64,000 nt of DNA from the NCBI GenBank assembly GCA_029688905.1, contig JARULB010000004.1:124001-188000 (forward strand), given 5' to 3'. Positions within the stretch are counted from its first letter, which is position 1. Each line of letters starts with the position of its first letter. This document shows, piece by piece, positions 1-64,000 of this stretch. The position numbers and the translations under genes were made by a program. The DNA comes from Balneolales bacterium ANBcel1 (lineage in GTDB: Bacteria > Bacteroidota > Rhodothermia > Balneolales > Natronogracilivirgulaceae). Below the pieces are notes generated by a model, which saw only the letters and a program-made list of their open reading frames with translations, did no database searches and was not told the origin of the DNA.

Positions 1-524
1 TCAACATTCTCGACGAGGACGGGAAACTGTTCACCAGCGCCACTCTGGTTTTTGAAGTGCTGCCCAATTTATTTAAGAGCATGGGCGGATTTTTCGGTCT
101 GCTTTTCGGGGTTTCCTTTTTTGTGCTTCTGAGCATGGCGGCACTCACCTCTACGATCTCTCTGCTCGAAGTACCGGTCTCCTATGTAATCGACGAACAT
201 AAAATCAAACGCAAGAAAGCGGCGATGGTCGTCGGCGGAACCGTCATGCTGTTTGCCGTGATCATCTCCTTCAATATCGCCCTGATCGACCTGCTTGCCA
301 TGATCTTCAACAATGTGGGATTGCCGCTGGGCGGATTGATGCTCTGTCTGTTCATGGCCTGGTTCTGGAAAACCGAAAACGCGATTCAGGAAATTCGTCA
401 TGGTTTCGAGGGATTTGACAACTCTGTGTTCTCTGTTGTCTGGACCATCTTTGTAAAGTATATCTGTCCGTTGCTGATCGCGCTGGTGCTGTTCACCACC
501 CTTTACAACCTGCTGGCCGGCTAA
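1..524 (+). CDS. Sodium-dependent symporter (SNF/NSS family), C-terminal part, 5' end outside window
   Basis: The frame is open from base 3 with no start codon, so only about 173 C-terminal residues are present. Hydrophobic segments alternate with short loops. The stretch 'AALTSTISLLEVPVSYVID' is typical of the late transmembrane region of bacterial sodium:neurotransmitter symporters (LeuT/SNF family), which move amino acids or similar solutes into the cell with Na+. The protein ends in a final transmembrane helix closing with 'YNLLAG'. The GTG at 57 is an internal valine codon, not a start. The substrate cannot be told from this part. The next gene, efp, begins 137 bp downstream and is probably a separate unit. 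Confidence 0.85.
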   Translation, partial: NILDEDGKLFTSATLVFEVLPNLFKSMGGFFGLLFGVSFFVLLSMAALTSTISLLEVPVSYVIDEHKIKRKKAAMVVGGTVMLFAVIISFNIALIDLLAMIFNNVGLPLGGLMLCLFMAWFWKTENAIQEIRHGFEGFDNSVFSVVWTIFVKYICPLLIALVLFTTLYNLLAG

Positions 525-661
525 ACGACTGACTCCCGGCAACATCCCGGCAAAACGATTATTTTGCACATAAACAAACCGTTTCCGCTACAAAGCAATT
601 TGTCTTCAAATGCCAACAGTGGTATTTTTGGTCACTGTTAATCTCCATCTATCTTCTTTTT

Positions 662-1234
662 ATGCCCAAAGTAACAACATCTGATTTTCGCAACGGTCTT
701 ACCATTATGCTCAGTGGTGACATCTTCAGCATCACCGAGTTCCTGCATGTAAAACCCGGCAAGGGTGGTGCGTTTGTCCGTACCAAACTCAAAAACGTGA
801 CTACCGGAAGGGTTCTGGATAAAACATTTCGAGCCGGAGAAAGTGTGGAAGCCGTGCGTATTGAGCGCCACCCCTATCAGTTCCTGTATCAGGAAGGGGA
901 CATTTACCACTTCATGCACAAGGAAACGTTTGAACAGATTCCCATTCCCGAGGAAAAAATCGATCGTCCCCTTTTCCTGAAGGAGAACCAGGACATCCAG
1001 GTGGTGGTACTCGCCGAAACCGAGGAAATCCTGTTTACCGAACTGCCCGACCAGGTGGTTCTTCAAATAACAGAGACGGAGCCCGGCGTCAAGGGCGATA
1101 CCGCACAGGGAGGCTCAAAAGCCGCCAAACTGGAATCGGGGGCATCCATTCAGGTGCCGCTTTTTATCAACCAGGGGGATCTGGTGAAAGTCAACTCCAA
1201 GGAAGGCACCTACCTGGAACGCGTTAAACTTTAA
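662..1234 (+). CDS. efp: Elongation factor P
   Basis: A 190-residue protein of normal EF-P length with the three-beta-barrel pattern of the family. EF-P binds ribosomes stalled on polyproline stretches and restores peptide-bond formation. The tip of domain I reads 'KPGKGGAF', which puts the modifiable lysine at K34. The loop has the K34 form used with lysine-type modification rather than rhamnosylated arginine. No modification enzyme (epmA/epmB) is in this window. The C-terminus 'SKEGTYLERVKL' is the usual domain III end. accB follows after 12 bp, an efp-accB-accC arrangement found in many bacteria. Confidence 0.96.
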   Translation: MPKVTTSDFRNGLTIMLSGDIFSITEFLHVKPGKGGAFVRTKLKNVTTGRVLDKTFRAGESVEAVRIERHPYQFLYQEGDIYHFMHKETFEQIPIPEEKIDRPLFLKENQDIQVVVLAETEEILFTELPDQVVLQITETEPGVKGDTAQGGSKAAKLESGASIQVPLFINQGDLVKVNSKEGTYLERVKL

Positions 1235-1246
1235 ATTTCTGCAAAT

Positions 1247-1744
1247 ATGGACCTGAAAACCATTAAGAATCTTCTCAATCTCATTTCCGATACCGATGTG
1301 AACGAGGTGGAGATTGAGGAGGGCGACTTCCGGATCAAAGTCAAAAAGCAGCCGGACACAATCAAGGGAGAGTTTCCTTCCGCCCAAATGGGACAACCAC
1401 CGGCAGTGCAATACCAGGCACCGGCACCAGCGCCCGCACCACAAGCCGCTCCAGCGGAATCCGCCGCACCGACTGCTTCGGCTGAAACCGACAAGGATGA
1501 AAACCTCATCACTGTCCGTTCTCCCATCGTCGGCACATTCTACCGGGCGCCCTCGCCGGAGTCCGATCCTTACCTCAATACCGGTGACACCGTCTCCAAA
1601 GGGGATGTACTCTGCATCATCGAGGCGATGAAAATCATGAACGAAATAGAGTCGGAGCACACCGGAAAAGTAGTGAAAATTCTCGCAGAGGAGGCCCAGC
1701 CGGTGGAATTTGACCAGCCTCTATTCCTTATTCAGCCCTCCTGA
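1247..1744 (+). CDS. accB: Biotin carboxyl carrier protein of acetyl-CoA carboxylase
   Basis: A 165-residue protein that carries CO2 on biotin between biotin carboxylase (AccC) and the carboxyltransferase in the first step of fatty-acid synthesis. It has an N-terminal acidic domain (about 1-45), an Ala/Pro-rich flexible linker (about 50-80), and a biotinyl domain (about 85-163). The biotinylation motif 'EAMKIMNE' places the biotinylated lysine at K129. The linker is normal for the family. accC starts 8 bp after the stop, so the two are almost certainly cotranscribed and made in proportion. The carboxyltransferase subunits accA/accD are not in the window. Confidence 0.96.
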
Positions 1745-1752
1745 TCGTTACC

Positions 1753-3105
1753 ATGTTTGATAAAATCCTGATCGCCAATCGCGGCGAAATCGCCCTGAGA
1801 ATCATCCGGACGTGCCGGGAGATGGGCATCAAAACCGTTGCGGTATATTCCACCGCGGATGAAAAGAGTCTTCATGTCAAATTCGCCGACGAAGCGGTCT
1901 GTATTGGTCCGCCTGCAGCCCGCGACAGCTACCTGAAGATTCCCAGAATCATCGCCGCGGCCGAGATTACCGATGCCAAAGCCATCCACCCGGGTTACGG
2001 GTTTCTCGCTGAAAACGCGGAATTCTCCCGGATTTGCGATGAGCATAACATCAAGTTCATCGGTCCCTCCCCCGAGATGATCGACACCATGGGCAACAAA
2101 TCCATGGCCCGGGAGAACATGCAGAAGTACGGCGTTCCTACCATTCCGGGAAGTACCGGCATTATCCACAACGCCGAACAGGCCAAAGAGGTAGCTGCCG
2201 AAATCGGTTATCCGGTTATTTTCAAGGCATCTGCCGGAGGCGGCGGGCGCGGCATGCGTATCTGCAAGGACGAAAGCGAGATTGAGCGGCAGCTTACCGC
2301 CGCCCGCAACGAATCGGAGGCCTGTTTCGGCAGCAAGGAGATCTACCTGGAGAAATTCATCGTCGAGCCACGCCATGTGGAAATCCAGATTGTCGGCGAC
2401 CGTCACGGTCAGGTCATCCATTTCGGCGAACGCGACTGCTCAATGCAGCGCCGGCACCAGAAAATGGTGGAAGAAGCGCCCTGTCCGGTAATGACGCCCG
2501 AACTGCGGGAACGAATGGGTCAGGCCGCAATCAAAGCCGCTGAAGCCATCCAGTATGAAGGGGCCGGTACCATCGAGTTTTTGCTGGACCGGGACCACAA
2601 CTTCTATTTCATGGAGATGAACACGCGGATTCAGGTGGAGCATCCCGTCACCGAGGAAGTAACCGACGAAGACCTGATACAGCTGCAAATTGAAGTGGCT
2701 GCAGGCCTTCCGCTGCAGAAAAAGAAACTCAAAATGCGCGGACACTCTATCGAGTGCCGGATCAACGCGGAAGACCCCGCTTTCAATTTCCGCCCCTCGG
2801 CCGGGGAGATCAAGGTGTTCCACACTCCAGGCGGGCACAGTGTGCGAATCGATACCCACGCCTACTCCGGTTACTCGGTGCCTCCGAACTATGACTCGAT
2901 GATCGCCAAGCTGATCGTAAGCGCTCCCGACCGCCCCCAGGCCATCGCTCGCATGAAACGGGCACTCAATGAGTTTGTGATTGAAGGAATCAAGACCAAT
3001 ATTCCTTATCAGCTGCAACTCATGGACGACCCCAACTTCAAAAGCGGCCAGTTTGACACGAAGTATCTCGAAAACCATTTCAATTACAATCCCGATAATC
3101 ACTAA
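1753..3105 (+). CDS. accC: Biotin carboxylase subunit of acetyl-CoA carboxylase
   Basis: A 450-residue ATP-grasp enzyme, the usual AccC length. It carboxylates biotin on AccB using ATP and bicarbonate. It starts with the typical '[20 protein letters not shown]'. The ATP-binding lysine is near K159, followed by the glycine-rich loop 'GGGGRGM' (162-168). The metal and biotin-site signature '[16 protein letters not shown]' is intact, as is the C-terminal biotin carboxylase domain. No truncation is seen. It follows accB by 8 bp and is followed after 11 bp by gcvH, so the three genes probably share a transcript. Confidence 0.97.
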
Positions 3106-3116
3106 TTACGAGGAAT

Positions 3117-3497
3117 ATGAATCATCCCGACGACCTTAAATACACCCGTGAGCACGAATGGGTGCGCGACAATGGCGACGGAACCGTCACGGTAGGCATC
3201 ACCGATTTCGCTCAAAGCGAACTGGGTGATATTGTGTTTGTTGAAATCGACAAAGTGGGCAAATCGGTAGATAAGGATAACCCGTTCGGTACGGTGGAAG
3301 CCGTTAAGACAGTATCCGAATTGTTCATGCCGGTCACCGGTAAAATCCTGGAATGGAATGAAGAGCTGGAAGAAGAGCCGGAGCTGGTCAACAAAGACCC
3401 TTACGACAAGGGCTGGATGATCAAAATAAAGATGTCCAAATCCTCCGAGCTGGACCAGCTGCTCTCCGTCAAAGACTACGAACAAATTATTTCCTGA
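3117..3497 (+). CDS. gcvH: Glycine cleavage system H protein (lipoyl carrier)
   Basis: A 126-residue protein of typical GcvH length, starting 'MNHPDDLKYTREHEWV'. The lipoylated lysine is K64 in the motif 'GTVEAVKTVSE'. H protein shuttles the aminomethyl group between the P, T and L proteins in glycine cleavage. In several lineages it is also the entry point for lipoate assembly. None of gcvP, gcvT or lpd is next to it. Instead it sits 11 bp after accC, next to the other swinging-arm carrier protein, AccB. A hairpin at 3541-3562 probably ends the unit. Confidence 0.95.
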   Translation: MNHPDDLKYTREHEWVRDNGDGTVTVGITDFAQSELGDIVFVEIDKVGKSVDKDNPFGTVEAVKTVSELFMPVTGKILEWNEELEEEPELVNKDPYDKGWMIKIKMSKSSELDQLLSVKDYEQIIS

Positions 3498-3540
3498 CAC
3501 AACAATTCCTGTCAGCGGAAGCGTTATTCGGGTAACTTCG

Positions 3541-3562
3541 TGCCCGGAAACCGATCCGGGCA
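3541..3562 (+). terminator. Stem-loop after gcvH, candidate terminator
   Basis: A perfect 8-bp stem (TGCCCGGA pairing with TCCGGGCA) with a 6-nt loop lies 44 bp after the gcvH stop and 78 bp before guaA. The T-tract behind it is weak (TTCATTGT), so termination would be partial or factor-dependent. Confidence 0.45.
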
Positions 3563-3640
3563 TTCATTGTCATCCGCCTCCGCCGGAGAAGCATCCCCGG
3601 TGAAGCTTGCAACAACCATTCACTTTATCATACATCCCGG

Positions 3641-5191
3641 ATGATCACACCGGAAAAAGAGTGGATCCTGATACTCGACTATGGATCCCAGTACAATCAG
3701 CTCATAGCCCGCCGGGTTCGTGAGAGTCAGGTATACTGCGAAATCCATCCGTTCAATGTCGACCTGGAGAAGTTCACCGGGAATCCGCCCGCCGGGGTTA
3801 TTTTATCCGGCGGCCCCATGAGTGTCAACGATGCCGACGCGCCGCATCTAAACCAGGCCGTATTTGATTTCAACGTGCCGGTACTGGGCATATGCTACGG
3901 GTTTCAGCTCATGTCACATCACCTGAAGCCCGGATCGGTGGCCAACGCCGACAGGCGCGAGTACGGGCGGGCCAAAATTTCCGTCATAAAACGCAACGAC
4001 CTGTTTGCCGGAATTCCGGAAAAAAGCACAGTGTGGATGAGTCATGGCGATCACATCATCCACCTTCCCGAAAATTTTGAGGTAATCGCCCGAACCGATA
4101 ACGCTCCGGTTGCCGCCGTAAAACTGGCTACGCGTCCCGTCTATGGCGTCCAGTTTCATCCGGAGGTGGTACACACGGAGTTCGGCCGGGAAATACTGCA
4201 CAATTTTGTCCGCAATATCTGCGGCCTTCAGGGAATCTGGACCGCCGAATCGTTTGTGGAAAGCGCTATTGCCCAAATCAGGGAAGAGGCGGGCGACGGA
4301 CGGGTGATTTGCGGACTTTCCGGCGGCGTCGACTCGACCGTTGCGGCCACCCTGCTGCACCGAGCCATCGGTGACCGGCTGCTGTGCGTGTTTGTCAACA
4401 ACGGAGTGCTTCGAAAAAACGAATTTGAGGATGTGCAACGGCTTTACACCGAAAAGCTGAAACTGCCGGTGAAAGGGGTCGATGCCTCCGATCTGTTTCT
4501 GGACCGGCTTCAGGGGATCAGCGATCCGGAAACGAAGCGAAAAGTTATCGGCAACACGTTTATTGAAGTATTTGACCAGGCGGTGGCTGATGAGAAGGGC
4601 TTCACCCACCTTGCCCAGGGTACGTTATACCCCGATGTGATCGAAAGCGTCTCGTTCAAAGGGCCCTCGGTGACGATAAAATCGCATCACAATGTGGGCG
4701 GACTCCCCGAGAAAATGAATCTCAAACTGATAGAGCCTCTCAGGGAGTTGTTCAAGGATGAAGTGCGAAAGGTCGGTGAATCGCTTGATATCCCGAAAGA
4801 ATTTATCCGCCGCCACCCGTTTCCGGGTCCCGGTCTGTCGATCCGGATTTTGTCGGATATCACCAGGGAGAAAGTGGCCCTGCTCCAGGAAGCCGATGCA
4901 ATTTTTATTGAGGAGCTTCGTGTCAACAACCTGTACGATTCCGTCTGGCAGGCGTTTGTGGTACTGTTGCCGGTCCAGAGTGTGGGTGTGATGGGCGATG
5001 AGCGGACCTACGACTTTGTCGTGGGACTTCGGGCGGTGACCAGTGTGGACGGCATGACCGCCGATTGGGCCCATCTCCCCTACGAGTTTCTCAGCCATGT
5101 ATCCAACCGCATCATCAATGAAGTAAAAGGAATCAACCGGGTGGTCTACGACATCAGCTCCAAACCTCCCGCAACTATTGAATGGGAATAG
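3641..5191 (+). CDS. guaA: GMP synthase (glutamine-hydrolysing)
   Basis: A 516-residue two-domain enzyme that makes GMP from XMP, ATP and glutamine. The N-terminal class I glutamine amidotransferase has nucleophile C85 in 'GICYGFQ' and partners H173/E175 in 'QFHPEVVH'. The ATP-pyrophosphatase domain has the PP-loop 'SGGVDST' (227-233). The C-terminal dimerisation domain ends in 'NRVVYDISSKPPATIEWE', the standard GuaA ending, so the protein is complete. The downstream secreted-protein gene overlaps or abuts the stop (possible starts at 5182 or 5197), which suggests cotranscription. Confidence 0.97.
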   Translation: MITPEKEWILILDYGSQYNQLIARRVRESQVYCEIHPFNVDLEKFTGNPPAGVILSGGPMSVNDADAPHLNQAVFDFNVPVLGICYGFQLMSHHLKPGSVANADRREYGRAKISVIKRNDLFAGIPEKSTVWMSHGDHIIHLPENFEVIARTDNAPVAAVKLATRPVYGVQFHPEVVHTEFGREILHNFVRNICGLQGIWTAESFVESAIAQIREEAGDGRVICGLSGGVDSTVAATLLHRAIGDRLLCVFVNNGVLRKNEFEDVQRLYTEKLKLPVKGVDASDLFLDRLQGISDPETKRKVIGNTFIEVFDQAVADEKGFTHLAQGTLYPDVIESVSFKGPSVTIKSHHNVGGLPEKMNLKLIEPLRELFKDEVRKVGESLDIPKEFIRRHPFPGPGLSIRILSDITREKVALLQEADAIFIEELRVNNLYDSVWQAFVVLLPVQSVGVMGDERTYDFVVGLRAVTSVDGMTADWAHLPYEFLSHVSNRIINEVKGINRVVYDISSKPPATIEWE

Positions 5192-5196
5192 CTGTT

Positions 5197-7029
5197 ATGA
5201 GAACCCACCGACCCGGACGTTGTTTCGCAATCCTGCTGTCAATTCTTTACCTGCTGAGCCCGGGCTTTATCGAGGTACAGGCAGCCGGCGGAACAGCATT
5301 GCAGGACGACCGCTTTGATACAGCACTGGCCTTTTACAGAGAAGCAGAATACGACTCTTCCGCCCGTCATTTTGCCGCTATCGGCACTCCGGAAGCCCGT
5401 CTTTTTGCCGGGAAAAGTTATTTCGCCCTCGGAGAATACCCCCTTGCCGGTCGCTATCTGCGTCAGGTGAGCCGGGAGGATGATCCCCGTTTTTTTGATG
5501 AGGCACGGTATACACTGGCTCTTGTGGATTTTCAGACGAAGCAGTTCGGAAGAGCACTGGACAATTTGCACAATCTCAAATCGCGGCCGGCTTACCAGAA
5601 CCTCCACCGGGATGCCGACGTGATGTACCGCCAGATCATGGGGTATCTGACTACCGAACAGCGCAGGGAAGCGTTCCGCCAAAGCCAGCTTATGCCGGTC
5701 CAGTTCGACCTGTTTCGCTATGGAATCGATCACATGGGCAGAACGGAGGCTCGAGAGCTTTATTCAACCCTGTCTCCGTTTTTTGAGACCTCCATCGACA
5801 CCAATATCATACGTGCCGTAGAACGCAGAATCGACCGCATGCCGGATGAGCCGCCCGCTTCGCAATTGTTTGGTGAAGCTCCGGACGGTATTGTATACGA
5901 CATCGGAGTATTACTGCCCGATGCGGAAACAGGGAGTCCCGAGTGGCAAATTTCTCGGGCACTGTACAACGGTTATCATCTTGCGGCGGAGGAGTTCAAC
6001 CGAAGGAGTGCCGACAAGCGCATCCGGCTTCGCCATGTAACCACCTCCGACACCCTGCTTACGCAGGAGGCGGCCATGACAAAAATGGCCTGGACCTACC
6101 ATGTGGATGCCATTCTTGGTCCGCTCTTCTCCGATTCGGCCTACCGGATCAGGGACCTGGCCGAGTACTATGGAATTCCGGTGATTCCACCGCTGGCCAA
6201 CGCCGACACTCTGAACATCGCCAATCCGTATCTGTACCAGGTCAATCCCACGTTTGAAGTACGCGGCAGGGCCATGGCCCGGTTCGCGGTCAATGAGCTG
6301 AAGCTGGACACCCTGGCCGTTATCACGCAGAGCAATCAGCCGGTTGCTCGGGAAGCCCAGGCGTTCCGAAACGAAGCCGAACGGCTTGGCGCAACTGTTT
6401 TGCACTATTTCAGTGAAAACTTCGAAGCCCGTGCGTTTGAAGTGGCCCACATCACCCCCTGGCTGGCCGGCGATGAACGATTCATTGATGAAGAAGAATA
6501 TGAGCTGAAACCGGTCAAGGGGGTCTATCTGTCGCTGACCGGCCGCGGGGCCGACCAGTTGATCGAGCTGATCCTCAACGACCTGCAGGCCACCCGAAGC
6601 AGGGCGACCATCCTGGCCAACGAAGAGATGGCTCATATTGAGTTAAGCGATGCCCGCCGACGATATTTTGATATCTATTACAGCAACTTTTTCTACCGGG
6701 ATAACGACCGCAGGGAGACCTACACTTTTCAGCAGGATTTCGAATCACTGACCGGTACCCGGCCCAACAATTTCGCACATTTGGGGTATGATGTTGCCAA
6801 TTTCCTGTTCAAATCGCTTGAAACGCTTCAGAATCCGGCCCGGATCAAGCCCATGCTGCGCCACCGTCCGGTCTACGAAGGTGTGATCACCAACATCGGG
6901 TTCCAGGGCACGCACATTAATCAAAAGCTCCACATAATGCGGATCGAGCGGGACGAAACGGTTCGCTACAAGCGTCCGCCGGATGAATCCGATGAGGAGA
7001 CTCAGGAAACGGATAACAATTCGGAGTAA
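5197..7029 (+). CDS. Secreted TPR + periplasmic-binding-fold protein (LivK/LpoA-like)
   Basis: About 610 residues from the ATG at 5197; an ATG at 5182 would overlap guaA by 10 bp. The N-terminus is a signal peptide without a lipobox cysteine (hydrophobic 'FAILLSILYLLSPG', then 'VQAAGG'). Residues about 30-140 look like TPR helices ('FYREAEYDSSARHFAAIG', 'AGKSYFALGEYPLAGRYL'). From about 230 to the end it resembles a type I periplasmic-binding fold of the branched-chain amino-acid receptor kind ('IGVLLPDAETGSP...', 'AILGPLFSDSAYR'). This TPR + LivK order recalls LpoA, the lipoprotein activator of peptidoglycan synthases, but no direct link is shown here. No ABC transporter genes adjoin it. The C-terminal tail is acidic and probably disordered. 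Confidence 0.75.
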   Translation: MRTHRPGRCFAILLSILYLLSPGFIEVQAAGGTALQDDRFDTALAFYREAEYDSSARHFAAIGTPEARLFAGKSYFALGEYPLAGRYLRQVSREDDPRFFDEARYTLALVDFQTKQFGRALDNLHNLKSRPAYQNLHRDADVMYRQIMGYLTTEQRREAFRQSQLMPVQFDLFRYGIDHMGRTEARELYSTLSPFFETSIDTNIIRAVERRIDRMPDEPPASQLFGEAPDGIVYDIGVLLPDAETGSPEWQISRALYNGYHLAAEEFNRRSADKRIRLRHVTTSDTLLTQEAAMTKMAWTYHVDAILGPLFSDSAYRIRDLAEYYGIPVIPPLANADTLNIANPYLYQVNPTFEVRGRAMARFAVNELKLDTLAVITQSNQPVAREAQAFRNEAERLGATVLHYFSENFEARAFEVAHITPWLAGDERFIDEEEYELKPVKGVYLSLTGRGADQLIELILNDLQATRSRATILANEEMAHIELSDARRRYFDIYYSNFFYRDNDRRETYTFQQDFESLTGTRPNNFAHLGYDVANFLFKSLETLQNPARIKPMLRHRPVYEGVITNIGFQGTHINQKLHIMRIERDETVRYKRPPDESDEETQETDNNSE

Positions 7030-7098
7030 GAAACGCGGCCACACGTCTGTATGCTTTGGCGGCCGCGAGGTATCCCGGCCGGTACTTCCGATCACATG

Positions 7099-7680
7099 CT
7101 ATTTCCTGAGCATGGGCAGGCGCGAAAAGAAACTGACTCTTTTCTGCGGGAAGTAGCCTTCGTTGACCGACCGCACATCCTCCACGGAAACAAAAGCTTT
7201 GGGAGCCTTCTCCTTGATCACGCCGATCATCTTTTCCAGATCCTTGCGCTTGATGATGCTCAATATCAGACGAACCGACCCACTGATACCGCTTGCCGAT
7301 ACCGATGTAACCCCGAAATCCCGCTCCTTCAGGAATTGAATCAGGTCGGTTGCGTCTTCACTGGTGATGGTACGGACACACAGCAGCCCCATGGCGATTT
7401 TCTCTTCCAGGTAGATACCGATATAATTCCCGAACGAGAAACCGGCGGCGTACGCAAAATAGAGCCCAAAGTTGGTCAGGCTCTGCATGATCTGACCGAT
7501 GGCCAGCAGCCAGATCAGCGACTCGAAAAAGCCCACCAGCGGGGCCAGCACCTTCATGCTTCTGGAAACAAAGATGATGCGCAGGGTACCGAGTGTCACA
7601 TCCACGACCCTTGCCAGAAAAATCAGAACTGGCAGAATCACCCATCCAAACCAGTCGAAATCCATTGTCATTGCTTCCAT
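7099..7680 (-). CDS. UPF0316-type membrane protein with DUF2179 domain
   Basis: About 193 residues from the ATG at 7680; a GTG 9 bp upstream is also in frame. The N-terminal half holds about three transmembrane helices with the family pattern 'RVVDVTLGTLRIIFVSR' and 'GFFESLIWLLAIGQI' (DUF5698). The C-terminal half (about 110-185) is a small soluble alpha/beta domain of the DUF2179 kind ('VRTITSEDATDLIQFLKERDFGVTSV'). The function is unknown. It is the last gene of a minus-strand run, 33 bp after mltG, and converges with the LivK-like gene. Confidence 0.85.
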   Translation of the reverse strand: MEAMTMDFDWFGWVILPVLIFLARVVDVTLGTLRIIFVSRSMKVLAPLVGFFESLIWLLAIGQIMQSLTNFGLYFAYAAGFSFGNYIGIYLEEKIAMGLLCVRTITSEDATDLIQFLKERDFGVTSVSASGISGSVRLILSIIKRKDLEKMIGVIKEKAPKAFVSVEDVRSVNEGYFPQKRVSFFSRLPMLRK

Positions 7681-7713
7681 ACCACCCACGCTTGCATATT
7701 CATCAACGGCTTT

Positions 7714-8802
7714 TCAGTTTTGTTCTTCTGCCCGGCGCAGCGCCTCTTCGCGCTCCATCTCCGCACGCTTTCTGCGCTCCTCACGGAGCCAGTCTGTCCA
7801 TTCCCGGCTTTTTTGACGGTGTTCGGCGTAGGTACGTGAAAACGCGTGGGTTCCTTCCGGCGTGGCGACCATGTACATGTAATTGTGATCCTCGGGATAG
7901 AGCGCTGCCGAGATAGCTGCATATGAGGGATTGGTAATGGGGCCGGGCGGCAGTCCGTGGATTCGATAGGTATTGTAGGGATGATCAATGCGGTAGTCGG
8001 CAAACACCAGGCGGGCACGTTCTCCCTTGGCGTAATTCACTGTGGGATCGGCCTGAAGCCGCCATCGCCGGTTGAGCCGGTTCCAGTAAAGACCACTGAT
8101 GGCGGGCTTTTCATGATCATAGCGCGCCTCCCATTCAATAATTGAGGCCAGGGTGGTGATTTCATCCACCGTTCTCCCCAGCTCCTCCATGCGGCCGGCA
8201 TGGGGCTGCGTAACACGGCTGTCGAACTCCGACAAAAGCCTTGCGAGCAGTCTGCGCGGCCCCGTAGTCCAGAATACCTCGTACGTATCGGGAAGCATTC
8301 TTCCATAAATCAGATGTGGCTCCAGTTCGTGCTGGTTCAGAAACGCGGTGTCGCGCATGGCTTCCTCCAGCTCGCCAATCTCAAACCGCATCTGCCGGGC
8401 GATATGGATTTTAAGCGCCTCTTTGGATGCTCCTGCCGGAACACGAAGCGGCATAGGATCCTGCAGGCCCAGCGCGAATCGGGTCAGGAAATCCTGATAG
8501 CTGACAGGGCCCTCCAGCACGTATCGTCCCGGGTTAAACCGGCGGTAGCCAAAAATATCGGATGCCCACTGCAGTTCTTTTCGATCGTAAACTACGTGTT
8601 GCTCGTCAAGCAGCTCCATAAGCTCCTCAAGCGTAGACGGCTCATACAGGAACAATTCGGCCGCAACCGAAGCGTTGATGGCCTCGCTGCTGTACAAGCG
8701 ATAACTTCTCGATAAAAAAACCAACAGAAAAGAGAGGCTGAAAACCAGAACGGCAATTCCCCACTGTTTCCAGCTGAGGTGTCCGAAAAATGTGATGCTC
8801 AT
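7714..8802 (-). CDS. mltG: Endolytic murein transglycosylase MltG
   Basis: A 362-residue inner-membrane protein that cuts nascent glycan strands and so sets peptidoglycan chain length. One N-terminal transmembrane helix (about 15-32) is followed by a LysM-like region and the YceG/MltG catalytic domain. The catalytic glutamate is E223 in 'LASIIEWEAR'. Other family marks are 'LQADPTVNYA', 'YNTYRIHGLPPGPI' and 'YMYMVATPEGTHAFSRTYAEH'. The C-terminus is a charged, Glu/Arg-rich helical tail of about 35 residues. It lies 15 bp after the DUF308-like gene, in an apparent operon of envelope genes. Confidence 0.95.
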   Translation of the reverse strand: MSITFFGHLSWKQWGIAVLVFSLSFLLVFLSRSYRLYSSEAINASVAAELFLYEPSTLEELMELLDEQHVVYDRKELQWASDIFGYRRFNPGRYVLEGPVSYQDFLTRFALGLQDPMPLRVPAGASKEALKIHIARQMRFEIGELEEAMRDTAFLNQHELEPHLIYGRMLPDTYEVFWTTGPRRLLARLLSEFDSRVTQPHAGRMEELGRTVDEITTLASIIEWEARYDHEKPAISGLYWNRLNRRWRLQADPTVNYAKGERARLVFADYRIDHPYNTYRIHGLPPGPITNPSYAAISAALYPEDHNYMYMVATPEGTHAFSRTYAEHRQKSREWTDWLREERRKRAEMEREEALRRAEEQN

Positions 8803-8817
8803 TGCTTTTGAACCCGA

Positions 8818-9285
8818 TTAATATACTTCGATAATCTCTTTGTCCTTGTTCCTGGAGCGTATCATGGATACGATGGATGTGACACCGTACAGGAGCAAAA
8901 ACGCAGCCACTATGATGGATATGATATCGGGAAACATAATCAGCAGAACAGCCGCCAGCAGCGGAAAAACCGCAAATCCCGTAAGGCCGCCGCTGAGCAG
9001 CGAACCGATCCCTATTACCAGCAGAAAAAACGCAAAGAAGTACGGTATGAATGATGGAAACGCAAAAATAAACACTCCGGTTACCACCGAGGCGGCAACA
9101 ATGAGCGAAGGGGTACGAAAGAAAAGAAATACCAGGCCGGTGGCGATCAGGTAACTACCCAGGATGTAGTAAAGGGAATCGGGCCATAACAGGACCAGTA
9201 CACCCGTTAAAATCGCCAGCAACGAGTGAAACAGCCGCCGCTTGCCGGAATTGTTGTTCATGATGAACTGGATATGAGTGGCCAT
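8818..9285 (-). CDS. Small multi-pass membrane protein, DUF308/HdeD-like
   Basis: 155 residues, nearly all hydrophobic, with about six closely spaced helices of 18-20 residues. The short helix pairs and recurrent 'LLxWPDSxYYILGxYLIATGL' pattern resemble DUF308/HdeD-type proteins, which have been linked to acid resistance in enterobacteria. No function can be assigned here. The tail 'SRNKDKEIIEVY' is charged and cytoplasmic by the positive-inside rule. It is 17 bp downstream of the propeller-like gene and 15 bp upstream of mltG, so it is probably cotranscribed with both. Confidence 0.7.
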   Translation of the reverse strand: MATHIQFIMNNNSGKRRLFHSLLAILTGVLVLLWPDSLYYILGSYLIATGLVFLFFRTPSLIVAASVVTGVFIFAFPSFIPYFFAFFLLVIGIGSLLSGGLTGFAVFPLLAAVLLIMFPDIISIIVAAFLLLYGVTSIVSMIRSRNKDKEIIEVY

Positions 9286-9302
9286 GAATGATACCGGTTG
9301 AA

Positions 9303-10283
9303 TCAGGGGGTTTCAATGGAACCGGAAAAATACAAAGAACCGGAGGTTAATAGAAACAAATTGCCGCCGATTACAGCCAAATCTCTCAATGGCTTCCCGG
9401 CAATATCCGGTGCCCAGTTGCCCAGGTGCTCCCCGGACATGTTGAACCGGTGAATGACACCGCCGGACAGAACCCATATGTTCCGGTCAATCACCCTTAC
9501 GCGGCCAAGGTGGGGGAACGTACCTATCACAGCCAGTTCATGGCCCCCGTCAGTGATGACATGCACCCGCCCGCCTCCCTTGTCGGCAATAAACAGGGAT
9601 TCGTCGGCATACATCAGCGCGGAGGGCCGATCCAGACCGTCAATTGGGAAGTACTGCAAAAAGCTCCCGTTCGCGTTGAAGTGGTAGATCCTCTTGTTAT
9701 CGGCATCGAGCACGAACAGCTCTCCGATGGTATTGGAGGTGACATCTTCCGGAGTAAATGGCGCTTCGCCTGCCGCCCAGGCCGGAACGGCAAGGCTGCG
9801 AACATACGCCATCGTTTCGTCCAGCAGGTGTACCTGGCGTTCCGCGGAGCCGACCACCGCCAGAAAGGTTTCAGCGGCGTTTGCCATCGCCTCGGGCCGG
9901 TCAAATATGGAGAGCTCAATCGTCTCCACCAGACCGGCAGATGCGCCGCGGTCGACGCCTATTTCGGGTCCGGCTCCGGGACATTCATGGCCGGACTGCC
10001 GGTATCCGGCTGGAATGCGATATCTTTTTATACGGCCGGCATTGGCATCACTCACCAGCAGATCGCCGTCAAAGCCGTCGGTCAGAGTATGTGCACTGTC
10101 AAACGGTCCGCCCACCATTTCAACCGACAGGGTCACCGTATCCATACGAGCCTGTTGATGCGGCGTATCGGGATCATCCGGGGAGAAAGCCGGTAATCCA
10201 CGCGGGGTCGCATCTGCAGACGCCGGCAGACCCAGACCGGATAGCAGAAGCAAGAAGACTACGGTTAATACATGGTGTCGCAT
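9303..10283 (-). CDS. Secreted beta-propeller-like (NHL/6-bladed) protein, function unknown
   Basis: The ATG at 10283 gives 326 residues with a clean signal peptide ('MRHHVLTVVFLLLLSGLG...SADA'). An upstream start at 10334 would add 17 charged residues in front of it and is less likely. The mature part contains repeated blade-like segments: 'GDLLVSDANAGRIKRYRI', 'GELFVLDADNKRIYHFNANG', 'ESLFIADKGGGRVHVITDGG' and 'RNIWVLSGGVIHRFNMSGE'. These resemble NHL/6-bladed propeller repeats that bind ligands or partners. There are no enzyme motifs. It shares the minus-strand cluster with mltG and two envelope genes, suggesting a cell-surface role. Confidence 0.7.
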   Translation of the reverse strand: MRHHVLTVVFLLLLSGLGLPASADATPRGLPAFSPDDPDTPHQQARMDTVTLSVEMVGGPFDSAHTLTDGFDGDLLVSDANAGRIKRYRIPAGYRQSGHECPGAGPEIGVDRGASAGLVETIELSIFDRPEAMANAAETFLAVVGSAERQVHLLDETMAYVRSLAVPAWAAGEAPFTPEDVTSNTIGELFVLDADNKRIYHFNANGSFLQYFPIDGLDRPSALMYADESLFIADKGGGRVHVITDGGHELAVIGTFPHLGRVRVIDRNIWVLSGGVIHRFNMSGEHLGNWAPDIAGKPLRDLAVIGGNLFLLTSGSLYFSGSIETP

Positions 10284-10523
10284 AAATTTCGGTTTTTTCC
10301 ACAGAATATGTTGATCGGCCGGATAGCCCGGCAAGCTTTTACTGATGCAAAGGCCATCTGACCCGGCATTGTTCGTTTTTTACCGTTTTGGCGTTGTCGG
10401 GAATCTGACAGGCGGATGACCATCAACCAACACATCCGGAAAAATAAACGCCGGTTACTTGCAGCATGAAGAAGAAATTCGCCTGTCGGTTGGAAAAATG
10501 GAGCCAATGGGGAAATCCGGCAA

Positions 10524-12158
10524 TCAGGGCCAGGAGATATAAACCTGCCCGGTCATCCCCTGTTCAACAGGAACGTCCTTCTGGATAAAAAAGCGTGCCG
10601 GAGGCCGAAACGGGTCAACCTGACCGGCATCCCATCTTCTGTGGCCCTCGCGAATCTCATACGCCTGCAGAATGTAACTGCCGGGGGGCAAATCCGTCAG
10701 TTCCACGGTATCGGTAAAAATCGTGTCGGCTGCCTCAAAACCCTGCTCGTCGGTCAGTGAAAGCCGGAAGCGCGCGGTATCGGCCGGCGGATCATCAAAA
10801 AGCACTTCAAGTCCGCCAAGCTGGTTATCAAAATGGATGTTCGGAATGATGCTGCGCCGGTCCATCTGCTCCTCGTCCCAGACGCGAATCTCGTAATCCT
10901 CTCCCCGTTGCCATTCGCCGTCCGGATAAACCATCAGCAGGTTATCCACGGTGACGGCGGGTTCCCAGGGCTGAAACGTCGACTCCGACTCCACAACGAC
11001 CAGGGAGTCGAGCACCTGCGGGGTATCGTCCAGAAGTTTCGCGTAACGCACTATGATTGGTTCATCAGGCCGAATACCGTGTCGGGTATCATGGGAAACA
11101 TAGCGCGCGTAGGTGGTATCGGGTTCATCCGATCCCGGAAACAGGTCTACGTCAATTTCGGCTTCGTTGCCCCCAAGGTCTGAAACGCCTCTGAGTTCCA
11201 GGCGATACGACTGTCCGTCGGGCAGCGGATTCAATGCTTCGGCCAGCATGACATTGCTGTTGTCCCGGTCCACATAGAGCGGTACGGCATCGGTGGCAGG
11301 ATTGCCGTCTTCGTGGAAAACGGTGATTCCGGCTCCTTCCAGAAACTGCACGGATTCGCTGAAACGAAGCCGGAGACGCACTTCCGACAGCATGCCCACC
11401 GCCAGAAGCACGGGCGGGATGGTATCCATTTTCATTACGAAAACGGTGCCGGCATCCAGTTCGCCGCCGGGGTCGAGTTCGAGCGTGTCGGTGCGAAACG
11501 GTTGCGCGGCCTCTCTTTGGCGGTCCCATCGGCGGTTCCGGTTGCGGTCATCGAGCCAAAACGCTTTGTAGCTGCCTTCCCGCAGATAGTTAAACCGCAC
11601 CACCCCGGCCGAATCGGCCTCGCCCACATAATTGGCCGGGAGGCTGAGATCGGCCGGATGCCGATACAAGACGACCCGCTCGCCCATCAGGCCTTCCCCC
11701 GTTACCGCGTCCCTGACCTTTGCGGTGATGCGTCCGTCGTCGATTTCCGGACCGGTAGACAGGGCCAGTTGCAGCGGCGAGGTTATGCTGTTGCCTCTTG
11801 TGTCGCGGAGGTCTGTTCCCAGGGTAAAGATGATGGTGGTGGTATCGGGCAGCGGTTCATCGAAACGGACGGTTGCCGTACGGCGGCTCCAGCTCACATC
11901 ATAATCGATCAGGAGGTCGGGTTCGATGCGAAAAGCCTGTTCAAAGCTGTTTCTGTCGATGTACTTGTCGAACTCAAAACGGATTCTGTCGCCGTCGAAG
12001 CTGGTGGTTCCTGTCGCCGGACGGGTCTCCACAAGTTGCGGCGGAGTACGGTCAGGCGGTCCGCCTGTCGGCTGAGTCGGTGTAGCGCACTGAAGCAACA
12101 GCAGCGGGCCCAACAATATGGCCGGATAATATAAAAAGCCTGGAATTCGGTTCAGCAT
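10524..12158 (-). CDS. Lipoprotein with bacterial Ig-like domain
   Basis: A 544-residue predicted lipoprotein with lipobox 'LLLLQC' and lipidated C24. The next residues, 'PTGGPPDRTPPQLVETRPATG', form the common start of Bacteroidota/Balneolota Ig-like lipoproteins. The first domain (about 38-130) is a bacterial Ig-like fold of the SbsA type ('IRFEFDKYIDRNSFEQAFRIEP'). A carboxypeptidase-regulatory-like beta domain follows (about 140-235), then further Ig-like segments. It probably sits on the outer membrane; no catalytic motif is visible. The start codon shares one base with the stop of the upstream 221-residue gene, so the two are translationally coupled. Confidence 0.82.
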   Translation of the reverse strand: MLNRIPGFLYYPAILLGPLLLLQCATPTQPTGGPPDRTPPQLVETRPATGTTSFDGDRIRFEFDKYIDRNSFEQAFRIEPDLLIDYDVSWSRRTATVRFDEPLPDTTTIIFTLGTDLRDTRGNSITSPLQLALSTGPEIDDGRITAKVRDAVTGEGLMGERVVLYRHPADLSLPANYVGEADSAGVVRFNYLREGSYKAFWLDDRNRNRRWDRQREAAQPFRTDTLELDPGGELDAGTVFVMKMDTIPPVLLAVGMLSEVRLRLRFSESVQFLEGAGITVFHEDGNPATDAVPLYVDRDNSNVMLAEALNPLPDGQSYRLELRGVSDLGGNEAEIDVDLFPGSDEPDTTYARYVSHDTRHGIRPDEPIIVRYAKLLDDTPQVLDSLVVVESESTFQPWEPAVTVDNLLMVYPDGEWQRGEDYEIRVWDEEQMDRRSIIPNIHFDNQLGGLEVLFDDPPADTARFRLSLTDEQGFEAADTIFTDTVELTDLPPGSYILQAYEIREGHRRWDAGQVDPFRPPARFFIQKDVPVEQGMTGQVYISWP

Positions 12159-12823
12159 TATCGACGGACGCTGTAGAGCAGATAGATGGTTACGGTTACC
12201 GCTCCGGTGATGATGGCGGGCTCGGCGATCCTGTTCAGAAACGAAAGCCGGCGGGAATCCTTGCGCTGCTGAAACGCCGCGGGTTCCCAGTCGGCCGGTG
12301 CATCGGCAACCTCCGGCGGTATTGCTTCTTCCAGTTCGTATGACGACTTCCAGACCTCTCTTACCTCTCGTTCTTCATCCATCCAGGTGAAATAAACCTC
12401 CGAACGGAGGATGCGTGAAAAGGAGCGGCTTCCCTTGCGGATCAACAGGTTTTCCGGACGCCATTCGATTTGCAGCTTGTGGTGATGCGCCGGCTCGCCG
12501 GCAATCCGGATGCCTGCTGCCATCAGCTCCGAAAGGAGATGCTCCTTTACCTGTACAGGGGCATCCATCTCCAGAAATACCGGCTGAGCAATAACACCGC
12601 CGGCAGGTGTCCGGAACGTACCGTCGTCATCGAGCAGGCCGAGCATCAGGTCTGCCGTCTGGCAGGCTACGGCCGCGGAATTGGAAACAGCGTGGGGCTC
12701 GGACCGGCTCCCTGCATCATCCTGTGCCTGGGCATCTTCGGGAAGACCTGCGGCGCCTCCGGAACCAGTCGGCAGGATCGCCTGGCAGCACATCAGTATC
12801 GCTATGAGCAAGACTCTGAACAT
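12158..12823 (-). CDS. Hypothetical envelope protein with signal peptide and C-terminal membrane anchor
   Basis: 221 residues, family not recognised. An N-terminal hydrophobic segment ('MFRVLLIAILMCCQAILPTG') is followed by a low-complexity Ala/Asp/Ser stretch, a soluble mixed alpha/beta domain (about 55-190) and a C-terminal helix 'AIITGAVTVTIYLLYSVRR' that should anchor it in a membrane. The stop overlaps the start of the Ig-like lipoprotein gene by one base, so the two are probably made together. It is the first gene of the minus-strand cluster and is divergent from pncB across a 150-bp regulatory region. Confidence 0.65.
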   Translation of the reverse strand: MFRVLLIAILMCCQAILPTGSGGAAGLPEDAQAQDDAGSRSEPHAVSNSAAVACQTADLMLGLLDDDGTFRTPAGGVIAQPVFLEMDAPVQVKEHLLSELMAAGIRIAGEPAHHHKLQIEWRPENLLIRKGSRSFSRILRSEVYFTWMDEEREVREVWKSSYELEEAIPPEVADAPADWEPAAFQQRKDSRRLSFLNRIAEPAIITGAVTVTIYLLYSVRR

Positions 12824-12867
12824 TGACGGGGATACCTATGTTACAAATGGTGAAGCAACTCCTCAAA

Positions 12868-12909
12868 TATAGTCCAAGTTGCTTTGAATTACGAACGCAA
12901 CGGACTATA
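12868..12909. promoter_or_regulatory. 13-bp interrupted dyad over the pncB promoter, candidate operator or RNA hairpin
   Basis: The left arm is TATAGTCC-AA-GTTGC (12868-12882) and the right arm is GCAAC-GGACTATA (12897-12909), around a 14-nt centre. All 13 pairs match and only two adenines in the left arm are unpaired. The right arm overlaps the -10 hexamer of the promoter at 12884-12911, so a protein bound here would block it. Its place between a hypothetical envelope gene and the NAD-salvage genes suggests regulation by NAD status, but no regulator can be named. Confidence 0.55.
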
Positions 12910-12911
12910 AT
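12884..12911 (+). promoter_or_regulatory. Sigma70-like promoter for pncB
   Basis: TTGAAT (12884-12889), a 16-bp spacer and a perfect TATAAT (12906-12911) point towards pncB, whose ATG is 62 bp further on. The expected transcript start is near 12918, giving a leader of about 55 nt. The match is to the general sigma70 consensus; the local consensus of this lineage may differ. Confidence 0.55.
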
Positions 12912-12973
12912 ATGGGGTTTGAAGCCGCACCGCAACAACCGCTTCCCAATCATCCGATGAATAACGTATCCAT

Positions 12974-14326
12974 ATGGCGGTAACTGATATACCACATCCG
13001 GAATTGTATACTGATTACTACCAGCTGACCATGGGTCAGGGGTACTACAAAATCGGCATACACGAAAAGAAAGCCCATTTCGACTATTTTTTCCGGAATA
13101 CCCCGTTTGGTGGCGGATTTGTTGTTTTTGCCGGGCTGGCTGACCTGCTTGCCGTTCTCGAGGGCTACCGCTTTACTCCGGATGCGTGCCGGTGGCTTGA
13201 AAACAAGGGCTTTGACCACGACTTTTGCCGGTTTCTTGGAGAGTATCGTTTTGATGCCGACATTCATTCGGTCCGCGAAGGCGAACCCGTACTCCCCGGT
13301 GAACCGGTGCTCACGGTCTCAGGATCGCTGCTTTCGTGCCAGCTGATTGAGACGCTGTTGCTGAATATTCTCAATTTCCAGTCACTGATCGCCACCAAGG
13401 CCTATCGGCTCCGTCAGGCGTGCGGCGACCGGCAACTGGTTGATTTCGGTCTCAGGCGCGGCCAGGGAGCCGGCTCGGTCTCCGCAACCCGCGCGGCTTT
13501 TATCGGAGGCATCACTGCCACCTCCAACGTGATGGCGGGTTACCGCTTTGATGTGCCGGTCTCCGGCACCATGGCGCACTCCTGGATCCAGTGTTTCGAC
13601 AGCGAACTCGAGGCGTTCCGGGCCTACGCCGCACTCTATCCCGATCAATGCATTCTCCTGGTGGATACGTACAACTCGCTGGAGTCCGGCATCCCCAACG
13701 CCATCACCGTGGCAAAGGAGCTCGAAGGCCGGGGGCACCGTCTGATCGGAGTGCGGCTGGACAGCGGCGAACCTCACAAAATGGCTCCCAAAGCCAGAAA
13801 GATGCTGGATGATGCCGGCCTGAACAACGTGGCCATCGCGGTATCCGACCAGCTGGATGAAGAAAAGATAGCGGCACTGGTCGGTGACAATGTTCCGATC
13901 GACCTGTTCGGGGTCGGCACCCGGCTGATCACCGGCCACCCGGACGGAGCCCTGAGCGGCGTTTACAAAATGTGCGAACTGGACGGTCGTCCTACCATGA
14001 AGTACACCGACGAATCCTCCAAGAGCAGTCTTCCGGGAGTGAAGGAGTTGCTGCGCTATGCCGATTCGCAGGGGAGGTTTACAAACGACCTCATCTGTCT
14101 TTCCGGTGAAAGCCCCGACTCACCCGGCGGGGAGCCGCTTCGCAGAATCTTTATGGAATCCGGGCACGCCCTGAACATGGAGACCGACCTGGAGAAGATG
14201 GCGGAGTACTGTCGTACCCGGTCGGGTCAGTTTCCTGACCGGATCAGGCGGATGCTCAATCCTGATCGATTTCCGGTAGAACTGGATCGATCTCTGAAAT
14301 CTCTCATCGAAAAGCTTAAAAGGTGA
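12974..14326 (+). CDS. pncB: Nicotinate phosphoribosyltransferase
   Basis: A 450-residue enzyme that makes nicotinate mononucleotide from nicotinate and PRPP with ATP hydrolysis, the committed step of the Preiss-Handler NAD route. The start 'HPELYTDYYQLTMGQGYY' and the segment 'FVVFAGLADLLAVLE' are typical. The core contains 'DFGLRRGQGAGSVSATRAAFIGG', and the phosphate-binding region contains 'GVRLDSGEPHKMAPKARKMLDDAG'. The length fits the family and nothing is missing. pncA begins 4 bp after the stop, so nicotinamide deamidation and nicotinate use are made from one transcript. Confidence 0.94.
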   Translation: MAVTDIPHPELYTDYYQLTMGQGYYKIGIHEKKAHFDYFFRNTPFGGGFVVFAGLADLLAVLEGYRFTPDACRWLENKGFDHDFCRFLGEYRFDADIHSVREGEPVLPGEPVLTVSGSLLSCQLIETLLLNILNFQSLIATKAYRLRQACGDRQLVDFGLRRGQGAGSVSATRAAFIGGITATSNVMAGYRFDVPVSGTMAHSWIQCFDSELEAFRAYAALYPDQCILLVDTYNSLESGIPNAITVAKELEGRGHRLIGVRLDSGEPHKMAPKARKMLDDAGLNNVAIAVSDQLDEEKIAALVGDNVPIDLFGVGTRLITGHPDGALSGVYKMCELDGRPTMKYTDESSKSSLPGVKELLRYADSQGRFTNDLICLSGESPDSPGGEPLRRIFMESGHALNMETDLEKMAEYCRTRSGQFPDRIRRMLNPDRFPVELDRSLKSLIEKLKR

Positions 14327-14330
14327 TATC

Positions 14331-14942
14331 ATGAAAGCGTTACTGATTGTCGATACCCAAAATGACTTTTGTCCGGGTGGCGCGCTGGCTGTCCCGAAAG
14401 GTGACGAAGTGGTGCCTGTCATCAATAAACTGGCAAGAGCCTTCGAGCATGTAATTCTGACACAGGACTGGCATCCGGCCGGACACCACTCTTTTGCCTC
14501 TTCCCATCCCGCTAAAAAGCCGTTCGAGCAAATCCGGACCCATTACGGCGCCCAGATTTTATGGCCTGATCATTGTGTGCAGGGGTCACAGGGGGCCGAG
14601 TTTCATCACGAGCTGGAAATCGACCGGGGACAACTGATTCTGAGGAAAGGATTTCGAAAGGAAATAGACTCCTATTCCGGGTTTTATGAAAACGACCATG
14701 AGACGACAACCGGACTGGCCGGATACCTGCGCGAAAGAAGCATTGATACGCTATATATTGCTGGATTGGCAGCGGATTTTTGCGTAAAATGGACAGCATT
14801 GGATGCACGAAAAGAGGACTTTGATGTTCATGTCGTTAAAGACGCTGTTCGCGGCCTCGACGTGGAGGGCTCGCTGGACCAGGCCTGGGAAGAGATGGCT
14901 GAGGCCGGGGTCATGTTCACCACATCCAAAACCCTCACATAA
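14331..14942 (+). CDS. pncA: Nicotinamidase / pyrazinamidase
   Basis: A 203-residue isochorismatase-fold hydrolase that converts nicotinamide to nicotinate. The catalytic triad is visible as D8 ('LIVDTQNDF'), K106 ('ILRKGF') and C151 ('AADFCV'). The metal ligands fit D46 and H48 ('TQDWHPAGH') and H81 ('WPDHCVQG'). It starts 4 bp after pncB and supplies that enzyme's substrate, so the pair forms a complete nicotinamide-to-NaMN salvage step. Confidence 0.96.
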   Translation: MKALLIVDTQNDFCPGGALAVPKGDEVVPVINKLARAFEHVILTQDWHPAGHHSFASSHPAKKPFEQIRTHYGAQILWPDHCVQGSQGAEFHHELEIDRGQLILRKGFRKEIDSYSGFYENDHETTTGLAGYLRERSIDTLYIAGLAADFCVKWTALDARKEDFDVHVVKDAVRGLDVEGSLDQAWEEMAEAGVMFTTSKTLT

Positions 14943-15012
14943 GACCACTTCAAAGCAGCTTTTGCATGCGTTCTCCCGAATTGAGTGATTTTCAGAAAAG
15001 ATGGAAGCCAGT

Positions 15013-16140
15013 ATGAATAATTATGATATCATCATCATCGGGGGCGGGTTAGCCGGACTGGCCACGGCCGCACACCTGATAGAGCACAAAAAGAATCCGC
15101 GTATACTGGTTTACGACGCTCTGGAAATTGGAAAGGGTGCTTCGGCGGTACCGGGTGGCATGGTGAACCCGATTACCGGTCAACGAGCAAACGTTGCCTG
15201 GAGGGCCGAGTCCGGTATGCAGCTGCTGGAACAACGGCTCAAGATTCTCAGCACTTTTGAAAAGCGTCAACTGCACCTTGAAAACGGGGTACTTCGTCCG
15301 GCCATCGACGAAGAACTGAGCCACAATTTCCGCAAAGCGTTTAAACAGGGTCGCTGGCCGAAAGACTGGGTTATATGGATGAGTCCGGAGGAGGTGACAA
15401 AAAAGCACCCGCTGCTCAAGTCGAGCTACGGCGCCCTCTTTCTGAGCAAGGGCAAGGTAATTGATACTCCGGCCTACCTGGAGGCGTATAAAAACTATCT
15501 GAGCAAACAGGGAGTTGATATTGAAACCGGAGGGCCGTATCAGCTTGAATACGACGGACAGTGGGTTCTTGACAACCGCTCAAAAGCTTTTTCAGCTCCA
15601 AGAGCTGTGATCGCTACTGGATATAAATCCCGCGAGAACAAGTTCTGGACGGACCTCCCGCTGAATTCGGTGAAGGGGCAGCTGGCTGTTTACGAGTGTT
15701 CCCGTCCGGTGGACACGCTTCCCGCCGTATCGGCCTATGGATACATCGCTCCGCTGGTTGAACAAAAGCTGGTGGTCGGAAGCACCTATGAGCACCATTT
15801 TCATGACGATTCCCCCGACAAACAGAGTGCCCGCCTTCTGGATCAAAAGCTGGAGGAGCTGTTGCCGGAACTCTATTCACACTGTAAAAGTGTGCAGCAA
15901 TGGTCGGGAATTCGGGCAACCACCCCCGACCGGCTGCCCATCGTCGGGCATCACCCCGAGCACGAGCATCTCTTCATTTATGCCGGATTGGGATCCAAGG
16001 GGCTGCTCTATTCGGAGGTTGTCGGAAAGATGTTGGCCGATCACCTTCTAACGGGCCAGGCAATCCCCAAAGAGATATCCCTCTACCGCTTCTCAAAATA
16101 CAGAGAGCTTCGCAGGCAGGCGCTGGAAGCGCAAGGCTGA
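15013..16140 (+). CDS. FAD-dependent oxidoreductase (DAO family, MnmC C-domain-like)
   Basis: 375 residues from the ATG at 15013, which has GGAAG upstream; an ATG at 15001 would add 4 residues. The N-terminal Rossmann motif 'IIIIGGGLAGLATAAHL' binds FAD. The segments 'GKGASAVPGGMVNPITGQR' and 'GIRATTPDRLPIVGHHP...YAGLGSKGLLYS' resemble the FAD-dependent C-terminal domain of the tRNA-modifying enzyme MnmC, which removes carboxymethyl from cmnm5U. The MnmC methyltransferase domain is absent, so this is either a split MnmC2-like enzyme or another amine oxidase of the DAO family. It follows pncA by about 70 bp. Confidence 0.8.
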   Translation: MNNYDIIIIGGGLAGLATAAHLIEHKKNPRILVYDALEIGKGASAVPGGMVNPITGQRANVAWRAESGMQLLEQRLKILSTFEKRQLHLENGVLRPAIDEELSHNFRKAFKQGRWPKDWVIWMSPEEVTKKHPLLKSSYGALFLSKGKVIDTPAYLEAYKNYLSKQGVDIETGGPYQLEYDGQWVLDNRSKAFSAPRAVIATGYKSRENKFWTDLPLNSVKGQLAVYECSRPVDTLPAVSAYGYIAPLVEQKLVVGSTYEHHFHDDSPDKQSARLLDQKLEELLPELYSHCKSVQQWSGIRATTPDRLPIVGHHPEHEHLFIYAGLGSKGLLYSEVVGKMLADHLLTGQAIPKEISLYRFSKYRELRRQALEAQG

Positions 16141-16166
16141 TAATACTGATGGAAGCTCAAGGCTGA
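16124..16166 (+). repeat. 17-bp direct repeat duplicating the oxidoreductase stop region
   Basis: Bases 16124-16140, which include the gene's last codons and TGA, are repeated at 16150-16166 with one mismatch and a period of 26 bp. The second copy lies outside the gene. It looks like a local slippage duplication. Confidence 0.7.
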
Positions 16167-16342
16167 TCCCGGACTGCCCACTTCCTCACAAAGCCGCCGT
16201 GAATAGCAGCCATAAAATTCCGTGAACGAATTACCGGAAGGCCATATTTGCCGGCCGAAAGGGTTGCGGCGTTTTGTGAGATAAATCCGGCCTGCCGGAA
16301 TGCTGTCCGTTTGGTGATCCGGAAGAGGTCTCCCGGCACGGT

Positions 16343-17899
16343 TCAAAACCGCATCACAAAACCGCTCCAGGCTGCGGCTATGTTGGCCCCGCCCCGATTT
16401 GAGTTGGGCGTTGTCATCATCCCCACCGAGAATTCAAAGCCCGGCAAATTGATGCCGGTACCGAACGACAGATTCATCGCCGAGTAGCCTCCCAGCCGCA
16501 TCCCCATCCTGAGAGGGATCACATTGAGCAGCCGGTACTCGGTTCCCAGGGCCGTATACAAACGGTTGCTATTCACGCCACGGCTGTTCATTCCCTTGCC
16601 GATATCCATCATCACATCGAGTCTGCCCATGGTCAGGGCGCCTCCGACATTGATCATGGGGGTGAGTCCGACCCGGTGCGAAGAGACATCATCGGGGCTG
16701 AAATTTGCGTAAATATCGTTACCAATACTGTCTTCAAGAACATATTCGAAATAATTGGACAGTTTCCCGTCGTACTCCGCGTCAATAAGATCAAAATTGA
16801 CGGATGCCCCTTCCCAAAGAAAGGTATCCTCAGCGCGGAACCTGCCGGCATTATCTCTGAAGTTAATACCGCCGACATCTGTGATGGAAAGGGATGCCCG
16901 TAGTATCTGTGGGCCGCTTCCGATAACCGGAATCGAAACATCCCGCATATACCACTCCCAGGTGCCGCCGAGATCAAGGGCAAACCCATACCCGTGAAAC
17001 GAGCCGCCGCTGAAAAAGGAGTCGTCATTTAGATATTCGCCAAGCTGCGCATCATCATCCCCCAAAACCCTTCTGTCCTGATAATAGTCATCCAGCTCTT
17101 CGGTCAGGCTTCCGGTGGTTTCGATATAGTAATCAAAATCGTGCAGCACCATCGGGTCATCCCCGCCGATCACCTGCAGCCCGGATGCAAACGAGATTTT
17201 TGCATAATCCATACCAAACAGGATTTTGGGTGCTGCGCCGGCATACACACGCTGGCTGCCGGGGGTGAATTCGTCCTGGTTGCGCCAGACTTCCATGGCA
17301 AACCCGAACGACCATTCGGCGAACGTCAGAAACTCCGTATTCAGACTCACACTACGCTGCTCCGCAAACACCTGGGAGTTCAGGCCGGTCAGTGCCAGTT
17401 CGAAGAATCCGCGGCTCATTCCGCTGGTGTTCATGGCGCGCACCCGGACAGCGCTGCTGAAGGCCATATTCAAATCTTCGCGCCGATAACTGGCGCCCAA
17501 AGGTACGACACCTACACTGAAGCCGATATTTTGCATGGCATCGGACCCGGATCCGAACCAGTCATCGGCGATACTCATGGCATCGGTCGCGGTGATGAGG
17601 TCGCCATTGGTAAAATGGCGGTTATACATGCTGATATTGACCAGTCCACCGCCGGCCCCGGTACTTAGGCCGCCAAGGATTCCGATAGTCAGGCGTCTGT
17701 TGTTATCGGGGAGCATCAGGTTGGCGGGATTGACAAAATTCGCATGATACCCGGTCATGTAGGCGCTCCCGCCACCGCCGAGGGCAAGGTTGGAAGCCGT
17801 CACGTGCATTCCCTGCGCGTTGGCCTGCTGGCCGCCAGAAAACAGCATGAAAAAAAACATCAATGACGCCAGGCTTCCGGAAATTACCTTGTTATTCAT
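16343..17899 (-). CDS. Predicted outer-membrane beta-barrel protein (DUF5723-like)
   Basis: 518 residues from the ATG at 17899. This start is preferred over in-frame TTG/ATG at 17917/17914 because AAAGGAGA sits 5-12 bases upstream of it. The signal peptide is 'MNNKVISGSLASLMFFFMLFSGGQQANAQG'. The mature start 'HVTASNLALGGGGSAYMTGYHANFVNPANLML' matches the usual opening of DUF5723/PorV-like barrel proteins of Bacteroidota. Many amphipathic strands follow, and the protein ends in 'SGFVMRF' with a terminal aromatic residue, as in barrel proteins. It is cotranscribed with and immediately behind a large lipoprotein gene, so the two may form an outer-membrane complex. Confidence 0.78.
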   Translation of the reverse strand: MNNKVISGSLASLMFFFMLFSGGQQANAQGMHVTASNLALGGGGSAYMTGYHANFVNPANLMLPDNNRRLTIGILGGLSTGAGGGLVNISMYNRHFTNGDLITATDAMSIADDWFGSGSDAMQNIGFSVGVVPLGASYRREDLNMAFSSAVRVRAMNTSGMSRGFFELALTGLNSQVFAEQRSVSLNTEFLTFAEWSFGFAMEVWRNQDEFTPGSQRVYAGAAPKILFGMDYAKISFASGLQVIGGDDPMVLHDFDYYIETTGSLTEELDDYYQDRRVLGDDDAQLGEYLNDDSFFSGGSFHGYGFALDLGGTWEWYMRDVSIPVIGSGPQILRASLSITDVGGINFRDNAGRFRAEDTFLWEGASVNFDLIDAEYDGKLSNYFEYVLEDSIGNDIYANFSPDDVSSHRVGLTPMINVGGALTMGRLDVMMDIGKGMNSRGVNSNRLYTALGTEYRLLNVIPLRMGMRLGGYSAMNLSFGTGINLPGFEFSVGMMTTPNSNRGGANIAAAWSGFVMRF

Positions 17900-17903
17900 A
17901 GAA

Positions 17904-17911
17904 TCTCCTTT
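17904..17911 (-). promoter_or_regulatory. Strong Shine-Dalgarno deciding the barrel gene start
   Basis: AAAGGAGA on the minus strand lies 4 bases before the ATG at 17899 and just after the stop of the upstream lipoprotein gene. It supports the downstream ATG as the true start and close coupling of the two genes. Confidence 0.7.
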
Positions 17912-17913
17912 CA

Positions 17914-19767
17914 TCAATCCACCCGAATGGAAGTGGTCAAATTAATGGATATGCCCAGAGTTATGAAATCGTCTGCGCGAAGCCTGACCTCGCTGGAGTT
18001 GCTGACCTCGGTAGTAAGCATGTCACCGAGCAGATTAACTCTCCGGGCGCGGTAAAGGTGGTCGAGATGATGACCTGTAAACCGGACTTCCGTCGATCCT
18101 CCACGGGGATGCGAAACCACTCGGCTTGCAGGGTCCACCTGGGCTCCTTCCAGCTCAAAGGCGACGGGATCCATATCGATGATCTGATCGTTTTCATCCA
18201 GAAATTGCAGCTTGAACTCGGTAGTAAAAGGCTGACCGTTTTCGTATCGCACATGCATGGTCATTTCCGATATCTGAATATCGTCGTCGGGTGAGGGCAG
18301 TCCTGACAAATCAGCCGACAGGGTATCCTCGATCTGGGCCGGACCGTCATCGGTGGCCAAATTAATCGGAATATCGATGGCCATGCGCGTTGCCAGATCG
18401 ACCGGATCCACGACGAACCCTTCAGCGTACTCCGGGTTGACCACCAGCTTGCCGACAAATCGGACCTCCGTCGGCAGGTTGCTCATAAACTCCGCCACAT
18501 TGGAGTTGTCGGTATCGAACCGGACATACCTGTCGTAAATAACCTCCCACATGTTTTCAAAAGGAACCGGTTCAATATCGAACTGAACCAGGTTCTCGGC
18601 GGGTATCGGCTCCCCATCGGCCACAAGATTGCCAAGATCCGGTGAAAGAGGATCGACATAGCGTTCGGTTCCGGGCAATCCGGTAAGATAGACCCGCTCA
18701 CCCCTGCTGTTGATTCCGACGATCGCGGCGATAACGGTACCCTCCACACCTATGTTAGAGTCGTACAACAGATCAAGCACCGGGTTGGTAAGATATATCC
18801 CGGAAATACGCTCGGACAGGGCCGAGAAATCATCCAGGTCACTGATATCGGCCTCTTCGTCATTAAAAAGATCCACGTTGCCGTCACCAGTCACATCGTC
18901 ATTCAGAATCTCGACACTGCGCTGTATCTCGCCAAAAGAGACGCGTATATCCAGCTCACTGATATCGACAGATGCGGAGATGTTATCCGTTGCGCTTACG
19001 GTACGGGAGGAATCGGCCGGATGCAGCCGGGTATCTTCGGTTATGGCGGCCAGGTTATACCGGACGATATTGTCCTGTGCAAAGATTCGGGCATTTTCAA
19101 GAGATATCCATTTTTCGGGCTGACCCAGATGGGCTCTTTCGCTTCGGCGGATCCGCTCATCCCCCACAAACTGCACCCATAGCGTATCGGAGGGGTTGTA
19201 TGTGCCGGAGCCGTCTGTATCCATCACTATGCCGGGAAAGGAGATGACGAGTGTATCTATATCCAGGTCGATGTTGTTGATGAAATTTCCGATGTGCATC
19301 TCACCGGACTCAATTTCGATATAATGCTCCTCTGTAATAAACTTCAGGTCTTCGTCGGTGATTTCTATATCTCCGCTGGAAAAGAAATCCTGGGGTTCAA
19401 TCGCCTCATCCACAACCTGATCCCGCTCAATCCCCCGAATTACCAGGGTGCCGATTTCAGCGTCCACCTCGGTTGGGGTCACATCCACCTCGGGCAGTAC
19501 GCTGTCAAAATCACCCATGTCGAAATCGGCTTCCGTAGTAAGGTAGATCAGGCCCGCCTCATCGACAATGAACAGCTCCTCGTAGTCCTCGCTTGTGGTA
19601 TCGATGATGGCTCCGCTTCCCTCACCCAGTATCCTGTATGTGATACTTTGAATGATCGGTATTTCCACCGACTGCTGCATTTCAAAATCCGGGCTGGATG
19701 GCTGCTCGCAGGAAGAAAAAAAAGTAAGCAGGAGCAACAATACAGCTATCAAACGAATTGGTTTCAT
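17914..19767 (-). CDS. Large lipoprotein of unknown family, paired with the barrel gene
   Basis: A 617-residue predicted lipoprotein with lipobox 'LTFFSSC' and lipidated C20. The mature protein is very acidic, rich in beta strands and almost free of cysteine. It has several Asp-rich stretches that could bind calcium ('DTDGSGTYNPSDT', 'DVTGDGNVDLFNDEEADISDLDD') and recurrent 'IDIPINLAT'-type strands. I do not recognise the family and see no enzyme motifs. Its TGA at 17914-17916 lies 14 bases before the barrel gene ATG, so they form one unit. An outer-membrane surface role is inferred from the lipid anchor and the partner. Confidence 0.75.
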   Translation of the reverse strand: MKPIRLIAVLLLLLTFFSSCEQPSSPDFEMQQSVEIPIIQSITYRILGEGSGAIIDTTSEDYEELFIVDEAGLIYLTTEADFDMGDFDSVLPEVDVTPTEVDAEIGTLVIRGIERDQVVDEAIEPQDFFSSGDIEITDEDLKFITEEHYIEIESGEMHIGNFINNIDLDIDTLVISFPGIVMDTDGSGTYNPSDTLWVQFVGDERIRRSERAHLGQPEKWISLENARIFAQDNIVRYNLAAITEDTRLHPADSSRTVSATDNISASVDISELDIRVSFGEIQRSVEILNDDVTGDGNVDLFNDEEADISDLDDFSALSERISGIYLTNPVLDLLYDSNIGVEGTVIAAIVGINSRGERVYLTGLPGTERYVDPLSPDLGNLVADGEPIPAENLVQFDIEPVPFENMWEVIYDRYVRFDTDNSNVAEFMSNLPTEVRFVGKLVVNPEYAEGFVVDPVDLATRMAIDIPINLATDDGPAQIEDTLSADLSGLPSPDDDIQISEMTMHVRYENGQPFTTEFKLQFLDENDQIIDMDPVAFELEGAQVDPASRVVSHPRGGSTEVRFTGHHLDHLYRARRVNLLGDMLTTEVSNSSEVRLRADDFITLGISINLTTSIRVD

Positions 19768-20011
19768 AGCCCTAAACTATAATAATATCAACCGCTAAAA
19801 ACCCCTATAACCGGCAACAGCTGCCGATTAAGCGAGACGTGTTCTAAGATTAAACTTGTGAATTTTCCTGATAAAAAACAATGAAATGGTCAGGTTTCCG
19901 GAGTGGCGACAAGTGATGCCGATCGCCATGGAAATAAAAAAGCGGGGAAAGACGCGAAGTTTTCAGCAACAGACGCAAACGAAACCTGAAAGTATCAAAG
20001 CCAACAAGGAG

Positions 20012-20099
20012 CGGAGAGAGAGGGATTCGAACCCTCGGTACCCGGTTAGGGCACACTCGCTTTCCAGGCGAGCCCGTTCGACCACTCCGGCATCTCTCC
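20012..20099 (-). tRNA. tRNA-Ser (anticodon GGA)
   Basis: An 88-nt class II tRNA. The acceptor stem is GGAGAGA pairing with TCTCTCC, the discriminator is G, and the anticodon loop reads CTGGAAAG with anticodon GGA. There is a long variable arm and the T arm GAGGG-TTCGAAT-CCCTC. CCA is not encoded in the gene. It reads UCC/UCU serine codons. It stands alone between the lipoprotein and TonB genes, with no integrase or attachment-site duplication beside it. Confidence 0.96.
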
Positions 20100-20286
20100 G
20101 TTTTGAAGCTATCAGCCATGTGGTTACAGGCCGGTTAATATATGACAAATCGGGAACCCGGGCAACCTCTTTCCGGCAATGGATGCAGAATCCCCGAGCA
20201 AATCCCTGAGTATTGAAATCGCAACAGATAGCCGGGCATGCCGACAGTATGCGGGCATATTTGCGGCCTCGCGCACAGCTGCCATG

Positions 20287-20967
20287 CTACCGTGATCCGA
20301 ATCGAAACAGATGGCGGGTAGGTGAGCGCACCGGCTCACCCCGGTGCCGCGCCGGCTGAAACTCCCACTGCCGCGCCGCATTCAATACAATTTCCCGGAA
20401 TCCATAGCCGGTTTCAGCCACTTGCTCCAGGCGACCGGTATTTCTGTTGAGCAGGCGCATTTCGTAGATGGAAGCCTCCTCTACCCGCCCGTTTTCAGAG
20501 ACAATGAACAGCACTTCCACCTCGATATAGAGGTTGTCACGACGCGCATCGGACGGCATCACAGGCTCCACGATACGCCGCACCACCGGTCTGCTGTCGG
20601 GCTCCTCCACCAGTTCCACTTCGGTCTCCTCTTCCTCAAATGGAGCCAGCGGCACTCCCTCCCGGGTGATATCCCCCAGATCCAGATTGTATTCCATATC
20701 CACCACCTCTTCATGGGGCAGCGCTGCCCGGGGCCTTTGAACCTGCGGAGCGGAGCGGAGGGCCGAGACTTCCTGCATGGTTTCGACATACTCAAAGCCC
20801 AAAGGGCGTTCCTCGTCGAATCTTCCGTCCAGCTCTCTTTCCGAATCGAACATCACCGGGCAAAATCGGAACAATGCGATAAACAGCACAAGCGTGGCAA
20901 TGACGGCAAGCTGTATCCGGATCAGATAGGAGCGGTTTCTCTGTCGGAAGGAGTTCGTAGTTATCAC
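20287..20967 (-). CDS. TonB-family energy transducer
   Basis: 226 residues from a GTG start. A short cytoplasmic N-terminus and one transmembrane helix (about 17-36, 'IQLAVIATLVLFIALFRF') are followed by a Glu/Pro-rich periplasmic linker (about 45-130) and a TonB C-terminal-like domain. That domain contains 'YIEVEVLFIVSENGRVEEASIYE' and 'FREIVLNAARQWEFQPARHRGEPV', the usual pattern for contacting the TonB box of outer-membrane transporters. ExbB/ExbD and a receptor gene are not in the window, so its partner is unknown. It lies between tRNA-Ser and murQ on the minus strand. Confidence 0.85.
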   Translation of the reverse strand: MITTNSFRQRNRSYLIRIQLAVIATLVLFIALFRFCPVMFDSERELDGRFDEERPLGFEYVETMQEVSALRSAPQVQRPRAALPHEEVVDMEYNLDLGDITREGVPLAPFEEEETEVELVEEPDSRPVVRRIVEPVMPSDARRDNLYIEVEVLFIVSENGRVEEASIYEMRLLNRNTGRLEQVAETGYGFREIVLNAARQWEFQPARHRGEPVRSPTRHLFRFGSR

Positions 20968-21075
20968 CGGAAGCTGAAATAATCTTTGATCGATACGTTT
21001 AGTTGAATAAAGTGTCGTAATACCAAACGATACTGTCGAGGAACAACGAAAAAGGTCAGGTTTGCGTGCTCAATG

Positions 21076-21183
21076 TGATACTGTTGAGCCGGCGCGCCGA
21101 CCAGAGTCGCTGATGGGCGACAACCTGTTCCCTTCGGGTCGTCCGGGTGATGGTGTTACGCCAGCGAGTGCGGAACAGTATCA
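21076..21183. repeat. 108-bp segment bounded by 10-bp inverted repeats
   Basis: TGATACTGTT (21076-21085) and its exact complement AACAGTATCA (21174-21183) flank 88 bp. The right arm contains the murQ stop codon. In the murQ transcript this could fold as a 3' stem closing a structured loop. No T-tract follows and there is no transposase or target-site duplication. An mRNA 3'-end structure or a small mobile repeat are both possible. Confidence 0.5.
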
Positions 21184-22119
21184 TCCTTTGCCGATAGACT
21201 TCAGGGCTGCCCTGATAAAACCATGATGTGCCTCCAGCAGTTTCACGGCCCCGTCGGCATCCATATCCGCAAGGCCCATAACCAGGGCAATTTTCACATT
21301 CCCTCCGGCCTTGTGCAGCAAATCGGAGGATTTTTCGTAGTCATGGCCCGTAAACATGGAGACGATTCGGCGGGCACGCTCCTCGAGCTTGCGGTTGGTC
21401 AGCATCAGGTCCACCATAACGTTCTCATACACCTTACCAAGACGTATCATGATGCCGGTGGTTATCATGTTGCACACCATTTTCTGGGCGGTGGCGCTTT
21501 TGAGCCGGGTGCTGCCCATGATCACCTCCGGCCCGACCGGGATATCGATCAAAATATCGGGTGCGGGTCGGAGGTCGACCTGTTCGCGCGGCACACAGCA
21601 GACCATTATGGTACCGGCACCCCGGCGCCCGGCTTCTTCCAGACACCCCAGCACATAGGGGGTACGGCCGCTGGCCGCCAGTCCGCAGACGGTATCCGCC
21701 TGGGTCACGTCAAGCTCTGCAATATCTCTCACCCCGTTCTCCGGACGGTCTTCGGATCCCTCCTGAGCCCGGAACATGGCCTCCGGTCCGCCGGCAATAA
21801 GGCCGACCACCTGCTCGGGCCGGGTGCCGAATGTCGGCGGGCACTCCGCGGCGTCAACGACACCAATTCTCCCGCTTGTCCCCGCGCCACAATAGATAAG
21901 GCGGCCGCCTCGGGCAAGCGACAGGCGGCCTAACTCAATCGCTTCGGCAATACGGGCGCTTCGGCTCTCGACACAGGCGGCTACTTCCTGGTCTTCGCGA
22001 CTCATCAGCCGGACGATCTCCCGGGGCTCGGCCAGATCCACATGCATGGTGGCAGGGTTGCGCTGTTCGGTTTCCAAACGGCTCAGCTGTTCGTAAAGCT
22101 GTTTTTTCTCGGTAGACAT
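21181..22119 (-). CDS. murQ: N-acetylmuramic acid 6-phosphate etherase
   Basis: A 312-residue SIS-domain enzyme that cleaves the lactyl ether of MurNAc-6-phosphate to give GlcNAc-6-phosphate, feeding recycled cell-wall sugar into metabolism. The signature 'YCGAGTSGRIGVVDAAECPPTFG' contains the active-site glutamate E92, and the second acidic residue is E123 in 'EGSEDRPENG'. The length is normal for the family. A MurNAc kinase or PTS is not adjacent. The nearby esterase-fold gene and TonB gene are on the same strand but separated by gaps of over 150 bp, so cotranscription is uncertain. Confidence 0.96.
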   Translation of the reverse strand: MSTEKKQLYEQLSRLETEQRNPATMHVDLAEPREIVRLMSREDQEVAACVESRSARIAEAIELGRLSLARGGRLIYCGAGTSGRIGVVDAAECPPTFGTRPEQVVGLIAGGPEAMFRAQEGSEDRPENGVRDIAELDVTQADTVCGLAASGRTPYVLGCLEEAGRRGAGTIMVCCVPREQVDLRPAPDILIDIPVGPEVIMGSTRLKSATAQKMVCNMITTGIMIRLGKVYENVMVDLMLTNRKLEERARRIVSMFTGHDYEKSSDLLHKAGGNVKIALVMGLADMDADGAVKLLEAHHGFIRAALKSIGKG

Positions 22120-22284
22120 GGGTTACAAAACGGATGCCGGCACGAATTTGCACCTGCTATTGTGGTGGGACAGGCCGTCACGGGACATACGGCATCGGCA
22201 CCGGATATACGCGAGCCGGAGAAGTGCAGAGACAGACGGATGCAAAATCACTACATGCATGAAAGGGATAAATATGTGCGGGTA

Positions 22285-23016
22285 TCAGGGAACATGACGC
22301 TGCAGGATATTCCCCCAGACTTCCCGTCGTCCGAGACCTGCTTCAATCCAGTAATCGAAAATATGGTCAATGGACTTGGAGCGCAGAATATCGCTGAGCA
22401 TGTAGTTCAGCTCCAGATAGGGATCATCGGGGGTCACAATTAATCGGATGTCGGCATTCCTGATCTCTTCGAGCAACGATTCCTCTTCCAGGTTGGGCAG
22501 ATATTCAAGCGGATTATTGAAATAGACATTATCGTCAAAATAGTCACCCAGGAAGGGACGGATTTGGAAGCGTCCACCTATGGCGATCACTTTCTGGATC
22601 TGGCCGGGGTATTTGAGCATGAGATTCAGCGCGTGATACCCGCCCATATGGATGCCGGTTGTCATAAGAAACAGGTCACCGGTTTTTTTCCGGATATGCG
22701 GCAGCACCTCATCGATAATGAACCCTTCATACTGGCGATGTTTGTTGATTCGCGCCCTGGGTTCGGCAGCGGCGTTAAAAAAGCTCTCCTGGTCAATCGA
22801 ATCGACACAGAATAACTGGTTGTGTCCGTTTTCTATCTGGAACGAGAGCGCGTCGATCAAGCCCTGCTTCTCCCAATAGTCCGAGCTCCCGGAATCGCCG
22901 GGAAAAGCGAGAATGGGCACCCCTTCGGTTCCGTATGACAGAAGGGTTACTTCTCTGCCCAGACTGGGACTTTTCCAGCTGTGTCGATTTCCTGTAATTT
23001 TGCCCGCATCTTTCAT
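22285..23016 (-). CDS. Esterase-superfamily homologue lacking catalytic Ser and His (COG4947-like)
   Basis: A 243-residue alpha/beta-hydrolase-fold protein of the kind annotated 'esterase family protein'. Family landmarks are present: 'LAFPGDSGSSDYWE', 'QLFCVDSIDQESFFN', 'GYHALNLMLKYPGQIQKVIAIGGRF' and 'YFDDNVYFNNPLEYLPNL'. At the nucleophile elbow, where relatives read G-C-S-x-G-G, this protein reads 'GIHMGGYHAL', so serine is replaced by histidine. Near the C-terminus, where relatives have 'GHDWPWW', it reads 'LGRREVW', so the catalytic histidine is lost too. The acidic region 'TPDDPYLE' remains. It is probably a non-hydrolytic pseudoenzyme. Confidence 0.8.
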   Translation of the reverse strand: MKDAGKITGNRHSWKSPSLGREVTLLSYGTEGVPILAFPGDSGSSDYWEKQGLIDALSFQIENGHNQLFCVDSIDQESFFNAAAEPRARINKHRQYEGFIIDEVLPHIRKKTGDLFLMTTGIHMGGYHALNLMLKYPGQIQKVIAIGGRFQIRPFLGDYFDDNVYFNNPLEYLPNLEEESLLEEIRNADIRLIVTPDDPYLELNYMLSDILRSKSIDHIFDYWIEAGLGRREVWGNILQRHVP

Positions 23017-23377
23017 CGTGGTGCCGTTTATTCATGCATAAGCTGTTGAAAACACATATTCCGACAAGCTAACGCATCAAAAGGAATTTTAAAACCATCC
23101 CGGATCTGTTTTCCACCGCATCCCGGATGATTACGCATACTGTATAATAATTTAATTAGTACTCAAATTTCCCTATATTTTTATGTTCATGCAATAAAAT
23201 ACGAGACCCGAAACGGTCAACGTATTTCCTGTACCGATGCAGTAACTATCCGGGGGGTTTTTATTCATTAACCCGTGAGTATTTCAGGCCGGCCGAAAGT
23301 TATCCAGGTTTTATAAGAGTAAATGTTACAATGCACTTTCGGCTTAAAACGATATTCCAATAACGTTCTTTCCCGCC
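23017..23377. other. 361-bp divergent intergenic region upstream of the LacI-type gene
   Basis: An AT-rich centre (about 23135-23210) includes TATAAT at 23143-23148 without a convincing -35 box. The 10-mer CATCCCGGAT occurs twice, at 23096-23105 and 23119-23128. The inverted repeat at 23292-23343 is listed separately. No small gene is supported. Confidence 0.6.
23292..23343. promoter_or_regulatory. 9-bp inverted repeat before the LacI-type gene, candidate operator pair
   Basis: GCCGAAAGT (23292-23300) and ACTTTCGGC (23335-23343) are exact complements separated by 34 bp, ending 34 bp before the regulator ATG. They could be two operator half-sites for autoregulation or a leader hairpin. Confidence 0.4.
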
Positions 23378-24388
23378 ATGGCAAAAAAACAGACGATTTA
23401 CGATGTCGCACGTGCAGCCAATGTAGCGATTTCCACGGTTTCCAGAGTTCTCAACGGCTCTCCCTACGTATCCAAGGCAACCAAGGACCGAGTTCAAAAG
23501 GCGATTGAAGAGCTGGATTTCCGTCCCCAGGTAAATGCCCGGAAACTTGCACGCCGCGAGCCGCAGGTCATCGCAGTGGCGCTGCCAACCTTTACCACCC
23601 CATTCTTCAACGAAGTGTTGAAAGGAATCAAGGACCAGCTGAAGCATACTGATCTTGATTTCATCATCTACAATACCGGATCCGAAAACTCTGAACAATC
23701 CTTCAAGACCTTTCTGGATCGCGGCATTCCGGACGCGCTGCTCATTTTCTCCATCAATATCGAAGACAGCATCGCGAAGCGGCTTAACACTGCTGAAATC
23801 CCCGTTGTGCTTGTCGGCAGCCGACACAGCGATTTCAATTACATCTACTGGAACAACTACAAAGGCGGCTACATGGCCGGGGAACACCTCATCCGGGAGG
23901 GATACAAGAAAATCGGGATGGTCCGTTCGCACAGCAAGTCGCCGGTTGCCGATTCGCGGGAGAAAGGATTCCGCGAGGTTCTTCTCGAGCACAACCTGCC
24001 CCTTGATGAAAACTTCTTCGTGAAGGGTATCACCCGGAAGCATTCGGGCTACAGTGAGGAAGCCGGGTACGAATCGGTTCAGATCATGGAGGACCGGGGG
24101 GGGTTGCCCGAGGCGATTTTCTGCACCAACGATGCCCAGGCGATCGGTGTAATGCATGCGCTCAGGGAGCGAAGCATGCGCATCCCGGAAGACGTTGCGG
24201 TTATGGGCTACGATAACATCAAAATGGCGAAATATGTCGGGCTTTCGACCATCGACCAAAAGATGTATGATGTCGGAATCCAGTCCATCAACCGTCTTAT
24301 CGACATGATCAAAAAGAAGGACAATTCGATCAAACAATCCGAAATTGATCCGGAGCTGGTCATCCGTCAATCCACACGACGCATCTGA
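23378..24388 (+). CDS. LacI-family transcriptional regulator
   Basis: 336 residues. The N-terminal helix-turn-helix and hinge read 'TIYDVARAANVAISTVSRVL' followed by 'SPYVSKATKDRVQKAIEEL', a canonical LacI/GalR DNA-binding domain (1-60). The rest is a sugar-binding-type periplasmic-binding fold ('VIAVALPTFTTPFFNEVLKGI', 'AIFCTNDAQAIGVMHALRE', 'VAVMGYDNIKMAKYVGLSTI'). The effector is unknown and no sugar-use genes adjoin it. purC follows 9 bp after the stop in the same frame, which is unusual for a LacI regulator; PurR, a LacI-family purine repressor in enterobacteria, is a suggestive but unproven parallel. Confidence 0.92.
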   Translation: MAKKQTIYDVARAANVAISTVSRVLNGSPYVSKATKDRVQKAIEELDFRPQVNARKLARREPQVIAVALPTFTTPFFNEVLKGIKDQLKHTDLDFIIYNTGSENSEQSFKTFLDRGIPDALLIFSINIEDSIAKRLNTAEIPVVLVGSRHSDFNYIYWNNYKGGYMAGEHLIREGYKKIGMVRSHSKSPVADSREKGFREVLLEHNLPLDENFFVKGITRKHSGYSEEAGYESVQIMEDRGGLPEAIFCTNDAQAIGVMHALRERSMRIPEDVAVMGYDNIKMAKYVGLSTIDQKMYDVGIQSINRLIDMIKKKDNSIKQSEIDPELVIRQSTRRI

Positions 24389-24397
24389 TTCTCTATT

Positions 24398-25360
24398 TTG
24401 AAAGACTTCACCGACACCCGGCAGCTGCTGGACAACTGCATCCGGGAGAGCCATCTTCCCGGACGACCCGCCGATTACCGAGGCAAGGTACGCGACATCT
24501 ACCATCTTCCCGAGAATCAGATGGCCATTGTCGCGACCGACCGCATCTCCGCTTTTGACCACATCTTCGCCGAGCCGATCCCTTTCAAGGGGCAGCTTCT
24601 GAATCAGCTCGCCTGGTACGGATTTCGCCGGGTCTCCTCCATATGCCCTCACCACGTACTGGAGGTTCCGCACCCCAACGTCACCATCGCACGCCGCTGC
24701 GAACCGCTGCCGGTGGAAGTGGTCGTCAGGGGCTTTCTGACCGGCCACGCCTGGCGTGTGTACAGGGAAGGCGGACGCGAACTGTGCGGGGTTACACTGC
24801 CGGACGGACTTCGCGAGCATCAGGCCTTTGACCGGCCCATCATCACTCCGACAACCAAGGCGCATCAGGGGCACGATGAAGACATCTCCGCCGGGGAGAT
24901 CATCCGTCAGGGCCTGGTTTCCCGAAAACGCTGGGAAGAGATCCACCATACCGCCCTCGCCCTCTTCGAAACCGGCTCGCAGGACGCGCTCGACAAGGGG
25001 CTGCTGCTTGTTGATACCAAGTATGAATTCGGACTCTATCAGAATGAACTGGTGCTCATCGATGAGGTCCATACCACCGATTCATCACGCTTTTTTTATG
25101 CCGACGGGTACCGGCAGCGCCTTGAGCGCGGAGAAGCGCAAAAACAGCTTTCCAAGGAATTTCTGAGAGAATGGCTGATTGAGAGCGGCCATCATGCCGA
25201 ACTGGATCGCAAACTGCCCTCACTGCCGGACGACCTGCGTATCACCATCTACCAACGCTACCGGGAGCTTTACGAAACATTGACCGGGGAGAGTTTCGAG
25301 CCGGTCGATACCACCCATTTCAACCGGGATTTTGCCGCGATACTTGAGCGGTTCGGATGA
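24398..25360 (+). CDS. purC: SAICAR synthetase
   Basis: A 320-residue enzyme of purine synthesis that joins CAIR and aspartate with ATP. 'YRGKVRDIYHLPENQMAIVATDRISAFD' is the PurC signature with the ATP-binding loop. 'VEVVVRGFLTGHAWRVYREG' and 'LLLVDTKYEFG' follow. The length matches the longer, yeast-like PurC form. No ATG is available before the conserved core, so TTG at 24398 is the likely start (ATT is one codon earlier), 9 bp after the LacI-type stop. No clear Shine-Dalgarno is seen, so translation may be coupled to the upstream gene. Confidence 0.93.
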   Translation: MKDFTDTRQLLDNCIRESHLPGRPADYRGKVRDIYHLPENQMAIVATDRISAFDHIFAEPIPFKGQLLNQLAWYGFRRVSSICPHHVLEVPHPNVTIARRCEPLPVEVVVRGFLTGHAWRVYREGGRELCGVTLPDGLREHQAFDRPIITPTTKAHQGHDEDISAGEIIRQGLVSRKRWEEIHHTALALFETGSQDALDKGLLLVDTKYEFGLYQNELVLIDEVHTTDSSRFFYADGYRQRLERGEAQKQLSKEFLREWLIESGHHAELDRKLPSLPDDLRITIYQRYRELYETLTGESFEPVDTTHFNRDFAAILERFG

Positions 25361-25413
25361 CGGTTGACAGTGTTTCGAGATGACAGGCTGACGGCTTCGC
25401 TGCTGGACCGGAA

Positions 25414-26064
25414 TTACGGCACATTCAGGAACTTGTGGACCTGCAGGCTGACGGCCCAGTCAGGATGCCTCTTCACATAGTCGACGATCAGGGGGATTGA
25501 CTCCGGCGTATCCCATTCCGGCTGAAGCATTTTACGGGCTGTAGCCGGACACCTGGCCGCGTTTTTTTCGGCGTATGTCAAATCCTTGCGCGTGAGCACG
25601 ACTACCTTGAGTTCATCGACCAGCGGAAACACTTCGTCGAGGGGCTCCTTGAACCGTTTTGGTGAAAGTGTAAACCAATCGATGGAACCGGTCGGCGGTG
25701 AGGAGCCGCTTGTTTCCAGGTGGATGCTCATGCCGGCTTCGTGAAGCCCGGTGGTGAGCGCCTCGAGATTGTGCATCAGCGGTTCGCCTCCGGTAATGAC
25801 GGCTATGTCCGCACCCGAGTCACGGGCGGCAGCGACAAGCTGCGTGGTAGCGACCTCAGGATGCCCGGACGCGTCCCAGCTCTCCTTGACATCACACCAC
25901 CAGCAGCCGACATCACACCCGGCCAGTCGGATAAAGTAGGCGGGCCGGCCGGAGTGGGCACCCTCGCCCTGAATGGTATAAAAATGCTCCATTACGGGGT
26001 AGCGGGTCCGGGTCCAGTCGGCAGATGCCGCAGTTTCGGTAGCTTTGGTGTGATTCTGATCCAT
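25414..26064 (-). CDS. queE: 7-carboxy-7-deazaguanine synthase
   Basis: A 216-residue radical-SAM enzyme that converts carboxy-tetrahydropterin to 7-carboxy-7-deazaguanine in the queuosine/preQ0 pathway. The [4Fe-4S] cluster motif CxxxCxxC is C50, C54 and C57 ('LAGCDVGCWWCDVK'). The N-terminal 'YTIQGEGAHSGRPAYFIRLAGC' and 'VITGGEPLMHN' are typical of QueE. The residues before about 22 are Ala/Thr-rich and poorly conserved, so a start a little further in is possible. queC, queD and queF are not in the window, and no preQ1 riboswitch is recognised upstream. Confidence 0.93.
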   Translation of the reverse strand: MDQNHTKATETAASADWTRTRYPVMEHFYTIQGEGAHSGRPAYFIRLAGCDVGCWWCDVKESWDASGHPEVATTQLVAAARDSGADIAVITGGEPLMHNLEALTTGLHEAGMSIHLETSGSSPPTGSIDWFTLSPKRFKEPLDEVFPLVDELKVVVLTRKDLTYAEKNAARCPATARKMLQPEWDTPESIPLIVDYVKRHPDWAVSLQVHKFLNVP

Positions 26065-26187
26065 GGCTGTTACTGGTGATGATTACGAATCTGAAGATAC
26101 AAAATTATCACGGATCACGTTCCGGGGGCTGAAATATGGCCATCGATCGGGTTTGGTGTATGATCACGTTTCGGGCTTGGGGCATGC

Positions 26188-26511
26188 TCACGGCTCCCAG
26201 AAATGGCGTTCCATGTCCACACACCCGTGCTCATCAAACGCAACACCTTCGGCCCTGAGCATCTGTTCCATGACATCTCCGCCAAACCAGCTCTTGCCGG
26301 TCAGTGCCCCGGTACGATTCACCACCCGGTGGCAGGGGAGCATGCCATGGCCGTTGCTCAATGTTTTGTTCAGCGCCCAGCCGACCAGCCGGGCACTCCC
26401 CCCGGTTCCGAGATGGCGCGCTATGGCGCCGTAGGTGGTCACGCGGCCCTCCGGAATTCGGGCGACTACCTCGTATACCCGATCATAAAAATCTTTGCCG
26501 GATTTATTCAT
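26188..26511 (-). CDS. MGMT-family protein (O6-alkylguanine-DNA alkyltransferase-like) with active-site Cys
   Basis: 107 residues, covering only the C-terminal DNA-binding domain of alkylguanine alkyltransferases. 'IPEGRVTTYGAIARHLG' holds the helix-turn-helix and 'GMLPCHRVVNRTGALTG' has the methyl-acceptor cysteine C60. Alkyltransferase-like (ATL) proteins of the same length usually have Trp or Ala at that position, so this one may be catalytic or a lesion sensor that kept the Cys. It lies on the minus strand between queE and a DUF2520 gene, 65 bp after the latter's stop, with no other repair gene near. Confidence 0.85.
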   Translation of the reverse strand: MNKSGKDFYDRVYEVVARIPEGRVTTYGAIARHLGTGGSARLVGWALNKTLSNGHGMLPCHRVVNRTGALTGKSWFGGDVMEQMLRAEGVAFDEHGCVDMERHFWEP

Positions 26512-26576
26512 CGTGAATTATCACTTGTGATTTTAAACTGTGCCGATGGCAGTACCGGGCACCTCTATGCCCCGGA

Positions 26577-27473
26577 CTACTCTTCCGAAAACAGCAGTTC
26601 CAGCTGCCGGTCGGCGTCGGGGTCCCTGCCGGATCTCTTTCGGGCCAGTTCCAGGGTGGCGCGCCCCAGATTACGGTAAATCGTATTCCATTCCGGCAGA
26701 GCTTCCAGCAGCTTCAGATGTCTTTCCACGGAACCGAAATCACCGCGAACCACCGGTCCGGTCAGCACCTCTTCAGGCGGATGTGCCAGCAGCGCCTCCA
26801 CGGTTTGCCGTACCATCGGGCCGAACAGTTCACGACTCCGCACTTCCACACCGTTCTCATCCAGAATGGTACGGGTGCCTGAAAAAAGCGTCGCGTAGTA
26901 GTTGCATACCATCACCGCTGCAAGGTGGATCGCGGTTTTCTGCCGGAAGTCAACAATGAGAGGCCGCGCTCCCAGAACCCGGACAATCTGCTTCAGATCC
27001 AGGCAAAGGCCGGAGTCGCCCTGAAGGGTCACAAAACACTGGTCGAACGCCTTGTGCCGGTTTAGACCGTTGAAGGTCTGGACCGGATGGAAGGCAGCCG
27101 TTTTCGCCCCGCGATCGGCCAGAGGCTTCAGGACTTCGGACGGTGTGGCGCCGGAGGTATGAACCCAGGCGGTGCCTTCCAGACTGCCGAGCTGATCCGC
27201 TGCCTGCTCGGCCACCGCCGCTATCCGGTCATCCGGAACAGCAATGAAAACGAGGTCACCCAGCTCGTCCCTTTGCCTGGGGAATGCTCCATATACACCT
27301 ACATCCGTCTCGGTGACAAGTTTTCGGAGAGGCTCCTCCGACCTGTTAAACAGGCTGTGCACACGATAATTTTTATTGAGCAGGCTTACGGCAAGCGCGG
27401 ATCCCAGGCGACCGGTGCCGATTACGGAAAAACCATGTGGAAACTTCTGTTTGCTGGATTCATGGGGAGTCAT
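26577..27473 (-). CDS. Rossmann-like + DUF2520 protein
   Basis: 298 residues. The N-terminal NAD(P)-binding domain has 'FSVIGTGRLGSALAVSLL' and the acidic/serine turn 'LFNRSEEPL'. It resembles ketopantoate and pyrroline-5-carboxylate reductases. 'AWVHTSGATPSEVL' and 'AAFHPVQTF' are marks of the DUF2520 family, whose C-terminal helical domain runs from about 150 to the end. The substrate is unknown; in related genomes such genes often sit near pantothenate genes, which are absent here. A phosphopantetheinyl transferase gene lies 171 bp upstream on the same strand. Confidence 0.82.
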   Translation of the reverse strand: MTPHESSKQKFPHGFSVIGTGRLGSALAVSLLNKNYRVHSLFNRSEEPLRKLVTETDVGVYGAFPRQRDELGDLVFIAVPDDRIAAVAEQAADQLGSLEGTAWVHTSGATPSEVLKPLADRGAKTAAFHPVQTFNGLNRHKAFDQCFVTLQGDSGLCLDLKQIVRVLGARPLIVDFRQKTAIHLAAVMVCNYYATLFSGTRTILDENGVEVRSRELFGPMVRQTVEALLAHPPEEVLTGPVVRGDFGSVERHLKLLEALPEWNTIYRNLGRATLELARKRSGRDPDADRQLELLFSEE

Positions 27474-27644
27474 GGGTACACCGGTTTGGATTCAGTTCAT
27501 AATAATTGCAATCCTGTGCAAATAGCGCCTGACGACCATGGGAAAGCCGATTTGGAGATACCTGCAACGTGAATATATCTGCAGCCGCAGCCGGTTGTAC
27601 GGGCTGGTGCAGACTGCAAAAGCGTCTGCCGGGGGCGATACGGA

Positions 27645-28277
27645 TCAGTCCTGCTCCCGGTAAGCCAGCGCCACCCAATGATTCCTGAACGGAAACGAGG
27701 ACACCGTGAGCTTTTGAGACTCCAGTTCAGCCGAAAAACGGTATTGGTCCAGTTCCTCAAGTTTAATTTTATTCATGGCAAGGCGCAAACCGGTTCCGAG
27801 ATATTTCAGGACCGCTTCCTTGACGGTCCAAAGCCGGATTCCACATAGATCCTCCGAAATCATGGAGTGATCGTCCGGATGTACAATGCGCTTTCGAAGT
27901 GAGGGATGAAGCGGTCGCTCACACTGCTCCACATCGATACCGGCATCCCCACCGATGTAAAGTGCGCATACCAGCAACGATTTGCAGTGGGATATGCCGA
28001 TGCCCACCTCTCGTCCCTCAAGAATTCCGTAAGGTTTGCCGCCAGGTCGCTTTTTGAGCTCAAAGGTCGTCGGGTCAAACCCCTCGAGCATTAGGAGTCT
28101 GTCCAGCGAGGACCTGACCATCTCCCTGGTCTTCATTTTAACGGATGAAGCGGACGCATTTCCGGTCTGAAGGGATGCTGACGAAGCATCCGTGTCACTC
28201 CCCGGGCGAACCGCAGCAATAACGGAGCATCCTGATGGAAATCCAACCGGCGCATATGTATTCAAAATCCATTCCAA
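27645..28277 (-). CDS. 4'-phosphopantetheinyl transferase (Sfp-type)
   Basis: About 210 residues. It transfers phosphopantetheine from CoA to a carrier-protein serine. The motifs are 'GKPYGILEGREVGIGISHCKSLLVCAL', 'AGIDVEQCERPL' with the metal-binding D/E, and 'RLWTVKEAVLKYLGTGL' with the WxxKEA signature. The length fits the Sfp/Gsp group rather than the short AcpS. The furthest start in frame is TTG at 28277; the first ATG is 47 codons in and would cut the N-terminal part, so a non-ATG start is likely. The partner carrier protein is not in the window. Confidence 0.88.
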   Translation of the reverse strand: MEWILNTYAPVGFPSGCSVIAAVRPGSDTDASSASLQTGNASASSVKMKTREMVRSSLDRLLMLEGFDPTTFELKKRPGGKPYGILEGREVGIGISHCKSLLVCALYIGGDAGIDVEQCERPLHPSLRKRIVHPDDHSMISEDLCGIRLWTVKEAVLKYLGTGLRLAMNKIKLEELDQYRFSAELESQKLTVSSFPFRNHWVALAYREQD

Positions 28278-28714
28278 GGCGCACCTCTCACGGCGTCAGG
28301 CCGCGTAATTAAAACATCACTATCCCCGGGTCAAATATACGAACAAGCCCGGCTTTTTATCATCATCCAAAATCACACATCTGTTCGTCCACCGACAAAC
28401 GCTGCAGAGCCGGCAATTGGTATCGGAAGATGTAATGTCTCAGAGAGATTCTTTCCGGAAGAAACAGGTTCGAACAGATCGGAAAACGTGAGTCTTCATT
28501 GTCTGCAACGGCCCCGTTTGCGGGAGGAACATCTTTGGAATAAAACCCGTATTTTAGGCTCCGAATTATGGGCACGACTGCACGACTGCACGACTGCACG
28601 ACTGCACGACTGCACGACTGCACGACTGCACGACTGCACGACTGCACGACTGCACGACTGCCGCCCTGATGCGTGAAGCAAACCGATCACCGTATATAAC
28701 GAACAGCAAGTTCC
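28278..28714. other. 437-bp divergent region between phosphopantetheinyl transferase and lysS genes
   Basis: Apart from the 88-bp octamer array at 28573-28660 there is a possible -10 element TATATA at 28693-28698, 16 bp before the lysS ATG, without a good -35. A minus-strand frame across part of the region is only the translated repeat (period of 8 residues) plus unrelated sequence. I see no RNA gene. Confidence 0.6.
28573..28660. repeat. Octanucleotide tandem repeat, 11 perfect copies of CACGACTG
   Basis: Eleven uninterrupted identical 8-bp units fill 88 bp, ending 54 bp before the lysS start codon. Such perfect arrays change length by slippage during replication. It is too short-period and spacer-free to be CRISPR. 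Its place in the divergent region between a phosphopantetheinyl transferase gene and lysS means copy number could alter promoter spacing or leader length. Confidence 0.97.
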
Positions 28715-30238
28715 ATGACCGAAGCCGAACTGAGCCTGACCGAGCAGGCGCGTTTCCGACGCGAAAAACTGGATGAAATCCGCAAACTGGGTTTCGACCC
28801 CTATCCGCATGATTTCACCACAAATTCCCATGCCGCCCAAATCCGGGAGAACCCCGGGCTGCTGGAAGGCGAGGAGGCCGAGCGAACCCGGGTTACCATC
28901 GCCGGGCGCGTAATGACCCGCCGCATCATGGGCAAGGCCGCTTTTTTCAATCTTCAGGATCAGTCCGGGACCATACAGGTTTATATCCGCCGGGATGATG
29001 TCGGCACCGATGTCTACAACACACTCTTCAAGAAACTCATCGACCTGGGTGACATTGTCGGGGTTTCCGGTTTTGTATTCAAAACACGCACCGGCGAAAT
29101 CACCGTACACGCCGAAACGTTTCAACTGTTGACCAAAACGCTTCGGCCGCTCCCCGTCGCAAAGGAGGTCGAAGACGATGAGGGCAACAAGGTCACCTAC
29201 GACGCCTTTTCCGACAAGGAGCACCGCTACCGGCAACGCTACCTGGACCTGATCGTCAACCCGGAAGTGCGGGAGGTTTTCGCCATGCGCACCCGCATGA
29301 TCCAGACCATGCGCGACTATATGAACGCCATGGGATATCTGGAAGTCGAGACCCCCATCCTCCAGCCGATCTACGGCGGCGCGGCCGCACGTCCCTTCGA
29401 AACGCACCACAACGCGCTGGACATGAAGCTCTACCTGCGCATCGCCAACGAACTCTACCTCAAGCGGCTGATCATCGGCGGGTACGACGGCGTATACGAG
29501 TTTGCCAAGGACTTCCGCAACGAAGGCATGAGCCGCTTTCACAACCCGGAGTTCACCCAGGTGGAGCTGTACGTCGCCTACAAGGACTACGAGTGGATGA
29601 TGGGCTTCGTGGAGAAAATGGTCGAGCACGTGGTCAAAACCCTGCACGGAACCACCAAAATTACTGTCGGTGATAACGAGATCGATTTCAAAACCCCCTG
29701 GCGCCGAATCCCTATGCTCGAAGCCATAGCCGAAGAGACCGGCAAGGACCTTTCCGGTATGGATGAGGATGAGATCCGAAAAACCGCCAGGGAACTGCGG
29801 GTTCCGGTGGATGAATCCATGGGCAAGGGCAAGCTGATCGACGAAATCTTCGGCGAAAAAGTGGAGCACAAACTGATCCAGCCTACCTTTATCACCGACT
29901 ATCCGATTGAAATGAGTCCGCTTGCCAAAAAACATCGCACCAAGGAGGGCCTGGTCGAGCGCTTCGAGCTGATGTGCAACGGCAAGGAGCTCTGCAATGC
30001 GTTCACCGAACTCAACGACCCGGTCGACCAACGCCAGCGGCTGGAAGAACAGGCAAAATTGCGCTCTGCCGGCGATGACGAGGCGATGGTCGTGGATGAG
30101 GACTTCCTCAAGGCCCTTGAATACGGCATGCCCCCGACCGCCGGACTCGGTATCGGCATCGACCGGCTTGCCATGATTCTGACCAACCAGGATTCCATCC
30201 GCGATGTGCTCTTTTTCCCCCATATGAGACCCGAATAA
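28715..30238 (+). CDS. lysS: Lysyl-tRNA synthetase, class II
   Basis: A 507-residue enzyme that charges tRNA-Lys. An N-terminal OB-fold anticodon-binding domain (about 55-160, '[27 protein letters not shown]') is followed by the class II catalytic core. Motif 1 is around '[14 protein letters not shown]'-like sequence, and the core includes '[24 protein letters not shown]' (motif 2) and '[20 protein letters not shown]' (motif 3). The C-terminus '[11 protein letters not shown]' is typical. It is complete with no unusual insertion. The upstream octamer array may affect its expression. An ABC-type permease gene follows after 76 bp. Confidence 0.96.
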
Positions 30239-30314
30239 TCGAATCGCCGCGAAATACGTTGTCAATCAGCATGCCGTCCTCCAACCAGGATTTTCTCATA
30301 CGAGTAACAGCAAC

Positions 30315-31541
30315 ATGAACTTCAAGTGGTTCCTCGCTTACCGGTATTTTCGCGGCCGCACGACGGGCAGCACCTTCCTCTCCTTCATCAAGATCATGGC
30401 GGTTGCCGGCGTGGCCATAGGCGCGGCCGGACTCCTCATCGCCCTCTCCATCGTTCACGGATTTAAATCGGTGATTCAGGAGAAAATTCTCGGCTACGGA
30501 ACCCATATATCGGTGATGACCTTCAGCGAAGACCCCCTGTTCCGCAGCGATACGCTCACCGTGTTTCTGGAAAATCTGCCGGATATCACCGGAGCGCAAG
30601 CGGTTGTCCAGTCACAGGGCATGGTGCAGACCCGCGACCATGTCGAGGGTTCCTTCATTAAAGGGGTGGATTCCGACGGCGACCTTTCCAACATCCGCGA
30701 ATATATCCGCGACGGCACCTACTTCCTGGGGCGAAACGAAGACGGGCTGCCCGGCGCGGTGATCGGAGCCCGTCTGGCCAGAAACCTGAATGCATCGCCC
30801 GGAAGCGTAATCACCGCCTACGCCATCCAGGGCATGCCGACTCCGCTTAATCTGCCGCAGATTCGCCAGTTTCACGTATCCGGCATCTATCATACCGGCA
30901 TCGATCAATTCGACGATGTGCTGATGCTCGTTGACCGCGAATACGCCCGCGAGCTTTTCGGCCTCCCCCACCCCAAGGCCACACAGGTGGAGCTGCGCGT
31001 GAGCGACATCGACCGCATCCACGAGATACAATCAGGAGTTGATGCGCACCTGGCGTTTCCCTACTTCTCCGAGTCCATCTATCAGCGATATCGCAGCATC
31101 TTTGCCTGGATTAACCTGCAGGAGCAGACCATTCCGTTTGTTATCGCCGTAATGATCATCGTGGCGGCGTTCAACCTGATCGGCACGGTCCTTATCATGG
31201 TACTGGAACGCACCCGCGACATCGGGATACTCAAAACCATGGGCGCCGACGATAAAAGCGTGCGCTCCATCTTCCTGATTGAAGGACTGATTGTCGGCAT
31301 GGCGGGGCTGGCCATCGGAATACTGCTCTCTGTCGCTTTTTTCTATATCCAGGACACCTGGCAGATCATACCGCTGCCCGAAGAGAGCTACTACATGAGC
31401 TCCGCGCCGGTCGAACCACGCTGGTTTGACTTTATTCTGGTCAGTTCCGTAACTCTGATCCTCTGCGCGATGGCTTCCTGGCTTCCCGCCCGGGTGGCGG
31501 CACGGCTCAATCCGTTGTCGGTGATTTCATACGGAAGGTAG
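30315..31541 (+). CDS. LolC/LolE-type ABC transporter permease
   Basis: 408 residues. One N-terminal transmembrane helix, a large periplasmic MacB-like domain (about 50-260) and three C-terminal helices with the FtsX fold match LolC/E. 'FLAYRYFRGRTTGSTFLSFIKIMAVAGVAIGAAGLL' and 'TRDIGILKTMGADDKSVRSIFLIEGLIVG' are characteristic. These proteins lift lipoproteins out of the inner membrane with the ATPase LolD, which is not in this window. The window encodes at least two predicted lipoproteins that could be its cargo. It follows lysS on the same strand. Confidence 0.9.
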   Translation: MNFKWFLAYRYFRGRTTGSTFLSFIKIMAVAGVAIGAAGLLIALSIVHGFKSVIQEKILGYGTHISVMTFSEDPLFRSDTLTVFLENLPDITGAQAVVQSQGMVQTRDHVEGSFIKGVDSDGDLSNIREYIRDGTYFLGRNEDGLPGAVIGARLARNLNASPGSVITAYAIQGMPTPLNLPQIRQFHVSGIYHTGIDQFDDVLMLVDREYARELFGLPHPKATQVELRVSDIDRIHEIQSGVDAHLAFPYFSESIYQRYRSIFAWINLQEQTIPFVIAVMIIVAAFNLIGTVLIMVLERTRDIGILKTMGADDKSVRSIFLIEGLIVGMAGLAIGILLSVAFFYIQDTWQIIPLPEESYYMSSAPVEPRWFDFILVSSVTLILCAMASWLPARVAARLNPLSVISYGR

Positions 31542-31577
31542 GCGCAACCGCCAACCCGCCAACCGCTGTTATTACTT

Positions 31578-32693
31578 TCACTGCCAGACGCTTTCGACCG
31601 GTTTCCAGTCCAGGTCAAATGCCCCCGCCACATCCTTGTGGGTAATTTCGCCGAAGGCGACGTTCAGACCGGGAACAAGGTCGGGGTTCTCTTTCAGGGC
31701 ATCTTTCCACCCTTTGTCGGCGATCTGCAGAGCGTAAGGCATGGTGGCGTTGGTCAGGCCAACCGTTGAGGTATACGGTACGGCGCCCGGCATATTGGCT
31801 ACGCAATAGTGGATCACATCATCCACAACATACACCGGATCGTCGTGGGTGGTCGGCCTGGCGGTCTCCATACTGCCGCCCTGGTCTATGGCCACATCCA
31901 CCAGAACCGAGCCCGGACGCAAGTCACGGAGCATATCCCGGGTTATGAGCCTGGGGGCCTTGGCTCCGGGAATAAGCACGCCGCCGATAATCAGATCCAG
32001 GGAAGGCAGCATATCCCGGATATTGGATTCCGAAGAGTAGAGGGTGGTCACATTGCGCGGCATGATGTCATCCAGATAGCGCAGGCGCGGCAGACTGATG
32101 TCCATGATCGTCACATTGGCCCCCATTCCGGCAGCCATTTTGGCCGCGTTGACCCCCACGATGCCGCCACCCAGCACCAGCACGCTGCCGGGCCGTACAC
32201 CGGGAATCCCGCTCAGGAGCACACCCCGCCCGCCCTGGGCTTTCTCCAGATATTTGGCGCCCTGCTGAACGGACATCCTGCCGGCCACTTCACTCATAGG
32301 GATAAGCAGCGGCAGCGACCGGTCGGGACGCTCAACCGTTTCGTAGGCAATGGCCAGACATCCCGAGTCCATCACCGCGCGGGTCAGTTCCTCGCTTGCG
32401 GCAAAATGAAAAAAGGTAAAAATTATCTGACCCTCCCGCATCAGGGGATACTCCTGGCGGATAGGCTCCTTGACCTTCATAATCATCTCCGCCTCGGACC
32501 ATATCCGGCCGGCCCCCGTGATGATTTCCGCGCCCGCCTCCCGGTACCGCTCGTCCGGAAAACCGCTGCCCACGCCCGCTCCCTCTTCCACCAGCACGCG
32601 GTGGCCTCGGCGTTTGAGCATAACTACCCCCGACGGCAGCAGTGAAACCCGGTTTTCGTGTGATTTGATCTCTCTGGGGACCCCTATGATCAT
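31578..32693 (-). CDS. ald: Alanine dehydrogenase
   Basis: 371 residues from the ATG at 32693; the preceding TTG is also in frame. The enzyme interconverts alanine and pyruvate with NAD. The start 'MIIGVPREIKSHENRVSLLPSGV' is diagnostic. The Rossmann motif is 'VLVLGGGIVGVNAAKMAAGMG', and the C-terminal part has 'VDVAIDQGGSMETARPTTHDDPVYVVDDVIHYCVANMPGAVPYTST', the family's conserved block. The length is normal. It converges with the LolC/E-type gene and diverges from the Bat-like operon. There is no sign of a linked regulator. Confidence 0.96.
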   Translation of the reverse strand: MIIGVPREIKSHENRVSLLPSGVVMLKRRGHRVLVEEGAGVGSGFPDERYREAGAEIITGAGRIWSEAEMIMKVKEPIRQEYPLMREGQIIFTFFHFAASEELTRAVMDSGCLAIAYETVERPDRSLPLLIPMSEVAGRMSVQQGAKYLEKAQGGRGVLLSGIPGVRPGSVLVLGGGIVGVNAAKMAAGMGANVTIMDISLPRLRYLDDIMPRNVTTLYSSESNIRDMLPSLDLIIGGVLIPGAKAPRLITRDMLRDLRPGSVLVDVAIDQGGSMETARPTTHDDPVYVVDDVIHYCVANMPGAVPYTSTVGLTNATMPYALQIADKGWKDALKENPDLVPGLNVAFGEITHKDVAGAFDLDWKPVESVWQ

Positions 32694-32917
32694 CAATTGA
32701 CCTCTATATTGCTTTGGTTTTTAAAAAGCCGTTTCTGCAGGTTTTCATCACTGAACCGGCACCGAACCGCAAACGAAACAGGAACCGGCAGTACACTACG
32801 ACCGGTTTGGAAACAGGCGGCACACCACAAAGATGCGAAAAAAAGTAAAAAGTGCCGTACTGTTTTTTTGAAACAGGAATTGAAATACCGTCTCCGAACT
32901 CCGTATCATGTTCGATC

Positions 32918-33793
32918 ATGCTCTCAAAAGAACTGTTTAAAAAAATCCGGCACCTGGAAATACGTACCAGGGGACTTGTCAACGAAATGTTCGGCGGTGA
33001 GTATCAGTCGGCATTCAAGGGAAGGGGTATGACCTTTTCGGAGGTGCGCACCTATCAGTTCGGGGACGATGTGCGTCAAATTGACTGGAACGTCACCGCC
33101 CGAAGCCAGGAACCCTACATCAAGGTGTTTGAAGAGGAGCGTGAGCAAACCCTGATGCTCTGTGTGGATATCTCCCCGAGCGGGCAATTCGGCAGCGGGC
33201 GGCAGCGAAAACTCGATCTGGTCACCGAACTCTCCGCGATCCTTGCTTTCAGCGCCATCAAAAACAATGACAAGGTCGGGCTGCTCCTGTTTACCGACCG
33301 CATTGAGAAGGTCGTGCTGCCGCGCAAGGGCCGTGCGCACGTGCTGCGGCTGATCCAGGAGCTGCTCACCACCCGGCCGGCCGGCACGGGTACGAATATC
33401 GGCAATGCGGTGGCCTATCTCACCCGGATGCTTCGCCGCCGTTCGATATTCATACTGATCAGCGACTTTCAATCATCCGGATTCGAAAAAGAGCTCAGGA
33501 TCGCCAACCGCAAGCACGATTTTGTGAGTATATTGATTGATGATCCGCTGGAACGGGAGCTTCCCGACCTGGGCCTAATGCCTCTTCAGGATGCGGAAAC
33601 CGGGCGTTTTCAAATCATCGACACCTCCAGCCGGGAAGTCCGCAGCCAGTACGAACGACGGCGGCGGAACCGTATGGAGCGCCTGCAGAAACTCTTTTTG
33701 AAGCACCGGATCGACGCGATCACCCTTATGACCAACGAATCCTTTATTGAGCCGGTGATGTCGTTTTTCAAGCGGCGCATCCGCAGGCATTGA
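32918..33793 (+). CDS. DUF58 domain protein (Bat operon)
   Basis: 291 residues from the ATG at 32918; a frame extending 66 bases upstream reads unlike protein sequence. It is a soluble protein with the DUF58 signature 'EVRTYQFGDDVRQIDWNVTARSQEPYIKVFEEERE' (about 40-75), then a VWA-like fold ('TLMLCVDISPSGQFGSG', with a D-x-S-type metal site). DUF58 proteins usually work with a MoxR-type ATPase and membrane VWA proteins in envelope stress or complex assembly. Here it is followed by a BatD-like and a BatA-like gene, but no MoxR gene is present in the window. Confidence 0.93.
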   Translation: MLSKELFKKIRHLEIRTRGLVNEMFGGEYQSAFKGRGMTFSEVRTYQFGDDVRQIDWNVTARSQEPYIKVFEEEREQTLMLCVDISPSGQFGSGRQRKLDLVTELSAILAFSAIKNNDKVGLLLFTDRIEKVVLPRKGRAHVLRLIQELLTTRPAGTGTNIGNAVAYLTRMLRRRSIFILISDFQSSGFEKELRIANRKHDFVSILIDDPLERELPDLGLMPLQDAETGRFQIIDTSSREVRSQYERRRRNRMERLQKLFLKHRIDAITLMTNESFIEPVMSFFKRRIRRH

Positions 33794-33806
33794 GCTTTTT
33801 ATCGAC

Positions 33807-34871
33807 ATGTTTCCCCGCACAGATACTTTTATCGATCAGCGTCGCTTTCCGGTGGGGAACCGCACCCGCTTGATCATCCTATATTTGCTGATACCGTTGC
33901 TTCTGGCACTGCCTCTTCTGCCTGCGAGTGAAGCCCTCGCCCAGCAGGCCGTCCGTTCCATCGACCACGACACGCTCCGTACCGGCGACCTGTTTTCCTA
34001 CCATCTCCGGCTTGACGATGTTGAGGATTTTGATGAAGTGATCTATCCGGACAGCTCCGGGTTCGGCGAGGAGTTCATCATCCGGAATAAACGGGTTGAA
34101 CCGGTACCCGGCGGCGACAGCATCATCTACTCACTTCAGTTTTTCGGCGTGGACACGGACCGGGTTCCCGAGCTCTACGCAGGCCTGCGCGAAGGGGATG
34201 ACACCCTCTTTGTAGTGATCCCGGCCGTCTCGTTCGTCTACGAAAGCCGGGTCGATGACGAGGCTTCGGAGCTGCGGCCGATCAAGCCGATCTTCCCGTT
34301 TTTCCGGTCGCGGTGGCTGCTGATATTCTCCCTGCTTGCCCTGGCGGTTATTGCCGCACTGCTGGTGTACTACTTTCGGGAGCGCCTGTTCGGCAGAAAA
34401 AGCGCGCCCGCGAGCGTCACGAAGGCCGCGCCCGCCGAGCCTTTTCAAAATCCGCTGGACCGGCTCCGCAATGAGATCGACCGGGTCGGGGATACCTATC
34501 CGAATCCGTCCGCCCACCCGAAGTCCTATTACACGGAACTGGGGGATGCCTTCCGGACCTATTTCGAGGAAACCCACGACTTTCCCGCCATGGAATCCAC
34601 AACCCGCGAAGTCATCCGGACCCTTGAGAAAAAGTCTTCCGACGAGAAAGTGGTACAGCTCATTTCCGATATCCTGAAAGAAGCCGATCTGGTGAAATTC
34701 GCGCGCTTCCGGCCCAATGAATCGCAGTGCAATGACGTTATCCGGAAGGCGGAGCATCTTGCCGGCCGCATCGCCATCATTGACCGGCAAAGAATCGAGG
34801 CACTCCGCAAAGAGCACGAGTTGAAGCAACAACGGCAGCACGAAGTAGAAACCCGCTATGATCTGGGATAA
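33807..34871 (+). CDS. Bat-operon membrane protein, BatD/DUF4381-like
   Basis: 354 residues. A signal peptide or anchor (about 21-46) precedes a beta-rich periplasmic domain (about 47-165). A transmembrane helix follows (about 171-191, 'WLLIFSLLALAVIAALLVYYF'), then a cytoplasmic, largely helical domain (about 210-350). That domain resembles the DUF4381-type tail ('YTELGDAFRTYFEETHDFPAMESTTREV...'). The match to BatD is by context and layout, not strong sequence identity. It starts 13 bp after the DUF58 gene and overlaps the BatA gene by 14 bp, so all three are translated together. Confidence 0.72.
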   Translation: MFPRTDTFIDQRRFPVGNRTRLIILYLLIPLLLALPLLPASEALAQQAVRSIDHDTLRTGDLFSYHLRLDDVEDFDEVIYPDSSGFGEEFIIRNKRVEPVPGGDSIIYSLQFFGVDTDRVPELYAGLREGDDTLFVVIPAVSFVYESRVDDEASELRPIKPIFPFFRSRWLLIFSLLALAVIAALLVYYFRERLFGRKSAPASVTKAAPAEPFQNPLDRLRNEIDRVGDTYPNPSAHPKSYYTELGDAFRTYFEETHDFPAMESTTREVIRTLEKKSSDEKVVQLISDILKEADLVKFARFRPNESQCNDVIRKAEHLAGRIAIIDRQRIEALRKEHELKQQRQHEVETRYDLG

Positions 34872-35853
34872 TCCGGCCTGGTTTTGGGCCCTTTTCATTA
34901 TACCTGTAATCCTGTGGATGCAGTACCGCTACTACCGGCAGCGGCGCATCTCTCATGTGACCTATTCGGATACCTCCGACCTGGATCTTCTTGCCGGTAA
35001 CTGGCGCTCCTACGGCATTTTCGCCGCACCGCTCCTGCACATTCTGGCCGTCGCCCTCATCATCGCCGCCCTCGCCCGTCCCCAACAGGAACAGGTGTAC
35101 ACCGAGCGCCATGCAGAGGGCGTGGACATCATGCTTGTGATCGACATCTCCTCCTCCATGCTGGCCGAAGACATGCAGCCAAACCGCCTGATTGCCGTCA
35201 AGGAGGTGGCGTCCCGTTTTATCGACCGGAGAACCTCCGACCGGATCGGGCTGGTGGTATTTGCCCGGGAGAGTTTCACGCTGGTACCGCCCACCCTTGA
35301 CTACCAGCTCCTCCAGGCGCAACTCGAACGGGTGGATCTGGGGATGGTGCGGGACGGCACCGCCATCGGCATGGGGCTGGCCACAGCCGTCAACCGCCTC
35401 CGGGAAAGCGATGCCGAAAGCCGGGTCATTATCCTGCTGACCGACGGCGAGAACAACGCCGGTGAAATCGATCCGCTTACCGCGGGCGAACTGGCCGCCG
35501 CGTTCGGCCTCAGGGTTTACACTATCGGGGCCAGCACCGATGCCCGTACCGCTCCCTACCCGATTCATGATCCGATCCGTGGGACCCGCTATCACGAAAT
35601 CCGCGTGGAGATCGATGAAACGATGATGCGGTCCATCGCCGAGATGACCGGCGGACGCTATTTCCGGGCGACCGACAACGAATCCCTGGAGGCGGTCTAC
35701 CGGGAAATCGACGGGATGGAACAGAGCGCATTTGAAGAGATTGAGTACCGGGAATTCGAAGACCGGTATCAGGGCTACCTGGCCTGGGGAATGATCCTGA
35801 TACTGCTGTCGTTTGCAAGCGACAGATGGTTTTTCCGGACTGAATTGTCCTGA
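34858..35853 (+). CDS. BatA-like VWA-domain membrane protein
   Basis: 331 residues. Two N-terminal transmembrane helices (about 8-22 and 53-73), a von Willebrand A domain facing the periplasm (about 88-280) and a C-terminal helix (about 308-322) give the BatA layout. The metal-ion site is intact: D96-x-S98-x-S100 in 'VIDISSS', with 'RDGTAIGMGLATAVNRL' and 'LLTDGENN' supplying the other ligands. BatA proteins are tied to aerotolerance and envelope integrity in Bacteroides and spirochaetes. The gene overlaps the upstream BatD-like gene by 14 bp. No BatB or BatC follows; mfd comes next after 50 bp. Confidence 0.92.
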   Translation: MIWDNPAWFWALFIIPVILWMQYRYYRQRRISHVTYSDTSDLDLLAGNWRSYGIFAAPLLHILAVALIIAALARPQQEQVYTERHAEGVDIMLVIDISSSMLAEDMQPNRLIAVKEVASRFIDRRTSDRIGLVVFARESFTLVPPTLDYQLLQAQLERVDLGMVRDGTAIGMGLATAVNRLRESDAESRVIILLTDGENNAGEIDPLTAGELAAAFGLRVYTIGASTDARTAPYPIHDPIRGTRYHEIRVEIDETMMRSIAEMTGGRYFRATDNESLEAVYREIDGMEQSAFEEIEYREFEDRYQGYLAWGMILILLSFASDRWFFRTELS

Positions 35854-35903
35854 TTTTCCCTTATCTTATCCCGTTTCCATTTCCACAGATTGATTTTCGC
35901 TCC

Positions 35904-38900
35904 ATGTCTCTGACGCAGATTGCGCAGATCTTTTCCAAAGAGTTTCCGGGTGATGACATTACCGGCAAACTGAGGCCGGGCCACACGATTTCCCTCCGTC
36001 ACTTTGTCGGATCAACCACCTCGCTGGCTCTGGCCGATACGGCCAGACGGCACTATCCGATGATGGTCATCACCCCCGATACCGAACGGGCCCAGTTCCT
36101 GAAATCCGACATGGATGCCCTGGGAGTCCGGTCCACCCTCTATTTCCCTCCGGCCGGAAGAAAACCGTATGAATCGGGCCGGGTGAAGGATACCGCCGTT
36201 GCGGCCCAGCGCTCCGATGTGATTGACCGCATCCGCGATAACGGCGAGCGGTTGGCTGTGGTGACATCCGCCGATGCCCTGTTCGAAAAGATGGCATCTT
36301 CGGAAAGTTTTGCCGAGGCCTCGATCACCCTCCGAAAAGATGGCCGCATTGACCCGGAAACATTGACCGGCCGGCTGGCCGATCAGCAGTACCAGGCCGT
36401 CTCCTTTGTGAATGAACCCGGTGAATACGCCCGGCGTGGCGGCATCATCGATATTTTTCCGTTTGCCGGCGAATACCCCATCCGGCTCGAGTTCTTTGGC
36501 GATGAAATCGACTCCATCCGGGAGTTTGACCCCGATTCGCAGCGATCTGTCGCGTTTCTGGATCACATCCGCCTGGTACCCAATCTGGAAACGCTCGCCA
36601 GGGAAGACAGGCAGTCGCTGATCTCGTTCCTGCCGGAGTCGGCGGTGGTCGCCATCGTGGACTACCCCGGGGTGGTCGCGGAAATCAGCCGTCTCTACGC
36701 CGAGGCCATGGCGATATACCGGGAGCAGGTTCCCGGTCTGGCTGATTCCGTTTCCGGTGATATGGCCCCGGCCGATTCCAAAAGCTCCAATACGACATCC
36801 GCATCCGCCGCAGCTGCCGGCGGGCGGAATAACCGCGTCGATGCGAAAAACTCCGGCTCGTACCAGGACACCAGCTCCGTCGATATCGAACCGCCCGAAC
36901 AGCGCTATCTCGCCCCCGAAGAGCTGGTGAAACAGCTGCAACGACATCCGCGGATGCTGTTCGGCGCCCTTCCGGCCGACCTGGAGCCCGATGCCGAATA
37001 CCGTTTGGACGCCCGGCCCCAGCCCGATTTCAACAGCTCGGTGAAGCTGCTGCGCAAGGATCTGGCCGATCGCAGCCTGGAAAACATCGAAACCTATATT
37101 CTGTGTGACAACGACGGGCAACGCAACCGGTTTGAGGAACTGCTCGGTGAACCGAACCGCGACCTCCGCTACCGGATGTCCGTTGATACCCTGCATCAGG
37201 GCTTTGTGCTTCCGGGGGCAGGTATCGCCGTGTATACCGACCACCAGATCTTCAACCGGTACCACCGGCCCAAAACCCGGACCCGCTCGCGGCGCGGCGG
37301 CATCTCATTCAAAGAGCTGAAAGATCTGAACATCGGCGATTATGTGGTCCACGTCGATCACGGCATCGGCAAGTTCGCCGGTTTCAGAAAAATTACCGTG
37401 AGAGGGGCCGAGCAGGAATCGGTCGTCCTGCGCTATCAGGACGATTCCACGCTGTATGTCAATGTCTCCAGTCTGCACAAGCTGCAGAAATACTCCGGAA
37501 AAGACGGCACCGCGCCGAAAATCACCAAACTCGGCACCGGTGAATGGGCCCGGAAGAAAGCCAAAACGCGGAAGCGGGTCAAGGACATCGCCCGCGACCT
37601 GATCACGCTGTACGCGAAGCGGAAATCACAGAAAGCCTGGGCTTTTTCACCCGACAGCACCGAGCAGACCGAGCTGGAGGCCTCCTTCATGTACGAAGAG
37701 ACCCCGGATCAGGCCAGCGCCATCGACGATGTCAAAGGCGACATGACCGGTGAAACACCCATGGATCGCCTTGTGTGTGGTGATGTGGGTTTCGGCAAGA
37801 CCGAAGTCGCCGTTCGGGCGGCGTTCAAGGCGGTGCTGGACGGCAAGCAGGTTGCGGTGATGGTTCCTACCACCATCCTGGCCGATCAGCACTGGAAAAC
37901 CTTCCGCACCCGCATGAAAGATTTCGCGGTGAACATCGAGGTCATTTCCCGGTTTCGCAGCAAAGCCGAACAGACCGATATCCTCAGACGCACCAAAAAA
38001 GGCGCAGTGGACATTCTTGTCGGCACCCACCGCATTGCCTCAAAGGATGTGGCGTTCAAGGACCTGGGTCTGCTGATCGTCGATGAGGAGCAGCGTTTCG
38101 GCGTAAGCGTCAAAGAGAAGCTGAAGGAACTGCGCGCTTCGGTGGATGTGCTCACCCTCACCGCCACACCCATCCCCCGCACCCTCCAGTTCTCCCTGAT
38201 GGGGGCCCGTGACCTGAGTATCATCAACACCCCTCCCCCCAACCGGCAGCCCGTGCTCACCGAGATCCACAGCTTTGACTCCCGCCTGATCCGCGATGCT
38301 ATCATGCAGGAGGTCAGTCGCGGCGGCCAGGTTTTCTTCATCCACAATCGGGTGCTAAATATCGAGGAGACCGCCGAAATGATCCGGTCGCTGGTCCCGA
38401 ATATCCGCGTGCAGTTCGCCCATGGACAAATGCCCGGCAGCCGGCTGGAAAAGATTATTCTGGATTTTTACGATCACAAGTTTGACGTGCTGGTATCCAC
38501 CAATATCGTCGAAAACGGGATCGACATCGCCAATGCGAACACCATCCTGATCAACCAGGCCAACCATTTCGGGCTGTCGGAACTCCATCAGCTGCGCGGG
38601 CGGGTGGGCCGCTCAAACCGAAAGGCGTACTGCTACCTGATTACTCCCCCGATGGAGTCGCTGTCTCTCGAATCCCGCAGACGGCTGCTGGCGCTGGAGG
38701 AGTACTCCGACCTGGGTTCCGGATTCAACATTGCCATGCGGGATCTTGACATCCGGGGCGCAGGCGACATTCTGGGCGCCGAACAGAGCGGATTCGTGAA
38801 TGAAGTCGGTTTCGAGATGTACAACAAAATTTTGAACGACGCGGTACGGGAGCTGAAGGAAACCGAGTTTTCCGACTTGTTCGCCGACACCGAATATGTG

Positions 38901-39416
38901 CCGGAGCGACCGGAGACCACCGTCGAATTCGACTATTCCGCACTGCTGCCGGCCGACTATGTGAGCGACAATGTCGAACGGTTGAATCTGTACCGCCGCC
39001 TTTCCGGGGCCGCGGGCAAAAACGAGATCAACGACTGGCGGGACGAGGTAACCGACCGGTTCGGTCCCCTGCCGGAAGCTGCGGTCAATCTCGTCAACGC
39101 CACACATATCAAGCAGCTGGCCTCCCGGATATGGCTGGACAAGGTGACTATCCGTTCGGGCCGCATGTGGTTGCAATGCCCGGACCACGACACTGAAACC
39201 GGCGCCCGTTTTTACGACCAGGGCGGTTTGCAGCATCTGATGAATCAGCTGGAGACGCTTCGTCCCGGAAAATTCCAGCTGGTGCAGAAGGGCCAGGCGG
39301 TGCGATTTGCCGTACAGGACGTGCCGGGCCTGAAGGAAGCCCAAACGCTGCTGGAACAGCTGGAGCCCGCAACCGTGCCGGCCGGCGGCGCGTCGAAAAC
39401 GGCCGAATACACATGA
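35904..39416 (+). CDS. mfd: Transcription-repair coupling factor
   Basis: A 1170-residue SF2 translocase that removes stalled RNA polymerase and recruits UvrA. UvrB-like N-terminal domains are followed by the RNA-polymerase-interacting domain (about 475-560, 'DLNIGDYVVHVDHGIGKFAGF'), the helicase core and a C-terminal TRCF domain. Walker A is 'GDVGFGKTE' with K632 and Walker B is DEEQ at 727-730; 'ENGIDIANANTILINQANHFGLSELHQLRGRVGRS' is also present. Residues about 283-330 are a Ser/Ala/Asn-rich, low-complexity insertion inside the N-terminal region. A Sua5-type gene follows after 16 bp. Confidence 0.96.
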   Translation: MSLTQIAQIFSKEFPGDDITGKLRPGHTISLRHFVGSTTSLALADTARRHYPMMVITPDTERAQFLKSDMDALGVRSTLYFPPAGRKPYESGRVKDTAVAAQRSDVIDRIRDNGERLAVVTSADALFEKMASSESFAEASITLRKDGRIDPETLTGRLADQQYQAVSFVNEPGEYARRGGIIDIFPFAGEYPIRLEFFGDEIDSIREFDPDSQRSVAFLDHIRLVPNLETLAREDRQSLISFLPESAVVAIVDYPGVVAEISRLYAEAMAIYREQVPGLADSVSGDMAPADSKSSNTTSASAAAAGGRNNRVDAKNSGSYQDTSSVDIEPPEQRYLAPEELVKQLQRHPRMLFGALPADLEPDAEYRLDARPQPDFNSSVKLLRKDLADRSLENIETYILCDNDGQRNRFEELLGEPNRDLRYRMSVDTLHQGFVLPGAGIAVYTDHQIFNRYHRPKTRTRSRRGGISFKELKDLNIGDYVVHVDHGIGKFAGFRKITVRGAEQESVVLRYQDDSTLYVNVSSLHKLQKYSGKDGTAPKITKLGTGEWARKKAKTRKRVKDIARDLITLYAKRKSQKAWAFSPDSTEQTELEASFMYEETPDQASAIDDVKGDMTGETPMDRLVCGDVGFGKTEVAVRAAFKAVLDGKQVAVMVPTTILADQHWKTFRTRMKDFAVNIEVISRFRSKAEQTDILRRTKKGAVDILVGTHRIASKDVAFKDLGLLIVDEEQRFGVSVKEKLKELRASVDVLTLTATPIPRTLQFSLMGARDLSIINTPPPNRQPVLTEIHSFDSRLIRDAIMQEVSRGGQVFFIHNRVLNIEETAEMIRSLVPNIRVQFAHGQMPGSRLEKIILDFYDHKFDVLVSTNIVENGIDIANANTILINQANHFGLSELHQLRGRVGRSNRKAYCYLITPPMESLSLESRRRLLALEEYSDLGSGFNIAMRDLDIRGAGDILGAEQSGFVNEVGFEMYNKILNDAVRELKETEFSDLFADTEYVPERPETTVEFDYSALLPADYVSDNVERLNLYRRLSGAAGKNEINDWRDEVTDRFGPLPEAAVNLVNATHIKQLASRIWLDKVTIRSGRMWLQCPDHDTETGARFYDQGGLQHLMNQLETLRPGKFQLVQKGQAVRFAVQDVPGLKEAQTLLEQLEPATVPAGGASKTAEYT

Positions 39417-39432
39417 CCGAAACCAGAGATTC

Positions 39433-40638
39433 ATGATTGACACCACACCCGCCATATCGCTGAGTCACTACGCAGAGCTCCTTCGCAAGGGCGGCGTTGT
39501 AGCATTTCCCACCGAAACCGTCTACGGCCTTGGAGCCGATGCCTGGAATGCCGACGCCATCGCCCGCATCTTTGCACTCAAGGGGCGCCCGCCGGACAAT
39601 CCCCTGATCGTACATGTCGGTTCGGTGGAAATGGCGGAAACCCTTGCGGCCGGGATTACCGAAGACGCCCGGCTGTTGATGGAGCACTTCTGGCCGGGTC
39701 CGCTGACTCTCATCTTCCCCAAGCGACCGGAGGTGCTGGATATTGTCACCGCCGGTATCGCGACGGTGGCAGTTCGTATGCCCGATCACCCCATCCCCTT
39801 GCGGCTCATTGGAGAATCTGGACCGCTCGCCGCGCCGAGTGCCAACACGTCGGGCCGTCCCAGTCCCACGAGGGCCGAGCATGTGCGCCACGATTTCGGA
39901 GACGAGGTGCCGGTTATCGAAGGCGGATCGTGCCAATACGGACTTGAATCGACCGTACTGGATCTTTCGCAGCATCCGTACACCGTTCTGCGACCGGGGC
40001 ATGTTACACAGTCAGACCTGGAGCGGGTGCTCAAACAGCCGGTCCGGATGGCGCAGCATCGGTCGGACGATGATACCGGTGTCGCCCCGCGCAGCCCCGG
40101 CATGAAATACACCCATTACGCGCCGGACGCCCGGGTACGCTGGATGACGCCTGACGAACTGGACGATCCCCCAACCGGCAAGAGCAAGACGCTCTATCTG
40201 CTTCACACATTGCGAGAGCACCAGGCCGTACCCACGCAGGACACGGATTCGGCATATGCCGGTGATTCAGGGGGGACTGGGGATTCTGGTGGATTGGAGG
40301 CTGATTCCAGGGACTCCGGCAGTACCGGCGATGCAAGAGTACCAGGTGGTTCCGGCTTTTCCGACGGCCCCGGTGTTTCCGACGATCCCGGCGATTCCGG
40401 CTTTTCCGACAGTACCGACGATCCCGGCGACTCCGGCGATGCAAAAAAACGGGCGAGGCAGCCGCTATCCGTTGTTCACTACCGGGAGGATTACATCGAA
40501 ATGGCGCGTGACCTGTACGACCGGTTCCGGATGGCCGACCTGAACGGCTATGAGGAGATCGCCATCGAACCGTTTCCCGCCTGGCACGAAATGACCGAGG
40601 CGCTGCTCAATCGCATTCGGAAAGCGATCGGCGATTAG
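39433..40638 (+). CDS. L-threonylcarbamoyladenylate synthase (Sua5 type) with low-complexity insert
   Basis: A 401-residue protein. Residues 1-210 are the YrdC/Sua5 catalytic domain ('GGVVAFPTETVYGLGADAWN', 'RPPDNPLIVHV', 'PSANTSGRPSPTRAEHV'), which makes threonylcarbamoyl-AMP for the t6A37 tRNA modification. The linker 'SPGMKYTHYAP' and the C-terminal Sua5 domain follow. Inside the Sua5 domain, residues about 275-337 are a Gly/Asp/Ser/Pro-rich repeat tract. Normal sequence then resumes at 'PLSVVHYREDYIEMARDLYDR'. Typical Sua5 proteins are about 60 residues shorter. The gene lies 16 bp after mfd. Confidence 0.9.
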   Translation: MIDTTPAISLSHYAELLRKGGVVAFPTETVYGLGADAWNADAIARIFALKGRPPDNPLIVHVGSVEMAETLAAGITEDARLLMEHFWPGPLTLIFPKRPEVLDIVTAGIATVAVRMPDHPIPLRLIGESGPLAAPSANTSGRPSPTRAEHVRHDFGDEVPVIEGGSCQYGLESTVLDLSQHPYTVLRPGHVTQSDLERVLKQPVRMAQHRSDDDTGVAPRSPGMKYTHYAPDARVRWMTPDELDDPPTGKSKTLYLLHTLREHQAVPTQDTDSAYAGDSGGTGDSGGLEADSRDSGSTGDARVPGGSGFSDGPGVSDDPGDSGFSDSTDDPGDSGDAKKRARQPLSVVHYREDYIEMARDLYDRFRMADLNGYEEIAIEPFPAWHEMTEALLNRIRKAIGD

Positions 40639-40850
40639 GATGAGGCATGGCACTACAGTGGATCCGGCGCATTGAGTAAGTGCACCTGGATTGTTCAGGA
40701 TCCCGGCGAGTTTTCTTCGGGCAACAATCCGGGAAGTGGAAGCCAAACAAAACAAAGCTGACAGGCCCTGTATAAAAATTGAGCGCCGTGTTCATGGCCC
40801 GGAAGAAGTCCGGAAGGAGTCCGGAAGGAGTCCGTTTGAAAGAAGTGCGG

Positions 40851-41624
40851 TCAGAAGTAAAACCCGGTGCCGGCGGTAAGCGTACCGAATTTCACCCCTC
40901 CGATATCCAGCCACCGGTAACGGAAAAACAGCCTCATAGCATTCACATGCACACCAAAGTCAAGTTGATGGTTGATCACATCGGCGTGTGTGGTGTAGGT
41001 CCAGCTGCCGGCATACCTCAGTGAAAAAGGCCTCCAGGGGTAGAGTTCGACATTGATGCCGATATCGGGTCCGCGGTAGGTACTGCCATCCAGGCGAAGC
41101 GTGCGCATTCCGAGCTGGAGACCGCCGTCACCCTGGGAGACAAACCGGAACTTGCGTTCGAAAAGAAATTCGGTTTGGTGGATTCCGTAAGGGGCGTCAT
41201 CCTCCTTCATATACTCGTATCCGGCGATCAGGCTCCAGTACCGGATATTGCGCTTGACCCGGGCGGATGCCTGCTGCATGGCCCAGGTGGTTTGCGGTAG
41301 CGAGAAGGTCCCCTCGATATCCCACAGGCCGCGGCTTCCCTCTTCAAATGTGCGAATCCCGCTGTATTTCGGATTTGCGTAGGGGTAGCGGGTGTACCGG
41401 AGCGGCGGTTCGTCCTCATAGGCCGGCTGAAAATAGAAAAACATGGGCATAACATCGATGCCTACATGCCACATCACCCGGGCGGCCTGAACCACCACGT
41501 GGTCGTCGCTTTTGCCGTCGAGGCGGTCCTTGGCCTCTTCGGTACGTGACTGGGCCGAAAGAGGCTGCCAACCGGCAAATACCATCAGGGGGATAAGCGC
41601 TATGACAAAACGGTACCTGGACAT
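40851..41624 (-). CDS. Predicted outer-membrane protein, family not recognised
   Basis: 257 residues with a signal peptide ('MSRYRFVIALIPLMVFAGWQPLSAQ'). The mature part is rich in alternating aromatic/polar strands ('ARVKRNIRYWSLIAGYEYM', 'IGINVELYPWRPFSLRYAGSWTYTTH', 'MRLFFRYRWLDIGGVKFGTLTAGTGFYF') and ends in a terminal Phe, as in beta-barrel proteins. I do not recognise the family. It is convergent with the Sua5 gene and separated from the aldo/keto reductase gene by about 110 bp. The 212 bp after its stop hold only a short 11-bp direct repeat near 40807-40833. Confidence 0.7.
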   Translation of the reverse strand: MSRYRFVIALIPLMVFAGWQPLSAQSRTEEAKDRLDGKSDDHVVVQAARVMWHVGIDVMPMFFYFQPAYEDEPPLRYTRYPYANPKYSGIRTFEEGSRGLWDIEGTFSLPQTTWAMQQASARVKRNIRYWSLIAGYEYMKEDDAPYGIHQTEFLFERKFRFVSQGDGGLQLGMRTLRLDGSTYRGPDIGINVELYPWRPFSLRYAGSWTYTTHADVINHQLDFGVHVNAMRLFFRYRWLDIGGVKFGTLTAGTGFYF

Positions 41625-41737
41625 GAAACGATGGGGTTACAGGATCACTGATATTACGTACCACAGAACGGTTTTGTTGCGTGTAAAGCCCCTGATTCGC
41701 CTGTTAGCCCGGGCCTGGTGCCCGCGGCCTGGCCGGA

Positions 41738-42718
41738 TCAGAACATCGGCGCTTTGGGCTTGTTCTGCAGGATCTCCTCGATACGTTCCATCACGGTATC
41801 GTCCAGTTTCTCGAGGTCGTCAACGGCGCGCAGGTTTTCCTCCAGCTGCGACACCTTGCTGGCCCCGAGAATGGCGCTGCTCACGTTCGGGTTTTTCAGG
41901 CACCATGCGATGGCCAGCCTCGCCAGGGAGATGCCTAGATCATTGGCGACGGAAGTCAGGCCGCGCGCCTTTTCGATATTCCCCGGCTGGAGGATCTCCT
42001 CCTTGAGCCAGTCCAGCTCTTTCTGCGAGAGCCGGGTCGTGTCATCCGGAAGGCCGTCGTTATACTTGCCGGTGAGCAGTCCGGAGGCAAGCGGTGAGAA
42101 AATGGTGGTACCGAGTCCCACAATCTTGTACAATTTGGAGTACTCCACCTCGACCCTGTGCCGCTTAACCATGTTATAGTGCGGCTGCTCCATCACCGGG
42201 GCGACCAGGTTGTGCTGCCGGGCGACGGAGTGTGCCTCCATGATCTCCTGTGCGCTCCACTCCGAGGTTCCCCAGTAAAGCACCTTGCCCTGCATGACTA
42301 GCTGATGCATTGCCCAAACGGTCTCCTCCATGGGGGTAGCCTTGTCGGGCCGGTGGCAGAAATAGAGATCCAGATAGTCGACCTGAAGCCGGCGCAGTGC
42401 GGCGTGGCACGCCTCGAATACATGCTTTTTACTGAGGCCGCTCTGATTGGGAAGTTCACCGCCCCAGAACACCTTGCTGGATACCAGGAACGTGGTGCGG
42501 TCCCACCCGGATTTTTTGAGGATGCGACCCATTACCTCTTCTGACTTTCCGAAGTAGTAGGCCTCGGCATTGTCGAAGAAATTGACGCCGTTATCGTATG
42601 CCGTGTGCATCAGCTTTTCGGCGGTGGCGTCGTCAATCAGTTTTCCGAAGGTAAGCCAGGATCCGAGCGACAGGGCACTGACCCTGACTCCGGCTTTTCC
42701 AAGAGGGCGATAAATCAT
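41738..42718 (-). CDS. Aldo/keto reductase, Kv-beta-like group
   Basis: 326 residues forming an (alpha/beta)8 barrel that reduces carbonyls with NADPH. The catalytic tetrad is visible: D49 and Y54 ('GVNFFDNAEAYYFGKSE'), K82 ('VSSKVFWGG') and H122 ('DLYFCHRPDKATPMEET'). 'AIAWCLKNPNVSSAILGASKVSQLEENLRAVD' carries the cofactor-binding end. This combination is closest to the potassium-channel beta-subunit/YghZ-like group of the family. Physiological substrates are unknown. It appears to be a single-gene unit. Confidence 0.93.
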   Translation of the reverse strand: MIYRPLGKAGVRVSALSLGSWLTFGKLIDDATAEKLMHTAYDNGVNFFDNAEAYYFGKSEEVMGRILKKSGWDRTTFLVSSKVFWGGELPNQSGLSKKHVFEACHAALRRLQVDYLDLYFCHRPDKATPMEETVWAMHQLVMQGKVLYWGTSEWSAQEIMEAHSVARQHNLVAPVMEQPHYNMVKRHRVEVEYSKLYKIVGLGTTIFSPLASGLLTGKYNDGLPDDTTRLSQKELDWLKEEILQPGNIEKARGLTSVANDLGISLARLAIAWCLKNPNVSSAILGASKVSQLEENLRAVDDLEKLDDTVMERIEEILQNKPKAPMF

Positions 42719-42837
42719 AATAGCATGGATTCAGTTAATGGTGGCGTCACGTTCACCGGAAAATATCACTCCGGGAGATCAGATGCGCACCAAAAACCGG
42801 ACAGCCGCGCGAGACCGTTTGCAAGCAGTCTGCCCTG

Positions 42838-45800
42838 CTAGTCCCCGCGGAGTTTCTGCCCCAGCAATGCCAGCACATGCTTCCATTCGATTTTGAGCAG
42901 TTCAAACTGTTCCCGGACATCAGCAAGTTGTCCCTCAGTAGCGCTCATCTCGATCCTTTTCGAAAGATCGGCCAGCCGCCCGAAACACATGTTCAGCGAG
43001 GAGCCTTTGAGCTGATGGGCCAAAGCACGGGCCCGTTTCATGTCGGCACTATCAACGGCCGCCTCAAGCGAGTCGATAATAACGGGGTACGTATCCCGTG
43101 TTGCCGATAAAACCTCCTCAACATCTTCTTCGTTGTGATTCAGCCGGCGTTCCAGTTCAGCGGCGTCAAAATGATCTTCTGTTGGGATATCGGGCTCCTT
43201 TTCCGGCATTTCTCTCGTTTTCTGCAACAGCAACCTCTCCAGCGCATCCGAAATTTTTTCTGAGTCAACCGGTTTGGAGAGAAAGTCATCCATGCCTGCA
43301 CGGATGCACTTTTCCCGCTCTTCAGAAGCCGTACCGGCGGTCAGCGCAACAATGGGGGTCCGGTTCCCTGCGGATTCGCGCTTCGCCCCGTCCTCCTTTT
43401 CAATGTTTCTGATTTTTTCCGTGACTTCGATTCCGTCCATTTCCGGCATCTGTACGTCCATGAGAACGAGGTCCGGGCGGTGTGTCTCGAACATCCGGAG
43501 AGCCTCCCCGCCATCGCGGGCCTCAATGATTTGTGTTTCAGGCAACAATCGGCCGATGATCGAACGGATCAGGATCATGTTCATTGGAACATCCTCGGCG
43601 ATCAGTACGCTCAGGCCGGTGCCGTCTTCTGCCATTTCGCCTTCGGATGGTGCCGGCTCGGTGTGACTTTGATCCGCAGACGAATCTTCAGATCCGACAT
43701 CGGAAAAAATCGCAATCAAATCACGCATTTTGACCGGTTTAACGATTCGGGATATCACGCCCAGCTCATCGCATTGCTGCTGAAGGCCGGGTTCTTCCGT
43801 GGAAGCGTGCATGAGAACCAGCGGCTGCGTTTCCGGCGATAAACCGAGATCTTTCCGAATCAACTGTGCCGTCTCCATGCCGTCCGGTGAGGGCATGTGA
43901 CAATCCATCAGGACAACATCAAACGGACCGGAGCGCTCCAGGGTTTTCAAGGCTTCCGGCCCGTTATCACAGGTAACACAGTCAACCTCTTTCTCTTCCA
44001 TCATCTTTTTGAGAATCGCAAGATTGTTCCTGTTATCATCGACAACAAGGCATCGCCGGACCCGGCTGATGTCTCCGGTTGTGAAACGTTCATCCGGCTC
44101 GAATTCTGCGGTGATACTGAAATAGAAGAGAGAGCCTTTTTCCCGTTGGCTCTCAAGCGCGATAGTGCTCCCCATCTTTTGGGCGATCATCTGGGAAATC
44201 ATCAGTCCGAGACCGGTTCCGCCGTATTTTCGCGTAGTAGAACTGTCTGCCTGGGAGAAGGCTTTGAAGAGTTTCTTTTGCTGGGCTTTTGAAATCCCGA
44301 TTCCGGTATCGCGAACGGAAAAATGAAAGTGGCCCTGTCCGGAATCGCGCTCTTCCTCGAATACCACTTTCAGTTCAATCTCGCCTGTTTCGGTGAACTT
44401 TACCGCATTCCCCAGTAAATTGACGATGATCTGCTTCAGCCGTACCGGATCCACGACAGCGTAGCGGGGCGTATCGGCATCAATATCCAGCAATATTTCG
44501 ATATGCTTGCGCCCGGCATGGAACGCGATGACATCCACGCTGTTTTCAAGCAGTCCGATGATGTCGGTTCTGACCGGATCCAGTTCGAGCGCTCCCGCTT
44601 CAATTTTGGAAAAATCCAGAATGTCGTTGATGATCTGCATCAGGGAATGGCCCGACATGGTGGCATTATCCACATACTGCTTTTGCGCCTCCGAGAGCGG
44701 TGTTTTGGCAAGCAACTCGGTAAAACCGATGACTCCGTTGAGAGGAGTGCGAATTTCATGGCTCATGTTAGCCAGAAACTGGCTTTTGGCCTTATTGGCC
44801 TGATCTGCTTCCTGTTTCGCAACAACAAGTTCCCGTTCTTTGGCCAGCCTTACCATGGAATCTGCAAGGATATGGGCGATGGTCTGAAGTCTTTCCATTT
44901 CCTGTGTATTCCAGGAGTAATGCTTCTTCACCATGTCAAGACCGATAAAGCCGAAATACCGATCCTCGTTTGCAAGGGGCACGGTAAGCAGGGATTTGAT
45001 ATCCTGACTCATGAAGAGGGCTTTTTCGGCAGCAGCCGTTTCCGGCAATGCGGCTACTTCGGGGATATGCACACGTTCCTTATTCAGGATTTTTTTCTTC
45101 CACCAGGGAAGCGGATCCACCGGCACCTGCTGCATATCTGAAATATGCGGATCGATGCCTTCGGCACACCACTCATGCGTGTTGGTCTTTGTGGCAAGGT
45201 CCTCCGAAAACAGGAACAGATAGGCACGGTCGGCAGCAAAGTAGCGGGCGGTTTCAGCCAGTATCCGGTTCACCGTCTGATCGTAGGTCTCCGCCTTCAC
45301 CTTGACCAGGCTTGATGATACCAGGGAAACCGTTTTTTGATAATCGTAACTGTTGCTTAATTCCCGTTCCGCGGCCTTTTGCTCGGTCACATCCCTCACA
45401 AAGGAGATCAGCCTGTCGCCACCAGAGGGTACCAGCCTCGCCTGGAAAAAGCGGGTTCCCCCCCGAACCGGCATCGAATAGGAAAACTCCGCAACACCCT
45501 GCCTCTCTATTGCTTCGGCAATGGCGGCCTCCTTTTTCCGTGACACCTCCGGCGGTAAAACATCGCGGAAGTTCCTTCCGAGAAAATCTTCCGGACGGGC
45601 ATAGAGATTTGTCGAATCCGCCTTGAAGTCAAGAAAATTCCCCTCCCTGCTAATGACAAAAAGCATATCCGGAATACTCATGGTCAGTGAGCGGTGGTAC
45701 CTCTCACTGTCAACCAGACGGTACTTGAGCTCGACTTCCTCTGTAATATCGCGCTGAATACCAAAATGGCCGATGATCTTTCCCGTATCGTCATGGATGC

Positions 45801-47367
45801 AGGTATATTCCACCATAATGGTTATCGGGGTGCCGTCAAAGCGGTGCTGGCTGCTCTCGGAATGCGCCTTGTCTTGATCGAGTATTTTGCGAACCAACTC
45901 ACGCCCCTGGTCCCGGTCATGTGCAAAAAAGTCGGCTATCGTCAGTTTCAGGACCTGCTCTTTCGTGACACCGTACTGATCCAGAAACGCCTGGTTCACC
46001 CTGGTCAAACGCGAATGGTTCAACACATAATCAAGTGTTTTCTCCTTATCATCGGCATTGCCCCAGTCAACAGGCTCATCCAGCGCCATGAAAAAGAAAC
46101 CGCTCATGGACTGGGAAAAAAACAGGTTCAGTTTCTCCTCGCTTTCCCTGAGCGCCTTCTCGGACCGGACCCGGTCGGTCACATCTCTGGCAGCGGCATA
46201 GATAAGTTTTCCTTTCGGATGGGACCGCCACTCAATCCACCGATAGGAGCCGTCGATCGATCTGTACCGATTGGTGAAATTGAGCACTTTCTCCTGCTTG
46301 CCCAATGAGTTCATTGCATCCAGGGTCGGCTGGATATCATCGGGGTGAACAAAATCCAGGAACTTCCTGTTATTCAGCTCTTCGCTCGAATATCCAAGGA
46401 TTTCACCCCAGGCTTTGTTGGTCTTGATGAAATAGCCGTCTGTGTCGGCGATACAGAGCAAATCCAGGTTCACGTCAAAAAAGCCGGCCAGTTCCTCTTC
46501 GTGCTGCTTCAACTGCTGCTCGGAACGGATCCTTCGCAGGACCGACCCCACCATATCCGCATATGACTCCATCAGATGCCGGTTTTTCGGCCTTCTTCCC
46601 CCCTGATAAAAAAGTGTAAAATCACCGAGATCCCTGGCATCCGTGATTGTCTTGACCACCGCCACACTGCTGATGTTCAGCACCCCGGCAAGCCCGGCCA
46701 GCACCTCCCGGGGCAGGTCATTCCCGGCAATATCTTCCAGGCGGTCAAACACCGTTGTTTTATTGCCCTCGGTACGGGCTTCAATACGTGGATTAAGGTT
46801 CCATTTTTTGTCCTCAAGTGCAAAGCCCAGGATATCGGCAGCCTTGCGGATCTGCCTGCCGTCGCCTGCGAACGCACGGGTTGTGAAGCTTTCCCTGTTG
46901 TGGCTGAACACGTTGAAAGCGACAAAGGATGCCCCTGATATCTGCCTCATGGTCTCCGCGATATCATGGTAGTCGATATTGTCCGCGAAGTAGCCATTCA
47001 GCTTTTGGGAAGCCTCTGCAAATTGCGTGAAGTGCGTGAGCTCTTCGTATACGGTTGTGAAATACCCTTCGCCGTCGGAGACAACCGTTACACGGTACCA
47101 CCGCCCAAGCGCTTCGGAGTAGTGCTCAAATACCTCCCTTCCTCCGTTCAGGGCAATATTTCCAAAAAATCCAATCCAGTCAAACTCCTCTCCGATGATT
47201 CCCGGGTGCACCTTTGTAACCGGACGGTTGATGATATCCCCCCTTTTCAGTCCGGAGATTTTTTCAAATGCCCTGTTGGTATTCACAAAAATGTAATCCA
47301 CGGGTTTACCGTCATCATCAAGGATGATTTTACAATCGGCTATCCCCAGCAAAAACTTGTCAGCCAT
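42838..47367 (-). CDS. Hybrid sensor histidine kinase with PAS/GAF, two receivers and HPt
   Basis: A 1509-residue cytoplasmic protein without transmembrane helices. In order it has a PAS-like domain (1-115), a GAF-like region (about 125-285), three PAS domains (about 292-405, 408-540 and 547-670), a GAF domain (about 690-840) and HisKA with H870 in 'MSHEIRTPLNGVIGF'. An HATPase domain follows (about 970-1090, 'KYGGTGLGLMIS'), then receiver 1 (D1155, 'LMDCHMPSPDG'), receiver 2 (D1304, 'LMDVQMPEMDG') and an HPt domain with H1451 ('ALAHQLKGSSL'). The phosphorelay is therefore complete up to the HPt. No response-regulator output gene is adjacent, so the target is unknown. Confidence 0.95.
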   Translation of the reverse strand: MADKFLLGIADCKIILDDDGKPVDYIFVNTNRAFEKISGLKRGDIINRPVTKVHPGIIGEEFDWIGFFGNIALNGGREVFEHYSEALGRWYRVTVVSDGEGYFTTVYEELTHFTQFAEASQKLNGYFADNIDYHDIAETMRQISGASFVAFNVFSHNRESFTTRAFAGDGRQIRKAADILGFALEDKKWNLNPRIEARTEGNKTTVFDRLEDIAGNDLPREVLAGLAGVLNISSVAVVKTITDARDLGDFTLFYQGGRRPKNRHLMESYADMVGSVLRRIRSEQQLKQHEEELAGFFDVNLDLLCIADTDGYFIKTNKAWGEILGYSSEELNNRKFLDFVHPDDIQPTLDAMNSLGKQEKVLNFTNRYRSIDGSYRWIEWRSHPKGKLIYAAARDVTDRVRSEKALRESEEKLNLFFSQSMSGFFFMALDEPVDWGNADDKEKTLDYVLNHSRLTRVNQAFLDQYGVTKEQVLKLTIADFFAHDRDQGRELVRKILDQDKAHSESSQHRFDGTPITIMVEYTCIHDDTGKIIGHFGIQRDITEEVELKYRLVDSERYHRSLTMSIPDMLFVISREGNFLDFKADSTNLYARPEDFLGRNFRDVLPPEVSRKKEAAIAEAIERQGVAEFSYSMPVRGGTRFFQARLVPSGGDRLISFVRDVTEQKAAERELSNSYDYQKTVSLVSSSLVKVKAETYDQTVNRILAETARYFAADRAYLFLFSEDLATKTNTHEWCAEGIDPHISDMQQVPVDPLPWWKKKILNKERVHIPEVAALPETAAAEKALFMSQDIKSLLTVPLANEDRYFGFIGLDMVKKHYSWNTQEMERLQTIAHILADSMVRLAKERELVVAKQEADQANKAKSQFLANMSHEIRTPLNGVIGFTELLAKTPLSEAQKQYVDNATMSGHSLMQIINDILDFSKIEAGALELDPVRTDIIGLLENSVDVIAFHAGRKHIEILLDIDADTPRYAVVDPVRLKQIIVNLLGNAVKFTETGEIELKVVFEEERDSGQGHFHFSVRDTGIGISKAQQKKLFKAFSQADSSTTRKYGGTGLGLMISQMIAQKMGSTIALESQREKGSLFYFSITAEFEPDERFTTGDISRVRRCLVVDDNRNNLAILKKMMEEKEVDCVTCDNGPEALKTLERSGPFDVVLMDCHMPSPDGMETAQLIRKDLGLSPETQPLVLMHASTEEPGLQQQCDELGVISRIVKPVKMRDLIAIFSDVGSEDSSADQSHTEPAPSEGEMAEDGTGLSVLIAEDVPMNMILIRSIIGRLLPETQIIEARDGGEALRMFETHRPDLVLMDVQMPEMDGIEVTEKIRNIEKEDGAKRESAGNRTPIVALTAGTASEEREKCIRAGMDDFLSKPVDSEKISDALERLLLQKTREMPEKEPDIPTEDHFDAAELERRLNHNEEDVEEVLSATRDTYPVIIDSLEAAVDSADMKRARALAHQLKGSSLNMCFGRLADLSKRIEMSATEGQLADVREQFELLKIEWKHVLALLGQKLRGD

Positions 47368-47390
47368 TCCTTATAATATCTTGAGTAATC

Positions 47391-47419
47391 AAAAACCGGC
47401 GGCAGGACACCCCTGCCGC
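47391..47419 (-). terminator. Rho-independent-type terminator after the nucleoside deaminase gene
   Basis: On the minus strand an 8-bp stem (GCGGCAGG/CCTGCCGC, 47399-47419) with a 5-nt loop is followed by CGG and a run of five T. It lies between the deaminase stop (47543) and the hybrid-kinase start (47367), both minus, and would separate their transcripts. Confidence 0.6.
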
Positions 47420-47542
47420 AACAGACCTTCCTTCGGTAAAAAGCAAAAATCACACCATAAAAAGAAAAAAAACGAACCCAGGCCGGCGGCGCGGGCCGGA
47501 CATGCACGATACGGTGGTGGTAAACCACTTCTCAGAAGGCGG

Positions 47543-48145
47543 TTACGATTTTTGACGGGCGTTGTAGATGGGCTTTCCGCGCTGTACATAGTCCTGAAGC
47601 ACCCGGATCGCTTCCTCGCGCAGCAGATCCCGGGCGACCGAAATACCGCGCTGTTCCAGGGCGTCGGACCAGTCGGCTGGTTTGGGACCTTCGTCGAAGC
47701 CGGCGGCACGGGCATCCTCGTCGCGGGCGGCGCACACCACGCGGCGCACCCCCGACCACGGTGTGGCGCCCAGGCACATGGAACAGGGTTCGGTGCTGGT
47801 AAACAGCTCACAGAAAGGCATGTCTTCACCGCCCAGGTCGTGCGTTTCAAGGACCTGCTGGGCCAGGGCGTACGCCACCATCTCGGCATGTCCGCCCGAC
47901 CAGCGGGCCGGAACCACAATATTCACACCGGGGGCAATCAGCCGGCCGGTATCGCGGTTGAAAACAGCCGCCCCAAAAGGTCCGCCAGTGTCGTTTCGGA
48001 CATTTTCACGGGCCAGCGCGATCGCCAGGCGCATTTTCTCCTCGTCGGTGCGATAGATGTGATCCGGCGCGGGAAGGACGGATGAAACCCACCCGGGGAG
48101 CTGAAACCGGAAATCCGGGAACGTGAAGCCGGCAGTTTGATTCAT
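47543..48145 (-). CDS. Nucleoside/guanine deaminase-like zinc enzyme
   Basis: 200 residues from the ATG at 48145; an in-frame ATG at 48199 would add 18 unlikely residues. It belongs to the cytidine-deaminase-like fold. The zinc and proton-shuttle motifs are 'GGHAEMVAYAL' (HAE) and 'STEPCSMCLGATPWSG' (PCxxC). Relatives deaminate guanine, cytosine derivatives or tRNA adenosine. The PCSMC form with the N- and C-terminal extensions, about 200 residues in all, fits the free-base/nucleoside group better than TadA. The terminator at 47391-47419 closes the unit. Confidence 0.87.
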   Translation of the reverse strand: MNQTAGFTFPDFRFQLPGWVSSVLPAPDHIYRTDEEKMRLAIALARENVRNDTGGPFGAAVFNRDTGRLIAPGVNIVVPARWSGGHAEMVAYALAQQVLETHDLGGEDMPFCELFTSTEPCSMCLGATPWSGVRRVVCAARDEDARAAGFDEGPKPADWSDALEQRGISVARDLLREEAIRVLQDYVQRGKPIYNARQKS

Positions 48146-48271
48146 CAGACAGAGAGTATACCAGTAAAAAGAAAATACAGCCTGCTCATTATACGACATC
48201 GATTCTTCGTGGTCAATGGCAATCTGGCGGCATAACCCGGCGCTCCGAACTCCGGATCCGTATGCCGGATC

Positions 48272-48556
48272 CTACTCGTTAAACAGCAGCTCGGCGTCAA
48301 ACTCCTGAACCAGGTGCCAGGTCAGTTTTCCCGCGTCAAACACAATGTGAAAATAGCGCTGTTCGGTCGAACGGACCACAAAGTGGTAGTGCATCGCCTG
48401 GCCCACCCGCTCGGCATGCGACTGCCGCACCTGCGCGATGCGGTGGGACTGCCCGTCCGGCAATTGAAACCGCAGCGGCGTAATCCCGAACTTCACCTTC
48501 CGGGACCGGAATCCCGCAAAAATACTTAACACATTGATGGCCGGGTATTTGTCCAT
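48272..48556 (-). CDS. Small protein divergent from the Y-family polymerase gene, possibly DUF6504-like
   Basis: 94 residues from the ATG at 48556. A longer frame starts at 48673, but a promoter-like sequence at 48663-48690 would place transcription start inside it. The protein is basic and beta-rich: 'KVKFGITPLRFQLPDGQSHRIAQV', then 'HYHFVVRSTEQRYFHIVFDAGKLTWHLVQEFD'. The closing pattern with a paired 'TWHLVQEFD' loosely recalls the small DUF6504 proteins found beside ImuB/DinB polymerases; this is a weak match by eye. It is divergent from dinB, sharing a 279-bp region. Confidence 0.55.
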   Translation of the reverse strand: MDKYPAINVLSIFAGFRSRKVKFGITPLRFQLPDGQSHRIAQVRQSHAERVGQAMHYHFVVRSTEQRYFHIVFDAGKLTWHLVQEFDAELLFNE

Positions 48557-48662
48557 TTTGATCCGAGATCCGGGTTCCGTTGCTTGTCTTCCAGCCGCCA
48601 TTCTTTTTGCCTGCCCCGCATTTTTTACAGACGAAGTGTTGCAGAAAAACGACATCACACAT

Positions 48663-48690
48663 AAATTACACATATAAATAATCGCGTCAA
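48663..48690 (-). promoter_or_regulatory. Promoter-like sequence for the 94-residue gene
   Basis: On the minus strand TTGACG (48690-48685), a 16-bp spacer and TAATTT (48668-48663) point towards the gene starting at 48556. It matches the general sigma70 pattern and helps to decide the shorter start. Confidence 0.4.
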
Positions 48691-48835
48691 ACTGCGGTCT
48701 TTAAAAATGTTTTCTCCGGTCCGGGCGCAAGCCTTCCGTCCGGTGATGAATGACAGGCAATCGGCACTGCAATTGAACGGTGCGATGAAATTGAAACACT
48801 GCGCGGACCTTCCGCCCGGGAATGCATGATGAGCA

Positions 48836-50164
48836 ATGAACCCTGAACATATTTCCTCTTACGATCTGGAGCAGGATGTCCACCGCATCACGCTTTACAG
48901 CAGCGTGGCCCGGGAGCATCAGCATGTGAGCCTGAAGCCCCGGCTCTATCTGCATATCGACATGAACTGCTTTTACGCGCAGGTTGAGCAGCGTGCGTGG
49001 AACCTGTACGGGCTTCCGGTGGCCATGGGCGGATGGCGCAAGCCCGACGGCACGCCGCGCGGCATCGTGGCTACCGCCAGCTACGAAGCCCGGCAGCTTG
49101 GCATCAAAACCGCCATGAGCGCCCTTGAGGCCCATCAGATCTGTCCCTACCTGATCTTCCTGCAGATCGACTACGACAAATACAAAGGCATCAGCCGGCA
49201 GCTTCAGGCGATTCTGGAGGATTTTGCCCCCGATGTCGAGAAGTACTCCATGGATGAATACTTCCTGGATGTGACGTTTCTGCAGCGGCGACCGCGCCCG
49301 GCCATCCACGCTTTTGCCGGCCGGCTCAAGCGCGCCATATACGATGAACTCGGGCTGGTCTGCTCCGTCGGCATTGCCCGGAGCAAGACCTACGCCAAGC
49401 TGGCCTCCGGACTGCGCAAGCCCAACGGACTCCTCCTCCTTCTCAGCGATGAGGAGGCGCAACAGGAACTGGATCCCCTCCCGCTGGACAAGGTGTGGGG
49501 CATCGGCCGGCGGCGGTACCGGCGTCTGCAGCGCCACAGCATCCTGACCATCGCCGACGCCCGCAAACGGGGTCCGGGTATCTTCGAACAAATCTTCGGC
49601 GCCATGCAGGGCCGGCTGTTCTACGAGATGGTGACCGGCCGCGACCGCGCCCGGGTGCTCGACAACGCCCACCATGTGCCGGACGAAGTCAGCTACATGC
49701 ATACTTTTTCCGATCATACCGCCGACACCGGACAGGTACGCGCCGAGCTGGTCAAAGCAGTCCGGCAGGTCTGCTACCGGATGCGCGGCTACCGCCGCAA
49801 GGCGCGCCGCTTCGGCTGCTACCTCCGGTTCCAGGATGCCCGGTGGCAAGGCACCTCCTTCGCTTTTGCCACGCCCGGCTACACCAACCTCGACGAGTAC
49901 GTCATGAACGCCTGCATCCCCGCAGCCATGGAGCTGCTGGAGCGGGCGCGGCGGGACGGGTACACCTTCCGCGGAGTCGGGCTCCACACCATCGACATGG
50001 TGCCGGGCGACCAGCTCGAAATCTTTTTTCAGGAGGACAGCCGTCTCTACCGCCTCTACCGCTCTATCGATACCATCAACAACCACTACGGCAAACAGGC
50101 CATCGTCAAAGGCGCGATGAAGGACGGCGTGCCGGGCAAAACCCATTTTGTCAACCGGAGCTGA
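48836..50164 (+). CDS. dinB: Y-family DNA polymerase (DinB/Pol IV-like)
   Basis: A 442-residue translesion polymerase. The palm has all three carboxylates: D42 ('YLHIDMNCFYAQVEQ') and D140/E141 ('KYSMDEYFLDVT'). 'GIVATASYEARQLGIKTAM' and 'CSVGIARSKTYAKLASGLRKP' are typical of DinB, as is the helix-hairpin-helix region 'LDKVWGIGRRRYRRLQRH'. The little-finger domain runs from about 280 to 390. An N-terminal extension of about 35 residues and a C-terminal 'TINNHYGKQAIVKGAMKD' tail make it longer than E. coli Pol IV (about 350). No recA, lexA or dnaE2 is in the window. A small gene is divergent from it. Confidence 0.93.
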   Translation: MNPEHISSYDLEQDVHRITLYSSVAREHQHVSLKPRLYLHIDMNCFYAQVEQRAWNLYGLPVAMGGWRKPDGTPRGIVATASYEARQLGIKTAMSALEAHQICPYLIFLQIDYDKYKGISRQLQAILEDFAPDVEKYSMDEYFLDVTFLQRRPRPAIHAFAGRLKRAIYDELGLVCSVGIARSKTYAKLASGLRKPNGLLLLLSDEEAQQELDPLPLDKVWGIGRRRYRRLQRHSILTIADARKRGPGIFEQIFGAMQGRLFYEMVTGRDRARVLDNAHHVPDEVSYMHTFSDHTADTGQVRAELVKAVRQVCYRMRGYRRKARRFGCYLRFQDARWQGTSFAFATPGYTNLDEYVMNACIPAAMELLERARRDGYTFRGVGLHTIDMVPGDQLEIFFQEDSRLYRLYRSIDTINNHYGKQAIVKGAMKDGVPGKTHFVNRS

Positions 50165-50192
50165 AATGGCCGGGCTCCGAAGTATCCGCTCA

Positions 50193-50229
50193 GCCGGCGA
50201 AATTACCGCTGCCGAAGCGGTCTGCCGGC
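50193..50229. terminator. Nested hairpin between convergent dinB and XRE genes
   Basis: An inner stem ACCGCT/AGCGGT (50205-50210 with 50216-50221) sits inside an outer GCCGGC/GCCGGC pair (50193-50198 with 50224-50229). There is no T-tract on either side. A shared bidirectional terminator is plausible by position only. Confidence 0.3.
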
Positions 50230-50257
50230 GGAGGGCCTGACCCGACGGAGGGCACCC

Positions 50258-50914
50258 TCACGGATTTCCGGCTTTCCGGAGAAGCTCCCGGAAAAAACGT
50301 CTGGTGGCACCCCACGGGATAGCCGGGAAATATTTCAGGCTCTTTTTCTGTCTGATGCGCCAGCTGTTATACCCCACCATGACGATATTCCAGACGTAAC
50401 CCAGGGTTATGAGGAACATATGATTGGGAAACGGCGCGCGGGTCCAGCCACGCCCCCACTCCGACCACGCAATGTGGTAGTAGAGCGGAGACTGGTAAAA
50501 CCATGCCGACAACACCGAGATCAGGATAACCAAAAGAATCACTGTGAACTGGTAATTCAGGATCTGCTTTCCGGCTCTGTCCACAGCCCTGTCCCGGTCT
50601 TTCAGCACCACCCAAATCAGCAGCGGGGCGAGAATCCACAACAGGAAATGCACATACATGCCCAGCAGCGAAAGGTTGATGAAATGCAGGTAGCGGCCGG
50701 TGTCCCCCTCTTCCGCCCGGGTGAGCTGCCCCGTTGCAACACCCAGCGCTTCGGCGATTCGTTGCAGTGTATCGCCCCTGGGAGTAGTGTCGCCGGCTTC
50801 GATCCGCTGAATCGTTCGAATGTTGACCCCGGCTTTTTCGGCGAGCAGATCCTGCGACCATCCCAAAGCACTCCTTTTCTCCCTGATCTGACGCGATACT
50901 TCACTGCGACTCAT
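50258..50914 (-). CDS. XRE-family regulator fused to a membrane domain (DUF4870-like)
   Basis: 218 residues. The N-terminal helix-turn-helix (about 6-62) reads 'IREKRSALGWSQDLLAEKAGVNIRTIQRIEAG', a standard XRE domain. From about 75 to 185 there are four hydrophobic helices in the pattern of DUF4870 ('HFINLSLLGMYVHFLLWILAPLLIWVVLKDRD' and 'ILNYQFTVILLVILISVL'). The C-terminus is basic. Such membrane-tethered regulators are common in Bacteroidota, but their signals are not known. It is convergent with dinB and 227 bp away from argJ. Confidence 0.85.
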   Translation of the reverse strand: MSRSEVSRQIREKRSALGWSQDLLAEKAGVNIRTIQRIEAGDTTPRGDTLQRIAEALGVATGQLTRAEEGDTGRYLHFINLSLLGMYVHFLLWILAPLLIWVVLKDRDRAVDRAGKQILNYQFTVILLVILISVLSAWFYQSPLYYHIAWSEWGRGWTRAPFPNHMFLITLGYVWNIVMVGYNSWRIRQKKSLKYFPAIPWGATRRFFRELLRKAGNP

Positions 50915-51141
50915 ATCTGCATGTTTTGATGGCGGTTGACCCGGACCCCGTCCGGCACACTGTCGAAATCCTACCGAATATACATCATCCGGGGAACGGC
51001 GAACACGACATTAACACGTCATTTCGATGACATACCGCCTTCGTTCGCAAACTGGATACACTTCCTCCCGCCCGGATGAGCTGCCCCGCATACATGCCGG
51101 CAGCGGCTATCCCTGCTCCGGCTGCCTTTCGTCCACCGCCT

Positions 51142-52353
51142 TTACGTCGTGTACACCGAATTGAACAGCACATAATCGGTGGTCAGGTCCGAGCCCCAGG
51201 CCACTGCCGTGGCATCGCCGTCGCACATGTCCATTTTCACACTGATGTGCGATTCGCGCAGCAGCTTTTTCATGAAGTTCCGGTCGTATTTGACCGGTTT
51301 GCCTTTTGCAAGTACCTTCACCCGCTCTTTTTCATTGCCCAGATAGAGATCCACCGTCGTGTAGTCGAACGGAACGCCTGCATTACCGGCCGCCGAGACG
51401 ATGCGTCCCCAATTCGGGTCACGGCCGAACATCGCGGTCTTGACCAGGTTGGAGCTGGATATGTTCCGGGCGAGTTTACGCGCTACCGCTTTGTCCGGCG
51501 CATTCTCTACCCGGTATTCGACAAATTTGGAGGAGCCCTCTCCGTCGGAGATGATCAGTTTTGCAAGATGCTGCATCATCTCCCTGAGCTTGTTGCGGAA
51601 GACCTTGTAGTCTGCGTGGTTCGCATTGGTCAGCCGGTCGTTGCCGGCCTTGCCGTTTGCCAGCACCGCAACCATGTCGTTGGTGGAGGTGTCTCCGTCG
51701 ACGGTGATCATGTTGAACGTGTCATCCACCGCTTCGGAAACCGCCTTCTGAAGCAGTTTCGGCTCAATATCAGCATCCGTCACGATAAAACCGAGCATGG
51801 TGGCCATGTTGGGGTGGATCATGCCGGACCCCTTCGCGATACCGGCCATATTGACCTCCCGGCCATCCAGCGTAAACTCCAGAAACCCCTCTTTGGCAAA
51901 GGTGTCGGTGGTGAGAATTGCGTTGGCGGCAAACGAGCCCGCCGACGACCGGTTGGTCAGCTTGGGGGCATTTTCCCTGATGCCTTCCACGATATCCTCC
52001 GTGGGGAAGGGTTCACCGATCACACCGGTGGAAGAGACAATCACCAGGTCCTCATCGATCTCCAGGCTTTCAGCCAGGGTTTTCACCATTGCCTGGGCGC
52101 CTTCGTACCCCTGCTCGCCGGTGCACGCGTTCGCATTGCCGGCATTGACCACAATGGCCTGGGCCAGCCCGTTCTTCACATGCTCCCGCGATATTTTGAT
52201 CGGTTCGGCAATGACCTGGTTCTGAGTGAACACCGCGCCAACACTGGCGGGTACATCGGAATAGATGATAGCCAGGTCTCTTCGCAAGGATTTGACACCC
52301 GAATGGGCTCCCCAGCATGTGAACCCTCGTACATTGGTAATATTTTTGATCAT
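51142..52353 (-). CDS. argJ: Bifunctional ornithine acetyltransferase / N-acetylglutamate synthase
   Basis: 403 residues from the ATG at 52353; a further 27 in-frame residues upstream do not look like ArgJ. It moves the acetyl group from N-acetylornithine to glutamate, recycling acetyl in arginine synthesis. The autocleavage site is the Thr in 'GMIHPNMATMLGFIVTDADI', which splits the precursor into alpha and beta chains. Other marks are 'AIVVNAGNANACTGEQGYE', 'VSSTGVIGEPFP' and 'DGDTSTNDMVAVLANG'. The ending 'SDLTTDYVLFNSVYTT' is typical. It is the last gene of the argB-argC-argJ minus-strand group. Confidence 0.95.
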   Translation of the reverse strand: MIKNITNVRGFTCWGAHSGVKSLRRDLAIIYSDVPASVGAVFTQNQVIAEPIKISREHVKNGLAQAIVVNAGNANACTGEQGYEGAQAMVKTLAESLEIDEDLVIVSSTGVIGEPFPTEDIVEGIRENAPKLTNRSSAGSFAANAILTTDTFAKEGFLEFTLDGREVNMAGIAKGSGMIHPNMATMLGFIVTDADIEPKLLQKAVSEAVDDTFNMITVDGDTSTNDMVAVLANGKAGNDRLTNANHADYKVFRNKLREMMQHLAKLIISDGEGSSKFVEYRVENAPDKAVARKLARNISSSNLVKTAMFGRDPNWGRIVSAAGNAGVPFDYTTVDLYLGNEKERVKVLAKGKPVKYDRNFMKKLLRESHISVKMDMCDGDATAVAWGSDLTTDYVLFNSVYTT

Positions 52354-52586
52354 ATCGATATGATTTTTTGCCGGACTGTTACTTTCCGGTTTGATTATAA
52401 CGTTAATTAGATCTGCGACTCGCATCCGGTCCACCGGCCGGTTACCGGATTGCCTGCAGACGAAACTCCCGAGGCTGTCATCGCCGGCGGGTGTTCCTTA
52501 CCGCCGGCTATCTTCATCATCGACAGTCGCGATCGGGAATGCGGATACCGGGCACCCGGAGGAGATCCGGTTCCGCTACAGCCGCC

Positions 52587-53642
52587 TTACGGGTTGATCG
52601 GCACCTGCCCGAGCCCCTGGGCCTCATCAAAGCCAAACATGACATTCATATTCTGAACGGCGAGGCCGGCCGCCCCCTTTACCAGATTGTCAATCGCGCT
52701 TATGATGATCACGTTTCCGGTGCGATCGTCATAGTCGACGTAAATATTGCAGTAGTTGCTGGCCCTGACATCCTTCAGTGTGGGCGGATTCTGGCACAGC
52801 CTGACAAACGGCTTGCCCCGGTAATAATCGCGGTACATCTCTTCCAGGCGTTGTTTCCCGTTGCCGGCCCAGCCGGATTCGTCCTCCGGCCGCGCATACA
52901 CGGTAGTCAGGATACCACGGTCCACCGGCAGCAGGTGCGGGGTGAACTGAACCGGTCCCAGGCCACCTGCCACATCTTCCAGAATGCTCTGGATCTCAAT
53001 GGTATGGCGGTGCGTCTTCACCCCGTACGCCTTGAAATTGTCGTTCACATTCGAAAACATGTTGGTGGCGGAGGCCTTGATCCCCGCGCCGGTCACACCG
53101 GTTTTGGAATCAATGATGATGCCGTCCCTGCGGATTTCTCCGGATGCGGTCAGAGGTGCCAGCGACAGAATCGCGCCGGTCGGGAAGCATCCGGGATTGG
53201 CGACCAGGGCCGCATTGCGAATCCGGTCGGCATAGAGTTCGGGCAATCCGTACACGGCATCTGCAAACCCCTGCGGATAGACGTGTTTTTTGGGATACCA
53301 CTGCTCATAGACCTCCGGCGAGGCCAGACGAAAATCCCCCGAGAAATCAACCATGCGGAAGTCACGGCCGGCAAACCGTTTTACGTAATCCATCGACACC
53401 CCGTGCGGAAGCGCCAGGAATACCAGATCCAGATCGGTATTGTCTACCTGATCCGCTTTATGCAGCACATCATCCACGATGCCGTGAAAAAACGGATGGA
53501 CATCCGAAAATTTCTCTCCGGCCCGGGACTCGGAGGTAATCAGGGCGATCTCCACCCCCGGATGCTGCGCGAGTATACGTACGATTTCCGATCCGGTGTA
53601 ACCGGTAGCCCCGATAACACCAACTTTCTTCCTGTTCATCAT
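52587..53642 (-). CDS. argC: N-acetyl-gamma-glutamyl-phosphate reductase
   Basis: 351 residues, the third step of arginine synthesis. The Rossmann start is 'KVGVIGATGYTGSEIVRIL'. The catalytic cysteine is in 'LVANPGCFPTGAILSLAPL' and the C-terminal half carries 'HRHTIEIQSIL' and 'TPHLLPVDRGILTTVYA'. Two adjacent ATGs occur (53642 and 53639). It lies 153 bp after argB and 233 bp before argJ. These gaps are wider than in a tight operon and could hold separate regulatory sites, but I see no obvious operator in them. Confidence 0.96.
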   Translation of the reverse strand: MMNRKKVGVIGATGYTGSEIVRILAQHPGVEIALITSESRAGEKFSDVHPFFHGIVDDVLHKADQVDNTDLDLVFLALPHGVSMDYVKRFAGRDFRMVDFSGDFRLASPEVYEQWYPKKHVYPQGFADAVYGLPELYADRIRNAALVANPGCFPTGAILSLAPLTASGEIRRDGIIIDSKTGVTGAGIKASATNMFSNVNDNFKAYGVKTHRHTIEIQSILEDVAGGLGPVQFTPHLLPVDRGILTTVYARPEDESGWAGNGKQRLEEMYRDYYRGKPFVRLCQNPPTLKDVRASNYCNIYVDYDDRTGNVIIISAIDNLVKGAAGLAVQNMNVMFGFDEAQGLGQVPINP

Positions 53643-53795
53643 AATATTATCAGCTTACATTCATTTGTTTTCAGCACTGTTTTCGTGCATCCGTATGTGT
53701 TCCTGCCGGCCAGGCGGCCTGGTCCTGCACACGGCAGTAACTGCTGCCCGGCGTAAAATCGGCAACATGATCCGGGTTGAGGCGGAGTGATTGAT

Positions 53796-54620
53796 TCAGA
53801 GGATGGTTGTGCCGACGGGTTCGCGCCTGCCGACCGCCAGCAGCTGTTCGGGGTCGGTTCCATTCAGGATGACAGCCGAGCGGGCACCGTTTTTGAGCGC
53901 AATGGCACAGGCTTCTGTCTTGGGGATCATCCCCCCCTGAATCACTCCTTCCTCTTCCAGTGTTGCGATATCGGACGCCCGGAGTTCGGTCACCAGCGAC
54001 GACGGATCGTTGATGTCCCGCAACAAACCGTCAACGTCGGTCAGTACAATGAACTTTTCGGCTCCGAGCGCTCCTGCAAGGTGACCGGCAAACATGTCGG
54101 CGTTTACGTTATATTCGTTGCTGTCCACATCGGCGGCCAGACAGGCAAGCACCGGGATGTACTCATGATCCAGCAGCAGATGGAGCAGGTGCGTATCCAT
54201 GCTTACCACATCGCCAACCTGACCCAGGTCGTGCTCTTCGACATGGCCATCGACCTCTTTTCTGTGCATCCGCTTGACCGCCGTGGCAATTTTTCCGTCT
54301 TTGCCGGAAAGCCCAACCGCTTTGTAGCCTAGCTTATTGACCAGCCTGACCAGCGCGCCGTTGACCTGGCCTTTCAGCGCCTTTTCCACATGCTCCAGCG
54401 CTTCAGGGGTGGTTACCCGGTGCCCGTCTATAAATTCCGACTCGATATTGGCCTGAAGCAGCGCCTCCTTGATAAAGGGTCCGCCGCCATGAGCAATTAC
54501 AACATTGAAACCGTAGTTCTGAAGCAGGCAGATATTCTTGACGACCTGCTGCCTGAGAGAGTCTTCGGTCATGGCATTACCGCCATACTTAACAACAATA
54601 ATCGGTTTTTGCTGATCCAT
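53796..54620 (-). CDS. argB: Acetylglutamate kinase
   Basis: 274 residues from the ATG at 54620, where the protein begins 'MDQQKPIIVVKYGGNAM', the family's normal start; an in-frame ATG 144 bp upstream is rejected. It phosphorylates N-acetylglutamate with ATP. 'VKYGGNAM' (phosphate binding), 'VIAHGGGPFIKEAL' and 'GHRVTTPEALE' are present, as is 'YNVNADMFAGHLAGALGAEKFIVLTDVDGLL'. It is first in the argB-argC-argJ order; argC usually leads such clusters. Confidence 0.96.
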   Translation of the reverse strand: MDQQKPIIVVKYGGNAMTEDSLRQQVVKNICLLQNYGFNVVIAHGGGPFIKEALLQANIESEFIDGHRVTTPEALEHVEKALKGQVNGALVRLVNKLGYKAVGLSGKDGKIATAVKRMHRKEVDGHVEEHDLGQVGDVVSMDTHLLHLLLDHEYIPVLACLAADVDSNEYNVNADMFAGHLAGALGAEKFIVLTDVDGLLRDINDPSSLVTELRASDIATLEEEGVIQGGMIPKTEACAIALKNGARSAVILNGTDPEQLLAVGRREPVGTTIL

Positions 54621-54950
54621 TTTTTCGTTTGGATGACTATTTCTTTTCAATCCTTCAAAATACGGTATTCTCGGGACGATATCGAATCGGATTGCCCGGC
54701 CAGCCCTGCTGCGGATCCGGATGATGCGGTTCGAAGGCAAAGGCAAAAAGGGTGGCACGGGCAAAGCAAGGCACCGGCAACCGGATCATTTACACGGAAC
54801 GGGACTTGCAAATCTGTTCAGCAGCCGGGTACAGGCTTCCGTAACCGGGGTACAGGCTGCGATCTGCCAATGGCGTGAGGTACGTTGTCTTCGGACACGA
54901 TTCCAGGTGGCGGCCGGGTACGGGCTGCGGGGCTGCGACCCGAAGCCGCA
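54621..54950. other. 330-bp gap upstream of argB
   Basis: No gene is supported. Three near-identical 11-mers GGGTACRGGCT occur at 54827-54837, 54848-54858 and 54916-54926. The 50 bp just before argB are A/T-rich as for a leader. No arginine-repressor-like palindrome is recognised. Confidence 0.55.
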
Positions 54951-56744
54951 TCAGAAGAACGTGAAATAGAAGAAGGTGACGGCGACGAACAGGAACACGA
55001 TGGTCATCCCCCCGCCCGCTTTAAAATAGTCGCTGGTACGATATCCGCCGGCGGTCATCAGCAGCGCGTTCACCTGATGGGTGGGCAGCACGAACGAATT
55101 GCCGGCACTAACGGCGGCCAGCAGCACCAGGGGGCGGGGATCCACCCCGGCCAGCGTACCGATGCTCACCACCAGCGGGGCGAGCACCACAACCGCGCCC
55201 ACATTCGACATCACCAGAGAAAAAATGGTCGACAGCAGGGCGACTGTTAACAGCAGCAGATAGATGTGGCTTCCCTCCACTACGATCATCACATTGCGGG
55301 CCAGGAACTCGGCTGCTCCGGAGTTTTGCATGGCCACTCCGAGCGGTATGAGTCCGACGAGCAGAAACACCACCTTCCACTCAATCGCCTTGTAGGCATC
55401 CTGGATGGTCATCACACGGGAGAGCACCATGGCGATCGCACCGGTCAGAAACGCGATGGAGATGGAGAACCCGGACATTGCCAGGCCGATGGCCAGCAGA
55501 AAGCTGCCGACGGCGGGCACGGTCCCGGACCGGTCACGCGGAGCCACCTCAAACGGGGTGACCACAACGAAGGGATCGCTGTTTTGAAGATCCCGGATAT
55601 GAGGCCACGGGCCGTAGATGATAAACGTATCACCGGGTTGGATCTCGTGGTCGGAAATATCGCCCTGGATTTTTCTGCCCTGACTGAAAATCATCAGCGG
55701 TTCCACCGCATAGCGTTTGCGCATGGAAAATTTGCGGATGGTCTGGCCGACCAGCTCCGATCGCGGTGGCACTACCACCTCCACAAAGCCCGACTCATCG
55801 GGGTCATCGAGACTGTGAAACATGTGATGATCACTGGCCGGCTCCAGTTTATGCACCGATACAAACTCTTTGATGCGCTCGTCATCTCCGTAAAGCGCCA
55901 GGGTCTGATCCTGCTCAAAACGGGTCTCGCGCCAGGGGGCGTAGTCGGCGTACTGATCGTGGGAAAGCGCCAGGATGTTCAGGGCGTAATCGCGCCATAC
56001 ACCGGATTCTTCGACGGTTTTTCCGATAAGCGGACTCTCTCCGGGGATGCGGAAATAGCGGATGTTCTGCGACAGGCTGAAGGCGTCAATCAGTTTTTCC
56101 TGCTCGGTTAGCTCCTGCCGCGCCTCGCCGGAACCCTGTGGCAGCACAAACTTTCCGAACAGCAGAAAAAACAGGATGGCTGCAAGCAGAAGAGCGATTC
56201 CAACCGGTGTGACCGCAAAGAGTCCGTAGGGCTCCAGATCCGCATTCTGGAGCAGATCGTTTGTGAGGATCAGGTGGCCCGAACCAACCATGGTGAGGGT
56301 TCCGCCGATGATCGCGGCAAAGCCAATCGGCATGATCAGCTCAGAGGCCGAAATCTTGATGCGGCGGGAGATGTCCAGAATACTCGGCAGGAACAGAGCC
56401 GCGGCGCCGATGTTCTGAATTACGCCGGAAAGTGTGCCCACCGACAGGGAAAATACCCCGAGGATGCCGGTTTTGCCGGTACCCACCTTGCGAAGCACCG
56501 CCTTTGAAAACCGCGACATGATTCCGGTGCGCGATATCCCCTCCCCCATGATCATGACGGCAATCATCGCCACCACGGCATTGCTGGAAAAACCGGAAAG
56601 CGCCTCGCTGGTGGAGAGGATCCCGGTCCAGCTCAGGGCCAGCATCGCCAGCAGTGCGGTTACGTCGATGCGGATAATCTCCGTAACCAGGAAAATGACT
56701 GTCAATCCCATTATTGTGAGAACAATCAGTATTTCGGCATCCAT
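54951..56744 (-). CDS. SLC13-family permease with two TrkA-C domains
   Basis: 597 residues. The N-terminal membrane half (about 1-205) and C-terminal membrane half (about 405-597) have the divalent-anion/Na+ symporter (SLC13/ArsB-like) fold, with re-entrant pieces 'SGVIQNIGAAALFLPSILDISRR' and 'NVGAVVVLAPLVVSIGTLAGV...NSFVLPTHQVNALLMTAGG'. Between them are two RCK/TrkA-C regulatory domains (about 228-310 and 325-405). They contain 'IPGESPLIGKTVEESGVWRDYALNILAL' and 'VVPPRSELVGQTIRKFSMRKRY'. Such proteins carry sulfate, dicarboxylates or similar anions; the substrate is not clear. It is a single gene on the minus strand. Confidence 0.92.
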   Translation of the reverse strand: MDAEILIVLTIMGLTVIFLVTEIIRIDVTALLAMLALSWTGILSTSEALSGFSSNAVVAMIAVMIMGEGISRTGIMSRFSKAVLRKVGTGKTGILGVFSLSVGTLSGVIQNIGAAALFLPSILDISRRIKISASELIMPIGFAAIIGGTLTMVGSGHLILTNDLLQNADLEPYGLFAVTPVGIALLLAAILFFLLFGKFVLPQGSGEARQELTEQEKLIDAFSLSQNIRYFRIPGESPLIGKTVEESGVWRDYALNILALSHDQYADYAPWRETRFEQDQTLALYGDDERIKEFVSVHKLEPASDHHMFHSLDDPDESGFVEVVVPPRSELVGQTIRKFSMRKRYAVEPLMIFSQGRKIQGDISDHEIQPGDTFIIYGPWPHIRDLQNSDPFVVVTPFEVAPRDRSGTVPAVGSFLLAIGLAMSGFSISIAFLTGAIAMVLSRVMTIQDAYKAIEWKVVFLLVGLIPLGVAMQNSGAAEFLARNVMIVVEGSHIYLLLLTVALLSTIFSLVMSNVGAVVVLAPLVVSIGTLAGVDPRPLVLLAAVSAGNSFVLPTHQVNALLMTAGGYRTSDYFKAGGGMTIVFLFVAVTFFYFTFF

Positions 56745-57289
56745 AGAATCGGCGATTGGTTTTCAGGGTGGCAGTGAGTTTCGCTGCCAATAGTTCTAAC
56801 CACTGGTTATTTCTGTCTTCTTGCTTGTTTTATAGCTGCAGAGGATTTCGCTGCCTTCCGCTTCTGAAAGTTGAAAAAATCGGGACGGATGGAGTCCCCA
56901 ACACCCGACTGTTTTGAAAGTCACGGCTCGGACCCGGTTGACGCCCTGCATCCCGGACGCGACGGACTCCATGTACCGAATATCGCAAAAAACATCAGAT
57001 AATGAACCCGGGCCTTGACAATATATAAAATATATATTTATTTCGATATATGAATATTGTTTCTGTGACGGGGATTAGGTAAACTGGCGTCATTGGTACC
57101 GGGCGGATGCAGGTCGTCCTGGTGCCCGCTGCTGTCGGCGCAGGCACGTAAACGGTCACCTCTATGCGGTATCGTTTAAAAATCATCCTGACTGCTGACA
57201 GCGCCAGTTCCGTAAATGGTCGGAGTGATCCCCGGAGATCGTCGCCGGGGGCAGTTACCCCTCCGCCCGAAACCAAATAGTGATACCCT
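56745..57289. other. 545-bp intergenic region between the SLC13 and HD-domain genes
   Basis: It contains a very A/T-rich stretch (57015-57060) that may be a promoter, then about 230 bp of leader for the HD-domain gene with a CCCCGG/CCGGGG hairpin at 57230-57250. A minus-strand frame at 56995-57276 has no protein-like features. TTTCGCTGCC occurs twice (near 56778 and 56848). Nothing else is recognised. Confidence 0.55.
57015..57043 (+). promoter_or_regulatory. Promoter-like TTGACA followed by an A/T-rich tract
   Basis: A consensus -35 hexamer TTGACA (57015-57020) is followed at 16-17 bp by TTTATT/TTATTT within an unbroken A/T run. It points towards the HD-domain gene, 247 bp away, and would give a long leader. 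Confidence 0.4.
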
Positions 57290-57832
57290 ATGACCCGACA
57301 GGAAGCGGAAAAATTGCTAACAGAGTGGATATCCGGTGATAATCTCCGGCATCATTGCCATATGGTCGCCGCTGCCATGGAAGGATATGCGCGTCATCTT
57401 GCCAAGAGCCCGGACGAAACCGACCGGTGGTGGCTGGCCGGTCTGCTTCATGACCTCGACTGGGAGAAGCAGCCGGATGAGCACCCCAACTATGCGCTTG
57501 CGCACATCTTCCCGCAAACGGACCTTCCCGAGGATGTTACCGACGCTATTCGGGCGCATGCCCCCGAACGTACCGGTGCCGAACCGGAAACAGAGATTGC
57601 GCGATACCTGTTTGCCTGCGATGAAATCAGCGGATTCATGCATGCGGTTTCCCTGATGCGGCCTGAAGGGTTTTCGGGAATGAAGGCCAAGTCGGTAACT
57701 AAAAAGATGAAAGACAAACGGTTCGCCGCCAATGTGAGTCGTGATGACATCCGCAAGGGTGCGGAACTGATCGATTCCGATCTGGGGGATCATATTCTGT
57801 TTCTGGCAGGGGTCTTCGACGCTGAAAAATAA
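57290..57832 (+). CDS. HD-domain phosphohydrolase-like protein
   Basis: 180 residues. The HD metal site is seen as H22 ('RHHCHMVAAAMEGYA'), H54-D55 ('LAGLLHDLDWEKQPDEHP') and the later 'AIRAHAPERTG' and 'FACDEISGFMHAV' helices. This pattern is shared by the small HDIG-type hydrolases common in bacteria, whose substrates are mostly undefined nucleotides. The protein is complete and soluble. It has an unusually long upstream leader with a hairpin and precedes the pectate lyase gene by about 160 bp. Confidence 0.85.
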   Translation: MTRQEAEKLLTEWISGDNLRHHCHMVAAAMEGYARHLAKSPDETDRWWLAGLLHDLDWEKQPDEHPNYALAHIFPQTDLPEDVTDAIRAHAPERTGAEPETEIARYLFACDEISGFMHAVSLMRPEGFSGMKAKSVTKKMKDKRFAANVSRDDIRKGAELIDSDLGDHILFLAGVFDAEK

Positions 57833-57995
57833 TATTGAATAAAAACAACGTTTTGTTCACGGAAAAAGCGGGGTCGTGCGTCTACTTCCTGTACCGCCCG
57901 ACGCTCAGGTCCGGGTATTGCCCCTTCACTCTGTCGTACAGCTTTTTCCGTTTATGTCTCTCTTTTTGGTGTCAGCTTCAGCCTCCGCGCACTCC

Positions 57996-60197
57996 ATGGC
58001 CAAAATCGCAACGGCCATCTCCCTCACCACGCTCTTTCTTCTGTCGGGAATATCTGTTCAGCCGGCGGAATCTTCCGCCCGGATACCGGCAAAAAGCTCC
58101 ACAACCGGGTCATCTGCACTGGGCGACAACCGTGTCAGCCAGACGCACACCGACATCCCTCCGGTTCACTGGGGTGAAGAAGGCCGGCGCGAGAATATGA
58201 TCGAAACGGCCTCCTCCCCCGCCAACCGCTGGAGGCAATATGGAAACACGCCGCTGCCGGATCCAGAGTACGCCACTCACGGTCCGCTGGTACCGGCATT
58301 CCCGGGCGCGGAAGGATACGGTGCCTACTCGTTCGGCGGGCGGGGCGGAACGGTTTACCGGGTGACCAACCTCGACAACAGCGGTCCCGGTTCCCTGCGC
58401 CGGGCGGCCCAGGCTTCGGGACCTCGCATCATCGTGTTTGATGTCTCCGGCACCATCGAGCTCACTACACCGATCCGCGTCTATCACCCCTATATGACCA
58501 TCGCCGGGCAAACCGCTCCGGGTGACGGAATCACCGTAGCCGGACAGCAATTCGATGTACGAACCCACGATGTAGTCATCCGGCATATGCGCTTCCGACA
58601 TGGCAATGACGGAAGATACAGCGATGACGAATGGACCCTTCGGGTCAGAGGCGCGAACTACGTAGTACTGGACCATGTCACGGCAACCTGGGGAGTCGAC
58701 GGCAACCTGGGAGTAACTCACTCCGACAACATAACGGTGCAGAACAGCATGCTGGCCAAACCGCTGTACCGGTCGGTCCACGAAAAAGGGAACCGCGCCT
58801 ATGGAGCCCTGGTGCGCGGGCGCCATGGTGCACGCTACAGTTTTCTGGCGAATCTGTGGACCAATCACCGGGCAAGGGTACCAAGACCCGGCAATTACGT
58901 TCCGTTTTTACAGGATCCCGACGGACTGCAAATTGATTTTCGCAATAATGTGATGCTCGACGGCGTGGGCGCCAATTACGACGATGACACCGTCACCAAG
59001 TACAACTTTGTGAACAACTACGCTCTGACCAACTGGCGGCTCATTGAGCAAAGCAGATACTCGCAGGGGTATTTCGAAGGAAACTTTCGGCAGGGGTCGA
59101 TTCCCGCCGATCAGTACAGTATGGTTCAGCTGGGTGGCAACATCAGCCGAAGCGACCACGAACAGTCGGAACCGTTCGATCCGGGTCCGGTTACCACTCG
59201 CAGCGCCCATGAAGCCTGGGAATTTGTCTCCTCGGAAGCCGGGGCCTGGCCGAGGGACGAGCATGACACCTATGTGCTGCAGGAACTTGTGAACTACCAC
59301 GCCGAGCACATCGAAGGCAGTGAGGCCCCTTACAGCCTGCCCGCATGGTGGCGAACCGGCCGCATTGACCACCAGGATGAGGTCGGCGGCCTCCCGAACC
59401 TGGAAACCGCCCGTCTGCCGGCCGATTCGAACCAGAACGGCATCCCCGACTGGTGGGAAGAAGAGCACGGCCTTGACTCGAGCGATCCGGACCTCGCCGT
59501 GCGGGATGACAACGGCAACGGGTACACCAATATCGAGGATTACCTGAACTGGCTGGCCAATCCGGACGGCCTGTTCCTGGATCGTCACCCGAGATACGGC
59601 GGAGAGATAGATTACGTTCCTCAACCGCCCGACCTGATCCAGCCTCACCAGCACGCTGCAAACGTGGATTTATCCCCCCACTTTCTCTGGAGCACCTCCG
59701 AAAGCTCCGATCAGTACCAGCTTCGGATCTATGAGGGGATCAATGCCGAGCGGCTGGTGGTGGATACGACCCTTGCTGAAACCGGGTTGCATTACCCCGG
59801 CGAGCTTCAGCCGAACGAAACCTACACCTGGGCCGTGCGTGGCATCAGCCCGGATGGAGAACCCGGCATCTGGTCAAGTTCGCGCATGTTCTTCACGAGG
59901 CATGTCACCTCTGCCGGCAGCGAAGAAGCCGTTACGGAATACCGCCTGGATGCCAACTACCCGAACCCATTCAATCCATCCACACTTATCGGATTTGCCA
60001 TTCCGGAGCGGGGCCATGTAACACTGGAAGTATTTGACCTGACCGGCAGGCGCGTCGCCACGCTGGTCGACGAGACCCGGGAGGTCGGACACCATACCGT
60101 CACGTTCGATGCATCACAACTGACCAGCGGTGTCTACCTGTATCGCATGCAAACGGACCGTTTTGTGACAACACGCAAGCTGACGCTCATCAAATAG
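57996..60197 (+). CDS. Secreted pectate lyase with type IX-like C-terminal sorting domain
   Basis: 733 residues from the ATG at 57996, which gives a good signal peptide ('MAKIATAISLTTLFLLSGISVQP'); GTG/ATG at 57876/57954 are also in frame. Residues about 85-500 form a right-handed beta-helix polysaccharide-lyase (PL1-like) domain: 'PAFPGAEGYGAYSFGGRGG', 'IVFDVSGTIELTTPIRV', 'VIRHMRFRHGNDGRY' and 'VLDHVTATWGVDGNLGV'. A calcium-type 'DSNQNGIPDWWEEEHGLD' repeat, an FN3-like domain and a C-terminal domain opening 'LDANYPNPFNPST' follow. The last matches the type IX secretion tail. It probably degrades pectin outside the cell. Confidence 0.92.
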   Translation: MAKIATAISLTTLFLLSGISVQPAESSARIPAKSSTTGSSALGDNRVSQTHTDIPPVHWGEEGRRENMIETASSPANRWRQYGNTPLPDPEYATHGPLVPAFPGAEGYGAYSFGGRGGTVYRVTNLDNSGPGSLRRAAQASGPRIIVFDVSGTIELTTPIRVYHPYMTIAGQTAPGDGITVAGQQFDVRTHDVVIRHMRFRHGNDGRYSDDEWTLRVRGANYVVLDHVTATWGVDGNLGVTHSDNITVQNSMLAKPLYRSVHEKGNRAYGALVRGRHGARYSFLANLWTNHRARVPRPGNYVPFLQDPDGLQIDFRNNVMLDGVGANYDDDTVTKYNFVNNYALTNWRLIEQSRYSQGYFEGNFRQGSIPADQYSMVQLGGNISRSDHEQSEPFDPGPVTTRSAHEAWEFVSSEAGAWPRDEHDTYVLQELVNYHAEHIEGSEAPYSLPAWWRTGRIDHQDEVGGLPNLETARLPADSNQNGIPDWWEEEHGLDSSDPDLAVRDDNGNGYTNIEDYLNWLANPDGLFLDRHPRYGGEIDYVPQPPDLIQPHQHAANVDLSPHFLWSTSESSDQYQLRIYEGINAERLVVDTTLAETGLHYPGELQPNETYTWAVRGISPDGEPGIWSSSRMFFTRHVTSAGSEEAVTEYRLDANYPNPFNPSTLIGFAIPERGHVTLEVFDLTGRRVATLVDETREVGHHTVTFDASQLTSGVYLYRMQTDRFVTTRKLTLIK

Positions 60198-60280
60198 TAT
60201 CATATTGCCACAGGCTGCCACAGGAGCTTTTATCCTCATGTAAACCGACAGTCAGGGGGATTCTCCTGGGGTGATACGAA

Positions 60281-60342
60281 TCTGACTTAAAATGATTGCG
60301 GCGGCGGAACGTCTCCTCTGATTTTAAATGATTGCGGCGGCG
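60281..60342. repeat. 26-bp direct repeat pair in the pectate lyase/pfpI gap
   Basis: 60281-60306 and 60317-60342 are 26-bp copies with two mismatches and a 36-bp period. Flanking GTGATACG (near 60271-60278) and CGTATC (60341-60346) are partly inverted. The 298-bp gap holds no supported gene. Confidence 0.75.
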
Positions 60343-60495
60343 TATCATCACCCGGTGCCGCGTTGCGAAGGAAGCGCGCATTCGGAAATTATGAGCTGTT
60401 TTTGAATGGCCGCGCCTTTCCGCGTGTTGATGTTGAATAAGTAGCACCGACTTCAATTGCTGCACCCATTTATTCTACCAAACCGCGGAGAGAAT

Positions 60496-61017
60496 ATGAG
60501 CACACTGAATGGAAAGCGCGTTTTAATGTTCGTTGATGATGTATACGAAGACCTGGAGCTTTGGTACCCCAAGCTGCGGCTCACTGAAGAAGGTGCCGAA
60601 GTGGTGGTTGCCGGTCCGGAGGAAGGGGTCGTTTACAAGGGGAAACACGGGTATCCTTGCAGGTCGGATGCAGCCATTGCCGATATGCAATCCGGAGATT
60701 TCGATGCGCTGGTGCTTCCCGGCGGGTTTGCTCCGGACAAGCTCAGGCGGGATCCCCGCGTACTCAAACTCACCCTTGAATTCCATGAAGACGGCAAACC
60801 GCTGGCGCATATCTGTCATGCCGGGTGGATTCCCATTTCGGCCGATATCATGAAAGGATACCGGTGCACCTCCACACCGGGCATCAAGGACGACCTCAAA
60901 AATGCCGGTGCCGAATGGGTGGATGAAGAAGTGGTGGTGGACCGTCACCAGATCAGCAGCCGCAACCCCAACGACCTTCCCGCGTTTTGCCGGGAAATCA
61001 TCAAGCTGATGAGCTGA
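60496..61017 (+). CDS. DJ-1/PfpI-family protein
   Basis: 173 residues from the ATG at 60496, which has GGAGAG upstream; a TTG at 60457 is rejected. It is a class I glutamine-amidotransferase-like fold with the nucleophile elbow at C107 ('HICHAGWIPISADIMKGYR') and a conserved acidic residue in 'DVYEDLELWYP'. Family members act as proteases, glyoxalases or deglycases, and the exact activity cannot be read from sequence. 'ALVLPGGFAPDKLRRDPRVL' is typical. It is a single gene, complete. Confidence 0.9.
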   Translation: MSTLNGKRVLMFVDDVYEDLELWYPKLRLTEEGAEVVVAGPEEGVVYKGKHGYPCRSDAAIADMQSGDFDALVLPGGFAPDKLRRDPRVLKLTLEFHEDGKPLAHICHAGWIPISADIMKGYRCTSTPGIKDDLKNAGAEWVDEEVVVDRHQISSRNPNDLPAFCREIIKLMS

Positions 61018-61125
61018 TTTATCCGAAAACCTGAGCCGAGCTGATATGCCCGAAGAGCGGAACTGATTTATTCGAAGTGCGGAGCAGCGGGCCGGAACCG
61101 GATGGCGCGGTGGGCGGAGGTCACC

Positions 61126-62052
61126 TCACCCCATCCACCCAAGAAAAAGATACCATCCGGTGAGCGTCAGTATGGATGCGGGGGTTCCGATGCCCACAAT
61201 CAGTGAGGCCAGCCGGGGATTGAGGCCGTAGCTGGTGGCCAGTATCGAACCGGTGACCATCGGCGGCATGGCTGCCATCATGATGCTCACATCAAACGCC
61301 AGGCCTTCGCCTCCCAAAACCATCACATAGAGAACAAACAGGAGGAGTGGGGCCAGAATCAGTTTATAGGCCAGTGCCGATGAGAGTGGGTTCAGGATAG
61401 ATCCGCCGGTGGATCCGAGGCGTATCTGGAGTCCGACGGAGATCAAAGCGATCGGCGTCAGGGTCGCGGCAAAACTCTCAAGCACGCCAAGCACCACCCC
61501 TCCCGGCTGCACATTCACAAAATTCATCAAAAGCGCCGCCGTGAAAAAGATAAATGGAGGAAACGTGGCGACCTTCCGCAGCACCACTCTTTTACGGGTC
61601 TTGCCGGTAGCATAGATGCTGGCGACAATCACACCCAGCGTGCTGGTTACTACAAAGGTTCCGGGCTGGTCAACCATCAGTGCAATTTGGAGTCCTTCGG
61701 GGCCGTACAGGGCTTCCATCACCGGGAAACCTACAAACGCGGTGTTGCCTAGACCGGCAGTGAGAATGATGCAACCGGCCGTCTTCCGATCCCACCCCAT
61801 CCGTCCGGAGAGCGCACGCACCAGCAGCATGGAAGCGAAAAACACGATCCAGGCCGTTGCGACCGGAAACAGCAGATCGGCGGCAATTTCCATACCGGGT
61901 ATGTGGATGAGCGCCAGCGAAGGCAATGCGACATAGATCAGGTACTGATTCAGGGCCAGATGGGTGTTCTCCGGGAATGCCGGTATCCGGCGAATCACCA
62001 TACCGATCAGCAGGCTGACGGCAATCAGTGCAAGGGGTGCTACAGGCTCCAT
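61126..62052 (-). CDS. AEC-family transporter (auxin efflux carrier-like)
   Basis: 308 residues from the ATG at 62052; the preceding TTG is also in frame. About ten transmembrane helices form the AEC/BART fold. 'HLALNQYLIYVALPSLALIHIPG' and 'KTAGCIILTAGLGNTAFVGFPVMEALYG' match the N-terminal half and 'IALISVGLQIRLG' the middle. The C-terminal half has 'AAMPPMVTGSILATSYGLN'. Characterised bacterial members move malate or other dicarboxylates; the substrate here is unknown. It runs towards the DJ-1 gene. Confidence 0.88.
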   Translation of the reverse strand: MEPVAPLALIAVSLLIGMVIRRIPAFPENTHLALNQYLIYVALPSLALIHIPGMEIAADLLFPVATAWIVFFASMLLVRALSGRMGWDRKTAGCIILTAGLGNTAFVGFPVMEALYGPEGLQIALMVDQPGTFVVTSTLGVIVASIYATGKTRKRVVLRKVATFPPFIFFTAALLMNFVNVQPGGVVLGVLESFAATLTPIALISVGLQIRLGSTGGSILNPLSSALAYKLILAPLLLFVLYVMVLGGEGLAFDVSIMMAAMPPMVTGSILATSYGLNPRLASLIVGIGTPASILTLTGWYLFLGWMG

Positions 62053-62055
62053 CAA

Positions 62056-62362
62056 CTGAAAAAAGATTGCGGTTTCGATTACATATCAGGTCGGTCCGGG
62101 CGTGGCAACACGTCGGCTTGGACCATGCTCTAATATAGCATGTCGACAGCGAATACTCAGCCCCGGAAATCAAAACGGCAGACGGTTTTCGCAAGTTAGT
62201 GCCCCGTTTGGTGACTTTGGATTGCTTTACTCCTGCCGATGGTGTAAATACGGGCGGTGCGTTTCCGCGGATCCGAATGCGCCGGGTCCCGTGCACCTCA
62301 TGCGCGGACATGCCTGGCGGCGAGGGGAATTGGCAATCAGGTTGCTGCCATACCGTCGGTAC
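62056..62362. other. 307-bp gap between the AEC transporter and spermidine-synthase-like genes
   Basis: No gene is supported. The 12-mer CTCATGCGCGGA at 62297-62308 recurs at 62362-62373, overlapping the stop codon of the next gene, perhaps a small duplication of its 3' end. Confidence 0.5.
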
Positions 62363-64000
62363 TCATGCGCGGATACGCATGCCCGCGAGGGTCGTAAGGG
62401 CGTATGACGCGGCGGCGATGCCCATCACCACACCGAAACCGGACTCCAGCGCAACCAGCGTCGCCAATGCCGTGGCCGAGACCGACAGGCAGCTGTCGAT
62501 GCCGCAGGCCCAGGGAATCTGCGACGCGTTGCTGCCGGACAGCAGCCGCAGGCCGAAGGGAAACATCATCCCCATGAAAAAGGCCGGTGGCGCAAGAAGG
62601 ATGGTAACGCTGATGATTTTCAGGACCAGTGGCCACGACATGCTGATATCCAGCAGCGGCATGAGCAGCAGGGAGTAGGCGAGCACAAGCGCCACAATAG
62701 TGCCTCCGGTCCGCAGGAGGATGCGCCGGGTCGGCGTAAACCGTGAGGAGGCGTAGCTTCCGGTTCCGGAAAAAAGCAGCAGCGCAGCCAGCACGGCGGC
62801 GGTCGCGTACACAGGCTGCCCAAGATAGAGAACCAGCTTCTGGATGAGCACCATTTCAAAAAACATGAAGCCGGTCCCGATGCCGGCGAAATAGAGAAAA
62901 GTCCAGCGGCGGCGGGTACCCTGCCATCCCACCCGAAACAACGGCAAAAGAATCAGCACCACCGAAGCGAGAACAATCTGGACAAGGGTCACCCCTGCCA
63001 TGACAAACCCCAGTTCCATATACGGCAGCTGATCATCTCCGTACAAGTCGCGCAGTTCGGGGATGCTGCTCCAGGAGATGGAGTGGGAGAAAAAAGGGCG
63101 GTTGTCGGTGGCCGGGCGCACGTCAAACACATAGCTGTCGAACAGGGAGTCGGGGTTTCCGACAAGAAGCGTGTCGACATGATCGAAAAAGGAGCGATCC
63201 TGGGTCCGGTTGAATCTGTCGCGTTCCTCCGGACGAATATCCGCCAGGAAGAGGGGGTCGAAAGAGCGTTCTTCGGAAAAGCGGCGCGCCGTTTCCCGTT
63301 CCTGTTCGGTGAAAGGGGAACGGCTGAGCATGTAGGTGATGGTGCCCCAGCTGCGGATGGCCATGATATGGTCGCCGGGCCGGCTGATTCCGCGCTCATC
63401 GAGCAGCCGGCGCCAGGTGGCCGGAAGCTTGAGTGTGGCCCGTGCCGGGTGTTCGGTCCATATGGTCGATGCGATCATTCCATGCGGGGCAAGGCGGTCC
63501 CACATCTCGTGGAACGCCTCCAGTGTGAGATGGTTCTGCTCCTGCAGGGCGTTCAGGCCGGAAGTGCCGCCGAAAGCTCCTATTACGGGCAGGATGATGA
63601 GGTCGGTCTGCAGCCCCGGATTAGCGGCCATCCAGGAGCGAACGCTGTTGCCGTGAAGCGATACCCCCGGCTGATGGTACAGCGAGTCGTTCCATTGCGG
63701 ATGCTCTTGCGTCAGAAGGTGATTGGCCCGGCGGTGCGGCTCGACGGCATGGATCCGGGAGACGCCGTGATGAACCCCGTGCGAGACATCGGTACCGGTC
63801 GCGGCATGGAGGACCACCATCGTATCCGGACGGCGTACCGCGAAGGGCAGCCCCCGGGTGGAATAGTCCAGGATATGGCTGCCGTTTTGAGCGCTTTTCC
63901 CCAGCAACGTGCCAAAATACTCCCCGTTGTTGAACACGACGTCTCTGACCGGCGGAGCGTCACGATACTGCAGGCTCAGTGAGGGGGCAAAACGCTGCGC
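62363..64000 (-). CDS. Spermidine-synthase-like multi-pass membrane protein, N-terminal part outside window
   Basis: The frame is open to the window edge (base 64000), so the N-terminus is missing; about 545 residues are visible. The first 300 or so are soluble and resemble the SAM-dependent, spermidine-synthase-type Rossmann fold seen in fused membrane proteins ('DTMVVLHAATGTDVSHGVHHGVSRIHAVEPHRRA', 'LAPHGMIASTIWTEHPAR'). About seven hydrophobic helices follow ('FLYFAGIGTGFMFFEMVLIQKLVLYLG', 'FFMGMMFPFGLRLL'). Similar proteins are annotated as spermidine synthase or MFS/spermidine-synthase fusions, but their substrate is unknown. The GTG at 63937 is internal. Confidence 0.75.
   Translation of the reverse strand, partial: AQRFAPSLSLQYRDAPPVRDVVFNNGEYFGTLLGKSAQNGSHILDYSTRGLPFAVRRPDTMVVLHAATGTDVSHGVHHGVSRIHAVEPHRRANHLLTQEHPQWNDSLYHQPGVSLHGNSVRSWMAANPGLQTDLIILPVIGAFGGTSGLNALQEQNHLTLEAFHEMWDRLAPHGMIASTIWTEHPARATLKLPATWRRLLDERGISRPGDHIMAIRSWGTITYMLSRSPFTEQERETARRFSEERSFDPLFLADIRPEERDRFNRTQDRSFFDHVDTLLVGNPDSLFDSYVFDVRPATDNRPFFSHSISWSSIPELRDLYGDDQLPYMELGFVMAGVTLVQIVLASVVLILLPLFRVGWQGTRRRWTFLYFAGIGTGFMFFEMVLIQKLVLYLGQPVYATAAVLAALLLFSGTGSYASSRFTPTRRILLRTGGTIVALVLAYSLLLMPLLDISMSWPLVLKIISVTILLAPPAFFMGMMFPFGLRLLSGSNASQIPWACGIDSCLSVSATALATLVALESGFGVVMGIAAASYALTTLAGMRIRA

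Follow-up and report, generated by a model that had tools for sequence, protein, structure and literature searches.

Repeat-driven variation in expression is known from surface genes, restriction systems and a few accessory regulators. Prokaryotic SSRs with long units (4–11 bp) have been surveyed by Mrazek and colleagues and are generally not suppressed (PMC4060949). In E. coli, the divergent clbR-clbB intergenic region carries an octanucleotide VNTR of 2–20 copies in the clbR 5′UTR; the transcription start site lies upstream of the array, which is thus part of the 5′UTR, and 20 versus 5 copies result in a two-fold change in expression (PMC7364221). In H. influenzae, a pyridoxine biosynthesis gene is preceded, at a distance of 12 bp, by an octanucleotide SSR (ATTATTTG, 1–6 copies), and hmw1A/hmw2A by heptamer SSRs (PMC2651432). 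TAACTGA heptamer repeats occur in Beggiatoaceae, Cyanobacteria and some Bacteroidetes, where they also precede ribosomal protein genes (PMC4679880). For octamer arrays at tRNA synthetase genes we found nothing relevant in the literature. Here, we describe such an array upstream of lysS in Balneolales bacterium ANBcel1 and consider it, with a probability of roughly 70%, a young octanucleotide microsatellite that grew by slippage in the non-coding lysS leader of this species only and whose copy number has either no effect or a small graded one.

The window analysed, a 64,000-nt stretch of the genome, contains the perfect array (GCACGACT)11.25 at 28572–28661 on the plus strand, detected both by tandem-repeat search (100% match, 0 indels, TRF score 180) and by our own scan. 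The 11 mismatch-free copies reported by the initial annotation correspond to CACGACTG ×11 at 28573–28660, to which one extra base is added on each side, and its distance to the lysS start is borne out at 54 bp from the last full unit (53–54 bp from the array end). In our scan this was the sole perfect tandem array of at least 2.75 copies in the window, and when 1.2 Mb of the genome was shuffled locally, not one array of at least 2.5 copies appeared; given that neither yields anything comparable, a chance origin is excluded. The array lies in a 437-bp divergent intergenic region between a 4′-phosphopantetheinyl transferase family gene (Pfam PF01648; 27645–28277, minus strand) and lysS (28715–30238, plus strand), which encodes a class II lysyl-tRNA synthetase of 507 aa (Pfam PF00152, E 1.6e-95) and is the only full-length lysS match in the genome. 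lysS is an essential gene. With its period of 8 the array is stop-free in all six frames, and it is outside the lysS frame, which has an in-frame TAA 15 bp before the lysS ATG. A weak promoter-like site of the divergent gene, identified by consensus match only, is located between that gene and the array (28334–28363, minus strand).

With head-to-tail perfect copies of a unit in the 4–11 bp range at a level far above chance, the lysS array looks like a kind known elsewhere, the slippage microsatellite, and falls among the long-unit SSRs surveyed by Mrazek and colleagues, a statistical class that implies no mechanism. The closest known system is the clbR VNTR, likewise a tandem array of an 8-bp unit in a divergent intergenic region; it is flanked by the promoter on one side and the start codon on the other, a position in the leader that for lysS is predicted. 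The two differ in that the copy number at clbR varies among isolates and its effect has been measured, whereas the lysS array is known from one genome's sequence; in addition, clbR is an accessory activator gene, and the units are unrelated. For the H. influenzae SSRs, too, variation among strains is documented, compared with one genome of the species here. The TAACTGA repeats resemble the lysS array in being arranged in tandem a short distance ahead of start codons, in some cases those of essential genes, but there one unit recurs at many loci per genome. In dispersed repeat families of this type (STRR) the unit is found at several loci, whereas the lysS unit forms an array at one locus only in the 3.32-Mb genome and the second array has another unit. 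A phase-variation locus would be expected to act on a dispensable target, usually a surface or restriction gene, and the target here is lysS. The initial annotation had called an array at this place unusual, and the octamer array before lysS is indeed real, but the description needs toning down given that octamers in the leaders of ordinary genes are documented and that the unit is found at 37 other places.

These 37 places, with at least 3 copies of the unit (3–19), were found among 85,000 genomes, in unrelated phyla and with unrelated flanks, and the flanking genes are diverse (dnaK, groEL, ruvB and others). Synthetase genes as a general neighbour of the unit were rejected, as only 1 of the 37 loci adjoins one (valS). 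A special status of the lysS octamer was likewise rejected on viral contigs, where the unit itself was found at 0 places, a reversed control at 4 and two other octamers at 1 and 0, the controls thus being equally or more frequent. Together, the unit survey and the viral-contig controls indicate that octamer arrays have formed many times and from many different units, as slippage predicts. A link to four-helix-bundle (S23/IVP) genes, suggested by Bacteroidales flanks, was rejected too, with 1 clear match in the 37 loci; no such link was found in the own genome by a search that had no positive control. A phylum-wide repeat family, GACTGCAN, had no match in 394 other genomes. Mixed octamer runs of GACTGCAN, GTCGTGCN and GCAGTCTT lie adjacent to each other in other bacteria, mostly Bacteroidales (loci L048, L061, L064, L065, L068, L069 and L074), as if one family had diversified within intergenic regions.

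An array of the lysS type is absent from 19 other genomes of the family, from 128 other species of the order and from 394 other genomes drawn from the phylum, and none of 13 family members has an octamer array in its lysS leader. At the same place, same-genus and same-family relatives have none against 11.25 copies here. The comparison of copy number across related genomes that the initial annotation had proposed gives 11 here versus 0 in every relative, which fits slippage. Perfect units combined with complete absence in relatives point to a recent expansion; as judged from the genomes compared, the lysS array is a microsatellite that is young and private and that probably arose by slippage. 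In one relative (G014), a 14-mer ×2.9 is found upstream of lysS (L015:2843-2883) and a 20-mer ×3.7 upstream of alaS (L226:147-220); lysS and alaS leaders acquire tandem repeats whose unit length differs between species.

Relatives share one conserved promoter type upstream of lysS (13/13) and alaS (9/9), with the consensus CTTTCCCG..ATTCC-TA.TTTT, or roughly CATCTTTCCCG..ATTCC-TA.TTTTA. A 44-nt promoter PWM was built from these 22 promoters and recovered the correct place in 22/22 leave-one-out tests. The consensus CTTTCCCG..ATTCC-TA.TTTT, shared by lysS and alaS upstream regions across the family (loci L010-L019 and L223-L231), is usable as a vegetative promoter consensus for the lineage. In ANBcel1, the best candidate for the lysS promoter by the PWM core is AACATCTTTGGAATAAAACCCG-TATTTTAG at 28528–28557 on the plus strand, with the predicted −7 box TATTTTAG at 28550–28557; it scores 13.8, approximately rank 30 for the PWM core on both strands of 2.05 Mb, where other high matches precede housekeeping genes, for example, rho-like and nusG-like genes by the listed protein starts. 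The core CATnTTT-N13-TATTTT, which was picked after both sites had been seen, has one occurrence in the window and another, at alaS, in 1.99 Mb of the rest, compared with 0.2 in shuffles. The promoter site of the relatives' lysS is degraded here and aligns with CTCCGAATTATGGG directly before the array, including the degenerate remnant GAATTATG (28563–28570, plus strand) that aligns with the relatives' lysS −7 box (TAATTTTA). In leave-one-out scoring the relatives' promoters reach 10–44, against values below zero for the closest windows that can be aligned here.

From the predicted promoter at 28528–28557 it is 15 nt to the array start, which under either promoter reading lies 9–22 nt past the first base of the −7 box. 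The initial annotation had placed the array at the promoter or leader, and by the promoter model built on relatives it falls within the predicted transcribed leader, most likely as the first ~90 nt of the mRNA. Slipped-strand mispairing would have expanded the octamer in this leader, with the array beginning at, or within ~10 bases of, the presumed transcription start and taking up ~90 of ~150 leader nt. Copy number would then change readily by whole units during replication; its most likely consequence is none, or a slight graded shift in where the transcript starts, in its stability or in its translation, as at clbR. Given that lysS is essential and that the array sits behind the promoter, this single essential gene is unlikely to be switched on and off by phase variation; it may respond in a graded way. 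Two observations count against a young, near-neutral microsatellite. One is that the strong lysS promoter of the relatives is degraded here, and lysS expression may therefore be changed in this genome. The other is a second array at alaS, a coincidence to which a process blind to gene function gives ~1–2%.

This second array, (AGGCTTAC)8.5 in the alaS sense (GCCTGTAA on the other strand), is located ~10 kb beyond the window end (G000:C4:197964-198031; L181:1465-1532) and is the only other octamer array of at least 2.5 copies in 2.05 Mb (62% of the genome). alaS was identified by PF01411 (E 5.8e-182) and is divergent from an M3 peptidase gene. Before it the relatives' promoter type is intact (score 16.8), and the first T of TATTTTTC (the −7 box) lies 9 nt ahead of the array start. 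At this place the relatives have AAGCTT, a conserved sequence at the transcription start that apparently seeded the unit AGGCTTAC. In the rest of the order no such array was found, so it is private too. The unit is unrelated to that at lysS; with only the period in common, the two arrays look more like products of one mutational process than like targets of one binding factor. The figure of ~1–2% is the probability that a second array falls immediately in front of a synthetase gene, or next to one, if 24 of 2,800 genes are taken to encode synthetases; its position could be chance.

A selected function would make more of the pair. Octamer arrays in the lysS and alaS leaders would then keep variants with slightly different charging capacity in the population, as growth or stress bet-hedging, so that in this lineage hypervariable arrays at the transcription start would be heritable, reversible dials of aminoacylation capacity. 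We regard this as unlikely, although two private arrays of unrelated units, each starting at a synthetase promoter in a divergent region, and no further octamer array in 2.05 Mb are in line with it, and in the relative G005 a third octamer array adjoins metG, but on the 3′ side. However, arrays are missing from ~10 other synthetase loci of the genome (some outside the 62%) and from 28 valS/ileS-type loci of relatives, the relatives' lysS and alaS leaders have no octamer arrays, no array is conserved, and a single one of the 37 places of the lysS unit in other bacteria has a synthetase gene as neighbour. The link was also noticed after the fact, and a tetramer array before a xylanase-like gene indicates that leaders in general gain arrays. 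If it were true, the lysS and alaS arrays would extend repeat-driven variation beyond surface genes to the dose of essential translation enzymes, which slippage would vary, and this would bear on growth heterogeneity and stress tolerance. If the arrays are neutral, they are a clear case of essential bacterial gene leaders freely tolerating expanding repeats.

Copy number could also act through translation of the leader. A possible upstream ORF of 33 codons runs through the array from an ATG at the predicted mRNA 5′ end (28568–28669, plus strand), and copy number modulo 3 would set where it ends and hence the lysS level. By the stops computed for 0–14 copies, the frame overlaps the lysS start at 10 or 13 copies, ending 62 nt inside, and stops 38–45 nt before it at 9, 11 or 12 copies. 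At the present 11 copies its TGA overlaps a second ATG at 28669 (TGATG, 28667–28671), whose ORF runs across the lysS start. The same behaviour is, however, expected of any stop-free period-8 array behind an ATG, the frame is not conserved and its translation is putative, which makes a frame-dependent control of lysS quite improbable.

In a draft genome of 23 contigs the assembly might have distorted the copy number, the true array being longer or shorter than 11 units, but this is very unlikely given that 90 bp is less than a common read length and that the flanking genes are intact and ordered as in relatives. The array could alternatively be a set of binding sites for a DNA- or RNA-binding regulator, for which the regular spacing near a promoter would be suitable and a precedent has been proposed for the TAACTGA heptamers (PMC4679880). 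This is a fainter prospect still, as the unit is arrayed at a single locus, the alaS unit is unrelated and relatives have no array. A lysine-sensing element, be it a classical leader attenuator or a T-box, which a site in a tRNA synthetase leader might suggest, can for practical purposes be dismissed, given that the lysS leader has no Rfam match, no terminator was found in it, its RNA fold is no better than shuffles (z 0.66) and the array peptide HDCTTARL is lysine-free in every plus-strand frame and hence provides no run of cognate codons. With no Rfam family, an ordinary fold and a unit that differs from that of the other octamer array in the genome, there is nothing to suggest a sequence-specific role, in line with a slippage-born microsatellite.

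Other tandem arrays were seen in this genome and in its relatives. The tetramer array (ATTG)7.25 (L189:7663-7691; G000:C1) lies 18 bp before a gene for a secreted GH10-type xylanase-like protein and is a more classical candidate for phase variation. The array in relative G005, (ATCAGCAG)4.75 (L118:4546-4583), overlaps the metG stop codon and is separated by 32 bp from the glycoside hydrolase gene that follows, and in relative G011 (GCTTTGGG)3.25 is found ahead of a galE-like gene. Within the window, a degenerate 9/27/45-bp repeat at 40350–40440 lies inside a Sua5/YciO-like frame as a Gly/Ser/Asp-rich insert with a length that is a multiple of 3, and the 11-mer CCGGAAGGAGT ×3.3 at 40799–40834 is located just 3′ of the following minus-strand gene.
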